Notes under the pieces: generated by a model
The model's database searches: none
What the model was told of the DNA's origin: nothing
Seen by the model: the letters and a program-made list of their open reading frames with translations, nothing else
Program-made: the position numbers and the translations under genes
Part shown: one piece after another, positions 1 to 64,000 of the stretch
Layout of the letters: each line of letters opens with the position of its first letter
Position numbering within the stretch: position 1 is the stretch's first letter
Assembly: GCA_002189035.1 (NCBI GenBank)
Contig: NEEC01000014.1
Coordinates: 1,180,501 to 1,244,500 of the forward strand
Direction: 5' to 3'
DNA from: Utricularia gibba
Lineage: Eukaryota; Streptophyta; Magnoliopsida; Lamiales; Lentibulariaceae
DNA: 64,000 bases

Positions 1-180
1 AGGGACGGATCGGCGCCTGCAGAGTGCAGCTGCCTTATTACCGAGGGCATGCGTCTTGTAGAAGGACTTAGACCCCAAGAGAGAACATGGGCTCAATGTC
101 CCGGAGCAAGAATCCGACTTCTCCCCCGTTCTCGGGGAGCTGATCAACAAAGGAATGACGCTGATTTTGGTGGTTGCCAT
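1..180 (-). CDS. 5' end of an unidentified gene, cut by the window edge
   Basis: An open frame runs from an ATG at 180 to the left edge (60 codons, no stop), starting MATTKISVIPLLISSP. The N-terminus is rich in Ser, Thr, Lys and Arg with few acidic residues, as in plastid or mitochondrial targeting peptides; that is inference. About 390 bases upstream, three TGGGCC/T-type elements (569-600) look like a housekeeping or organelle-gene promoter, which supports a real start here. I do not recognise the family, because the mature part lies outside the window. Competing frames over the same bases lack such a context. Confidence 0.45.
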   Translation of the reverse strand, partial: MATTKISVIPLLISSPRTGEKSDSCSGTLSPCSLLGSKSFYKTHALGNKAAALCRRRSVP

Positions 181-1431
181 TCTCTCCAGGGATCGAACAC
201 CCAAATGCGAGTGGGCGATTCAGAGGTTTCCGCGGAACGTCGTGAAATCCGATGACGACGAAGAAGAAGATATGGGAGAATAATGTGACGGAGAAAGTAG
301 CGGCGGAGTCTACTAGGAAGATGGGAGAGAAAGAACTCACCGCCCTCTGAACAGCTAGCAGCCGCTTCTAATTTCCTTCATCCACTGAACACACATCACC
401 GAATCCCCAAACCGGCCACGTAGGATGCCGGTTTTCTAAATCCCCTGCCAAACCGGGTACAGTACGGAATGCATGAAAACCTTCTATTTTTTTAAAAAAA
501 ATTATTATTTAGAAATAATAAAAATTCAAGCCTCACTCTGGGCTTCAACACGCCTCGCACACAGGCCTGGCCCAGCCCGCTCCACATAGGCCCATGGGCT
601 ATTTCGCAATTTCCCAGATTCCTGTGGTCGAAAAAGAAATTTGAGGACAAAAACGTAAATATCGCCTTGAGGATGATCGTACACAAGAAGACAAACCAAA
701 TGTCACTTCATGATTAAATGCGACACATCACATATTTTGGAATAAATTAATTCCTGAAATTTAGAAGACGGCAACTGAAAACGACAACTGATGCGTGTGC
801 TAAAATAAATGCAATTATTTATTTATCTACTTTTTTAGAACAGGGGGCCTTTTCATTAAATACTATCACTAACATGCGCCTGATCTTGAATAAAGTGACA
901 GGTGAACAAGAACATCAAGCATTGGGGGAATGAACATGACCATGTTCTTTTTTTTATCTTCAGAAACAAAAAAAACTAAAAAATTCCAATAAATTATCTG
1001 TAACACATATTAATTAAGGTCATGTTGCGGTTAGTAATGGGATCAAATTTAAAATTAAAAAAATGATATTAACTTATATATATACACTTTGCCTAATAAA
1101 AAATGCAATAACAAACCCATGGTGGAGTGGTAGTTGCCACGTCATGTGAAGGTGACGTTACTTATGCCTTGTCTCACATTATCCGTATGTCACATCAACA
1201 TGCCGCATGGCATGCCCGATTTTCGTACCACATGGTTGTTGGTCGACATCCATGAATTCACCGCGGTAAAAACAGATTTTTTACTGTAAAGACCAACCCA
1301 GCCCATGAATTGTACGGCGCCGTGCAACTAGAGGGGGGTAATTTAATGAATATTGTTTTTTTAATTGAATAAGACCTAAGAAAAAAATCAATATTGTAAC
1401 TGACTGCACCTATGAGCATTTCCTGGATCGC
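181..1431. other. Intergenic, AT-rich
   Basis: About 1.25 kb between the left-edge gene start and the end of the receptor kinase. Apart from the site II cluster it holds A/T runs and no supportable gene. The small frames at 492-686 show no recognisable protein. Confidence 0.6.
569..600 (-). promoter_or_regulatory. Cluster of site II (TGGGCC/T) elements
   Basis: GGCCCA at 569-574, GGCCCA at 589-594 and TGGGCT at 595-600 lie upstream of the minus-strand start at 180. This motif is known to bind TCP factors and is common in promoters of ribosomal, cell-cycle and mitochondrial genes in plants. The assignment to the left-edge gene rests on orientation and distance only. Confidence 0.4.
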
Positions 1432-4400
1432 TTACTCCAGATGATAAACTGTGGAGGAAGAGGACAAATTAGTGAATGAAGAATTAGGGGGCCCTTGGAA
1501 CATGAACGTCGCCGGATTCGATGCCGCGGACGACGAGGAGTTCTGGGCAACTGTCGACGACGGTTTACTTTCGGATCCGGCCGGTGGATCGTGCTTGATT
1601 TCTTTCAGTAGTGCTACTACGTCTTTCATCGTCGGCCGATCTTCCGGACGGTTGCTGGTGCACAGAAGCGCGATTCCTAGGGCTTGCAGCATTTCCTGGA
1701 TTTGCGAATCTGGATTCCCTTGGAGTGTTTGATCGATCACTTCCACTGGATTTTTCTTGATTTTCAGATGATCGCGGATCCATTGGATAATGTGCTGCCC
1801 GTCGGGGAACGATTTGTCGATAGGTTCTTTTCCAGTGATTATCTCCATTAAAACAACGCCGTAGCTGTAGACATCGCTTTTCTCGCTTATCCTCGCCATC
1901 GAAGAATACTCTGGAGAACCAGCATTTTTAAGCAAACTTTTGAAAAAACATCTGCTGCGTATTGTTTGAGAAGAAGACGAACCTGGAGCGAAGTACCCAT
2001 ACGAGCCAGCGAATTGAGGGGACGCTAGATACGACGGCGCGGTGGCGGTTGCGTTTTCGATGAATCTGGCGAGTCCGAAATCTGCTAAGCAAGGATCGTA
2101 GCATTCTCCCAAGAGAATGTTGTGCGATTTCACATCGCGGTGGAGAATAGGAGGAACGCAATCATGATGCAGGTAAGCTAATCCCTCTGCAACTCCCAAT
2201 GCGATCTTTAACCGCATTTCCCAGATCACTCGTTCCCTTTTCTCGTGCAGCAATGTACCCAGCGTGCCATTGGGCATGTATTCGTAGAGTAAGAGCTTGG
2301 TCTTGCTGTTGGATGCCCATCCTAGTAGCTTGACGATGTTCCGGTGACGAATGCGGCCCAATGTTGCGATTTCGGATGAAAATGTCGCGATCGATGACTT
2401 GTCCGATGATCGGAATCTCTTCACCGCAATGGTGGAGGGCGAGACTGAACCCGGAGTTGATGTGATCGATACTCTGTAGACAATGCCGGACCGGCCGTGT
2501 CCGATTTCATTGGCACTCGTTAGGCAGTTGACTATCTCGGCGATGGACAGCTCCAGCTTTTGGTAGACTGTTTTCTCCCATGGTGGCCGTAGCTCTGCAT
2601 CTTCATCGATGCTTTGATCGGCGTTTCGAGCTTGATTAGCACGCGACTTTCCTCCGATGACGATGCATATGGCCGTCACCAGTAGCACCACAGCAGTGCA
2701 GAGCAGCACAACCATCGCCACTAGTGCAGATTTCCGGTGTACGGCAGCGGTGGAGTTGCTAGGCAAGCATTCCTTGCTGGAGAGACAAAGCAAGGGGTTG
2801 CCTCGGAGGACACTGTGAGGCAACTTCGCGAAGAACGGTGTATCGGGGAGGTTGCCCGAAAAGTTGTTATCGGAGACATTGAGTACCACAAGATTCGAAA
2901 GCTCCGCGAGGTAATGAAGGTCGCCGGAGAGACTATTGTGAGAAATATCAAGCACTCCGAGTTTGTCCAATGCCTTGAACTCCTCCGGGATCCCACCGGA
3001 AAGATTGTTCCAACTCAAATTCAGTGCGATTTCCAGCTCCGGGATTTTGCCGATGCTCGCCGGAATCGCACCAGTTAACAAATTGCTGCTTAAGTCAAGC
3101 AACTGAAGCCGGGAAAGTGATCCCAGCTCGTCGGGAATGATGCCGGAAAATCTATTTTGTGCGAGAATCAGTTTCGTCAGGGAAGTCAGTGAACCAAGAC
3201 TTGAATCCAATGCAGATTCAATCAAATTGTCAGAAACATCAAGGAACTCGAGAGTGGAAAGCCGATACAAATCTCCAGGTAGATTCCCTGAAAATTGATT
3301 TGAATGCAGATCGAGAAAAGTTAGATTGCCACATACGGAAATCTCTGATGGGATAGTCCCAGAAAGCAGATTCCACCCAAGATCCAAGAAATTAAGATTC
3401 TTCAGTTTCCCCAGAGTCGCGGGCAAGTTTCCGGTGAGCATATTTTCGCTCGCTCTGAACCGAACAAGCGAACTACAGTTTCCGATGTTCGCGGGAATAT
3501 CGCCGGATAGGTTATTAGCCAACACCAAAAGCTTGCTCAGAGTACTCAGTTCGAAAATCCCACTCGGGATTGTACCTCTAAGCGAGTTCTGGGAAATGTC
3601 AACTGCTTGAAGCTTATAGCAGTTAGATAACGCCGCCGGAATCTCTCCCTCGAGGTGATTTTGCCATAGAAACAACAGAGTTAGGTTTGATAGTTTCCCG
3701 ATCTCTGGCGGAATTCCACCGCCGATTTGGTTGTTATCGAGCTCGATTTGAGTAAGTGATGTACAGTTACCCAGCTGAGGAGGAATCTTCCCTGAAATCT
3801 GGTTGATGCTCAGCTGCAGCTCCTGTAACTGCGTCAAGTTTCCGATACTCTCCGGTATAGCTCCGGACAATGAATTCATGGAAACATCGATCACAAGTAA
3901 CTGATAACAGTTACCAAGTTCAGGAGGAATGTTCCCCACCAGATTATTCTTCCATAGAAGGAGATTCAGTAAGTTTTGAAGGTTTCCGAGACTGGAAGGA
4001 ATGGGTCCATTCAGTGAGTTCTCATAGAGATAAATGTTCTGCAGGGAGGAACAATCCCCAATCTCTGGCGGAATTTGGCCGGAAAGAAGAGATGTATAAA
4101 CAGCAAGAGTTTCCAGCTTCTTCAACCGACTGATTGACGGCGGAAGAAAGCCGGAAATAGTCGTCTCCGCCAGCCCGATGAACACCAAATTCGTGCAGTT
4201 TCCGATTTCAGGGGGATAACTCCTTGAAGCTTCTTGTTCCCACCAGCTCTAAGAACCTCAAGGCTTCCCAGGCTCCCAATACTCGCCGGAATCTCGCCGC
4301 TGAGATCGTTGTCATAGAGCAGAAGCTCCACAAGTTGGGTCATGTTCCCTATCTCCGGAGGAATCAGCCCCTGCAACCTGTTTGTCTGCAAGTAAAGCTT

Positions 4401-4829
4401 CTCCAGCCTCTGCAACAAGCAAATCCCACGGGGGATCCGACCTGAGAATTCGTTGTTGCTCAAATCCAACACCTTGAGCTGTTGCAGTTCTCGGATTTGC
4501 TTCGGAATGGTACCCGAGAGATTCGTCCCCGATAAAACGAGGACGTTCAAACTGCGCAGAGAAGTGAAGTTGAGGTACACATTTCCAAGGAGAGCAATGA
4601 AGTTCACATTGAGCTCCACTACTTCGTTCTCCAAGTTGCACGAAACACCGAACCAGGCGCAGGGGGTGTCGTCCGCAATATCCCAGTTGCTTAAAGCTTC
4701 CAAGGATCCATTCAAAGTTTTCTTCCATGACAACAGTGTTTCTCCCTGTGAATTGATCCCAAAAACGCAAGGAGAAACCAGGAAGGAGAAGAAGAAGAAG
4801 AATAGTAAGCATGAAGAATAAACAGGCAT
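1432..4829 (-). CDS. LRR receptor-like kinase, RGI/RGFR type (subfamily XI), with a one-base frame break
   Basis: Predicted plasma-membrane receptor kinase; family members perceive small secreted peptides such as sulfated RGF/GLV. Reading from 4829: signal peptide, Cys-capped LRR N-terminus, roughly two dozen LxGxIP repeats, a membrane helix (SALVAMVVLLCTAVVLLV), then a kinase with glycine loop GHGRSGIVYRV, IAVKRF lysine, HRD (an RD kinase), DFGLA and DVYSYG. RAGG at residues 194-197 matches the RxGG motif reported to contact sulfotyrosine in RGF receptors. Exons are 4829-1983 and 1910-1432. The 72-base intron (1911-1982) splits the APE codon, as is usual in subfamily XI, and is itself open, so naive translation adds 24 false residues. 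The frame breaks at 4211-4215 (plus-strand ggggg): one more G restores IPPEIGNCTNL and a protein of 1108 residues. Assembly error is more likely than a pseudogene. Nearest family by memory: At4g26540/RGI3-like. Confidence 0.88.
1911..1982 (-). other. 72-bp in-frame intron in the kinase activation segment
   Basis: On the minus strand the exon ends CTCCAG, then the intron opens GTTCGT and ends CTCCAG before AGTATTC. Removing it joins FAP to EYSSMARISEK and restores the invariant APE motif. The intron is a multiple of three and has no stop, so it is invisible to ORF finders. Confidence 0.85.
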
Positions 4830-7030
4830 CAGAAACTTCTAACTAGGATGACAAGACACTATCTCCAACCAAGCACCGAGATTTGATCCCTGGAGAAGGA
4901 AAAGGAAACATGTCTGGTGAGGAAATGGATCATTTTGCAGATATAATATCTCAAAAGTGGTAAAAATGTCTACGGGTCCAGAACTCAAGAACCAGCTCAC
5001 CCTCCCTGTTTATCTGCAGACAAATGGAAAGGTACAAGTTCATTTTTTTTTCCTTTTCTTTCCGTTTGTACTCACATGCATCGATCAAATGGTATCGCTA
5101 GCTGTTTCAATGGGCATTATTTAATTTCAACTAGGGGCAGGATCTCTTTGTTTAATTCTGAAAACGAAAGCTGAAAGGGAACTGGAATGGAGATAGCAGA
5201 AAGAACCAACAGGTGACTATCATCCTGTTTTTCACTGTTTTGTTTTATTATGTTTTACATTAAGTACACCTTCCCACTCTGCACATTAATGAAACTTCAC
5301 CAGTTTTCAATCCCTTCACAGACCTAAAAAAAAGGAAAAACATTTTCAAATGACCTTCTAAAGCGAAGAATGAAATGATTATGGAGTGTACCATGACAAA
5401 AAGAGCAGCAGCACTTTCAGTTTAGAAAAGAGAAAAGAAACCCAACAGTAGCCAGTAGGTTATCTACCTCTTTCGAGCTTTCTGTGGCATTTTTCTAACC
5501 CAACAGCTGAACGAGATCAGCCTCAAGATCTGGTAAGCAAAGGGGTCGTGGTCGATTTTGGATGGGTTACTAGTCAAAATCAAGGGAATTGTTATTGGAG
5601 TCCCACCACATGAATGAGGTTTGAGTTTTTGGACTAACATGTGTGTATGTATTAGTGTACAGTCTCCAATACTTCTTATGTATACCACTGCTGATAGATT
5701 AGGTGCTGCTCTTCGAACAGCAATATGGTCACATAGCTAAAGCTATGCTTTCTTAGACCGGACCTGATCAAGTCCAGAACCGGGTACAGTATGGCTTTTT
5801 ATCTCTCATACCCGAAATCTTCTTGTAACGGAGTGATTGGGTATCTGGTTAGTAGATCTACAGTTTTCAAAGCATAGTGGTGCTCAGCCCAATTCCACTT
5901 TATAATTAAATGTGTGGACCTAAGTCTATGTCATACCATAGAATGATGGAATTGGGGCTGGGTTTAGGTATCTGGTAGGATCAGACACCTAGGGACACCA
6001 CATGTGATGGAACCACTGTACAACTGTGTCCAGAGGATCAATTTGAGATGCATGTGAACCCCCCGGCAAAGAAAATGATGCCGAAGAAGCCCCTATAGAG
6101 AATACAACAGCTTCATGTGAGACTCCCATCCAAAGTATACACTGGGTGTACGAGCCCTCACAAAGAGGTGAAAACAGTTTCTACTTATGAACCTAGGCAA
6201 CCATAGGTGTCTTGTCCGGTTTGGGTTTAAGATAAGGATGGATGTTCATCATGATGCACCAGTGTTGTTTCTGAGCTGCATTCCTTAAAGCGTTGAATGA
6301 GGTGTTGGTGTGACAGAGAGAAAAGCAAACAAGAGTAGGAGATGCCAAGTGTTTGTTTCTTTGGGATTTGCACATCTTAGACATGTACAGCAGACAGCAC
6401 AAGACATTGGGGTGAGTTTTATTGGAGGTTCAAGTGCATGTGTCCGCTGAAAGAGTATTGCAATTAGGGAGAGAGAGCAGGAGGGGATCAGAGCACATGT
6501 GACCACATGGTGGATTGCAATTAGGAAATTCCCTTTGGATTTAGGGAGTTTGTGTACTTGGGGTGTCCTGTGCAATCCTTCAACGCACTTACTAGCTGTC
6601 AGCCAGCCACTGTTAGTATTGAATGCCCGTACTGCATATATACAGTGAATCTTACCCTTGTTTCAGAACCGACTCAGGCGACCTCTGAAACAGAAGGCCC
6701 GCAACCGCCCACTGCTCAGCCTGAAATGGTCTTTATTTCCTTTCTTTTGTTTATTTAGAATGAGAATTAAATGATTCTTTCATGGATGTGATTAGAATGA
6801 TGATGTTTTTGATTGTGGAATGTTCATTGATGTCAGAATCTTGTTAAACTTTATAATAATGATCTTTTCTAATTCTAGGGAAATCAGATTTAGAACGTGG
6901 ACCGGATGCAGTGAATTCGAGGAAGGCCCGGCCCCCGTCCTATCTTCTAGGGACGAATGGAACTGGACGATGTATGTAAAGGCCTGAATTGAATCCTGCA
7001 ATGACAACGGAATTGGCGGGATTCCAGATC
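4830..7030. other. Intergenic, 2.2 kb, with an imperfect fold-back
   Basis: No protein gene is supportable. Small minus-strand frames at 5464-5688 and 6193-6575 match nothing I know. The stretch holds an inverted repeat at 5885-5960 (separate entry) and the likely 3' UTR of the LysM gene next to 7030. Confidence 0.5.
5885..5960. repeat. Imperfect inverted repeat, possible small-RNA hairpin
   Basis: CAGCCCAATTCCA at about 5885-5898 pairs with TGGAATTGGGGCTG at about 5947-5960, with one bulged G and some G-U extension outward, around a loop of nearly 50 bases. Arm length and loop size fit a plant miRNA precursor, but neither arm matches a miRNA I can recall. It could also be a relic of a small inverted-repeat element. 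Confidence 0.35.
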
Positions 7031-8460
7031 TCACAACCGCAAAAACAGTGAGGCGGGAAGCAGCAGCAGCAGGTGGAGAAAGACCATGTTGCTACTAAGT
7101 AACCTCACTGCAGAACCTGGAGATGGACAGTCAGTTAGTTTGATGCCACCCATTATCAGTATGTGTTGAAAGCAAGGGAATGGGGGATGGCACTCACTAC
7201 GGCAAGTTGACTGCACATCCAGCGTCGTCTGGATGGTTCCGTTGAATCCGGCGTAGGCGCAGGTCGAGGCATTGCATCCTGAGACCGTGGTGTTCCCCAG
7301 AGCCAGGTTTCCTTCGCATTGGCTTGCAGGGCATGTGCCTATCCCGGATGACATACATTGGAGCCTGAAATGAGTTCACAGGGGAGGAGCATAAGCACTG
7401 GAAAAACGGAGTATTGCAGCAGGAGGGAGTTTTATCATCGCCCCCGACTTACGTCCAGCTTGTTGCAGGATCACATCTGCACATGACACAGTTTCTGGCC
7501 GTGAACACATATGTGCCATTAGAGACGAGTAAAGGGTAGTCATCGGATCCGGGCCTTACACTTGAATCGCATGCTGTGAGTGAAGATCAGATTAGAGCAC
7601 ACCTCAAACAGAAAAAACTACAAGAGACTACAGCATAGCTGCAGTGTAGCTGAGAAACTTAAAGCAGCTGAGCACTTGGGGCTCTGAGGCCTCTGATACC
7701 TCGAGGTATGGAATTCCAATCTCTACTGATAATTTGTGTGATGACGCTGTGCAGTGTAGCGGAAAAAGGGGAGCCATGGATGATCAAAGAAAGAGCCAGA
7801 CATACCTCTAAGAGGGACATCGAGGACTGCCCCTGCCATCAGGCTCTGAGCGCTAGTCATGTTATTGAGACTCAGCAGTGTGGACTGGGAAGTATTGAAC
7901 TGTTGGGCGATCCCGTCCAAAGTGTTCCCCGCCCGGACCACATGCCCGTAGTGCACCACTCTCTGTCCTTGAACCTCGTCGCAGCTGCACGGCAGCGGTA
8001 TCCACAGCCTCTGCCCAACATCGATCAAGTTGGGATTGGAAATGTTATTCGCGGCCTGGATTTGTGGGAAAGTCACGAGCCCAGCAAACACCTCCGCCGC
8101 GATGTGATACAGCCCGTCGTCGGGGACGACGGTGTAGATCGGGGTCCTGTCGGAAACCCCATACCCGCCACTACATCTACAAGGAAACCGAATCCTGACG
8201 GTATCACCGGCGGCGATGGGGTAATCGCTGCGAGTGGAGAGGGGGAGGTTGTTGGCGCCGAGTATCGACCGGAGGTTTCTGACCGAGAAAAGGGTTCTTA
8301 TCGAACGAAGCGTCGTAGCGTTGGGAGAAACGTAGTCGATCAGAGAAAAGCAAGTCGCGCCGGCGGAGGCGCACTGAAACGAAGACCCTCCTTGCCCGGA
8401 AACCTGAGAGAAACAAAAACAAGCCAGAGCTAAGCCGCAGAGGAGCTTGACCGCGGCCAT
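7031..8460 (-). CDS. LysM domain GPI-anchored protein (LYM/LYP family, LYM2-like)
   Basis: Apoplastic pattern-recognition co-receptor; relatives bind chitin or peptidoglycan fragments and act in immunity. Exons 8460-7806, 7573-7453, 7364-7198 and 7116-7031 (minus) join in frame to 342 residues. The signal peptide (MAAVKLLCGLALACFCF) is followed by LysM-type segments separated by CxC pairs (FPCRCSGG, LPCSCDEV), as in the family: YTVVPDDGLYHIAAEVFAGL and HVVRAGNTLDGIAQQF are clear LysM starts. A Cys-rich tail (NCVMCRC, CNASTCAYAGF) precedes a hydrophobic GPI signal (MVFLHLLLLLPASLFLRL) at the stop. The start was set at the signal-peptide Met, because the 73 codons upstream in frame look like UTR. 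There is no kinase domain, so signalling would need a partner such as a LysM kinase. Confidence 0.9.
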
Positions 8461-9376
8461 GGATAGGGGAAAGAGGGTATCCTCGTACGGGCCAAAGAGG
8501 CAGGAGAATGGGGAGAGAAATAGAGAGAGGAGTATCTCGGACACTGTAGCGACACCGCCTGGACACGGCACAGGGGCGTTGAACGGGTGAGAAGGAGAGA
8601 AAAACTTGCGTCGGTCTTCCTCGTTTCGCCTCTTCTTTCCACACGCGCACGAACCATTTTCCTCCTGTACACACCACATTCGTTTTCATTCAATTCATTT
8701 CACACATTATCCCAGCATTGCCGTTGACTCAATTCTATACTTAAAACAGTTTCTAAAAAATCACTTCACAATCATTTTTATTACCAAATACAATTGTTTT
8801 TTACTTTATCAAATTATTTATCTAAAAGTACTTTTTAAGAAGTTTTACCAAAAATAGCCTAACATATGTTTATATACACCAATTTGGCAATGTTTTCTAG
8901 TATTTTTATTTATAATGCTTGAATTGAATGGATAAAAGTGAATTATAGTTTGTTTGATAAAAAATATTAATATATTTAAGTATATTATAATTATAATTAT
9001 ATATATATATATATATTCAATTGAACATAAATATTATACATATAATTAGTTATACTTCATTTATATATATAACGCACATATTCAAAAATAAGTATTTAAA
9101 TGATATATACATATAAAATTAATACATATAGAATAATTAATTAAATAACGATATATATGTTAACTTAGAATATAAAATCTATATACTCTCTCATGGAACA
9201 TCCCTTAAGATCACATTTGGGACAATTTGACTGTGGTAAAAACCTTCATTACACAACATGGGTTTTGTAACCTCCGGGTAGAAGGGTCGATCAAGACTCC
9301 TCAACCGTTATTATTCTCACTTGAAACAACACGAGAGATGGATGCATCACGCAGCAAACAACAAGACTTGATGAGT
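8461..9376. other. Intergenic, very AT-rich, with an (AT)n tract
   Basis: About 0.9 kb holding the LysM gene promoter side (8461-8700) and a strongly AT-rich block including an (AT)n run near 9000-9017. No gene is seen. Confidence 0.6.
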
Positions 9377-10674
9377 TCATCCGAAGACACCAAGAGACTG
9401 CTTTGAGACAGTGATGCCACCGTCAACCGCAAGATCAGCACCGCTTATGTACTTGGACTCATCACTAGCAAAGAACACAACCGCATTGGCAACATCATCT
9501 GCTGTTAGCTCCAACCCCTCGCCCTTCAAGTTGGCGTTCCTGGTAGCGAACTGCCGGAACGCCGCAATCGTCTCCTCCGTCCGCTCCTCCTCCGGCAGAT
9601 GTTTGAAGGCCAAGGGCGTTGGCACCATGTAGGGTGAGACACAGTTCACTCGAACTCCATGCCTCCCTAGTTCAGCAGCAACGCTTCTTGTCAGCCCAAC
9701 AACAGCATGCTTTGATGCTGTGTAGCCATGAGGTGCGAGTCCTCCCATTTTCCCTGCGATGCTGCTTATGGATATGATGGTGCCCTTCTTGGCTGGGATC
9801 ATTATTCTTGCAGCATGCTTCATTCCCAAGAAGACGCCTTTTGCATTCACATCAAAGATGCGCTCAAAGTTTGAGATGTCATAGTTGAGAATACTGGGAC
9901 ATGGGCCTTCGGCTATCCCTGCGTTGTTCACCATTATGTCAAGGGAGCCGAACTTTTCAAGGGTGAAGTTCACTGTGTTCTTGACATCTTGTTCCTTGGT
10001 TACGTCGCAGTGGAAAGTTGCAACATCGGGGCTGGTCTTGCGGAGATGCTCTGCGCTTTGGATATCAGCGACGCAGACCTTTGCGCCATGGCGGAGGAAC
10101 TGTTGAACGATCCTCTCCCCGATTCCAGCAGCGCCTCCGGTGACAATTGCAACTTTTCCCAACAATCTGAAGAGAAGAAGAAGCAAAAGGTGATCTACAC
10201 CGAGAGAATAAACAGATTGGAGGTTCATCATGTAGACAAGGGATGGTTAAAAACCCACAAAAAGCGGATGTCAAGATAAGCAACTGTAATCCAAAAAAAG
10301 CAAAAAACCAAGCTTGCTCCATTTAAACTTTTTTTTCAAGCATCTTCTACTTCATCAAAATCTCATTCATATATAATCGCGACAGAAGTGCAAGTCCACC
10401 ATTCACGTCCAGAAAAAAGGACAAGGGTGATCATCGATTCCCAGGCAACAAAAATGAAACTTTAAGGAATGAACTGGTAACAAGTGATTATTCTGAAGCA
10501 AGTTTCTGACCAGTAAATCGAGCAGAACGAATGCTACATCATCAGATCCACCAGAAAAAAAAAAACCATTCAGATCTAAGAACAGAGAGAAACCAAATAC
10601 ACTGCTAGACATTTCAACAAACACTTCACGGGCGTGTCCAAGGTAAGGGTCTCTATACTATACCTCTGAGCCAT
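9377..10674 (-). CDS. Short-chain dehydrogenase/reductase, ABA2/xanthoxin dehydrogenase-like (SDR110C)
   Basis: Predicted NAD-dependent alcohol dehydrogenase of the cytosolic SDR110C group, which includes ABA2 (xanthoxin to abscisic aldehyde) and many secondary-metabolism enzymes; the substrate cannot be told from sequence. Exon 1 is only 11 bases (10674-10664, ATGGCTCAGAG) and exon 2 is 10166-9377, giving MAQRLLGKVAIVTGG and 266 residues. The 497-base intron opens GTATAG and ends in a pyrimidine tract plus CAG. Motifs: TGGAAGIG nucleotide loop, Asp after the second strand (VADIQ, NAD preference), NNAG, catalytic Ser in ISISSIAG, and YTASK. AELGRHGVRVNCVSPY and the HLPEEERTEE segment closely resemble ABA2. 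An ORF-only start at 10231 would translate intron sequence. Confidence 0.88.
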
Positions 10675-11225
10675 AGCCAGAAACCCACTCAAAATTTGCT
10701 CCCTTAATTTTTCTCTCCACAGCCTGACGCTTGGACCAATCTATGGCTTCTTGCCCCCGGGCCCCCCAGTTGCTACCCCATTTCAAACGCAAATACGCTG
10801 ATATTTAAATACAAATAGTCAAATCTCAAACCTGGCGTGCCATGGCGATAAAGCTACTATGCCTTTCGGAATTTCGACAAGGTTGGCGCTGCCTTTTCGA
10901 ACGCAGTTGGTGATGAAAACTCTTTGAAGAAAAACCCACGTTGGGTGTCGCTCTGAGGTTAGGTTCAGATGTACCACATGTCTGAACACAGAACACAGAA
11001 ACACAACTCAAGTTCGTTCTCGGACCCCATCTACGCTACTGCCACAAGTTAAAATTTTGAAAAAAGCAGATAACTTTGGCCGAACTCAGCACACGCGTCT
11101 CAAGCTCAAAGCGTAAGGGAGACCAAGAAGGAAGGAAGGCTGCTTGTTTGTCTGTCTGCAAATGGAAGAAGATACAGAGAGTCGAATTCAGGCCCAATGG
11201 GCCGCTGGGACAAAACACAATTCGA
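10675..11225. other. Intergenic: SDR promoter side and CCB3 3' side
   Basis: About 550 bases. A GGCCCA/TGGGCC pair lies near 11192-11204. The frames at 10819-11011 and 11036-11269 look like chance frames. Confidence 0.5.
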
Positions 11226-11749
11226 TCACATCTTCTGGGACAAGAGGACGAGGAGTCCCTGCGGACCAACGAGGATCTCGTTGAGGAAACTCACCAGCCC
11301 AAACCACACCACCGGAGTTACGTCTACTCCGGCCAGCGGCGGAATGAGCTTCCTCGTCTGAGCAAGAAACGGCTCCGTCGGAGCATACGCCACCACGTAC
11401 GGGAACTTATCCACCGGTAGTTTCGGGTACCAAGACATGACAATTCGCAATACGAAGAGAAACCCAAACGCCGATAGAAACGGCCCTAGAATCCCGATCG
11501 CCGCCAATGTCGTTCCGCGGTCCAAGTCCATCAGCACCATCGATGACCAGCCGTGGCATTCCTCTGCTGCGGCGGAGGAGAGATGAAGAACGGAGGGGTT
11601 CCCAGAGAACAACTCGGTCTGTGGCCGAGGCCGAGAGTGATACCACCACGAGCACCACCGTGAATTCCTGGGGTTTTTGCAATGGATTTAGGGTTTGTTA
11701 CTCCAAATGAGAACTTGGAAGATAACAAGAGAGCATTTTGCATCGCCAT
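11226..11749 (-). CDS. CCB3: CCB3 (YggT/YlmG family), cytochrome b6 heme-attachment factor, with a frame break near the N-terminus
   Basis: Predicted thylakoid membrane protein of the CCB pathway, which attaches the extra c-type heme to cytochrome b6. The YggT core is complete: ILGPFLSAFGFLFVLRIVMSWYPKLPVDKFPYV and PPLAGVDVTPVVWFGLVSFLNEILVGPQGLL, ending LLSQKM at the TGA. It closely matches Arabidopsis CCB3 as I remember it. The start MAMQNALLLSSKFSF at 11749 looks like a transit peptide but sits in another frame from the core. No intron fits in the space, and one extra base in the 11670-11678 run (plus-strand ggggttttt) would join them. The crossing point is uncertain, since all three frames are open nearby. 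Internal Met codons would give a protein without targeting peptide. Confidence 0.85.
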
Positions 11750-11999
11750 TGTTACTTCTGCTCCCACTCTGTGCTCCGCCCACGAGCTGCAAATGCTAAG
11801 CAGCGCTACTTCTCTTGTACATACTTATCCAAAACATGTGATCCATATTCAAAGCTTTATCCTTTGATCCAAAAAACTTGAAATGACAAAAGCCCACATA
11901 ACAGGATGCAGTTCTTGCTTGAGTTTCACTCAGAACAACACGAACAACTATCACATACAAATCTCCAAGTTTTACGAGCTTGAAATGTTGAAGGGATTG

Positions 12000-13030
12000 T
12001 TAATTCTTTGCAGGATCACTGAAGAAGCTGTTGAGGGTTGGCATGATCTCAGGTTTCCTGTTTTGGACGAATTTCCTGAGGAAATGCTCCTTGTATTTGA
12101 ACCCCTCATCGAAATTCTCCAGCACACCAGCAGCTCTGCCTTGCTTGCTCACACTGTGACAAATATAACAGCAAAAAACCATTATTTATCACTAATCAGT
12201 TCTAGTCATCCCTTATAAATGACAGACTGTTGAACCCCCTGAATGCACACATATTTAGCTGTGTGTTTAGAATGCTGGGGATAGATCTATTCAAGGATCA
12301 AAGCTGGAGCAAAGGTAGAGGCACTTTGGATGAGCATTGATCACAATTCATCACCCATGAGGCATTGTTTATGGGTTCAGAACACTCACTATTACAACAT
12401 GGACAACAAGTTCGACAAGAACTGCTGGCGCCAGCTCAAAGCCGTCTCAAACAAGAACCAACAAAAGCGATGTTCAGTTTATATAAATCCCATTCCCCTG
12501 CAAAGGGTAGGCCTCATTCTTCGCTTCCTAGTCTATTGCTCTAATAGAGTAGGCCTCACAGAAACAAAATCTCATTAAAACTCCTTCCACAAAAAGGTAT
12601 GGAGTTTGAGATTTGACTTGAGATAAATTCAGCAGAAAAAAGAAAAGGTTTTTCATTGCAATAAAGAAGAAGAATTCCCATCCGTGAACTAGCGGGATAA
12701 ACTCTATCCTTCCTGACCGCAAATCGAATCAAGTAAAACTAATTCTGACTCAAAACAATCGCTAAAACGGTAATTATAAGGAGAAACAGAGGGATATCTA
12801 CCGGACTTCAGGGTTAATCGTGATATTACGAACCAACTGAAAAGCACAGATCCCCAAGGCAACACCCGTAGCTGCAAACAGCGGGTACGCCTGAAAAAAA
12901 ATCACAGATTCATGCACACACACAACCCATCATGGCAACACTCGGTGTGAAGAGAAGAGCAGATCGATCCCGATCGGGAAGATCCAAATCCACAAACCTC
13001 GGGCCTCAACCAGCGGCTAGCCGACGCCAT
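12000..13030 (-). CDS. B12D-like mitochondrial protein
   Basis: Small mitochondrial inner-membrane protein of the plant B12D family, linked to respiratory chain function and induced in seeds or under low oxygen; the exact role is not settled. Exons 13030-12998, 12890-12802 and 12153-12000 join in frame to 91 residues starting MASASRWLRPEAYPLFAATG. One membrane helix (AAYPLF-like to GICAFQLVRNI) is followed by NPEVR, RAAGVLENFDEGFKYKEHFLRKFV and the conserved end KPEIMPTLNSFFSDP. Length and order match Arabidopsis B12D (88 residues by memory). The promoter side abuts the RING gene's 3' end about 250 bases away. Confidence 0.92.
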
Positions 13031-13284
13031 CTCCAACAGCAGGGATCAGAGAGAGAGAGCGTGTAGACGGAAGAATCGAGCTTAAAGTGAAGCCTCAACC
13101 AACCATCCGTCGACAAGTGTCTAGTTAAAAAAGACTACTTTGATCAATCACTACACTCACGATTAATCATTGGTAGAATATTTCAGACCCACAAGTTTCG
13201 AATTTCCTGTCCACAGAAAGCAAAACAAGGTAACCAGAACGGGCTCTCGCTTTTTCATGTACAAAAAGAAAGCAAACCACAAGT

Positions 13285-14661
13285 CTAGCACTTCGTGAGC
13301 ATGCTCCAGGTGCGTGCCACGTGGAACCTCAGGCACCCCCCCCCGTTCACTGCTGGCTCTCCCACGGTCACCCTTGGCTCGTATGGCTTTCTGCATCCTG
13401 GGCAACGCCCGTCTTCCTCGAGGATTCTCTTGTGACAGAAGAGGCAGATCCTGAACCCACATGGGCAGGGGAGAAAATTTGAGTCCGTGTAGTCAAAATC
13501 CTCGAAACATATTGGACAAGAAGTGGTCACGGGCACAACATTCTTGCGGCCGTAACTGGGCTGTCGGCCATTGGGGTGGTGCTTAGAGTTCATGGTTAAA
13601 GTCGGCAAGCTTCGCGGCCGGAATGCATCATCTGGCCTCCAAGCACAGGGATTCTCAACAGCTCTTCGGTTAGGTGTGCCCGTCATAATATGGATTGCAC
13701 CCACTCGAGGAACAGTTTGTTCTGCCATATCATCCTTATCAGGTGTACGCTTTTCTCCATTAACTTGCTGCTTTTCATCAGATACACCCAAGGCATCAGC
13801 CATTGCTTCCCAGTCATCAAAGCAGTCATCCTCCCCTCCATCGCCCTCACTCACGTTGCCTGGAGAGAATCCACTACTGCTGCTGCTGCTGCTCTGATCA
13901 CTGAAAAAACCATTCCCAAAGCTTGCCATTCTAGCCATGTATTGGGATGTAAGGATCATGGGATCAATTTCACTGATAGTACTATTCTGACAGCGGTTCA
14001 TGCTTGCATTGAAATTGACCATGGAATCTTGGTTGCCATCATATACGCTTGCAGAGTGGCTAGTTGGGCTGCTGGGGGAAATGACTTTGAATCACTGGAA
14101 TTGTTCGTTGATGGTGTATCATCATCCTTACTTCTTGGTTCCATTTCCAGCTTTTCCAAATGATTTGGTGACCTTTGGCTCCCTAACACCCCATCACTTC
14201 CTTCCTCCTTTGCCATATTCTTATTTCTCACTGGAAGGAAATGCAGCTCTCAAAATCAAGAATTGATACAAAAATACAATATATAAAAGAAGAATCCACG
14301 CCCATAAAACAAGATTCACGAATACCAAATAAATGAACTACTACAACCACAAAGCGTGCAAGATTTCTAAACACACCCTGGGAAAGCCACTGCTCGCGAC
14401 GAGCATCAAGCTTGCACTGCTTCAACTTTGACAAACGGTTCGCCTGCAGAGCAGAGATATCCGAAATGAACGCCCATCCCAACGGGCAACAAAAACAATC
14501 TCAAATTGATGAAAAATAACGATAATCGAAAAAACATATCAAAGCATCTTTCAGCAATCAACAACGAGTAAACAACATCAGCATCGGAAACGCAAATGCA
14601 TTAAAAAACGAAAACGTGCCCTCTTTTTCTTGGCGAAATCCCTGGGATTCGATGAAGCCAT
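13285..14661 (-). CDS. RING-finger protein (CNOT4-like C4C4 RING), with a one-base frame break
   Basis: Likely E3 ubiquitin ligase of a plant family with a C-terminal RING and no RRM. Exons: 14661-14620 (MASSNPRDFAKKKR), 14443-14377 (ANRLSKLKQCKLDARREQWLSQ) and 14230-13285. The RING reads CPICFEDFDYTDSNFLPCPCGFRICLFCHKR and CPGCRKPYEP, eight Cys as in CNOT4/NOT4. Upstream are a basic helix, a Ser-rich acidic stretch and CFDDWEAMADALG. The first intron seems to use a GC donor (AGG|GCACG) with a normal AG acceptor. The frame breaks at 14074-14078 (plus-strand ggggg); a sixth G joins DSKSFPP to SSPTSHSASVYDGNQDSM. Arabidopsis At5g62910 is the closest I can name, from memory. Confidence 0.8.
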
Positions 14662-15422
14662 GGACACAGAGGCCTTGGGAACTGAATCAGGAAACATGGC
14701 TGGGCTGAGGCGACGCAAGCACGAATCGAAGTGGGGAACCCTAAACTTCTGTCGGAGATTTCGGAGCGAAGAGACGTAATCGTTTCGGCGTTAACGGGAA
14801 GCACAATTCCTCCCTCTCCTCCGGCGTCACAAATTTATAAATCGGATTCAAGTCCTCATTTGCACGAATGAGGCTCTAATTACCAATCTGCCCTTCAGCT
14901 CTGGAGGGAGGAAAACCAGAACTTTTTCGTCATTTCTTATTCAAAATTTAACCTTTTTAATTAAAAAACAAAATTGGTGAACAAATATTTTTCAGATCAT
15001 TTACTAAACTGATCATTCTCTCTCACACACTAATCAAATTTTTTAATTAAGGATAACCACCTTTATTAACGAGGATAACCACCTTTATGATACACCTTCT
15101 TCATGTCTCTCCCTGTTTTTTCCTGTGAGAAATGAGTGGGATAGCAGGAGTTGTATCTACACTGAGAACACTCATGATTCAAACTACTGATCTCAACACC
15201 TTCAGTGAAGGGAAAGCTAATGGCTAGTCTTATTTTGCTTCAAGCAACTTGATTTCTGTTCGAGGAAAAGAACAGCGAAAAACAAATCATCAGACACACT
15301 CAGAGTGACAAGCTTCAACTTACAAGAGGGTGCACGGTTTCACACTCGGTTAACTTCGGTCACAGAAACATTGGTCCAACCATGGCATAGAGTGCATTAT
15401 TTGGAGATGGAGGAACCACCCA
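14662..15422. other. Intergenic
   Basis: About 0.76 kb with the RING gene promoter side. It has a short direct repeat: GGATAACCACCTTTAT at 15051-15066 and again at 15073-15088 (22-base period). No gene is seen. Confidence 0.5.
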
Positions 15423-16053
15423 TCATTCAGAAATTTGTGGCTCGGATCTCTTCTCAAGCTGCTGCAAACCACAACAGTTGGACAGATAAGAAATGATACA
15501 TTATTGAAGGAAACAGGGGTGGCATGGGGCAACTATCTTCCTTGCAGGAAACGCATGAAACATGTAGTAGCAATGTAAGGCCGAGAAGTGTGATTCGTAT
15601 ACAGCATTTGGTGATCCAAGTAACAGTAATTAAATGATCAACTAAACTACTCCAAAATAACTCGTCTCTCAACCTGAAGACCAGCAAGCAATCACTAATG
15701 CACCGTCTTTCTAGCATTTGATTCAATGGTATCAGAAAGATTGACCCAAGCACTTCTTCAGCTCAACCAAAACTCACCGAAAGATTGAACTTTCCAAATC
15801 AATTTTGTTTTCCAAACTCGGAAATCTAAATGGTTCCCTTAAAAGCTGAGGTAAAGCGATTCACAACCAAGCAGAGATGTCCATTACAAGGAACTGAGGT
15901 AGAAGACATGATTCTTACCGCTTGAGCAGAGTGCCATGACAGACCACGGTAAATATTCATCGAGAGGGTTGCTGTAAGATACAACGTTGCAACCCCCAGC
16001 CCCGCTGTCAAGGACTTGTACACCAAATCCCCAATTCTACTCGCCGCCGCCAT
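15423..16053 (-). CDS. Small single-helix membrane protein, 57 residues, function unknown
   Basis: Exon 1 (16053-15919) encodes MAAASRIGDLVYKSLTAGLG and a helix VATLYLTATLSMNIY, then RGLSWHSAQA; exon 2 (15461-15423) encodes QLEKRSEPQISE and the stop. Donor GTAAGA and acceptor TTTGCAG are clean and the join is in phase 0. One transmembrane helix with a short positive N-terminus is typical of small inner-mitochondrial-membrane proteins. I recall similar short plant proteins of unknown function but cannot name the gene. A one-exon reading would run into intron sequence and a stop. Confidence 0.7.
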
Positions 16054-16546
16054 TTTCACCGAACACCACTCAATATATCGATTGAAACCCACCTCCTCCC
16101 CTCGCTCCGATGCCCACCTTGAACCGAAAACCCCTAACGAGCACCAGAATTTATCGCCAAGGTCGGTAACGGAAAGAAAAGCAGAAATTAAGCGCTACAA
16201 ATTTATGCGGTTGGCCAAATAAATAAATAAACCCTAATACAATCCCCAATTCTGGAAGGTCCTATCATCCGTACACACACTAACCTCGAGTATGAATAGT
16301 AATTAGTGTTTTTTAAAAATATTAATTCTTTTAATGGAGTTTCATCCGTACACACACTAACCTCGAGTATGAATAGTAATTAGTGTTTTTTAAAAATATT
16401 AATTCTTTTAATGGAGTTTTAGGTCATTGAAGAAAAAAAACAACACCAGCAATAACTTATCACCAAGTGTGTTACATGTTACAATTCAACTGGCAACTCT
16501 CAGATCTTCATCTGATGGAACTGTCATACTTCTTATGGAGTTTCAT
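16054..16546. other. Intergenic with a 77-bp tandem duplication
   Basis: About 0.5 kb between the small membrane protein and the coiled-coil gene. Its main feature is the exact repeat at 16265-16418. Confidence 0.6.
16265..16418. repeat. Exact tandem duplication, 2 x 77 bp
   Basis: The 77 bases 16265-16341 (starting TCATCCGTACACACACTAAC) recur without mismatch at 16342-16418. Perfect identity implies a recent event or an assembly duplication. The unit contains no coding sequence. Confidence 0.95.
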
Positions 16547-19181
16547 TCAGTCCCAACACCTCTTCCCCGATAATGACAGAAGCTGCAAGAGTTTGAAACA
16601 GCATAAGGGCCATGAATGCAGGGTAAATTGAGCTACTCATTCTGCTCCACGATTTGGTGTTGCATTTGAGGCGTTTTGCAGTTTTGTATGGTAAAAGCAA
16701 GGTGTTATAGAGCAGGGATGCAAAAGGGTCGAAGCTAGTTTACCTGTTGAGCGACTTGCAGTTGCTCTTGCACTGATTCCCTTGATGCAGTCGTCATGGA
16801 TAACTCCAAACTTTTGTCATCACTTTCAACGCCTCCTGGTTGCTGTTCCATCTCGAGCTCTTCTGATCCTCCTGAGACTTCTTTCTTCCGCTTTCTTTGG
16901 TATGTAAATTTGACTGTTTTTCCATTCAGATGGCTTGAAAACACTTGAGCTGCTTCGGATGGTAATGAGTCCAAGCTGTACACTTCAGTTGACATTTTTA
17001 CCGCAGCACCATTACCATCACGTCCCACACAAAAAACAGAATGTTCATCAGGGTTTCCTTGTTGTTCAGAGACTTCTGCATCACTAGTCAGATCCTGTGA
17101 CTCTGAGCATTGACCTAAACCAGACATATTGACATGAGGGGTTTCAATTTCTGAAACTGGTTTTCTAAGAGAATCCTTTGCTAGATGCTCAGATTTCAGC
17201 ATATCAGCTGTCTGGCTTGCACCTGATCCTGGTATGCTACATTTTTGTCTAGCACTTCTCTTCCTTTTCTGAAGGAAAGATGAGGAACCACCTGAACCAA
17301 AATTAGCTAAGGGCTTCTTTTCAAGTTTAGCCACTGAAGCCAGTGCTTTGGATGCCTCATGGCCTTTGTCATCTTCAGTATTGTTTTCCCTATCTGGTTT
17401 ACCCAAGAGATACATATTTCTTTTGGAACAATTCCATTCACATGCACGGATTCTTTGCGTACACCCATTTCTGTACAGGCCAGGCTCTCCAGTTTGGCAT
17501 GAATGCATCTCATCTTCCCTCAATCTTTCTTTTGAACAAAATCCATTCATATGACACGAGTTCTCTTTCTGCCTTCTCACAAGCTCAGACTGTAGTTCTT
17601 CCAGTTCTTGTCTAAGAACTCTTACAATTTCTTCAGACTCTTCAAGCTGGGTTTCAAGGTCATCAATCTTGTCCCGTTGACAGGAACAAGCTGCTTCAGA
17701 CTCCCTGATCTGTAAATTCCACGAGGTCAGTATCATCTAGTAGGTCCAAAAAGCTGGAAAAGGAAAATTAATGGTTGGTTTTTTGTTCCTAAAATCATGA
17801 GAAATGTCTCGGAAATAACTGCAGCTATGATGCGTCTAATCAAGCTGTACAAGGCCTTTTTATTACTTATTTGAAAACAAAAAAGCCAAAGGTATCATCC
17901 GCGATTCCATGTGGCTGAAGCATGACAGAGTTAGGGCTAAACAAAAGAAGAGCAATAAGAAGCAAAAGTTCTCTCAGGATCATTTTGCCCCATAAATAAA
18001 TGAGTTGCAGTTTTCACGGCTTGGATGGAAGCAGAGAAAGAAATATGCAACGCAACACCAGTGACATTAAACCTTTTCTCCACATTAAGAGGTTGGAGGT
18101 ATGAACCATACGACTATCAAGTTAAGCATGGGCTTTCCGCTGCTAATGACTCACCCTCTATCTGAAGCATGAGCTTGGAAGGTACGCGCATCTATGGAGA
18201 ACTAGAAAAGAGAGCAATAATGCACACAAATGATCTAGAAAAAAAAAACAATAAGGCAAGAACAAATTTCATGTACAAAGACATTTAGCAGTGTAAACTA
18301 AAACCATTTCAAATATTTCGTTTCCATGCCATTGCTCAGAATATATGCACATTGGAGCTCAAACCATCAGAACAACTAATCAATGAAGATGAAAGACAGG
18401 CGTATGGAAAAACCAAAGATTATCAGTAGCCATCAAAAGCCAATGAAATGGAAAATATTAAAAAAATAATCTTTTTGATTTACCTGTTTATCCATAATGT
18501 TCTTGAGGCGTAGCAGCATCCGCACCCCTTCCTCTTTTGCCACCTTAAGCTCATGCTGAAATTTTATTGATTTCCTCTCTGAAGCCATAACTCTTGCTGC
18601 TGCCTCCTCGGTTATTCTCAATATCACATCAGCGTACGCTTTCTTCAAGGCCGTTAAGTTCTAGAACACAAAAAAAGCACAATAGATGGCGGAATAATCA
18701 TATTATTGACACCTTCATTACTCAAATAATATGCATCCTATCATGTGTGAAGAAAAAACTCAAAAAGAGAACTTTTTTGCCACTCTGACAACAATGCACA
18801 TACACAAACACATCCAAATAACACACCCGAAAAAAAAGACTATCTGAAGTCGGGGAAATCACGATATAACGCATAAGACCATCAAAACGAGAGAAAAATT
18901 CAGTCACCAACTAAACCACCATCCGCCAACCCAAACCTACACAATCCCCAGAATACACCCATCACCAAAAGATCAAAAAATCAAGAAAACCAAAAAAAGG
19001 GAACAAACTACTTCAAGCCGTGAAAAAGCATTGCAATGACATCCAAGAAAGCACCACAAAAAAATGATACAGAGACACAGCAGGGTACACTTCGATGCTC
19101 TTCAGCCGACAAAAAAAACACCCGACCTCAAAAATCACCCGAGCACAAGTTTTAGCAGAAACTCACCCCATCGGTCTCCAT
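16547..19181 (-). CDS. Coiled-coil protein of unknown function, 397 residues
   Basis: Four exons join in frame: 19181-19167 (METDG), 18660-18484, 17709-16744 and 16582-16547 (LLSLSGKRCWD, stop). The first third is helical and coiled-coil: NLTALKKAYADVILRITEEAAARVMASE, ELKVAKEEGVRMLLRLKNIMDKQ, then DDLETQLEESEEIVRVLRQELEELQSELV. The rest is polar and probably disordered, with basic clusters (QKRKRSARQK, YQRKRKKE) that could be nuclear signals. I recall unnamed plant proteins with the same N-terminus but no assigned role. Exon 1 is only 15 bases and is supported by a strong GTGAGT donor and the phase match. Confidence 0.75.
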
Positions 19182-20060
19182 CTCAGAGAGCCCTCAAAAA
19201 TCAACCCGCTTTCCACAAAGAGGCTTTTCGGGAGTTCGGGTTCGTTGGGTTTCCGATTTCATTTATTTGCTCAGCCAGTTCTGTTATGAACGGAAACTTC
19301 CGTTGATTAAATTACGTGTTTACCCCTGACGGTGATACTCATCTACTACTATGCCACGCCAGAATCGCTGACTCCTACGATGGCGACCCCCAACGCCAAA
19401 ATACCTGCTCTGTGGGACCCAACAGTGGCTTACAAGTCTTTTCTATTTTGGAGGGAAAACGGACGCCACTTGGAAAGTACATTTCTACCCCCCGATTTTG
19501 TTTTTTAAAAATGAACGCAATTCTTTTTAAATATATTATTTACGAAAAAGCAAATCATCATAGTCCCTAATCCCTCAATGTGATTGGTGAATTAGAGAAT
19601 AAACATCAGAAATTAATTGTTCCCTAATTTACCCTGCAGGTCTTAATCAATATTTATATTTATTTGCCTTGGAAAAAAATATTTATTTATTATATATCTC
19701 CACATGGTGATCACTTTTCAAAATCTCCAGAGCACTTGAAAAAAAGCCCCTCAAAGGGTCGTATTGTTACATCAAATCAAACCAAGCACACGGCACAGAC
19801 ACAGGCCTCAACAGCTCACTGAATCCGACAGATCCTCATCTTCCAAAGGGAAACACAATGAAAATGATACTTACAGAAAGCGTATGCTTTCCCTGCTCCC
19901 CTCAACAGCAGCAGAGCAGAAAAAAGGACTCATTCCTTGGATGCAGCAGCAGCCTGTGTGGAGTAGGAAAGGAGGGAAACTTGAAAGAGAAAAGGATGAT
20001 GTACAAGTGTGGAGATGGGCGAGGAAAAAACGGCCCTTCCCTTCGGATGGATGCTCAGTG
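19182..20060. other. Intergenic: coiled-coil gene promoter and MOS14 3' side
   Basis: About 0.88 kb. Frames at 19316-19570 and 19764-20123 show no recognisable protein; part of the latter probably overlaps the MOS14 3' UTR on the other strand. Confidence 0.5.
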
Positions 20061-23000
20061 TCACGTGGAAACCAGGTTCATCTCGTGGGGTCGAAGAGCC
20101 CCTTGAACTATTTCTTGCACTGACCTGTTGCGTCTGCACACTTCTGATAATTCTTCGATGGGATTGAGGAGACCGTTCATGGCTGAGCCAGAGGCTATGT
20201 CTGATAACGCTTGCAAGAATCTGGTGGTTTCAGCCACTGTGGCTGCATTGGGTGGAATCAGGGAAACACTGTCCTTGGCCCACTCCAGCGCTTGTGCACC
20301 ATAGGCCCGAGTCAGGGCTAGGAGGGTATAAGTTACCTTTGGGATCAAATGAAGGAAAGGGGTGATTAAGAATCAAAATTCGCACGCATCAGGTGATGAG
20401 GATTTCAGATATTACTGTTTCTAGTCGGGAGCTTGGGAGAGCACCGGTGAGAGCAGCAATGAGAATTCGGGTGATGGCAGGGCCTCTGGGGATGATTACA
20501 CTGTCCCGGATCGACACATAGATCTTTCCTTGGGATGAGTTGCTGGCGTCGAAAACATCTGATAAGAAGCTCATTATGGACTTGGAGGCTTCCCTGCAGA
20601 TTAACAAAGTAATGTAACAACGGCCAAGCATACCACCATGCAAATAACAATGGCAAGTAATTCACAGAAACTAGTACCGCTCCGTATGATCATTTGCATG
20701 GTAATTATGTAGAGCAGTGAAAAGGAGCAGTGAGAACTTCATTTAGTAAACCAGACACACGTTGCAGCCAAATGGGGTAATAAATCAAGAAGCAGGCTAC
20801 TGATCCATGAGGAAATATTGATTGTATGTCCATCAGTTAGGAAAGTTGAAGCAAACAGATGTCCTGAATGAGTGATGTAATCTATGCAGCCGTAATCAGT
20901 TGCACAAGAGAATAAACCACTTGTTATATATCATGCATATTACGACGATGCAAGCACAGCAGGGAAAAGTGGGCACCTGTGTTGTACCGTGACGCCTATC
21001 ATCGAACAATCTACCAATGAAGGAAAGACCGAAGACTGAAAAAACAAATGAGGACAATAACGTATACACCTTGATGCCAACAAGAAACAGTCATCTGCCA
21101 AGTCAGGGCGGGATGTGAAATCCTGCAAAGAGTCATTGATTTTAAGTTGCAGCAGCAGGTAAAATCTCAAGAATAATATTTGGAGGTGTTTAACGCTGAA
21201 TGACCTGAAAATTTGTAAGCAAAATTGTTGTGTGGTAGAACAGCGACTCCAGAAGGATCCTCAAATAGTTTGCACAGACGGGATCTGATCCAAAGATCTG
21301 ACAGAGTGAGGAAAAAGAAACACGATTAGGATACATGAGCACCAAAAACTACTAGGTGACATCAAATTAAAGGAGATGGCAACCTTGACTACTTCGCTGG
21401 AAAGATACAAGAAACATGGCTGCGGATGCTGCCTGTACAAACCCTGTATCTCCTCTAGCATTACACCGACTGCGACTGCCATTAGAGTTTTGGAGGTCCT
21501 TACCTAGAAATGCAAGAGTAATAATCAGGAAAAATTAAATAAAACGAGTAGGAAGCCTGTGGACAAAAAATGTCACCGCAGAAAGCTTGTAGATAATGAT
21601 CTGAACAATTTAATACTCATAGAGGTGAATTTATAATATTTTACTCTCATCAACAATACAGTTAGACAAGCTAGAAACTGTGCAAGACCGAAACTCTTAG
21701 ACAATGATGAACTTACAGCATTTTTACATGCACGACAAAGAGATTCCATGGTACGCGTGTCCCATGCACGACTGCAACAGAAAACAGCAGCTTGACCTTC
21801 CACTGTTCAAATGTCAAAAAAAAAAAAAAACTGGCACTAACATGTCAAATATTGCCTTGAAGACTGGCCAAAGTTTTTGAACTGCATCTGCAACAGCTTC
21901 TGGATGATTCACATGTCTGGATGGTAGCACAAATACCTCATCATTGGTGGAAAAAAGAACAGAAAACAGATGCTCGCAAGTGTACACCTAAATATATTTG
22001 CTAGCCGATCGATATGCACTGTAAGCTCGCGGGCTGGTTTTTGGCCCAGCACAGCAGGGCCCTGTCTAATTATCTCCTGCAAATTTTTTAACCAAGCTAA
22101 TAATCCACCATATAGTATACGAAAACTTAACAAATATAATATAAACCTGTAAGGAAGCCACAGAAGGCATGCATAATGCCTCTAGTGCTTTCTTGGCATG
22201 CTCAGAAGGAAGTTCAGTGACAATCATGCTGTTGAAACAAATTCTAAAATAAGTCACTTACAAAATACGGTTATAAGCTTCCTAATTTAGGCCTACCTTA
22301 GGGCTTCAACAAGATGCAATGATTCTTCGGGAGACACCTTTAGAGGACCATCCCTGTGACTGCTCTTTGATATATCTGGAAGAGTCCGTCTAAGGACATG
22401 CACAGCTTTTTCTTGCAATCTACGGTAAGAGTATGCGGGAAAACATCTTAGAAAGAATTTCTGTTGATCAAGCACAAATGCAGCCAACATGGTTACAGTG
22501 GAAAAGGTTAAAGATGTTGATATGAATATAAAAAGGTTTCACAATGTTAAGCTCCAGCTAGTGGAAAAATGAAGTGGCAGCCAAGAAAATGCCAAAAAAA
22601 AATGCAATACCAGTGAAGAAATTGAAAACGAAGTCACACATGAAATTAGAGGCTCGCCCTTTGGGGAGTGAAAAAAACAAACTGATCGTGAAAGGACTTT
22701 ACCATCACAGATATGCCGAAATGCTAATGCAGCAGCTGCTGCTGTTTCTTCAAAACTCATCCCATGGACAAGAATATCTACGAATTGGGGCAAGAATGAA
22801 AGACCATTGGGTGCAGCATCAAGCCACTTTGAATAAGCTCCAATTGTTAAGCACACTAGTGTGAAGGCAGAAAAGAAAATGAAATCTCAGCACAGTATAT
22901 AAGAAACAAAATCATCAAGCGAATCACAGCATTGAAGTGTTAGTGAGTCATGGAAGCAATCACCTGTCTGCTGAAGCTGTGGCTGATGAGGGAGCTTTGG

Positions 23001-26000
23001 AAGCAAAGACATGATCTGATCAAAAGAACAGAAGTGAGGGTAAACATGGGAAGGATAGAGCCAGTCTTTAGGAATTAGAGTTAAATACAAACAGTTATCC
23101 GAAAATATAAGATAAGTAGACCAAATGTACTCTTCCCAAAAAACAACACTTAAACCTGAGGCATAACTTCTTCCTCGTCAATAGACACGTAATCTGATAT
23201 GGCTCGAATGCTGTACAAAGCAGCTTCAGCGGGGCGCCAATCAGTAAGATAATTTTCCTGGCTGCGAAAAACCTTGGAAATTGTGCAAAAAATTTCAATA
23301 AATATTTTAGCAAGAAAGCAAAAGTTCTTAGAGAGTGAAAATTAATACATTAACACACCTCAACAAGCTTCATGAAAAGAATCTTCAATGTAGCATCACC
23401 ACCTAAAACTAAAGCTGCATCAATAAGAACATCTGCAACAGCTGCCAAAATAAGAAAGTTTCATCAGTACTCGCAGTCTTGGCATCTGATGCAGGAATTA
23501 GTTGCTACAAGATAATACAAAGGATTTGCACAACGGACGTCGAAGAGACTATTCAACAAAGGGGAAAATCAAACGCACATTGTTGTCATACAAAAAATAC
23601 TTTTGACGAACTGGGAAATTTGATGAACAAACAAACAACTGGTTTTCTTTCAGTGCAAACACCAATGAGAATACAAAACCAGAATCAAGCAATACAAATT
23701 TTTGAAACAAGAGAGAGCTATTTGCGGCCAGAGAAAGGATGAATTCATAATCTATAAAAACATATATGCTCATATCCAGAATGAAAATAATAAAGCCATT
23801 TTTCTTTTGATACTATGACCTAATTGGTTTCATTATTTTTTCTTATAACCAATGGGATAAGCATGAAACTGGAGCATCCTTTCTGAAATGAAGTGGCATA
23901 GTACCGTATCTCATCTGCTTGAAATCCTTCTGGTCCTCTCTTGAAAGATCTGAGTAGCCCTTTGGATATTCCACCTTGACGCTAACCTGAGAAGAAAACT
24001 CATTCACTAAATTAACTAATTTATACAGTCAAAACCCTGCTGCTATAAACTTCAAGAACAGATGAAGACCTACCAACATAACAAGTGTTTCATATGATGG
24101 TCTGAAGACATTTAATCTACGTGTTCGCTCAGCTTCTTCAGATGCATCAGCACCATGTGCTACATCAGAATCCCTGATTTCTCAGAAATGTCAAACTTTT
24201 TCATGAAGAAGTTTTAAAATCAAAAGAGTTCTACCTCTCAATCAACATGATCTGAAGACTATGCCAGAAATTAAATGTCATTGATGCGATATCAAATTCT
24301 GGATGCAAAGCAACTTCAAGCAATGCTTGCACAATCATGACTGACTCATCAGAACCTGATAGTAAAGTGCACAACATAAGACGCCACTGGCAACATGATA
24401 GGAAGAATTCCATAGAACAAACTAAATTGTTTGGCGAGTGACTTCAGCTTCAGAACCTTCATCAGGGTTTTGTCCCGATGAAATGCAGGAATTAATGCTC
24501 CATATACAAATATGGATAGAAGGAACCACAAAATAAGGAAATGCTTTTAGAAACAAGATTTTCAACAGAAATCATCTTCAATATCAACACTTGCAAAGTG
24601 GTGAGAAAAGCAACTTTTGCAATTTCCGAAAATTATCAGGAGTCTAAGCAGTAGAATAAGTACGAAGAAGCATTTTCAATGAAAAAGATACGTGAAGAGG
24701 ATAACAGCAAATCCTTGATCTAGCTAGTAAAAATCAAACATACATTTTTTTATAAAATATGAAGATAAAAGGAACTCACAGCATAAAATATTTCAGCACA
24801 TGAAGGAGGCATACCGGTTGCAATCAATTCCACATATGCATCAGCCATGTCTGCGAATAAGCGAGCAATTGCTTTTACATCCTCCTCATCCTGAATTAAA
24901 GATAATACACATTTTGCAAATAAATCACAGAATTTCTCATACTTGTCCTTAACATTATGCTAACATGTGATAAATGAAGAAATGCAAAAGCATTCAATTG
25001 AATGGTGAGAATCATATCCAATACTGAAAAGTCGAAACTAGGAGCACTGAATTACATTATTCTGAAAGGAAAAAAATTTAGCTGCCAACTGAAATATCAC
25101 CTTTGAAGTATCTCTTAGGTAAGGTTTCAAACTCATAATGCGAGGGACGATTACTTGAATCAGGGGCATCTGGGAAGAAATTCTATCTGTGCCTCTAACC
25201 GCAGAATAATGTATTAGTTCGGAAATAACTGCAGACAAGAAAAGAACAGGTCAATGTATGATAGAAAGGTAGCAGCTTCGAAAACACGTGAGTGAGGAAC
25301 TTTTCTATGTTGATGCAGAGACAAACCACAATGCAGAGGTCGTTCCATCACTACCCTAGTATGGGTCAAAACAGAAATAGAAAGATTCGAATGCAAATGC
25401 AAAAGAAAACAATCAGCTGAAATTCCTTCTGAATGCATATAAAGGAACATTATTTTGCATTCCCACGAACCATTAACAGCTGCCTCAGAGAGTATATCAA
25501 GGTTCAAGCTGGAGAAAGCTCTAAGCACTAATGGATGCGAAGCAAGCACTTCAGCAGACATCCTGAAACAAGCAGATAAAAAGGCAAAATGTGGTAACAA
25601 TCAGAAGAGATAGCTTAAGGAGATAAGAAGACAAAAAGGTTCATAAGATTAGTACCTATGTCTTAGGCGTAGCCAGGAGGCGAATGCTTCAAGAACCTGC
25701 CAAACTTTTAAATCTAAAAAGCGAGACCAAAATGGATTTTACTCAAAATGTGGCTAATCGCTATCTTTTTTGCAAACAATAAATTTTTTCAGGTTCATCA
25801 CGGGATTTGGCAAATAAGATGCAGAAAAGAATCCTTGTTTGGAAGGCTGAAGTTGCCTCAACACTTGAATAAAACATGTGAAACTCCACTATTGAAGAGA
25901 ATCTCAAGTTTCTCGCAGCTAGGTGAGGCACTCATGAGTTCAGCTGATATGGTGACTATGCATCCCTTCAGCCTATGAAACTTTGGCATATAGAAGAATT

Positions 26001-28347
26001 ATATACCTCTGATTTTATTGAATCACATGACCCATGAAGCATGGCACAGACAAGCTTTACATAGGTACATAAATTTCAGCAATTATTTTTAATGTATTCA
26101 TCATACCACTTTCAAACCCTCACCAAGGTCATATAGAAGCTTCCTTCGTAAAGTAACAGGAAATATATGCTGGAACATAAAAAAATTGCGTAATAACAGC
26201 ACAAACCTGCTCCACCACCCCATTAATGTTCAAGCAAGCAGTTAATATGTTAGTAGCAATCTCCATTCCTGAAGCAAGTTCATTTTCAAATGTGCGCCGC
26301 CTGTCAGGGCGGATAGCTATTTTGTAGTTGAAGACTTCCTGCATTTGGTGGAATGGAGTGGAAATGTTGTGAATCAGTACAAGTAATGATCATCCCATAA
26401 AGAATTCTAAGTTTTTTATCCACTACGTTTGGTCGGAAACAGTGTACTCGAAGGCTAATCTAAAATATGTAATAGCTCATGCACACATCTGGAGACATTA
26501 TATTGAATGGCTATCAATATGATTATAAGGCTCTTATCATAAAAATACGAGAATCTTGCTAACGGAAATTGATTTATCTTGAAACCAAGGATAAGCGTCA
26601 AACTTAAATACAACAAAAGATGCGAAAACAAACATGGAACGGTACTAGTCATGATATAGAAGGATTTCAAATTATAATTGGTGAAATATTCCAAAATGTA
26701 CACAATATGTACCCATCTACAAAATCATGGAAGCTCATAATGCACAGGCCAGAAGTTCCCTAGGACAACTTTCCACATTGAAGCTAAAATGGTAGTCAAA
26801 AGGGAACCGCATGATAAATTTCAACATACCTCAGGCAAGACTTGCAGGAGTTCCAAAAAGCTCGATATAAATTCAGGATGCGAATTCATCTCATCTCTTA
26901 TCCATCCCACAATCCCTTCATCTCCCCAGTTTTCTTCGTGTACATGGGCCGCTAGTGCAGCCACAGCAAGGCTAATCTATAGATGCAGCTTTCAGCATTC
27001 TAGTATATGCATTTATCAATAATGCATTAACAATGACCGCTTACCTGAGTTCTGACTTTCGGAGGTCCCTTGTAAAATGACTTTAGTAAAGCCTGAATAA
27101 TGAACAAATTCATAATTTCAAGCAGGACACATTTGGGCAATCTTTCATTTCTCCTTTGTTTACTATTTCCAGATTTTCTTAAGCAGTTCAGTTACAAGTA
27201 AAAATCAGGAATGTCCAATCCTTGAATGTTGCAGTTCTTTAAAAGTTTATCACTATTCTTAAATTTAGATAAAAATAAACTCCATTTCGACATCCAATCA
27301 GAGAATGATGATCAAGATTTCACAAGGGTACCAGTCCTTACAATCAAAGAAACTCGCAAAGGCCCGAATGCTTCTGAAGGTAGTTCCTCAAAATCACGCT
27401 GCACCTAATAACAGAAAATAAAGTTCAATAACTCAATGGAATGGATACAAAGACAGAAGCAGGAGTGAGATCATCGGCAAGGGCCATAGTAAGCACATTT
27501 CAATATACCTTGCTCCGGAGAGTCTGAGAACAGAATATCAATGTTTCAATATTGCTGGAAGCATCGCGAAGCAAATTATCTGCCACCTAACAAGAAAGAA
27601 GTACAGCAATTATAAACCACGAAAATATGTCTTCTGCCTGGAGTTTCTACACAGACGTAAAATAAAGCAATCATGAGGAGCCTGAGAAGTTACATGAATA
27701 GACTAACAATAACGTCTTCTAGACAAAAATTCTTAACGTTCAAACCCATAGCTTGAATTCATGTTACTAAATGAACAAAAAATTTCATCCAAAAGCACAT
27801 GCTTGATTTAAATCATAACGACTGGACATCATCGAGATGTATGTAAAACTTTATAAGCCAAAGAAAGACACGAACAAATCCGTCCAGGATGTATCAGGCA
27901 TTATGCTGTTTGATGAGTAAAACTTAGATCCTCTCAGCGGTGGCACCCACCCATAACACCAACAAATATCTCGAAAGCAAACCCGCCCCATAATTCAAGT
28001 TTTCGCCTTTGTTACGAATCCTTGCACAGTGAAGAAGAATTCCAATCCACCAACTCAAAAACACCGGTACAACTAAACTACGAATCAGACACACAGGGAA
28101 CTCCCCCAAAGGCCATATCAACAGAAATCAGAACACTTTGAACCCAAATTCACCACCACCGAAAACTCAAGCCCGCAAGCAAGAATCAGGATCCCAAAAA
28201 CCAAGACACTGCAAGCATAATCACCTGCCAAGCATCAATCGTCCGCTGGAAGTCCTGAAGCCAGCGATCGGCCTGCATCCTCACGGCATCGTCTGGGTGA
28301 TGGTATAGCGCGTTTAGGGCTTCCTTAACCGTGTTCTGTAGCTCCAT
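20061..28347 (-). CDS. MOS14: MOS14 / Transportin-SR (TNPO3-type importin beta), 27 exons, with a one-base frame break
   Basis: Nuclear import receptor that carries SR splicing factors; in Arabidopsis it is needed for correct splicing of resistance genes. All 27 exons can be placed, from 28347-28225 (MELQNTVKEALNALYHHPDD) to 20336-20061 (ending HEMNLVST). Others: 27586-27509, 27404-27342, 27092-27045, 26976-26830, 26338-26207, about 25693-25653, 25562-25471, 25228-25101, 24890-24815, 24355-24235, 24173-24074, 23986-23905, 23441-23359, 23272-23156, 23015-22964, 22855-22703, 22419-22297, 22228-22147, 22076-21988, 21916-21842, 21771-21717, 21503-21384, 21297-21205, 21122-20977, 20593-20416. Phases agree throughout except in the 22419-22297 exon, where one missing base at 22352-22354 (plus-strand ccc) shifts the frame; restoring it gives RAVTGDGPLKVSPEESL and 957 residues, against 958 remembered for Arabidopsis. 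Confidence 0.93.
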
Positions 28348-29141
28348 GTTCGAGCCGCAGTTACTTCGAAGCACCCGCAGATAAATCTAAAATTGTACTT
28401 CACACAAATCTACTAGAAGAGAAAGCTCAGAGCAAAAAGGTGTAGCATAAAGCGATTTCCACATCAAACTATCAATGTGTCAAAAAACTACTGGGGATTT
28501 CTTTCTCCAAAAAAACTACTGGGAACTTTTTTTTTTAATTCCAGTGATAATGATCTTGGACTCCACTCTACACACCAAAACTTGGCCCATTCTCCATTAG
28601 CATACTCAGACGGTGGCTAAAATGAGAAGGGAAAGGAAAACGAGAACAGACACCGAAAAGAAAATGGACAGAAGAAGGCGCCACGCACGATATCGGGAAC
28701 AAAAACGCAGACGGAAACCTTCTAGAAGCTCCCCTGGTTCCTTTTTCGGATATACAATGAATAAATTCTTCACCATAAAATGATCCAAAAGCTTGGAAGA
28801 CTTTCATACCAAGAAAAGTAAATAAATAATATTCTAATAAACAAAAAAAAAAGAATGATATAAATATTTCCATTTTTATTTTATATTTAAATTTGAAAAT
28901 AAATCCTACAAAATCCAATTTAAATTATTACAAAATCTGTCTGAAATGAATTAATTACAATAATTATTCATTATATAATAAAATATAATTATATAAGGTA
29001 TTAATTCAATTTATTATAACTAATTTTTTATATATAAGGTGATCAATTTTATCATACAACTAAGTTGGTCAATTTCTAATTGTGAGAAATAGTCGGGTTC
29101 GGAACGTGGGTCGGACCGGGAATCCGGGTTTGGTATGACTT
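28348..29141. other. Intergenic: MOS14 promoter and NPF 3' side
   Basis: About 0.8 kb, AT-rich from 28800 on. The frame at 28568-28918 is low-complexity and hydrophobic and not supportable. Confidence 0.55.
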
Positions 29142-31452
29142 CTATTTAGTAAGTGGAGCCTTGTGGACAAATCTACCAGCGCATATAACAAAAAAGAGCA
29201 ACAAGTTCAGGGTCTCCATGGCGGCGATGAGGTAGAAGAAGTATTCCAGTCTTCCGTGGTTGAGATCGTCCGGCAGCCACTTCGTCGTCGAATTCACCGC
29301 CGTTACGAGGACACTGTTCAAGTAGCTGGCTAATCCATAGCCGCAGCAGAAGAGAGACATGGCCACGCTCTTCATATTCTCCGGGAACTGCTTGTACAGA
29401 AACTCCAATACTCCGATCACATAAAACGCCTCCGACAATCCGGCGAGAGCCAGTTGCGGTATCAGCCAGTTAGCCGACATGGCGGAGATGCCTCCCTTAT
29501 GGGGGACGACCCCGAGTAACGGCCGTGTCAGCGCAATTTCTCGGCGACGATTCTCCACCACTGCCGATACCACCATCGTCAAAACGGCCAACACCAGTCC
29601 GGTTCCCATTCGTTGATTCAGTGTGAGGCCCTGTTCTTTTCCGGTGATTCGCCGGAGTAGGGGGACGAGGAGAAGATCGTAGATCGGGAGCCATAAGGTG
29701 ATGGTGAGCCAGGCAAAGGCAGTGAATGCGCCTGGAGGGATTTTGAAGCCGCTGGATCCGAAACGCCGATCGCATTGAACAGATTGTAGCACTGTATACG
29801 TTTGCATTTGAGTTAAGACGATGAAGTATATAACCTCCGGGATCCACATCGGGAGTGCTCTGATCACGCACTTCAGCTGCTCAACTTGTTGCACGCTTCG
29901 GAGTCTCCACGGCTCTGCCGCCGATCCATCGGCGGCAAATCGGTCGTCGGGCACCACGATCGCAGCTTTGTTCAAGCACCTCCCCATCATTAGTTCCACA
30001 GAGGAAATCAGCTGAGTGCCCACAACTTATCTTTGCAGTATAAACCAAATAAGTACTCACCTGAGCTTCTGTGTAAAAGCAAGCTGAACGTTGATCGAGT
30101 CCTTGGGAATGTGGTTGAACAAGGAGCTACATGGCTGCGGAGGAAGCTCCAGCTTCCACTTCTTCACCGCAGCAACCAGCGTTTGGACCATGCTCGTGAA
30201 GGGACTCCCCTCCGGCAGAACCTTGACGTAAATCCTGGTCCCGGCGAAGAAAAACAGACAGCCCAACAGCATCAACGCGGTCGGAATCCCGAACCCAAGA
30301 GTCCAACTCACGTTGCTTTGAACATAAACGACCACCGTAACAGACACCAGCATGCCGAAGGTGTAGGTCAAGTAATACCAAGTGAAGAAGCTATTGATCC
30401 CCCTTTTCCCTTCACTTGTTTTCGGATTGAACTGATCGACTCCGAAGGCCAGGTTGCATGGCCGGATTCCGCTTGCGCCGATCACGAGGAGACCCAATCC
30501 GGAGTACAGCAGCGCGAGCTGCCCCGACGAGACCCCGGCGCATATTTCCCCCCGGCAAGGAGGAGGACGCAAGCTTGCGAATGCTGATGTCATGGTTAGA
30601 GTCAACATGCCCTATACATAAATAAAAAAAAAAAAAAAAAACAGCTTCGATTTACAATAATGTTGAATAATACCTAAATAATCAAATTCTTTTATAATAT
30701 ATTCCCCTTCAAAAAACCATTTCTAACTAACTTTAAATCAGAATTATGTAAATTCTTAAAAAAAAAAAATTTCTAAATTTTTTATTTCTTTAAAACAGAC
30801 TTAGCTCGTATTTGTCACATATGTCAAATATAAATGATAAATAATCAATTTCATAAATGTTTTTAAATACTCTTCAGCATAATCACTCGACAAAGTATAA
30901 TTTATAATCTATCAATAAATACGAATACGAAAAATCAATGTTTTTCATACACTAAATTGGCATGAATACATAATTAATCCATTATATACTTTAGAAAATT
31001 GTATATAATAAACTTTTTTTCTCAAATTTTATAAGTATAATTAAACATATCTAGTTTTTGGTGATTGATGGCTTACCAGAAAGGAGGCGATGCAAGTGAC
31101 CCCAATGACCTTGTAGCGACCAAGGTACGTGTCCGCAAGAAAGGCACCGATCAAGGTCCCAAAATTGCACGTTCCAGTGAAAACATTGACGATCTTGATG
31201 GCCCCGATGGATGTCATATTGAACATGGTGATTAGATATATGATGAGATTAACCGTGATTCCGAGCGATCCGAGCCTCTCGAAGGTCTCGTTTCCTAGTG
31301 AAAGATAGATCGAAAACAAAACATAAGAACAAAAACCGAATAATTCGTTTCGGTTTTGAATCAAAACCTATGAGAAAAGGCATCGCTTTGAATCCTCTGT
31401 AGTGTGGCTGCTTCTCCATTCTTGCTGCTCCAAGAGGTGGAGATTGCATCAT
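29142..31452 (-). CDS. NRT1/PTR family transporter, NPF2 subfamily
   Basis: Proton-coupled 12-helix plasma-membrane carrier; NPF2 members move nitrate, glucosinolates or other metabolites, and the substrate cannot be read from sequence. Exons 31452-31368, 31294-31077, 30611-30061 and 29979-29142 join in frame to 563 residues. Motifs: NETFERLGSLGITVNL contains the ExxER proton-coupling motif; FLADTYLGRYKVI, GASGIRPCNLAFGVDQF, FFTWYYLTYTFGMLVS and the CLNKAAIV loop are family hallmarks, and KQFPENMKSVAMSLF marks the late helices. The N-terminus (MMQSPPLGAARMEKQPHYRGFKAMPFLI) is short and the C-tail after the last helix is only a few residues. By memory it resembles NPF2.11 and NPF2.13; the subgroup is uncertain. 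Confidence 0.9.
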
Positions 31453-32714
31453 GATTTCAAAGCCTTTAAAAAGAGACACACTACTAGCGCACCCTCCTCT
31501 TGACCTAACTAACCTCTTTGTTAATTTTCCCACTTTCACATTTGTGTGTATTTACTCTGATTAACTCTAACCAATCTTTTACATACATTAAGTTAAAAAT
31601 TTAATACTGTGGGTGACCACTTTTCTCCCATAGTAAAAATTCAGGTTAGATTTCTAAATCAACGGCTGCAAAATGGGGTAGAAGTGAAGTTAAAATAATT
31701 TCTTGTCCCACAAATAGTATATTTTGAATAAATTCTGATTTTATAAATAATTTGATATTAAATACGAATGATATCTATCTAAAAATATAAATATATATTT
31801 TTTATTTTTAAGAAATTATAGAGATTCAAATTTTATTTTAATAGAATCATTTTTTAAAAAAAGTGTTTTCGAAAAACATAATCTTTCTTTTAAAAACCAT
31901 AATTGAATTGTGAACTATTTATCAATGTGGTTAAATTAAATTTAAATTGTTTTAAAATAGAAAAAATGAGTCAATATTCAAATATGATTTAATTACAATT
32001 ACAATGAACATAACTAAATAATGAGAAGAAGAAGCACAAGTCAATTTGATTTTAAAGCTAAGGGTAGCAATTTGAATGCACTCTCTTAAGCCAATGGTTC
32101 ATCATGGAGGTAGCATGACCACATGTCTCAACTTGAGCATTTTTTTGATAACCTTCCCACTCCTAACTTCTAATAACATTAACATTTCATAACCTAAGTG
32201 TCTATTAAGAAAAATTACGTATTTTTTTCGTCGTAGACCATATTTTTTGTGAGTTTATTGTAAGAAGAATCTGATGATCATAATGAGATTGTATTTTTCA
32301 CCATTTTTTGAATATTTCTGAATTTTTAACAAATTGGTCATGTACATAAGTCAAAAGTACATTAAAGCTGTCTTTTAAATTTGGATGGTATTTTTATAAT
32401 ATAATATATAAATTATAGTTATTTTCATCAATTAAATTTGAGCTTGATTTAACATAAAAATTAAAATTGAATATCTATTTATAAATATAGTTTTTTTAAA
32501 ATTTAAAAACATTTATTATTATTTAAAAAAAGTTAATCAAATAATATATTTATGACCGTTAAATTGCATTTTCTTCAATTATTTTTGTAAAAAAATTAAT
32601 AAAAAATGATAAAGAGGTAAATCTCATTCGGAAAATATATTTCAATGATATTTTTTTTTTCAATGGTAATATAATAATATTATTTTATGGAGTGGTTAAA
32701 ATAAAATGCCCTTT
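31453..32714. other. Intergenic between divergent NPF and UBC2 genes, AT-rich
   Basis: About 1.3 kb, dominated by A/T runs. It must contain both promoters. No gene or clear element is seen. Confidence 0.55.
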
Positions 32715-32767
32715 TCAGGTTCAGATGCTCCCTTCAATCAGGGCGACTTCTTGAGCGAGGCGAAAAG

Positions 32768-33141
32768 GTAAGATCTCCGAGCCATCTCGTCTCTTGTTTC
32801 TTTATCCGGTTTTGTAGCTTATTCGATTGGTTGATTGCGGTATATCTTTGGACTTGGTTTAAGATTCTGATACGGACGGGTTAAACACCTTCAATTTCGT
32901 TTTTTTTCTTTCCAGTTATTGCTGTATGGGATGGGTCTTTTTTGATGAGTACGTAATTGGATTAATATGCGTACTTTCTAGTGTAAAATGGTGTTGTGTG
33001 CAATTTTATGGGTCTTAGTTATGAGCTCATGGGCTGCCCATTTTTCCAGCTTTTTAGTAATTCATTTGGTTGAATTATTTGATGCTGATCGTAGCATTTT
33101 GAAAATCAATCTTGGGGAAAGAAAGTGTGTTTTTTTTTCAG
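32768..33141 (+). other. Probable 5' UTR intron of UBC2
   Basis: A donor AAAAG|GTAAGA at 32767/32768 and an acceptor with a long T tract ending TTTCAG at 33141 flank a GC-poor stretch just before the start codon. A leader intron is common for plant E2 genes. A seven-codon uORF (ATG at about 33147) would sit in the spliced leader. Confidence 0.55.
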
Positions 33142-33201
33142 TTTCTGATGTTTGACAGTCGTTATTTGTGATAATTATGGTAGTAATATCTGGGACTGAA
33201 G

Positions 33202-34477
33202 ATGTCGACTCCGGCAAGGAAGCGACTGATGAGGGACTTCAAGAGATTGCAGCAGGATCCTCCTGCTGGTATTAGTGGAGCTCCTCAGGACAACAATATC
33301 ATGCTGTGGAATGCCGTTATATTTGGGTAGGTGCTATTATTTGAAAAGTGTACATTTCGGGCATTAATTTGTTACAAACTATGCATTTCACATTCTAGTT
33401 GGATGACCTGTTTTATGACTTCTTTCTTGTATGGATTGCAGTCCTGATGATACACCATGGGATGGAGGTGAGTGACTTTTGTTCTTGAAGCTGTGTCTTA
33501 TGTGTCATCAACTTTTTTTCTTAATGTTTATTCATTTCTGATTGTATGGGCTCCATACATGGTACCGTGTGAGCTTTATGATATACACAGGTCATCTTCG
33601 GGACTTTTTTTGGAGCTATTTTTGGGCTTGAAACTGAATTTGGTTAACTTTTGGCATCACTTGACTGAAATGTTTTTTCGGGTTCACATTGCTGGGGTCA
33701 ATAATTTTGTGAACCAAATGTCACATTCATAGTCGTTTCTCATGCTAAATTTGTTGCGCTCAAACGTTTTTCCACTTAATGTGGTATTTTTTGCGTGATA
33801 ACAGGAACGTTCAAGTTGACTCTTCAGTTTACAGAAGACTACCCCAACAAGCCACCAACAGTTAGATTTGTTTCTCGAATGTTTCATCCCAATAGTGAGA
33901 CTCTGCTAAGACAGCATTTTTCTACATGCTAGTTTTAAGCCAGAGCTAGCTTCTAACCCACTTTCTTTCATAGTTTATGCGGATGGCAGCATCTGCTTGG
34001 ACATTCTTCAAAATCAATGGAGCCCAATATATGATGTTGCAGCCATACTCACATCCATCCAGGTACTACAATAGTGTTGCCCGGATACCTCTCTTATGTA
34101 TAACTATTATCAACCTTGTTTAGTTTGGGAGTTCTTGATGAGGTAAAGGAATAGTGTTATTACTGAATGGTCTGTAGATGTTCACTCATCGCTACTGAAG
34201 TACTTTTCATGCATGATCAACCCCTAAAACGTGTAGGCTGATGTTTACAACTTATCTCCCTGTTACCTTACCTGATCTCTGAATAGATATGTTTCTACCC
34301 TGGATTGTCTATCTAAAACTCTAACGCGACCCTGTCGCATTGTTGCAGTCGTTGCTTTGTGACCCAAATCCCAACTCCCCAGCAAACTCTGAAGCTGCCC
34401 GGATCTTCAGTGAGAATAAGCGAGAATACAACAGACGCGTCCGGGAGATCGTGGAGCAAAGCTGGACTGCTGATTAA
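33202..34477 (+). CDS. UBC2: Ubiquitin-conjugating enzyme E2, UBC1/2/3 (RAD6) group
   Basis: E2 that accepts ubiquitin from E1 and, with HUB1/2, monoubiquitinates histone H2B; RAD6 homologues also act in DNA damage tolerance. Exons 33202-33326, 33442-33467, 33805-33894, 33974-34062 and 34349-34477 give exactly 152 residues, the length of plant RAD6 homologues. It starts [25 protein letters not shown] and the catalytic Cys in [17 protein letters not shown] are present, and it ends [11 protein letters not shown]. No acidic tail is present, as usual for plant RAD6. Exon 2 is only 26 bases. It could be the UBC1, UBC2 or UBC3 paralogue; they are nearly identical. Confidence 0.95.
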
Positions 34478-35077
34478 ATCACTTCTCTCCCGTCGGGATG
34501 ATGGCCCTCAATCCAGCTCCGCCATCAATCACACCCCATGTTCCATTCAAGTCTTCAGCGCCTTGTGTGAACAAACTTATCTCTGCGATCCGCTATGTAA
34601 ATCACTCTCTCCCTCTCTCGTCTGTTGTGTGTTTTGAGTTCTAGTTATCAACTCTGGGAGACGTGATTGGGGTTGGTGCTTGGTGTACCCTTCATTTGCT
34701 GTTATGGATTTCATGAATGTTATCTACGTGCTTTAGCTGTATGCTGCCTGCAGCACTGGTTTTCACAACACACTAGCAGCGTGTTCTTGGGACGGGATTG
34801 GGCCATAACACGCTAGGCCCAAATTTATTTTGGGTTGGGCCTGATCACATTTTCCGATGTACTCTGCCAGTTACTGTATTGTGTTAAGTCGTCAAAGGAC
34901 TGAACCACGACATCGGCTCCTCCACACCATCGGCTCGCGTTTTCAACCGTCGTTTCTCTGTTTGTCGATTGGATTGGAACGAAGGTTATACTTCCCCGGC
35001 GCCAGATCTTTTTTTTCAGAAAACCTGAGAAGTAGATCTGATTTGGAGATTCTGGAACGGAGAGACGGGGGGGAAAA
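34478..35077. other. Intergenic: UBC2 3' side and SDH5 promoter
   Basis: About 0.6 kb. The second half carries the site II cluster listed separately; the frame at 34857-35081 lies in the probable SDH5 leader. Confidence 0.55.
34799..34841 (+). promoter_or_regulatory. Three site II (TGGGCC) elements upstream of SDH5
   Basis: TGGGCC at 34799-34804, GGCCCA at 34816-34821 and TGGGCC at 34836-34841, about 240 bases before the SDH5 start codon. In plants this motif is enriched in promoters of nuclear genes for respiratory proteins and is bound by TCP factors. Confidence 0.6.
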
Positions 35078-36042
35078 ATGATGATGATTCGATCGCTTTG
35101 CCGTTCAATCGTTCGTAGATCTCATGGTTTTTCATCAGCCACGCAAGCCGCTGGAGCTGCGATCAACAACCGTTTCCGACCCATTCATTTCTCATCCCCT
35201 TCTTTTCCCCTGTCTGGGAATCACGGTATTAACTCCTACTTGAGTTATACGTCTTGGTTGAATTGATTTCGTATGTATTTCTTTTTTTTTTTTTTCATGT
35301 AGAGAATGGGCATCCTTTTGCAATGTCTATGGGGACTATTCGTTCATTCAGCGATGATGTTACCCATATCCCTGCGATCAGTGACCTTGACATTGAACGC
35401 GCGTTCAAGGACTTGATGGCAACTAACTGGGATGAACTCCCCCCTTCAGTTGTTGAAGATGTGAGTAAGGCGTTGACGAAGAATACTGAGGATAAGGCTG
35501 CTCAGGAAGTCTTGAAGAATGTTTTCCGAGCAGCAGAGGCAGTAGAGGAATTTACTGGGATAATCTTGTCACTCAAGATGAAGATGGATGATGAAATTGG
35601 AGCTGCTGGTGAGGTAGACAAGCTGCTTATGAAGCATGGTTATAGTCAACTTTGATACATTTTCCAATCATCTGTTGATTGTCACTTTCCCATAGGATTC
35701 AAAACCACTCCCTGAAGTATATGTGAAGGCCATGAAGACTATTCTCGACAGGCACATTGCATATCTGGCCTCCTTTGCGCCTGAAGAGACCTATTTGAAG
35801 AAAAAAGTTGAAATGGAGTTGGGATCAAAGATGATATTCTTGAAAATGAGATGCGGTGGTCTCGTTGCCGACTGGGGAAAGGTATGCATATTCATCGATT
35901 GTATGCTTCTGACCTAACGAACCATTCACCATATAACTGGTTTGTTCATCACAATCTCACTATCCTCTGTTGGCAACAAATGCAGGTGTCAGTCCTTGGA
36001 ACATCTGGACTAGCTGGGTCTTATGTGGAGCAAAGATCATAA
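35078..36042 (+). CDS. SDH5: Succinate dehydrogenase subunit 5 (plant-specific complex II subunit)
   Basis: Plant-specific accessory subunit of mitochondrial complex II. Exons 35078-35225, 35303-35613, 35696-35881 and 35986-36042 join in frame to 233 residues. The N-terminus MMMIRSLCRSIVRRSHGFSS is an Arg/Ser-rich mitochondrial presequence. The mature part has AISDLDIERAFKDLMATNWDELP, FRAAEAVEEFTG, HIAYLASFAPEETYLKKKVEMELG, MIFLKMRCGGL and the end VLGTSGLAGSYVEQRS, which I recognise from Arabidopsis SDH5 (At1g47420, from memory). Three start Mets in a row follow a G-rich leader; the first is taken. Its 3' end faces that of HVA22a about 325 bases away. Confidence 0.88.
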
Positions 36043-36367
36043 TACTTAAGGTAGTCGAACCGCAGTTTCTGCCTGCTTTTGAAATAATAGGAGCAGAACA
36101 AAGTTTCTTATGCTGAGTTAACGGTATGCACCGCCCTGAATAATGTTACATCTTTTAATGAAATGAATCTATGGCTAATGCTCCCAAGCCAGTTTCGCAG
36201 AGTTGGGATATTTTTTTCATTGTTGGTGCAAATCCTCTTATTCAGACAAACAAGATACAAGATTGTCGTTCATTCACGATAGAGTACACATATGATTGTA
36301 GGAAACTACAAACATGCATAGATGTCTCTTGAACCTTCCTAACAAGGAATCCGAACGATGGTCATGG
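36043..36367. other. Convergent spacer between SDH5 and HVA22a
   Basis: 325 bases holding both 3' UTRs. Nothing else is seen. Confidence 0.6.
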
Positions 36368-37420
36368 TTAGTACCTGTGATCATCGTCATACCTGTAGTT
36401 TTCATCATAAGATGTATAGCTCTTTGTGCTAATTGTTGGTTGCCTATTCACCTGCAAGCAAGGACTTACCAATATCAACATGGCGAAAGAGGTCATCAAA
36501 TAAACCACCTTGTTTATGCTCGTTCATCACAAGCATGTTAGGTGCAGGAAACTACATACCCTGTGAATCATATTCTCAAATGCCTCAGGACCATTGTCTT
36601 GGATATACTTCTCTGCTGCTGTGAGCACGTCCTCAGGCTTGCTGTAAACATCGCTCTTGCTCGGGGCGTACCACAGGTTAGTGGACCTCGGTCGAGTGAC
36701 GAGATTCGGGCGAACAAAATTCTCATAAACATGTGCTGCTCCATTGAAGTACGGAATCACCAGCCAGCATGTGAAGAACAGCTTCAAATATGGCCAGAAT
36801 GGGAACCTGGTATACACACGGATCACCGATCATGCTCTACTTATCTGAATACAGATTCTGAAGCACACATATGTTTACCCACAGACACCAAGAGTTCAAA
36901 TGTGTCCACATGGACAGGGAAAACGTGAAACCGATACACTCTTACAAAGGTTGACAGATCATGCAAGTGTAGAATCCATTAGAATTTAACAGGTGAGGGG
37001 CATACCACACCATAAGCCTGGCGAAGATGAGTTCAAAAAGGGTGATGATGGAGTAGAGAACCCAATACATGAGCCATTGCTGATGATCAGCTTGTGACCT
37101 CGTTTCAATAGCTCTAACTGAGGCATACCTGCCCAGAATTTTACCGCAGCCAGATGTCTTGTTAGAAGCCAGGGATTGAATCACATGTCATAGTACAGAA
37201 ACAATGAACGACTTACAGAGGATAAGCCAGAGTAGCCACAGGCCTGCAACCAGCATCCAAAATCCCTCAGAAGACAAAAGATAGTGATGATGATGACCCA
37301 GTATTCGAAAAACAGAGAAAAATGAAGAGAAGTGGAGTTAGTTTACACAGCGAGAACGTCGAAATTCTGCAACAGCAGATTGAAAAAGCTGTCGGAAGCA
37401 GAAGCTCCTCCACCCCGCAT
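36368..37420 (-). CDS. HVA22A: HVA22-like protein a (TB2/DP1/REEP family)
   Basis: ER membrane-shaping protein; HVA22 genes are often ABA- and stress-induced. Exons 37420-37347 (MRGGGASASDSFFNLLLQNF), 37243-37217 (27 bases), 37128-37006, 36806-36560 and 36451-36368 join in frame to 184 residues. Core: YPLYASVRAIETRSQADHQQW, YWVLYSIITLFE, then FFTCWLVIPYFNGAAHVYENFV and AAEKYIQDNGPEAFE. The last exon adds a Tyr/Asp-rich tail ending DENYRYDDDHRY, like HVA22a. The 108-base last intron contains an open stretch (HKQGGLFDDLFRHVDI) that could mislead gene finders. Confidence 0.9.
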
Positions 37421-38921
37421 CTTCAATGGCGAAATTTCTGCTCCAGAGGGGGGAAGATGCTGGGGATTTTATAAAGGAGCCACTTTTCGAAAGTGTTCCG
37501 GAAAGACATTCTTTCAGCCCGTAAAAGAAAAAAAGATTCCAATCGGAATCGGCGGCGGCGCGTTGCGGGAAAAACACTTAATGCTAAAGGCTTAGATTCC
37601 GGGGGTGAGGCTCTCTCCGGTCAGACGGTGGAATAAATAATTTTTCGTATCCTTTCTTTTTTGAATGCTGAAGTGGATTCCCTGAGTCGCATGAGTCCCG
37701 AATGAGATGAAGAAACCATTCAGACCCAGACATCCTCTGCCCATTAAAGAATCATGGGCATTAACTGCAGCTTTCGAAGAACACACTTTTGTTTCTGGCT
37801 TTTGCAATTCATACCAGAACTCAAAAGAGTTGAGCCCTAATCGTCTTCTTTGATAAAGCTAAAAGCTTCTTTGATACAGAAGGATCCCAACCTGAAAACA
37901 TAGAAATTTTCAACTGTGAAAGTTTCAGTAGGGCGGAGGAAAAGGGTTCCAGCCGGCACACACCCATAGCGTTTACAAGGAGATCAACGGACCAAAGCCA
38001 CGTTTCCAATGAACAAAAAAGTATTAGGAATGCGAAAAATTGGTAGCGGCGACATGGGTTTCATCAGTCATTTCACTGTTTAATGCTACTACGAACAGGC
38101 TAACATAATTTCTTCATGTGTGAAGAACCCTAGTAATGGCCGCCACTAAAAATACAGAACAGCCCAGATGGGGAATGGAGAAAAAAATATGCATCACCAT
38201 TGAATTCTGAAAGCAAAAACCTAAATTACTGCTACCCACAACTTGATGCATGAAATGCATGTGTAATTAATACCAACAACTACAAAATATCTGTACAAGG
38301 TCAGAACTTTGACCCACCCATTGTCTGGTTTCATCAAACGGGAGTGCCTAATTCTTATATATGTACTCTTAACAGAAATGGAGAAGCACAAGGCACATAT
38401 TTGAACAAGTGCTAGAAAGTCGGAAGGTACATGTATCATTGCTGGCTTAATCCAAGTGTCTACAATCACTAGCTAATCTACCTTAAAAAACAGTCCACCA
38501 TCTCGAAGAAAAGGAAAGTGTGCGACCACGATAATAAAAGAGAGAAAAGGAGAAAAAATTGACCGTAAGCCACCTGCTCGGCGATGCCATATTCTACTGC
38601 TTCTTTACTGGCATCAAAATCGTCGGCATAAATCACGCTTAATGGATACCTGTATTCCCCAGTCAAATATAAATCGTCCCCACAAACAATTAAATGTCAA
38701 AGTATCTATCTTTTTCAGTTCGTTTTTTTGAATGTGCCTTTTGCGTTAAAGAACATGAACCAGAGACCTGAACTTAAAAGTTGATATGTTTCTTCTTGGA
38801 AACAGAAAATCTTTTCTCCTCTGAGCTGTTTTCTTCTGTACTACGCGGTTTCCTGTTTTAAAAGTTAGCCTCACTCTTGTTCTCACATGCCTGAACAATT
38901 TCTCCTCACAACCTGTTTCTC
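37421..38921. other. Intergenic 1.5 kb between divergent HVA22a and CrRLK1L genes
   Basis: No full gene is supportable. It holds one exon-like fragment (38574-38649, separate entry) and unconvincing minus-strand frames at 37592-37807 and 37821-38009. Promoters of both flanking genes must be here. Confidence 0.5.
38574..38649 (-). other. Orphan exon-like fragment
   Basis: Between an AG acceptor (TACAG) and a CAG|GTGGCT donor lie 76 bases, open in one frame: YPLSVIYADDFDASKEAV and EYGIAEQ. Codon content looks like real coding, yet no neighbouring exon joins to it on either side. It is best read as a relic exon of a lost or fragmented gene, or chance. I do not recognise the protein. Confidence 0.3.
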
Positions 38922-41402
38922 ATGATCATGTCTGTTGTGATGAAAAGGACCCTTTTTAGCTCCTTCACGGCTGGTGTAGTTTTGGTTCTTGGTTTTGGTA
39001 TCTACGTGGTGGTGGGAGATGAGTTTTCTCCTGTTGATAACTATTTGATCGACTGTGGATCCTTGCAGAGTACTTTTCTAGATGATGGAAGGACTTTTTT
39101 CTCTGATTCTCAATCATCATCATCATCCTATTTATCTACTGATCAAGATGTTGTGGTTTCAACTGATTCTGATTCTGATTCCGATGTGTTCCTTCCTCTG
39201 CATCTCACTGCAAGAGTCTTTACCAGTGCGTCGATGTACCAGTTTCCAATCCTCAAACCAGGGTGGCATTGGCTTCGATTCTACTTCTATCCTGTTCAAC
39301 ACAGGATGTATAATCTCACCTCAGCCACATTTTCTGTAACAACAGGTCATGTTGTTCTGTTGCAAGGATTTTCTGTCAAACAAACTGTGTTCAAAGAGTA
39401 TCTCATCAACATCCCTTCAAGTAACCTCACTCTTACATTCTTGCCTGTGAAGAATTCGATTGCTTTCATCAACGGAATTGAAGTTGTTTCTGCTCCTAAT
39501 AGCTTGATCCCAAGCACAGCCTCTTCGGTTCCTCCAGGCAGTGAACTCGTTGGGCTAACAGACTGCGCAATGGAAGTTACACACCGGTTGAATGTGGGAG
39601 GTCCTGCTGTAACTCCGAAGAATGATCAATTGCATAGAACATGGTTGCCTGATTCACCCTTCATGATCTTCCCTGAAGGAGCTCACAGTGTCTCTGTTCC
39701 AAGTGATAGGATTCTCTATCCTGGAGATGGAATCGGACCAACTCCTTTGATTGCTCCTCCCTTAGTGTACTCAACTGCAGATCGAATGGCAGATCCCGGC
39801 ACAAGTAATCCAAACTTCAACCTAACATGGCAACTGAAAGTTGATCCTAGTTTTTCATACTTGATCAGACTCCACTTCTGTGACATAGTGAGCAATGCCC
39901 TCAACGAGCTTTACTTCAATGTGTACATCAATGAGATTCTGTGCGTCATGGGGCTTGATCTTTCCACCTTAACTCTAGGACTAGATGTACCGCACCACAT
40001 GGACTTCGTGCTCAGTGCCTCTGCCATAAAAAACGGGTCTGTGATCGTCCAGGTCGGCCCGAGTTGGGAGATACAATCAAGCATGCCTAATGCTATCCTT
40101 AATGGGCTAGAAGTGGTGAAACTGAGCAATTCAGCTGGGAATTTAGATGGCTTCTCCCCATCAAAGAGAATCAGTGTTGTGACAAAAGTTGCTGCTCTTG
40201 TGGGCTTAGCATTCGGATTAGTAGCATTGGTTTTGCTTCTCATCAGGATAGCAACTCAAAGACGCAGAGTGCCTAAAACTTATCAGAGACAGAGAACTTT
40301 AACTTCATGGCTTCTGTCTCTGAACTCCAACCAGTTCAGCTTCCTGTCAAGCAAGACCAGGATCTCCTCCACATTCTCAACTGATACAGATTCAGCCCTT
40401 AATCTCGGGAGACGGTTCACACTGAGCGAGCTGCGTGATGCAACAAGGAACTTCAGTGAGAGCACAATAGTAGGAGTTGGTGGATTTGGGAATGTTTACA
40501 TAGGAGAGGTAGATGAGGGGATAAAAGTTGCAGTGAAACGAGGGAATGCATTGAGTTCCCAAGGAATGAACGAGTTCCAGATGGAAATCCAGTTGCTCTC
40601 AAAGCTAAGACACAGACACCTGGTTTCCCTGATAGGATACTGTGATGAGCAATCAGAAATGATACTGGTCTACGAGTACATGTCCAATGGATCTCTTCGG
40701 AATCATCTCTACAACTCAAATTTGCCTCCCCTTTCATGGAAACAGAGGCTAGAAATCTGCATAGGAGCAGCCAGAGGACTGCACTATCTCCACACGGGAT
40801 CAACACCAGGGATAATCCATAGAGATGTAAAGACAACGAACATACTACTAGACGAATGTTTCGTCGCTAAAGTTTCCGACTTCGGCTTGTCGAAAGCCGG
40901 CCCGGAATCCCTGGATCAAACGCATGTCAGCACTGCAGTGAAGGGAAGCTTCGGATACCTGGATCCTGAATACTTCAAAAGGAAACAAATAACAGACAAA
41001 TCAGACGTTTACTCATTCGGAGTCGTGTTGTTCGAAGTTCTATGCGCTAGACCAGCAATAGACACGGGACTACCCCAGGAGCAAGCGAACTTAGCCGAGT
41101 GGGCAAAGAAACAAAAAGCTCGAGGGATGATTGAAACCATCGTCGATCCCAGCATCGTTGACAGTATCCATAGAGACTCACTACTCCTGTTTGTTGACAT
41201 TGCTGAGAAATGCCTAGCCGAATACGGAGTCGAAAGGCCGGCCATCGGAGATGTGCTGTGGCACCTTGAGTACGCTTTGCAGATCCAAGACACGAAAGAA
41301 GCTGAAGACAGAAGTACAACCAGTAGGGAGGAAATGGTGGTTGACGTAAGCGAGGATTCTGGTGCTGCTGTTCACTCCCCCGTCCTTCTTCATGGGAGGT
41401 GA
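38922..41402 (+). CDS. CrRLK1L receptor kinase (malectin-like domain; ERULUS/CAP1-like)
   Basis: Plasma-membrane receptor kinase of the Catharanthus RLK1-like family, which monitors the cell wall and binds RALF peptides with LORELEI-type partners. It is one exon of 826 residues, as usual for this family. Order: signal peptide (first ~30 residues; a second Met at residue 7 is possible), malectin-like region starting DNYLIDCGS (about 40-400), a helix LVGLAFGLVALVLLLI (about 425), and a kinase from RFTLSELRDATRNF. Kinase motifs: GVGGFGNVY, VAVKRG, IIHRDVKTTNILLDE (an RD kinase), SDFGLSK, GYLDPEYF and DVYSFGVVLFEVL. The Ser/Asp-rich insert near residues 60-85 is simple in sequence. From memory the DNYLIDCGSxQSTxLDDGR start is closest to At5g61350 (ERULUS/CAP1), a root-hair growth kinase; subgroup uncertain. 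Confidence 0.92.
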   Translation: MIMSVVMKRTLFSSFTAGVVLVLGFGIYVVVGDEFSPVDNYLIDCGSLQSTFLDDGRTFFSDSQSSSSSYLSTDQDVVVSTDSDSDSDVFLPLHLTARVFTSASMYQFPILKPGWHWLRFYFYPVQHRMYNLTSATFSVTTGHVVLLQGFSVKQTVFKEYLINIPSSNLTLTFLPVKNSIAFINGIEVVSAPNSLIPSTASSVPPGSELVGLTDCAMEVTHRLNVGGPAVTPKNDQLHRTWLPDSPFMIFPEGAHSVSVPSDRILYPGDGIGPTPLIAPPLVYSTADRMADPGTSNPNFNLTWQLKVDPSFSYLIRLHFCDIVSNALNELYFNVYINEILCVMGLDLSTLTLGLDVPHHMDFVLSASAIKNGSVIVQVGPSWEIQSSMPNAILNGLEVVKLSNSAGNLDGFSPSKRISVVTKVAALVGLAFGLVALVLLLIRIATQRRRVPKTYQRQRTLTSWLLSLNSNQFSFLSSKTRISSTFSTDTDSALNLGRRFTLSELRDATRNFSESTIVGVGGFGNVYIGEVDEGIKVAVKRGNALSSQGMNEFQMEIQLLSKLRHRHLVSLIGYCDEQSEMILVYEYMSNGSLRNHLYNSNLPPLSWKQRLEICIGAARGLHYLHTGSTPGIIHRDVKTTNILLDECFVAKVSDFGLSKAGPESLDQTHVSTAVKGSFGYLDPEYFKRKQITDKSDVYSFGVVLFEVLCARPAIDTGLPQEQANLAEWAKKQKARGMIETIVDPSIVDSIHRDSLLLFVDIAEKCLAEYGVERPAIGDVLWHLEYALQIQDTKEAEDRSTTSREEMVVDVSEDSGAAVHSPVLLHGR

Positions 41403-41743
41403 TCGGATTCACCATGCAAGCAACATGCTGCAGCTTGTACCATGACTCTATCCAGGATTCAAAAGAAATGCTAATAACTTACTTTTCCCAGTGAAAGCAA
41501 AAACGCAATTAGGGTAACGACGAGGCGTTGAACTTGAAAACGGAGATTATCAGAAGAGGACGACGCAGTGGGAAGGATGGAGATCGGAAAACCAGAAGAT
41601 CAATTTGGGGAGCCAGGCGAGCCCTACCCAGCCCCTTAAACCCATTACCCGATATAGCAAATAATTTGGGCTTCAACTTACTTATTTGGGCCGATACTGA
41701 ACACGGGCCCAACTCATTCCTCTGCCGCAGCCGGAGGAGGAAG
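41403..41743. promoter_or_regulatory. Spacer with site II elements before the 41.7-kb gene
   Basis: 341 bases. TGGGCT at 41667-41672, TGGGCC at 41687-41692 and GGCCCA at 41706-41711 lie within 80 bases of the ATG at 41744, like a compact housekeeping promoter. Confidence 0.5.
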
Positions 41744-42735
41744 ATGGTATTGGCAGATGGCCTGCTTTGCTCATTCCTCCGCCTCCTCCCCGATTGGTTC
41801 AGAAAGTAAGCTGCTGAAATCATGGAGTGCTCCCTCCTTCCCAAATGGGATACTCAAGACTGTTGCCCTTTTTCTATTACAGTTTTCAGGATTGATCCCT
41901 CCGATCCGGATCAACAAAGGTTAATGCTGCTGCTAGTCTGCATGTGGATCAGAATGCTGCTTCTTTAGAAGGTGAAAGACATCTCAAACGTCATGTGGAT
42001 GACGTTTCCAGAGAGAAGGAACGCGTGTTTAGCTCAGGGGAAGCTGCTGTGAAGTTGCCACTTCAGAAAGAAAGGCGCCACCAAACGGCTGATTCCTTTT
42101 GCTGGGAAGGGACTGCTTGTTTGGTTATCTCATTTGCCATTTCCTTGCTATGTTTCTAATGCCCAGATTACTTACTGAATGTTTCTCACTTTGCTCTTCG
42201 TTGTTAAATCCTCTCCTTGGTACGGCAGCCCCTCCCAAGAACCAGAATCCGATGAAGCTGATGCCGGAGGCTACAGCCTTCTTAAAGGCCAAACAACTGA
42301 GTGAGAGTCAGAAAAAGAATGGTTCTACTGCTGCTGCTGCTGTCAATGAAACACCTAGAAAAAAGATACAGGTAGAAGAAGGTATTCCTAGAATCACCTT
42401 TAGTTTCTACTCCCACATCATTTGAAGATGGGAGGGTGCAGGGAGAGAGCCCAGTGAGTAGACCTGTTTCTCTTTAATCAATTCATCCATGTAACATGAG
42501 AATAGTGAAGTAGAAATTTGCATGAGTTTTCATTTGGGCTCATCTGTTTTACAACAGATGGGAAAAGGGACGCTAAATGGGGTAGATAGATAACACTACA
42601 AATGGTCATGGCAGTACAGAAGAGAAACTGGGACTGCAAGATTTAAAGAATCACCAGAGTTCCAGCAGCCCCTCCACTCCATGGAAGAAGCAGCGCAAAC
42701 CAGCCAGTTTTACTTCCCTTCTCACCAGAAAATGA
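41744..42735 (+). CDS. Unnamed four-exon gene, basic C-terminus, with a one-base frame break
   Basis: I do not recognise the family. Exons 41744-41805 (MVLADGLLCSFLRLLPDWFR), 41890-42118, 42229-42371 and 42586-42735 agree in phase only if one base is added near 41916-41918 (aaa). That joins KIDPSDPDQQ to KVNAAASLHVDQNAAS and gives 194 residues. The middle is charged (GERHLKRHVDDVSREKERV, KLPLQKERRHQTADSF); the tail is Ser-rich then basic (STPWKKQRKPASFTSLLTRK). No membrane helix or known motif is evident; a nuclear location would fit the basic tail. Two splice sites are weak (donor T|GTTTGG at 42118, acceptor GGGTAG at 42585), so boundaries there are tentative. Its last 14 coding bases overlap the PDCB gene on the other strand. 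Confidence 0.55.
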
Positions 42736-44053
42736 GAAAACCAGCAGCCGCGGCGACGATTACAGGTACAGAAGAGGCGAGTCGCATCCCTCCTCGGCTA
42801 ATGTCGTTGGTCCCAGACGGACCGAGGCCACCTCCGATAGCGCCGTTGTTGGGGCCTGTCACCAGAGGGCTCCCACCACCACCCCCATTTGGAACCGTCG
42901 TCGTGCCTCCGGTGCCACCCACCGGAGCCGACGTAGTACTGCACATCATCACCACCACCACCATTCATCACAAACAAGTGTCAATTCCAATTTCCAATAA
43001 AATCATAGAAAAAGCAGCACCCAGTTATTGCTTTGAAAGCTACACAAAGGTAAACACACTAAAAGGGAAGGATGCGACTTAAAACCAAAGCAATGCGGGA
43101 GTGGGGCTGCTCCGAAAACACCAGTGACAACGAAAGGTTCATAAAGCCAACCAGCCACCCACCACCCATTTTTGAGGGTGGCCAGATTTCTAAATACCTC
43201 ACTACTTCTACTCTTTACCTTTATAATGTTAATTTGTTGATAAAAAAAATACAAAAATTAGTGTTGGTCAACTCTTCAAAGACTACTTTGACCTCTTCGT
43301 TGACCATTATCTATCTACTGGTCAACGAGCTTAAAGCTACTACCACACCAATCAACAAAAACCACAGATTTAAAAAAAAAAAGAAGAAAACAAGTAGAAA
43401 AGTGGGCCCCACTTACGGGGGCAAAATTGACATTACTTGCGTTGGGTAAAAAACGAGGTGATCGATCACGGTAAATGGTAATTAATTTGGTAGCCGAAAA
43501 ACTTGTTACCCCACCCGAAAACAGTAATAAATATTAAATAATGGTAAATGGAGAACCTTGCAGGATAAGCGCATCCGGCAGTGCCTGAAACAAACCAGAT
43601 CCGGCGTCAGGGCCAGAAAGGTAAATTACAAAAGAACATTATTTTTTAATTAAAAAAATGAAGCTCACTGGGATCGGAGGTAACGATGGAGGCGGCGCCG
43701 GAGAAGTCGCAGGCGGTTGCAGCCTGGTGATTCCTCTGGAAGTAGCTGTTAACAGCGTAGTTACAGTGCGCGTGAACCGTGTTCGGGTTGAAACACGGCC
43801 CATTCTGGTGCGTCGGGTTGCAATCGGCTCCGGCTCCGCACGCGTAATCTAGGGTTTTTTGCAGCACGGCGTCCCCCACTCCTTCCCTGCACACGCACCA
43901 CGTCGCACCTGCAAACACACAAAAAAGAAAAAGTAAGCAAAAAAGAAAGCGCAACTACAGGAGTGAGGAGCGCGAGAGAGAGGTACTTGAGTAGGAAGCC
44001 ATGGAAGCAAGAAGGAGCAGGAGACAGAGAGAAGTGGGAGAAGAAGAATCCAT
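42722..44053 (-). CDS. X8-domain GPI-anchored protein, plasmodesmata callose-binding (PDCB)-like
   Basis: Cell-wall protein; PDCBs bind callose at plasmodesmal necks and restrict symplastic flow. Exons 44053-43987 (signal peptide MDSSSPTSLCLLLLLASMAS), 43908-43669, 43584-43557 (28 bases) and 42938-42722 join in frame to 183 residues. The X8 (CBM43) module runs from ATWCVC to AGCAYP with the expected Cys set (WCVC, YACGAGADC, GPCFNPNT, AHCNYAVN, ACDFSGAA). A Gly/Thr/Pro linker follows, then a hydrophobic GPI signal (VPVIVAAAAGFLIFW) at the stop. No glucanase domain is attached. PDCB1 or PDCB3 are the closest by memory; other short X8 proteins look similar. Confidence 0.9.
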
Positions 44054-44650
44054 TGTGTTGCTAAGTTGCCAGGAGAGGGAGAGGGAGAGAGATGCGTTTA
44101 GAGAAGTGGACAGCTTACATGTACTACCACCACTGCTGCATTGTTGCTATTTATAAACATTAAAATACCAATTTTAAAATACAAATCCAGACATTGCCAT
44201 ATACCATACCATGTGTGCCACTCATACAAAGACTTCCGTTTATATGACATACAAACAAGACATACGTCATACCTTTTGATCGAAACATAATCTATTTCAA
44301 ATCATTCAAATCTACGAAAGTTTACAGCATACTATTTCGAATCTTTTTTCGGAGCAAGATGCCTAGCTTACGTTCTCAAAATTTACATGACTATTTCCCT
44401 ACTCAAATGGGGAAAATGGAGTGAAAGCGGGAGGGGGGTCCGAGTCTTTTGTCGGCGATTGTACCTTTTGCCCCGCACCCGAGTCTCATTCCTAACTCCA
44501 ACCACACACACACACACAGGTACATGCCATGGCGATTGAGCAATGAGGAAGAGGCTATGTTTTTTTTGTGCGCTGTGCCATGGCTTCTGGTCACTCGCAA
44601 CGGCTATATATCTTCACATCTTTTGAATTATAAATATTGATATATTTACG

Positions 44651-44701
<51 letters not shown>

Positions 44702-45352
44702 CCCATCAACGGCTAGCTGGATATTCTATTCTGTTCCGTACCGGTTTGAATTTTCTTGGCTCGTACACCTACCACCCTACTACCCCTCGGCGAGGCTTTG
44801 CCCCTACCAAATTCTTGTCCACTGCCCCAAATCTGTGACACGTCACCGTTAGGAAAAAACGCAATAGTGATCGTCATCTAACTCATCCATAACAAGCACC
44901 GGACTCTTTCATCTTTTTTACTGTAAGGACACGTACTGAAACAAAAACAAGCCACAACGCGGAAAGCCTGTGGAAAGCAGAAGCAAGCGCACATGAAGAA
45001 ACACAGAATGGCAGAGGGATGTGAAGGTGAAGCACTATTGAGTGAGAAGACAAAGGAAAGACGACGTAGAGAGGGTGGAAACAGTAGGGAAAAAGACGGC
45101 AAAAGGCAACTTTCAAGGTAAAAGGGATTGGGGTTAGAGACGAATACCTTCTAGAGTTGCTTGTTAGCTGTCAGACTGGTTATGAGGACATTGTTGCTCC
45201 ACGGAATGTAAAGAGGGAATATATACATTTTCACGGCACCAATCCATAATCATAGAGGTTGCTGAGTTGATCCATAAAAAAGTGAAGATCCTACAACATG
45301 CAGAACATAGGGTTCCGATGAAAAGTCGATAAACCCGGTATGTTGTTGGTCA
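44054..45352. other. Intergenic with a long (TA)n microsatellite
   Basis: About 1.3 kb: the PDCB promoter side, a (TA)n run at about 44655-44696, and the 3' side of the CAND gene. Frames at 44878-45116 are hydrophobic and unsupported. Confidence 0.55.
44655..44696. repeat. (TA)n microsatellite, about 21 units
   Basis: An uninterrupted TA dinucleotide run of roughly 42 bases, likely length-variable between individuals. Confidence 0.9.
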
Positions 45353-46942
45353 CTACTCCCAGTCAGTGTCGAAGAAACCAGCCTCCTTCATCTCGGAGTA
45401 GTATGCAGTGTCCAAAAGCCAATCTTCCTCCTGCAAATCATCATGGGAGTGTTTAAGTGATCCAAAAAATTTCATAAGGGGGTACGCATGTTTTTGCACT
45501 GAAATCCCTTTTGTTAGAAGATGGTGGTAGAATAGAAACCGAGAACAAGCATGATAGTTAGTTACCTGGAAAAAATCAGCCAGGAAAGTCATGTAGAGGT
45601 ATGGAAGATAGAGAGAGTGACGACATATAACTAGAATATTGTAGCACCTGGAAGAAGTTTCATCATCTACATAAGCTCGAAGACTCATACGTAAAATTTG
45701 AATGATTAAATAAATCATTGAGATGTGAGTACCAAATTCCAAGACTAAAGCCAAACCCGGCCACTCCGCATGCCAGTAACACCATGACATTGAATGCAAA
45801 CATGGCGACCACATAGTTGTAAAACGATGGCCTCGCTGCAAAAGCTTGGAATATCAAACTTCAAAGCAATGCAAGAAATGAGATGAAAGAAGCAGAAAGC
45901 ACACGCACGTGGTAGCTTATCTCTCCACTTTGAGTAGTGAACGAAGAGGATGTAGCAATAGATTGCTGTCAGAATCAAAGTCTGAACAAACAACACACTC
46001 CACTTTCCCCAGTCTGTAGCATTGGAATTGACAAGCAAAGGCACCCTAAATCCAAATATGAAGATTGCCTGCACCAAGGAAGGTTGAATCATCCCTCTGT
46101 CTGTAGAACAGACAAGATACAAGACGTCTAGGAGTTCCAAAATAAGACCCTTTGCATTTCAATCCAAAACATCAACCGGGAACATGCAGTGTATATTAAA
46201 ATGATTTCATGATCTTTTTCCTATCCAACGTGAAATTCACATATTTCAAAAACACTAGAGGGATGAGAGCACATGCGTTACCTGAAGAAATACATCCGCA
46301 GCGGCAACTGAACCTGAAATAAGAAAGGTATGCGCCAGCGACTCCAGGCCACTAGAATAATTCTCCTGAAGCAGGAACGCCACTATACTAATTTCTAATA
46401 GAAGCATCCCAAGTTCAGTAGTTAATGATAATAGATTCCAACCCACTGCCTTTCCAGGATCACACCGCCAATCCTGTTTTCATATCAAAGAAGCAAAATT
46501 TGACAAATTAGGAAGGATCGAGGGCACAAGCAAACTAATTTACCAGCACAAACGATTTTACGGGTACAGAAATAACAAGCCTGGGCTAATTATAGTTCAT
46601 TGCGCAGATCAAAGATAGCAAAATCACCTAGGCGATTAAAAAACCGCCCAAAAACTTAACCTGAAGAAGAGACCACGCTAAATTGAGAAGCGCCGAGAAC
46701 CACAGAAGGGCGTAGTAGGCGATCATGACATAGGACCTCCGGTGAGCGAGCTTCTTGACGTGCCGCCTTGCCTGAAAGCCAAGGTACAACAACAGCAGCA
46801 CCGCCGGCACAACCAGCGCAGCGTCGCGCCATAAGCTGTTGCAGCTGGCGCCCCGTCCAGAAACAGTCTCGATTTGGGGATCGGCGATCGATGGTATCGG
46901 GATTGAGAAATTAGGGTTTGACATCCGCCCAAAAATCGCCAC
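45353..46942 (-). CDS. Seven-helix TPRA1/CAND-type membrane protein
   Basis: Homologue of transmembrane protein adipocyte-associated 1; the plant versions (CAND2 and relatives) were proposed as candidate G-protein-coupled receptors, a role still debated. Exons 46942-46661, 46473-46282, 46068-45909, 45835-45733, 45647-45566 and 45430-45353 join in frame to 298 residues. Helices include ALVVPAVLLLLYLGF, SYVMIAYYALLWFSALLNLAW, WNLLSLTTELGMLLLEISIV, FLISGSVAAADVFLQ, VQTLILTAIYCYILFV and VVAMFAFNVMVLLACGVAGF. The tail EEDWLLDTAYYSEMKEAGFFDTDWE is typical of the plant family. A second in-frame Met (46924) could be the start. Confidence 0.88.
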
Positions 46943-47168
46943 AAGAAAATCAAATCATCTCCGTAACCTACCATCGGCAACCGTGTGCTAATTAAATACT
47001 TATTTCAACTCATCCCTTTTTTCCCCAGAATTTAAATACATAAATAGAAAATTAATTAAATAAAATCATTTTATTATTGCAAAAATACGACAACCACAAT
47101 GAACTTCTAACACAGCACAGAATCAATTGGTGTCTGCTCATGGTTTTTGGAAACTCGTGGCCTCTACA

Positions 47169-48131
47169 TTACAGGGTGGAATCTGCACCGTCCGGTGTGG
47201 CGGCGCCCTGATTCAGCTCGGCAAATCTCATCCCCACCCGCATCGAGTGCTTCAGAAACTTCTCAGCACATCTGCGGATGCAGGTCTCTTCCTGCTTGTC
47301 CAGGGTCTTGCGCCTGAAGGAATCCACGCAGTCGGTGAAGCATCTTTCCACCAGCGAGTTATACATCCTTAAGCTGTAAAGAAACAAGCATTGGAATCAT
47401 CAAGTGCAGGCAAATCCATTACAGCGATTGAACAGTATAGCTTTGCCAATGAAGCATCTTTCAACCAAGGAGTTCACATCCCAAGAAGCAACCACAAATT
47501 TTCATGTTCTTGGGAGTGTCAGTGTGCCAAAAATCAGGGGATCCCGAGAGAGGCTTGTTGGTGTAGAGTACCCGCTTAATCTATATGTTTGAGGCCGCTA
47601 AGGCTCCAGATAATGTGATCATTCTTACAAAACAGCCTATCAGGTTTACAGGAATTGCCATCAGATCACTGAGAAGGGGTGATCGTACCCAACACTAACG
47701 AGTTCAAAAATTGAATGCAATCAGACAAATAGACCAAGATATCTATCTATGTAGTGTACTAGCCAAACGAATCCGGAATCTCACCACCCCATTTTCGCAA
47801 CCGAAAAAGAAGGTGAAGAAAGTCGTGGGATTTATGAAATTTCTCTCAGATCACCAAAAATTGCGAGTCCAAGTTCGCAGATCGACTGCAATCTGACATG
47901 AATACCAGAATAGACACCAAATGCAAATAAACATTGCTCATTTCACCCGTCTCCACAAACCTGACGAACGGTTCAACACTTCCACTACCACTCATGGAAC
48001 GCATCGTTGAATCAACAACAGTAAAAAAAACCATACCTGTCCCGTATCTGAAGCTGGTCGATCATGGCCGTCATCCGCTGCTTATCTTCCTCCGGCAGCG
48101 CGTCGACATCCCCGAGCATGCTCTTGTCCAT
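47169..48131 (-). CDS. TIM9: TIM9, mitochondrial intermembrane-space chaperone
   Basis: Small Tim that forms a hexamer with Tim10 and escorts hydrophobic precursors to the TIM22 complex. Exons 48131-48037 ([20 protein letters not shown]) and 47373-47169 join in frame to 99 residues. The twin CX3C motif is clear: CFTDC and CIRRC, separated by [15 protein letters not shown]. It ends in an acidic/Gly-rich tail ([14 protein letters not shown]), slightly longer than the Arabidopsis protein as I remember it. Site II elements lie 135-150 bases upstream. Confidence 0.94.
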
Positions 48132-48265
48132 TTTCAACTATTCAAAAACCAAACCACCGCCTACAATCCCAACACAAAAACCCTAGTAGCTGTGAATTAC
48201 CCGACGCGGGTGTGAGGAAAGATCACGATTCACATCCATCCAACGGTTCTCACAAACCTTCTCAA

Positions 48266-48278
48266 AGCCCATTGGGCC
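48266..48278 (-). promoter_or_regulatory. Paired site II elements upstream of TIM9
   Basis: AGCCCA (48266-48271) and TGGGCC (48273-48278) sit head to head with one base between them, upstream of the TIM9 start on the minus strand. This agrees with the known enrichment of this motif before nuclear genes for mitochondrial proteins. Confidence 0.55.
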
Positions 48279-48967
48279 AATCCACCCAAACTTCCCACAA
48301 CATACATCGCCCATGTTTTCTAAAATGATAAAATTAATAGCAATGTCAATAATTTAATAATATATCTAGGAAAAATTAGAATTTAATTATAAGAACTAAT
48401 TTCACTATTTTATAAATGTATCATACTAATTTAATTTAGGAACCAACCGTACGAATGGATCTGGCCCATAACTGAATCCTTCCTAGATTGAACCGGCCGA
48501 AATCAACTCGTGACTCGTATGGGTCAAGTCATTTGGTGCATGGGTTGACCCTCAAACCCAACCCAAATACTTGTTGCCCAATTTATTTATTTAATTCATA
48601 TTTTAACTTACAGGAAAACAATAATTAATACAAATCCTAACTTCTGTCTTTTAAAATCCAAATAACACTTTTATCTTTTCTTGCCATTTGATTGGTCGGA
48701 GTTTCGCAAGAGCAAAATATATTCGATCAGTTCTAGTTCCCTTTTCACATATTTTATAAAAATATTGATTTTGTAAATATAATAATTTAACTATTTTGAA
48801 TTTGAAATAAAATTAAAAAAATAGCAGATGTGCAACATGTGATAAGAAGGGAGTACAATGTGATACTAAATTTCAATTAAATATTATTGTAGGAAAAATA
48901 AAAATGGTTATTTAATTATTTATTTATTAAAGTTTGGTTGGATTGTTTCCGGAATTCACCCTATACC

Positions 48968-49070
48968 TAGTGACGTAGACACACAAAATAAATAGCCAGA
49001 AGAGGAAGGGGTTGAGTTGGACTTGAAAGAAACACCGCACATGTAGGGGTCTACATAATCTCAGTTTTTC
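48968..49070 (+). repeat. Copy A of a diverged local duplication
   Basis: It shares with 50241-50375 the order GTAGACACACAAAATAAATA / aaataaatagcc, an AGAGGAAGGG-like block, an identical 18-mer TTGGACTTGAAAGAAACA (49017-49034), and ATCTCAGTTT followed by a T/C tract. The order is conserved and divergence is clear. Confidence 0.6.
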
Positions 49071-50240
49071 TTTTTCTTCTTCTTCTTGAAAATAAAACAG
49101 AAACGCTGATGGGAGCACAGTGCAGGCTTGCATTCCAACCATAGTTTTGGAAGTGGGCAAGACCAGAAGCTTCTGATCATCACTCAGCTGCTTCACTTCA
49201 CTGTGTATCTCTTCTGCTGCAGCTGCTCATCATCCCCTTCAGCAGCTGCTGCAGCTTCTGCACGCCGGAGGAGCGACGGATTGCACGCCATACGGTGCCT
49301 GAGTAGGAGAAACTCGGCATGCACATGAAACAGCAGAAGACACATGAACAGATTCTGAGAATGGAGGGGTTATGGGCAACATGTTTTTTTATAATGGGGT
49401 CACATAAGTTTTAGGGATCTTCATGAGTCACACATTTGTTTTGCAACTATGCACTTGTCGAATTACCATCAAAATCTAGTCTTTGGGTATTCAATAGTAC
49501 GCCAATTCCGAAAGACTAGATATATTCTCTACTCAAAAAACTCAAACCCAAAATGTGTAAGATGATTTAGGTAGGGTTTTTGTACATGTCTTGTTGGCTT
49601 GGAATGGGGGTGTATCAAGGACCACTTGTTTTCCCTGTACAAAAGGTAAATAGACCAAGGGCAAAATGGGCAATCCACAACATATAATAAAAATAGGCAG
49701 GGGATCCAATGACTTATCTACTTTGATAGTAAATAAAAATTATGATATGTTAATTAAAAATTATTAATGATGTGTTTGATAAATAATAGTTGTTAATATA
49801 ATAAATTAGATATTCAATCGCTTTTGTTATTTAACCATTCATTTGTATTGAAATATAAACTCATGTATCTTATGATGACAAATTACAACATTACCCTTGT
49901 ATCTATTATGGATAATTTTATATAAAACACCATCATATTTTTCAAATTATTCATTTTTAAACAAGCGAATCTTATTCATATTTAATACCACACCTAAATA
50001 TCAGAAAATTAAAAAAATTAACTAATTTAATCGATGATTTAAATTCATATGAATGAATATTTTGTATATTCAAATCCTTTGAATAATTTTATAATATAAT
50101 ATCATCTAAATTTCATAGTCAAAAATAAATATTTTTAATTTTTTTTTACTGATGAAAAAAGGAGAAAAAATAGGGTAAATAATTATGAAATAGGAGAAGT
50201 CGTCTTTTGTGGGATTTTGTCCAATTTTAAGCCATCGGAG

Positions 50241-50375
50241 TCATTAGTTGACACAAAAAAAATAAATAAATAGCCGTGACTGAACATAAAGGAAGAGTAA
50301 GGCGGTTGATTTGGACTTGAAAGAAACAAGACACTGCGTGGGGGCCACCCAGAATCTCAGTTTCATTTTTTCCTT
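50241..50375 (+). repeat. Copy B of the diverged local duplication
   Basis: The 18-mer TTGGACTTGAAAGAAACA lies at 50311-50328, preceded by ACACAAAAAAAATAAATA and GGAAGAGTAAGG and followed by ATCTCAGTTTCATTTTTT. Same orientation as copy A, about 1.29 kb apart. Confidence 0.6.
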
Positions 50376-52920
50376 TTTTTTTAATTTTTTTAAATCATTA
50401 ATATTTTATTCCCGAAAATCCTCCAAAGCGTAATACATGAAATAATATTTATAATCATTTTGATTTTCTACGAAATTTATTATATAATAAACTATAATCA
50501 TATTCGTATATATTCGATAATTTAAAGTTGTACTAGCAGATAATTTATTTATTCAATTTTTAATAAATGAAGCAAAATAGATATAATTTAAATTTTATAT
50601 TCAAATTTACCATTAAAAAGTATATATTTAGATATTCAATTTTAAAAGTACAATAAAAAAAGCCCTTGTGTAGTTTTTGGTATTTGGTTTAATAGTGGTT
50701 GTTTTATTTAATATGTGCGTTTGGTAGTAAGTTTGATTTCATTTAAAATTGATTTAAGATAAATTCAAATTATACATGCAGTTACAAAAAGTATGTTTTA
50801 TTTAATATTTACTCATACAAAAAATATTGATTAATATTGCAGTCAATAAATTTATTTCTATTTTTGACATTAGTAGGTCACCTGACTGTTTGATGTTTAC
50901 TCATTTGGTATCCTTATGATACTAAAAGCATTATTATTACAACATAATACTCTATCCACCTCTCTTTTATTTATTAACTAACAGTTACTGTGTCTTGTTA
51001 AAGTGTCATCAATGCTACACTGACATCATTATTGTAGGCTGTAGGTGGATTTCATTTACTGCAGATATGCCAACCAGGAGCAAGGACTCCTTCCTTCAAC
51101 AAGATTTAGGGTTTCATCAATTTGAATCCCTCCTTTAGAATTCATTTGGAACAATTTTTTTTTAAAAAAATATCTTATAACTTTGTTCTATCAATACTGT
51201 TAAAAAATAACATCATATTTTTCATTAAGAGGGTGCAAATTACCCCATTTGTGATGGTGACTTTTCGTCAATTCCTTTAAGTTTCAGTCTCAACACCATA
51301 TTTTCTTGAAAATCCAAAGACGATTTATTTTATGATCTATTTGAAATAATTTTTTAAATAGAAATTTGAAAATATAAACGATTTCTATTTCAAAAAAATA
51401 GAAATTTAGAAGTAATTTTAACTTAAGAATACAACCAAGTAAACACTTAGAAAGGTAAGATTATTAATGATTAAAATCACATTGCACCTTTAATGAGATG
51501 ATTTTGGTGATTAAGAGAAGATCAAAGTGGTGATCAAGATTAATTAGCGACAAAGACGTGATTAATGCAACTAATAATGGAAGTAAGTGGGAGTTGATTG
51601 CTTTGGGGCATTAATCACGCATAAAAGCAGAATTATGTCTCCCTAATTGAGAGCATAATTGCCCTCCTAATTGTGATTAGGGTATGCGGTAGGGTAAACC
51701 CACCTTGCATTAATAATTAATCAACCACTAATTATTCCCTCCCCCTTTTCTTAATCTCCAGAGCCAATTCATTTCTTTATATAAATATTTACTATCTACA
51801 ACAAAAAAATAAAAAAAGAAAACTATACGTCTACTGTCTACCTAACCCAGCGGTTTCAGACCATACATTTGTCCCTATTTTCGTATTAAATTTTAAATAT
51901 TTGTCAACGATAATAATGAAAAATTCCACCATAATTGATGCTTAATAGGCTCCCCCTAGGGTAACGAGACCTACATTCTAACTGTTAATACCCTTATCGA
52001 AATTAAATAGGCAGATTAATTGGATTTAGAAATTCCGCGACTTCCTAAATTCAAAAGAGAATTATAATTTAGAGATATCAAATATCACGATTCATACTCT
52101 TTTTTTACGATATTATTCATTTCGAGGATTTATTCCTAACGGTTTTACGTTTTCCCACTTTGAAAAAAAGCCTAGTACAAGATTAAAGTTATTATTTTAT
52201 TTAAGTATATTCCATCCCCTATCCATAATTAATTTGGTATACCGTCACTATTGTGAAAGATTATTTTATGTTTTATAATATATATTTCATATGGTTGTTA
52301 GGTAGTGATGTATAACATAATGAATTAAATATGTCAACAAATTTTTTATTTAATACTTCATTTGTAGTAAAATATAAATTCGTACATTATATATGTTTTG
52401 TTAATTTTAAAATATTATATTTTATTATCAAATGCATGATAAATAATTATACACGAATATTTTAGTAATATTATATAAAACAAGTGACAAATAATTATTT
52501 TCTTAAAATAAATCACTCATTTTGATATAAATTAATTTCAACAATATTTAGTATCGTATAAATTAAAACGTAATTTATGAAATTTCAACGAAATTTAAAA
52601 CCTTGGATGAGGAATATCCTCTTTTATGATTTAAACCCAAGCTCTTGTAGTAGGGTATGTTGATAACAGTCTGATAGTCGATGCGACACGATTTCATTTA
52701 CTCTCGTGTTTATCAACCATATATTATATGATACGTACATAGGCATGTACATACATTATGCGCACAAGTTGCATGTCACTTGTTTAATAGAGAACAAACA
52801 AAACAAAAAAAAAAGAAAGTAAAAAAAGAAATAAAGAAAGAAAATGGAGTGGTCCAAGTCGTACAGTAAAGAAAGGCTTTAAGAGCTGGTCCCTCATCTG
52901 CAGAATCGTGCACACACTAC

Positions 52921-54427
52921 ACCTCCAATAATCTCATCCCTACCAGTTACTACCACTACTCACTGCTATTGCTACTGCTACTCCTACTGCTACTAACACA
53001 GCAGGAGCAGAAGCAGAAGCAGCAGCAGCAGCAGCACGGCTCTCAGCTTGGGAGTAGCAGGAGCAATACCAAATTTTATGTGTGAATAATGATGATAATC
53101 AGGGAATCAATCAATCCCACATCGCTTTTGGATCCAAACATTATTCCCATCCTCTTGGTGAGTCAAAGCTTCTGCACCTATGGGGATCAGGGTCGTCGTC
53201 TCCTCGCAGCTCCTCTTTGTTCTTTCTGTGAGAGAAAAAGGAAATTAAAGTGTGTAGTACAGGATGCATTAATGAACAAGGGTTTGTTCATTGTGACTTG
53301 TCATGAACTAGTTACCACTGATTCAAGTGTATAGAGCAGGAGTAGCAGAGGATTCATATTGTTTTCTTGTATGACTGAAGCTAAGAGACGGGGACGTGAA
53401 TGGCGTATTCCAGTGTTGTGTTAACAGGACGATGATGAGGATGATGATGCACTGGTTCACTGCATCCTCGTTGTTTCAACGTTTTGTGAATGTGTTTATG
53501 GTCCCCCTTTCTGGATGTATTCCCATAGTTTTCGAGCTTGCTGTTTACCCTCTCGTATGCCGCTTTGCTTTTTTTACCATACGGACAATGTTTTCCCTCC
53601 CATAATGCAGTACAATAAAAAAAAAAAATCACCCCTTTGTGTCTAACCACAGTATAACTCTTTCCTTCTGTCATGGAAAAAACAAACTGTGTAAACCCTA
53701 ATCCATGGAGATAATTAGTTACTAGGGTTGGAACCAACTGATGAAGTTGCCCTTTTCAAGTACAGGGTCAGTGTGATTTCCTCTAGCAGAAACTCTGTAC
53801 TGCAATCTAAACTGATACACACCACACTGCCTCCAAATGGTTTGGATTATCAACCAGAATGCATATCTTCACAGCACAGAAGCGATCTGAGGGTAGAGGG
53901 GAGAAGGGGTTGGTTGCATGACTCACTTCATTATTGTGCAGTATGAAAATGAGTTTCTTGAGATAGATAAAGGGCTAAATTCCACTTGCCAATAAAGCAC
54001 TTACTCTCCCCCCTCTTCCTTCCAGTGGAAAGTAGATTGGTCCCAGTGCTCAAAGCCTTCGTTTTTTTGCATATACATACATATGGTTTTTTTCTTTTCT
54101 TTGTTTTGTTTCTGTAGTTGAGAAGAAAAGGAGGAGTAGTGTTTGGTTTTTCAAGAGCTAGGTATTTATTTAATATTCCCATAAACACATGATCATTGAA
54201 AGTTCCCATCTTTCAATCACCATTTATCTGTCAAGCAAGCTCCAGAGACACACTTTGCGGCTAAGGTTCTCTTCTTCTTCTTCCTCTTCTCCCCTTGGTT
54301 CTTTCTTCACAAAGGTTTCTCCTTCTCCTCATTTGCGCTCTCAGTGATCCAATCTTTCAGAAGAGACGGGTCTGAACGGAGAAGAAAGGATCGTGTGTCT
54401 TCTCCGTTTGACAAACCCTAGAGAAGT
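52921..54427 (+). other. Upstream region of the TCP gene, triplet-rich
   Basis: It contains runs of CTA/CTG then GCA triplets at 52961-53040 flanked by an inverted repeat (separate entry), and a pyrimidine-rich leader near 54260-54330. Frames at 53089-53334 and 53381-53737 are not recognisable proteins. It probably holds the TCP promoter and part of its leader. Confidence 0.4.
52968..53067. repeat. Inverted repeat around a triplet-rich loop
   Basis: ATTGCTACTGCTACTCC (52968-52984) is the reverse complement of GGAGTAGCAGGAGCAAT (53051-53067) with one mismatch. The 66-base loop is largely GCA/GAA triplets. Confidence 0.6.
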
Positions 54428-54460
54428 ATGTGGCCTGAATATTGGGGTTTGGGTTGCTGA
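54428..54460 (+). other. Short upstream ORF in the TCP leader
   Basis: ATG at 54428 opens a ten-codon frame (MWPEYWGLGC, stop) shortly before the putative TCP start. If the leader is transcribed as inferred, it could lower translation. Confidence 0.3.
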
Positions 54461-54481
54461 ATCTAAAGATTTGTTGACAAC

Positions 54482-55336
54482 ATGGTAAGCCTGTAGTTTC
54501 TTTATGAACGTATCTGATCCCCAGGAAGCCATGTGCAACTAGACTGTGTTATGGTTTTCTTTTTTTTTGTTGGGTGGTAGTTGCAGAAGAGTGATGAAGG
54601 AGCGAGGATGATGATGAACCAGGCGAAGAACGAGGAGGATTCGGTCTCCGAGCAGGGCAAGCTCCCTTGCTCGTCGTCTTCCCGGCAGTGGTCCAGCTAC
54701 AAAAACCCCCGAATCGTGAGGGTTTCCCGGACCTTCGGCGGCAAGGACCGTCACAGCAAAGTGTGCACCGTCCGCGGCCTGAGGGACAGACGCATCCGCC
54801 TCTCCGTTCCGACGGCCATCCAGCTCTACAGCCTCCAGGACCGCCTCGGCCTCGGCCAACCCAGCAAAGTTGTCGACTGGCTGCTCGACGCCACGAAGCA
54901 CGAAATCGACAAGCTCCCACCTCTCCCCCTCCTCCCAGAGACCTTCACGGCGTACCATTCCGCCGCCGCCGCCGCATCGGAGCTATCGACCCACTTCTTA
55001 ACTTCCTACGGGGTGAAGGAGAAGGAGAACGAAGAGGGGTTCGGAATGTTGCAGCAGCAGAGTAATAACAGTACAAGTACCAGTCTGATTCCGATAACTA
55101 ATTTCCAAAACCCTTATCTCCATTGGGATCTGCAAAACGGGGCGCACTTCGGGTTTAATGAGACCCAGAATCCGAATCAGACAAGCCTTTATTTCTGCTC
55201 TTCTGAAGTTACATCTGCAACTGCTACACCCACACCGTCTTTTCTACTGAGCAGCTCTCAACTTTCAGACAGTGGACTGGGGGACAAAATCATCAGTCAG
55301 TGTCCCCGACAACGCTCCACTTTCTCAGACAGTTGA
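54482..55336 (+). CDS. TCP transcription factor, class II CIN type (TCP5/13/17 clade)
   Basis: Nuclear DNA-binding regulator of leaf growth and cell maturation. The TCP domain is complete: [40 protein letters not shown] and [20 protein letters not shown]. The preceding [19 protein letters not shown] matches TCP5 as I remember it, and no miR319 target was seen, as expected for this clade. The start is uncertain. One reading uses ATG at 54608 (242 residues). Another uses ATG at 54482-54484, directly followed by a GTAAGC donor, spliced to 54581 or 54587, so the start codon would end exon 1; the frame fits either acceptor. The C-terminus is shorter than in relatives. A ggggg run at 55279-55283 could hide a lost base, with a longer alternative frame, but I cannot decide. 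Confidence 0.88.
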
Positions 55337-56279
55337 ATGACGCACAGGCCGCCCGTCCAGACCACCACCGGAACCCATGAAGGCCAAACCAAACCTTTCA
55401 ATCCAGTCGGGGTGGCGACGCTTCCATGGATGGCGCCCCTACTAGGTAACAGCACTACAGGTTTATTGCTTTGGATCATCATCCCCCCGCATTGTTGTCT
55501 TACATTTCTGGATTGTTTTTCTAATGTGTTGGAGCAAAGAATGTAGTATACGTGTACTTTAAATCCATAACAAAGATATGAATTCCTCAGTCTTACGACA
55601 ATCAGATCTTCTTCTTCTTCTTCTTCTTCTTCTTTCTCATCCATGCTCTCTCTACAGATATTTTTAGCAATTTTGAACTTAGACTATTACTGTATTTACT
55701 GTGTTTCGCTATTTATGGCTCCAGAGCCTTTTTTTTTTCTAGGGTTTGTGGATCCAGATCCTTTCATACTATAAAAATGGTAATGTGGTCTCATCTCGAA
55801 GTCCAGGGTATTATTCTGGTGTCAAATGTGATGAAAAAAAAAGATAAGTTTGTCTCAAACATCACTGTGCTTCAGCGGAATGTGAATAAATTCTCATTCG
55901 CCTGAGAGAAAGCATTCAATGTCGAAACAAAAGAAAAGCAGCTATCAGTAAGGACTGTGAAACTAAACTATTCGGGTTTCAGTTGTTGAGGGGAGGAAAA
56001 ATAGAAATGGAGGATTGTGTAAAGGATGATGCCATATTGCATCAACAGACAACTGATCTTTAAGACATGGTTTCTCCTTATGATCCATTTGATGGCATAA
56101 ACTTGTCAGAAAATGATGATGTCATTCTCCATCCCATTTGGAGCTATCTCTTTTTTAGGAGATGAAGAAGCTCTACATAAACTCACTGTTGATCTCATCT
56201 TACAGAAAGCATACTGTGCGAGCATGTTTTGCTGATGAATGAAAAACAAGAGAAACAGAATAGAAAGAACAGTTACTTA
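55337..56279. other. Convergent spacer between the TCP gene and LONGIFOLIA-like gene
   Basis: About 0.94 kb with both 3' sides. A (CTT)n run lies at about 55607-55634. The frame at 55337-55546 is probably 3' UTR. Confidence 0.5.
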
Positions 56280-59200
56280 TCAACAAGCAACTGAGTCTCC
56301 AACGACGATTTCGTTGATCAGATCTTTGAATATCATCCGCTCGACGTCAAGAACAGTGCCTGAGATGTCATTTTTAAAACTCACCCACTTTTCTGATGGA
56401 GGAGTCTTCATCATGTCCGCGGTTATGATGCTCTTCCATTCCTCATCTCTCGAATTCCTGGCCTGAAGAGCATCTATCTCGGAGCAAAGGTCTCGAAGGA
56501 GCATCTGGGAGGTCGGGGTTTTGGCTTCATGCACAAGTGATCTTGGCAAAGCTTGGGAGTGAGGGCTTATGCAGGAAAGTTTCTTTCCAAGAATCTCGTT
56601 GATGGCATCAAATATGAGCTTCCGGTGATTTTTGTTTCTGTTCCCTGCTGCCCCTTCATTTGGTGAAGTACATCCCTTTGTTTGTTCCAAGACCAGAAAC
56701 AACTCAGGGTTTATTGGATGACCAGATGGATGAAAATGGAAATCTGCAAGGGCTCGAAGGAGGATCCCTGAAGCTAAGAGAATCTCGGAGATGTATCGAT
56801 GGTCTGGATTGGAGGTGTCACAGAGCAATGCAATGTAATCTGTTCTCGATTCGTCGTGGCTTGAGTTCAGCCTTCTCAGCTTTAGAACTAAGTTCTCAAC
56901 GTTCTGAAGCTTCTTCCTGTTGAAGTCATATGCTACAAGTGGCTCCATGGTGTCAGAATCTACACTTGTAAGGTGAACCAGACAAGGATTATGATTCTTC
57001 TCTGCATTAACTGCTGCATCGACTGAAATAACATGGAGAACGATAATGAATCACATGTTAATTATGCAAAGTCACTGCTAAAATCATTTCCTGGAAGTTC
57101 ATGAATTGGATGGGATGGGCTAGTTATGGTCGAAAAAAAAATACCAATCAGATGCAAAACAAGAAATTTCATCATGATTTTTGCAGATTTCAGGCATCAT
57201 CCTCAAGTACTACATGCAAAGGCATTTGAAAGATTTGGAGGAAGTTACCTTTGAGAGCCTTTCCAACGTACTTAACAGGAGAAGTATCTGGTTTATGCGC
57301 TCCACCATCGAGAACGGATACAGGACTGGGGTACTCGGGAGGCACAAAACCAGATTCTGCTGACTCCTCTTCACTTGATGCTGTGGTAGATTCCTGAGTG
57401 TAGCATGAGAAACATCAGTGGATGATGTGAGTGACCAGGGCAACTAAAAACACAGATAGAGATTACCAACCTTCTCTGGGAAACCGGAGAAAATGCCTTC
57501 AGTAGGCTCAGTAGTAGGACAACAGATATTGCTTATTCTTGGGGAAGCTTCTGAACCCACTATTTGAACATTTTTTAAGTCGCTTGTTGCATTTGATTGA
57601 GCTGAATCCTCAAATTCACTGGCACTCAAATTCGTAGATTCAGTATTTGTAACACTCTTCTGATCATCAATCTGCTGCAAGTTAGAAGGAGTTGTTTTCC
57701 TTCTTCTGCTCGGTGAATTCAACTCAGATCGTCGCTGTTTTGACTGACTTCTTGACTTGCTTAAATCTGGGGCAGTAGGGGATGAGGATCTCTTTTCCCT
57801 CTCATTTTTCTTGTTCACTGTTCTAGTCCTGGTGGATCCTGAGACTTTGGTCAAGCTCGCATTTCTGTCTTTTGCTGACTGCTGGGATTTGATTGAACTC
57901 TCTGCAGCTTTTGATGTTCTTCGACCTTTCATACTGTCAGCATACATACTGTTGCTATGTTCCCTGCTGAAGCGCTTTCTGTTCTCAGCAGGCTCACCAC
58001 TCCATTGTTTAGGCGGTTCCCGAATATTATCAAGCGAAATTCCAGAAACAGGGAGCATGCCAGTTCTTTCAACATATTTGGCAGGTTTCATGATGACAAT
58101 TGGAGACTCACTATTTTGCAATGAAACTGTCTTCTTCCATGCGAATGGCATACCTGCCTCAGGCATTAGTTTCCGATTGTCAACCACCTGGCCATAACTC
58201 AAACCTCTTTGCTCAGAACCCCTGTCATTGAAGAGATTAGAACATTGCCCTTCTTTCACTGTTTCCGAGATCACCTTACCCTGCATTGTTCCTAATATCT
58301 GTCTAAGTGCTCTTAGATCCCTTCCAGATTGCAGGAACTCTAGGTCTTCCAATCTCTTATCTATCTCACTATAAACAGAGGGAATTGCAGGGGATTGGAT
58401 CCCTTTTGAAGCAGGCTTCCGAGGAGACCTTGCCACATCAGTGTGTCTCCATGGCGCTGGTTCATTCAGAAAAAATGTTGCAGGTTTCACCGAGGAATCA
58501 GAATTCCTCCTCCAGCTTGGAGAGTTTGGTTCTTTCCATGAGTTCTGATACGAGCCACATAACTGCACTGGTTTGTTAGAATTTGCTTCCTCAGATAAGC
58601 TTAAAATACTTCCCGAGCCATCCACTACAAAGCTCCTGCCTGAGCCAACTGGGGAGGTGGTGGATGAAAGTGAGTTGGGTATCGCCTCCAAGCCCATAAG
58701 CTTAGCTATAATACTTGGACGTTGTTCTTCACTCTCTGATCTTTGTCGCTGACCCTTAACCAACTTTTCATCATCAATGTCCTTGGAGCTAGGTGGTATA
58801 AAGCAGCTGGATCTTGAAACTTGCCTAGTGTCCAAAGGCCTTCGAGCATCTTTCGGTTTTCCAAATGATTTGGAACAATCATACGAGTCAAATGCAGCTG
58901 ATCTTACTTCCCTTCCATCATAAGATAGTCGAGGGGTGTCTCGTGAAATGGAAGAGGAAGATACACCTTTTGAGCAGTAGGATGATGACCTGAAAAGTTC
59001 TCTAGGTTCGTTTTGATACTGAGAATATAGTGCCCCATCTTGAAATTTAGCAAGAACTTGAAGATAATTCTTAACATCCACAGGGGTGCCTGGTTTTCTG
59101 TCAACAGTTGACCCATGAGAACCATCAGTGGCATTAGCCTTCAAAGCTGGAAGTTCTCTATACATGGATTCCTTCACAAAGTCCCGAATGTCATGGTTCT

Positions 59201-60097
59201 GATGAACAAATGGTGGAGGTGCATTCTGAAGACCCGCTGCAGGATACTTAGATGGATTCTCAGGATACATCATTTTGTCAAATGATGCTGATTCCAACTG
59301 GTTAGCTCTGGCATAGTCAATAGATGAGAAAGAAGATGAATGTGATGCAGAAGAGAGAGAAGCTCTGGATGATCCATTAGAAAGTTTCTGCCTTTCATGG
59401 ATGTTCTTTAATGAATACTTCTCCTGAAAAAAAAAATAATAACAAACTGCTTATAACCCAAATGAGGAAGTCTCAGAAAGATGCAAATTTTCGCAATGCT
59501 ACTGAATAATCAAACCACCACTAACACAAGACCAAATGAAGGAGAATGACGATAGCTGCAGCGGTAAAAAGAGGTAGAATTTTATCTGTGGCAGGGAAAG
59601 ATCTTAAAACAGAATGTAAGATTGTGCTCAAACTTCTCACTCATGTAAAAGAAACATGCCAATCTAATTTTGATGTCTTAAATTATGCACTTCTGAGTTT
59701 AAAAAAAAAAAAATTCCTCCAAGCAGATTCTGAGCACACTTTAGTTGCGAAGTATAAATGCAGATGACTTACCATAGATGCAGATTTTAGCTGCGAAGTC
59801 GATTCACTTTCTGAGTTTCTAACACTTAGGTGAGGATTTCCTGGAAGAAGCAGTGAGACAAAGGCCACACTGAGTGCCATAAACTTAAAGCAAATATTAT
59901 GAAGAATGCTGAAATAATGCAGAATCAAAGTTGACCTCATGTTCATTAAGAAGAGCAAGAATATTACCACTCATTCGCCTGCTACCGGTGAGCATACGCT
60001 GACGATCAAACATCTGAAAAATCCCCGCCATACATCCCATTTGATTCTGGAATTCTGCATTGTCATCTGTCAAGGAATGCAAAAACTTGGCCGCCAT
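56280..60097 (-). CDS. LONGIFOLIA-like TRM protein (TON1-recruiting motif)
   Basis: Microtubule-associated protein that promotes polar cell elongation; LONGIFOLIA 1/2 (TRM family) bind TON1. Exons 60097-59968, 59840-59773, 59423-57471, 57393-57249 and 57022-56280 join in frame to 1012 residues. The N-terminus MAAKFLHSLTDDNAEFQNQM plus GCMAGIFQMFDRQ is the LNG signature. Mid-protein motifs are PRLSYDGRE and RPSIIAKLMGLEAIP, followed by a long Ser/Arg-rich disordered part (KKNEREKRSSSPTAPDL). The C-terminal DUF4378 has YISEILLASGI, INPELFLVLEQ, RKLIFDAINEILGKK and VLDVERMIFKDLINEIV. A leader intron ends just upstream of the ATG (acceptor CCAACAG near 60113). LNG1 or LNG2 cannot be separated here. 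Confidence 0.92.
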
Positions 60098-60113
60098 TTT
60101 CAATCTTCCCCTG

Positions 60114-61755
60114 TTGGGTAGATTAACAAAATCCCTACTCTCTAAAGCTGAGGTTCTCTAGAGAAACAGCCAAATTCAAGAGCTAATACATGCCTCATGA
60201 TAAATCCTTCAGGCGTCAAACTAAAACCCCAGTCATTTGAAAGAACACCAAGATCCGACGTTTTCAGACAAACCCAAATCCAAAACTAAGAATAAGCTCC
60301 CCAAACCTTCAACATCATTGGTCCAATTCCACTAAAAAAATAAAAGAACTCGGGATTCACGGGTCAACCATCAAGCTCCCACAGATCCATAGACAAAATG
60401 GGCAGTGGGATTCCTTTCATGATGAAGGTCCCGAAGGAAATGGGTGTGATAAATGATAACCGAGGCAGTGTAGGTTTTGTCGATTAGCCCATGTGGAGAC
60501 CGGAGGAGACAAATGTGTGACAGTGAACAGAGCAAAGAAATATTAGAAAAATGAGAAGCTAACCCAAAATGCGGAGGTAGAAGATGAAGAAAAATGGCGA
60601 TCATTTAGAGGGCAGATGGCGGGTGGGTTTTCCCACCTTTCCATGTGGACAGGGGAATAAAGAGGATGAAATTGTGGGTCTGGTGTTGTCTGCAAACTGC
60701 AATGCTCATGTGATGTCTGTCAGGATGACCGTTCCAACACAAAAATTTTCTATAAATGCATTTCCCATTACACCAAAAACCGATTCAAGATTCCATCTTT
60801 TTTCCTGCCAGCATCACAAGATGTAATCTTTATTGTCTAATCCACAAGTTCAACCCCAAAAAGTTCACTTCTTTGAGTTTCTGCCTCCTGTATTTTTCCA
60901 ATTACACTTGATTACAGTTGCAGTGATCTGTGTAATATTCAATTGTAATTTACTGCTACTAACCTTATTATTTGTTTTCCCTACTGCACACAATCTGTCA
61001 CTTGGCACCAATGGCAGATAATAAATAAATAGTAAGATCCTGGATGAGTAATGAGAAACATTAATGGTGGTTTTTAATGGTGTGCTTTGAGCCGGTGAAT
61101 TTTTCAGGGAAATCCGGTTCAACGTTTTGAGAACAACGGGAAATCCGATGCTGAATTCAAGCCAGAATCCGTACCAAACCTTGATTACTTTTTTCTTTTG
61201 GCCGGTTCGACCTGAGCCGAAAATACTGCATAGCACATTCATCTGATAAAAGTGGACACAGTCACCATCTTTCTTTGCTGTGATCCACATCACATGTGAT
61301 GAGTGTCTTCACAGGAAACTCTTCAGATGCAGTTCAAGGATTTCTGAAGGCCAGAAAGAAACAGAGGAAGCTACTCTGCTTGCTTGCTTTCCTAGTTCCC
61401 TGTCAACAACTACCAAAGCATATTTCAACAAATTTGCAATGAAAAGGGATCAAACACAAGCCGGCTGCTTACACTCCGCATATGAACTTTCCTGAACTGT
61501 CGAGAGGGGTCAAAATGCCCTACGGCCTTCCCTTTCAACATGGGAGAATAACAAAAACTGACTGTCATACTGATGTACTACAAAGAGCCTACGTAGACTT
61601 GGTGGCCATGTGGTTTATGGCCTTGCTATGCTACAGTAATGCCATCGCACACTTTAAATAGTAGAACTTGTGCAAAATTTCGCCCACGAAAATACTGTAA
61701 GAAAGCAAGGCCATAATGAATGGTTTCTACAGAAAAATAGGTCATCAGGATACCT
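60114..61755. other. LONGIFOLIA-like promoter/leader and spacer to the FCP1-like gene
   Basis: About 1.6 kb. The first few hundred bases should hold the leader intron and first exon of the LONGIFOLIA-like gene; the rest shows no supportable gene. Confidence 0.5.
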
Positions 61756-64000
61756 CTATTCCCGACCTCCATCAGTGTCAGTGGCATTGTGCTCCTCCTG
61801 GAAAGCATTCAGCTCATCTTGCCTAGGGGGTGAGGAAACAGCTTCGATTACTTTAAGGTAGTATCTCCAGGACAAATTTTTCTCGCTGATGGGCCGCTGA
61901 CCAAAGGGATGTTGCTTAATGTATTCCTGGACATTTTCCGCCATTGCTAACTCTTTCAGGTACATGCGGAGATCGCCTCCAGGACCTGCAATTCACAATG
62001 TTAAAGCATGTGGAAACGATGCACTCCTGATATTTTTGTGGATAGATCATACTGTGAAAATTGAATAGCGCAAGGAGGCTAGCAATCTGGATAATAAGCT
62101 CTGAACATATAAAGACATGCAAGAAATGAAATGTTTCAATGCCAGTGTTTCCAGGAAGTAAAATAAAACTGACCTAATGAATCGTCAGTGACGTCTGTGA
62201 ACTGGAAACTGAAGGGAAAGATGGCATTATATGGCTGAAATTTTCACAAGAAAGTATGGATAAGAAAATGTAGATATAAATCAAAAGCGGAATCTGAATC
62301 ACATAAGAGGAAAAAAAAACATACGGGGTTGGACAAGGCCTTTGAAGGAGTGTCATCAACCAAAACTGTATTGGTTTCATCATAGTCTCCTTTCTCCCAG
62401 GGAAGATCAGGGTCATACATGTTCCACAATTTTTTAAGTTGTTTTAAGAGAAGTGGCTTGCTCTTTTTCTCAACCATGAAAAAGCCTGAATCCGTACAAT
62501 GTGAATGATCCTGAAAAGAAAAAAAGAAAAGGACCAATGCTTCAAATGATCACCTCAGGGATATCGTATATGCATCAAGATTATCACAAAAGATGGTTGG
62601 AATCACTGTAACATTCATAAGATAAATACAGAATGTTATATTTAAGGATCACAATGATGATATAAGGGCACCCCCACAAGTGTGTTTTAAGTAGGCATAC
62701 AATTTGACTTACCCAGGTAAATGCCAGCTTGCGTTTATCATCACCTAGGATAAAATCAACCATTGGCTCTATATTTCTTCTGCAGGCATTAATTAAGAAA
62801 CATTACAATTAAGTAATAAAATCATGGGAGTTCGAGGCAAGCATTCAAGCATACTTGGTTCTCGATGTCCAGATGCCAACTGTAAAATTCTCAAAGCAGA
62901 ACTTCAGAAAATCGTGGCAGTGAGGCCTCATAAAAACTGCAAAAAAAAATGGATGTAAGCTAGGCCACAGAGAATCAATTAGAATTTTATGAAGTTTATT
63001 TACCTGCTTTTCTATTTATTATTTCATCAAAGTCATAGTCATATGGTATGTATGAAAGAATAGCAACAAGTAAGCCGTTTACATCAAGAACAAGAAGCTT
63101 TTTCCTAGAAGAGCAAGAGGAATCCCCAATAACGGCAGCATTTCCAGTCCCAGACATGCCTTGAAAAGTAGAGTCTGTCAAACCCTCTGTACTTTTCATG
63201 GAAATATCAGCATCCATGGCCATAAATCTGTCTGCGTGATATGAGGGAATATCCCCACACAATGAATCATCATGAGCGAACTCTCGTTCTTCACCACAAT
63301 CAGAAGGTTCTTCATTGTTTGTTGAAACAAAATTAATTACCGATGGGAGCTCCTCCGTGTCCAGATGGTGGGAACAACTGATACTGCATTCATTGCTGGA
63401 TGTTGTTACAATGAGTTCATGGCCATCTATTGTCGTATGTTCCAAATTATCCATTGCACCATCTGAAGTCATGCGGTCTTGCTTCTTTGGTGTAAGCATA
63501 TCCATCTCATTTTTTTCGTTCCTTCTATTTGACTCTGCAACCAGCCCATAATCATTATTTTGAGATGACTCGTCGAAGGCTGAATTGCATCCAAGAGCTT
63601 TATGCAGCAGCTGTTTTTCAGAAATCTCACTATATAATCCACTTTCAGAAGTCCTTATGGTCATGTGAACATCTTCATTACAGTGGTGCGCTTCTACTAC
63701 GAGCAATGAACTGTTCTTAAGATCAGCAAAACTTTCAGCCACATGTAGCTCAGAGGGTTCTGGATTTGACATTTTAAGCCTCTTCTCCCTATGAACCAAA
63801 CAAGGATCCTCATCTTCTTCAAGAATTTGACTAAGCCTCGAAATGGAATCACTTCTGTCATCAATCAACGAACCTTGTCTACTATCAGCATCAAACTGAA
63901 CCATGGATAGATCATCCTGTTCGGGATTTAACATTTTCAGCCTTTTCCCCTCCTCATTCAAACATGGATCCTCACCCACTTCAAGAACTTGATTAATCTC
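61756..64000 (-). CDS. FCP1-homology (NIF/HAD) domain protein, 5' end outside the window
   Basis: Member of the HAD-type CTD-phosphatase-like family. Visible exons (minus): 64000-63004, 62936-62855, 62779-62713, 62510-62325, 62234-62174 and 61985-61756, all in phase. The first is open to the right edge, so the true start lies beyond 64000. The N-terminal part is acidic and probably disordered and contains two similar repeats. The domain begins KKLLVLDVNGLLVAIL and has WTSR, LVDDTPSKAL and NPPYNAIFPFSFQ. The catalytic DxDx(T/V) motif reads DVNGL: the nucleophile Asp is kept, but the second Asp is Asn. I recall plant relatives with the same DxN, so this may be a subfamily trait; phosphatase activity is therefore uncertain. 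Confidence 0.85.

Follow-up and report, generated by a model that had tools for sequence, protein, structure and literature searches.

Genes and reading-frame breaks in the window

The stretch of DNA analysed here (the window; 64,000 nucleotides, C98:1180501-1244500) lies inside a 3.1-Mb contig of the plant assembly, and our genome searches covered 100 Mb of that assembly in 516 contigs. A preliminary description of the window proposed that five genes, encoding an RGI-type LRR receptor kinase, CCB3, a RING protein, MOS14 and a product at 41.7 kb, have each lost a single base at a mononucleotide run. Comparison with related sequences confirms a net loss of one base in the kinase, RING, MOS14 and CCB3 genes, and the frames of the gene at 41.7 kb can be joined in another way (Table 1). 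The named runs are present in the letters, as is GGGGTTTTT at about 11670-11678, the place first given for the CCB3 break.

Table 1. Reading-frame breaks and a long homopolymer in the window
Feature	Position	Strand	Run	Basis or remark
RGI-type (At4g26540-like) LRR receptor kinase, gene about 1432-4838: net -1 break in the LRR part	4211-4215	-	GGGGG	5hyx and C328 paralogue
CCB3 (YGGT family): net -1 break	11589-11602	-	most likely gggg, 11595-11598	Frame comparison with C409 relative
C9 run in RING coding sequence	13336-13344	-	C9	In frame; long run not shortened out of frame
RING (zf-RING_4) gene, about 13285-14230: net -1 break	14074-14078	-	GGGGG	C409 duplicate, pairwise DNA alignment
MOS14 / transportin-3: net -1 break inside one exon	about 22352-22354	-	CCC	4c0p alignment, PF24140 match
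Gene at 41.7 kb: alleged break	41916-41918	+	AAA	Alternative: 49-nt GT..AG stretch, 41920-41968

In the receptor kinase gene, the frames on the two sides of the break (..LEVLRAGGNKKLQGVIP before it, PEIGNCTNLV.. after it) meet with no gap on the At4g26540 ectodomain (5hyx). The second frame matches this ectodomain from residue 150 on (E 8e-178), which is where the match of the first frame ends. The two frames also join without a gap on an uninterrupted 3-kb paralogue at C328 that spans the place of the break, and frameshift-aware alignment finds exactly one break and no second. The ectodomain and the paralogue agree on the net loss of one base at this site.

The RING gene is duplicated at C409, where the copy is a single open frame through the break site, and by alignment with this copy the window is exactly one base short at the run named in the preliminary description. 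This is the only break in the gene, and the alignment remains in frame across the C9 run to the common stop. The duplicate is part of a block (L061, C409:1704500-1712000) that matches window positions 11226-14300 and contains the intact RING duplicate together with a decayed copy of CCB3; this arrangement suggests an old duplication, segmental or of the whole genome.

The CCB3 relative at C409, although open at the site compared, is a relic from which membrane segments have been lost. It tracks the ATG frame of the window past 11670, and the frame switches further on, with the YGGT domain lying downstream of the break. The net -1 break in CCB3 is therefore retained, although not at 11670-11678, where the ATG frame still matches the C409 relative; that placement was rejected, as it is off by some 75 bases.

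In MOS14, two adjoining stretches of one exon lie in different frames, with nothing between them that could hold an intron, and each aligns to transportin-3 (4c0p) with a short local gap only, which confirms the proposed net -1 break. When short MOS14 exon queries were compared with the PDB, the matches were to bacterioferritin and repeated ubiquitin and were dismissed as due to chance, and another such query put ubiquitin first; transportin-3 was the sole match to a longer query. For the gene at 41.7 kb, the GT..AG stretch would likewise join the frames, and we found neither a Pfam family in a Pfam search nor a relative or second copy in a search of its own genome. An NPF transporter gene (29142-30611) was also considered as a split gene and rejected, since the apparent split is an ordinary intron at about 29979-30060. 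An exact 77-bp tandem duplication, which may be real or an assembly artefact, is present between genes at 16265-16418.

Homopolymer context of the breaks

The letters bear out the presence of mononucleotide runs at all five places, yet this is weak evidence alone. A run of at least 3 is touched by 61% of the 11-bp stretches of the window, so that little can be read from the sites in MOS14 and at 41.7 kb, whereas a G/C run of at least 5 is touched by only 1.1%, which gives weight to the kinase and RING sites. The longest runs in the window extend to 18 for A/T and 9 for G/C; runs of at least 9 exceed the Markov expectation, with long A/T runs well above it. Long homopolymers in the window thus showed no general shortening or depletion, either in the Markov comparison or at the in-frame C9 run, and length-dependent truncation of homopolymers was rejected. 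Such depletion marks one sub-type of consensus indel error, not every one.

Frame breaks across the GRAS family

The GRAS family was chosen for a genome-wide test because frame errors show well in its conserved, mostly intronless genes. Among some 39 distinct loci, about 24 have an unbroken frame from end to end and 12-13 have one or more net -1 breaks, spread over about a dozen contigs; no net +1 break was found among these loci outside the intron-bearing ones. The broken genes are usually free of other damage, and most have no stops. The remaining loci are three with probable introns, one true pseudogene and one that is too divergent. Each of the three (L035, L038 and L041) has a probable intron inside the GRAS domain, which is unusual in a mostly intronless family and first appears as a frame change in the aligner; L035 has a -1 break in addition. 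The pseudogene (L045, C244:2104700-2107200) carries stops, deletions and frame changes, unlike the genes with single breaks.

In control runs the aligner made no false calls in 25 intact genes and recovered all planted lesions with the correct sign (75/75 deletions and 75/75 insertions). Because recovery is symmetric and false calls are absent, the one-sided -1 result does not reflect a bias of the method.

The longest run averages 3.68 at the 19 GRAS break sites (which include near-duplicate copies and some multi-break genes, and are not all independent), compared with 2.51 ± 0.21 in random coding intervals, and none of 2,000 random draws reaches the observed mean. Runs of at least 5 are present at 6 of the 19 sites, against 0.56 expected. 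Several GRAS genes of different subfamilies are broken near a common conserved Gly-Gly-Pro-Pro motif, the codons of which yield G and C runs. Breaks outside runs of at least 3 are the first in L028 and those in L037 and L044. Since long runs are kept and some losses lie outside runs, the label of homopolymer error given in the preliminary description is too broad, and the breaks are better described as single-base losses favouring short G/C runs.

Loci assembled more than once

One GRAS locus is present in three contigs, at the end of C414, at the start of C416 and in C422 (L048, L049 and L050), which overlap and are unmerged, so that gene copy numbers are inflated there. Using BLASTN, the 2,223 bp overlap of C414 and C416 has 0 mismatches and 23 gap openings, and C416 and C422 differ over 8,673 bp by 6 mismatches and 9 gaps. 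The GRAS gene is broken by one base in C416 and whole in C422, and the other 288 of 288 residues are identical. A second redundant locus was assembled in both C316 and C412; over 4,128 bp the two differ by 1 mismatch and 10 gaps, every missing base being in the short contig C316. The counts given are those of BLASTN; MAFFT realignment of the redundant contigs changed some indels into substitutions.

Allelic variation is expected to show mostly substitutions. The excess of indels over substitutions between these copies therefore marks the differences as consensus errors. The redundant copies come from short contigs or from the ends of contigs. Consensus quality there is usually below that in the interior of a 3.1-Mb contig, so the absolute error rate of these copies may exceed that of the window. 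This direct proof comes from loci other than the window sites; no second assembled copy of the kinase, CCB3/RING or 41.7-kb sites was found in the 516-contig genome set.

Origin of the breaks

The assembly carries single-base losses of this sign and context. We consider it very probable (roughly 93%) that the breaks are residual consensus errors of the plant assembly, an artefact of an ordinary and known kind, and not biology. The assembly is probably a long-read one, given its multi-megabase contigs. Consensus calling would drop single bases, most often in short G or C runs, at a loss rate of perhaps one per 2-4 kb of coding sequence, and the affected genes would most likely read through in the plant. 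That the window sites in particular are errors, not true mutations, we infer from the genome-wide rate. The window has four confirmed breaks in what gene spans suggest is roughly 16-17 kb of sequence recognisable as coding, or about one per 4 kb, compared with about one per 2-2.5 kb in the GRAS genes, and the window is therefore not unusual for the assembly.

An alternative is that these are real frameshifts, produced by slippage at runs, in young pseudogenes or loss-of-function alleles. G/C runs do mutate by slippage, and this genome contains true pseudogenes, among them the decayed copy of CCB3 at C409 and L045 in the GRAS family. However, about a third of the GRAS loci would each need a recent and independent hit, in every case a -1 and mostly with no further lesion, and the indel-dominated disagreement between separately assembled copies would be left unexplained. 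The stops and deletions expected of pseudogenes are also absent from both the kinase and the RING gene. We regard this explanation as very unlikely; the same lesion with the same sign in a third of a gene family, and separately assembled copies differing mainly by indels, favour the shared consensus error that was originally proposed over five real mutations. There is a slim chance that, among the errors, one of the four confirmed sites conceals a true frameshift that arose recently in the sequenced plant; the kinase or RING loss, each with an intact duplicate elsewhere, could be the most plausible candidate. Less probable again is that unrecognised introns or wrong gene models account for some of the breaks, as the three intron-bearing GRAS loci and the joinable frames at 41.7 kb might suggest, since the frames of the kinase, RING and MOS14 genes abut at the break with no space for an intron.

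Consensus errors of this type are well described. Gene-fragmenting indels that persist in long-read assemblies are treated, for example, in the Kastor (PMC12007338) and Polypolish (PMC8812927) reports, and the breaks here resemble those cases in that single-base errors split or truncate predicted genes and are associated with homopolymers. They differ from those cases in that the losses favour short G/C runs while long runs are kept, and in that the assembly is that of a plant.

The lost-base breaks carry no wider biological meaning. Apparent gene loss or truncation in this assembly is unreliable, as one locus in three of a well-conserved family appears broken, and claims of gene loss, pseudogenes or family size made from it need reads or polishing first.
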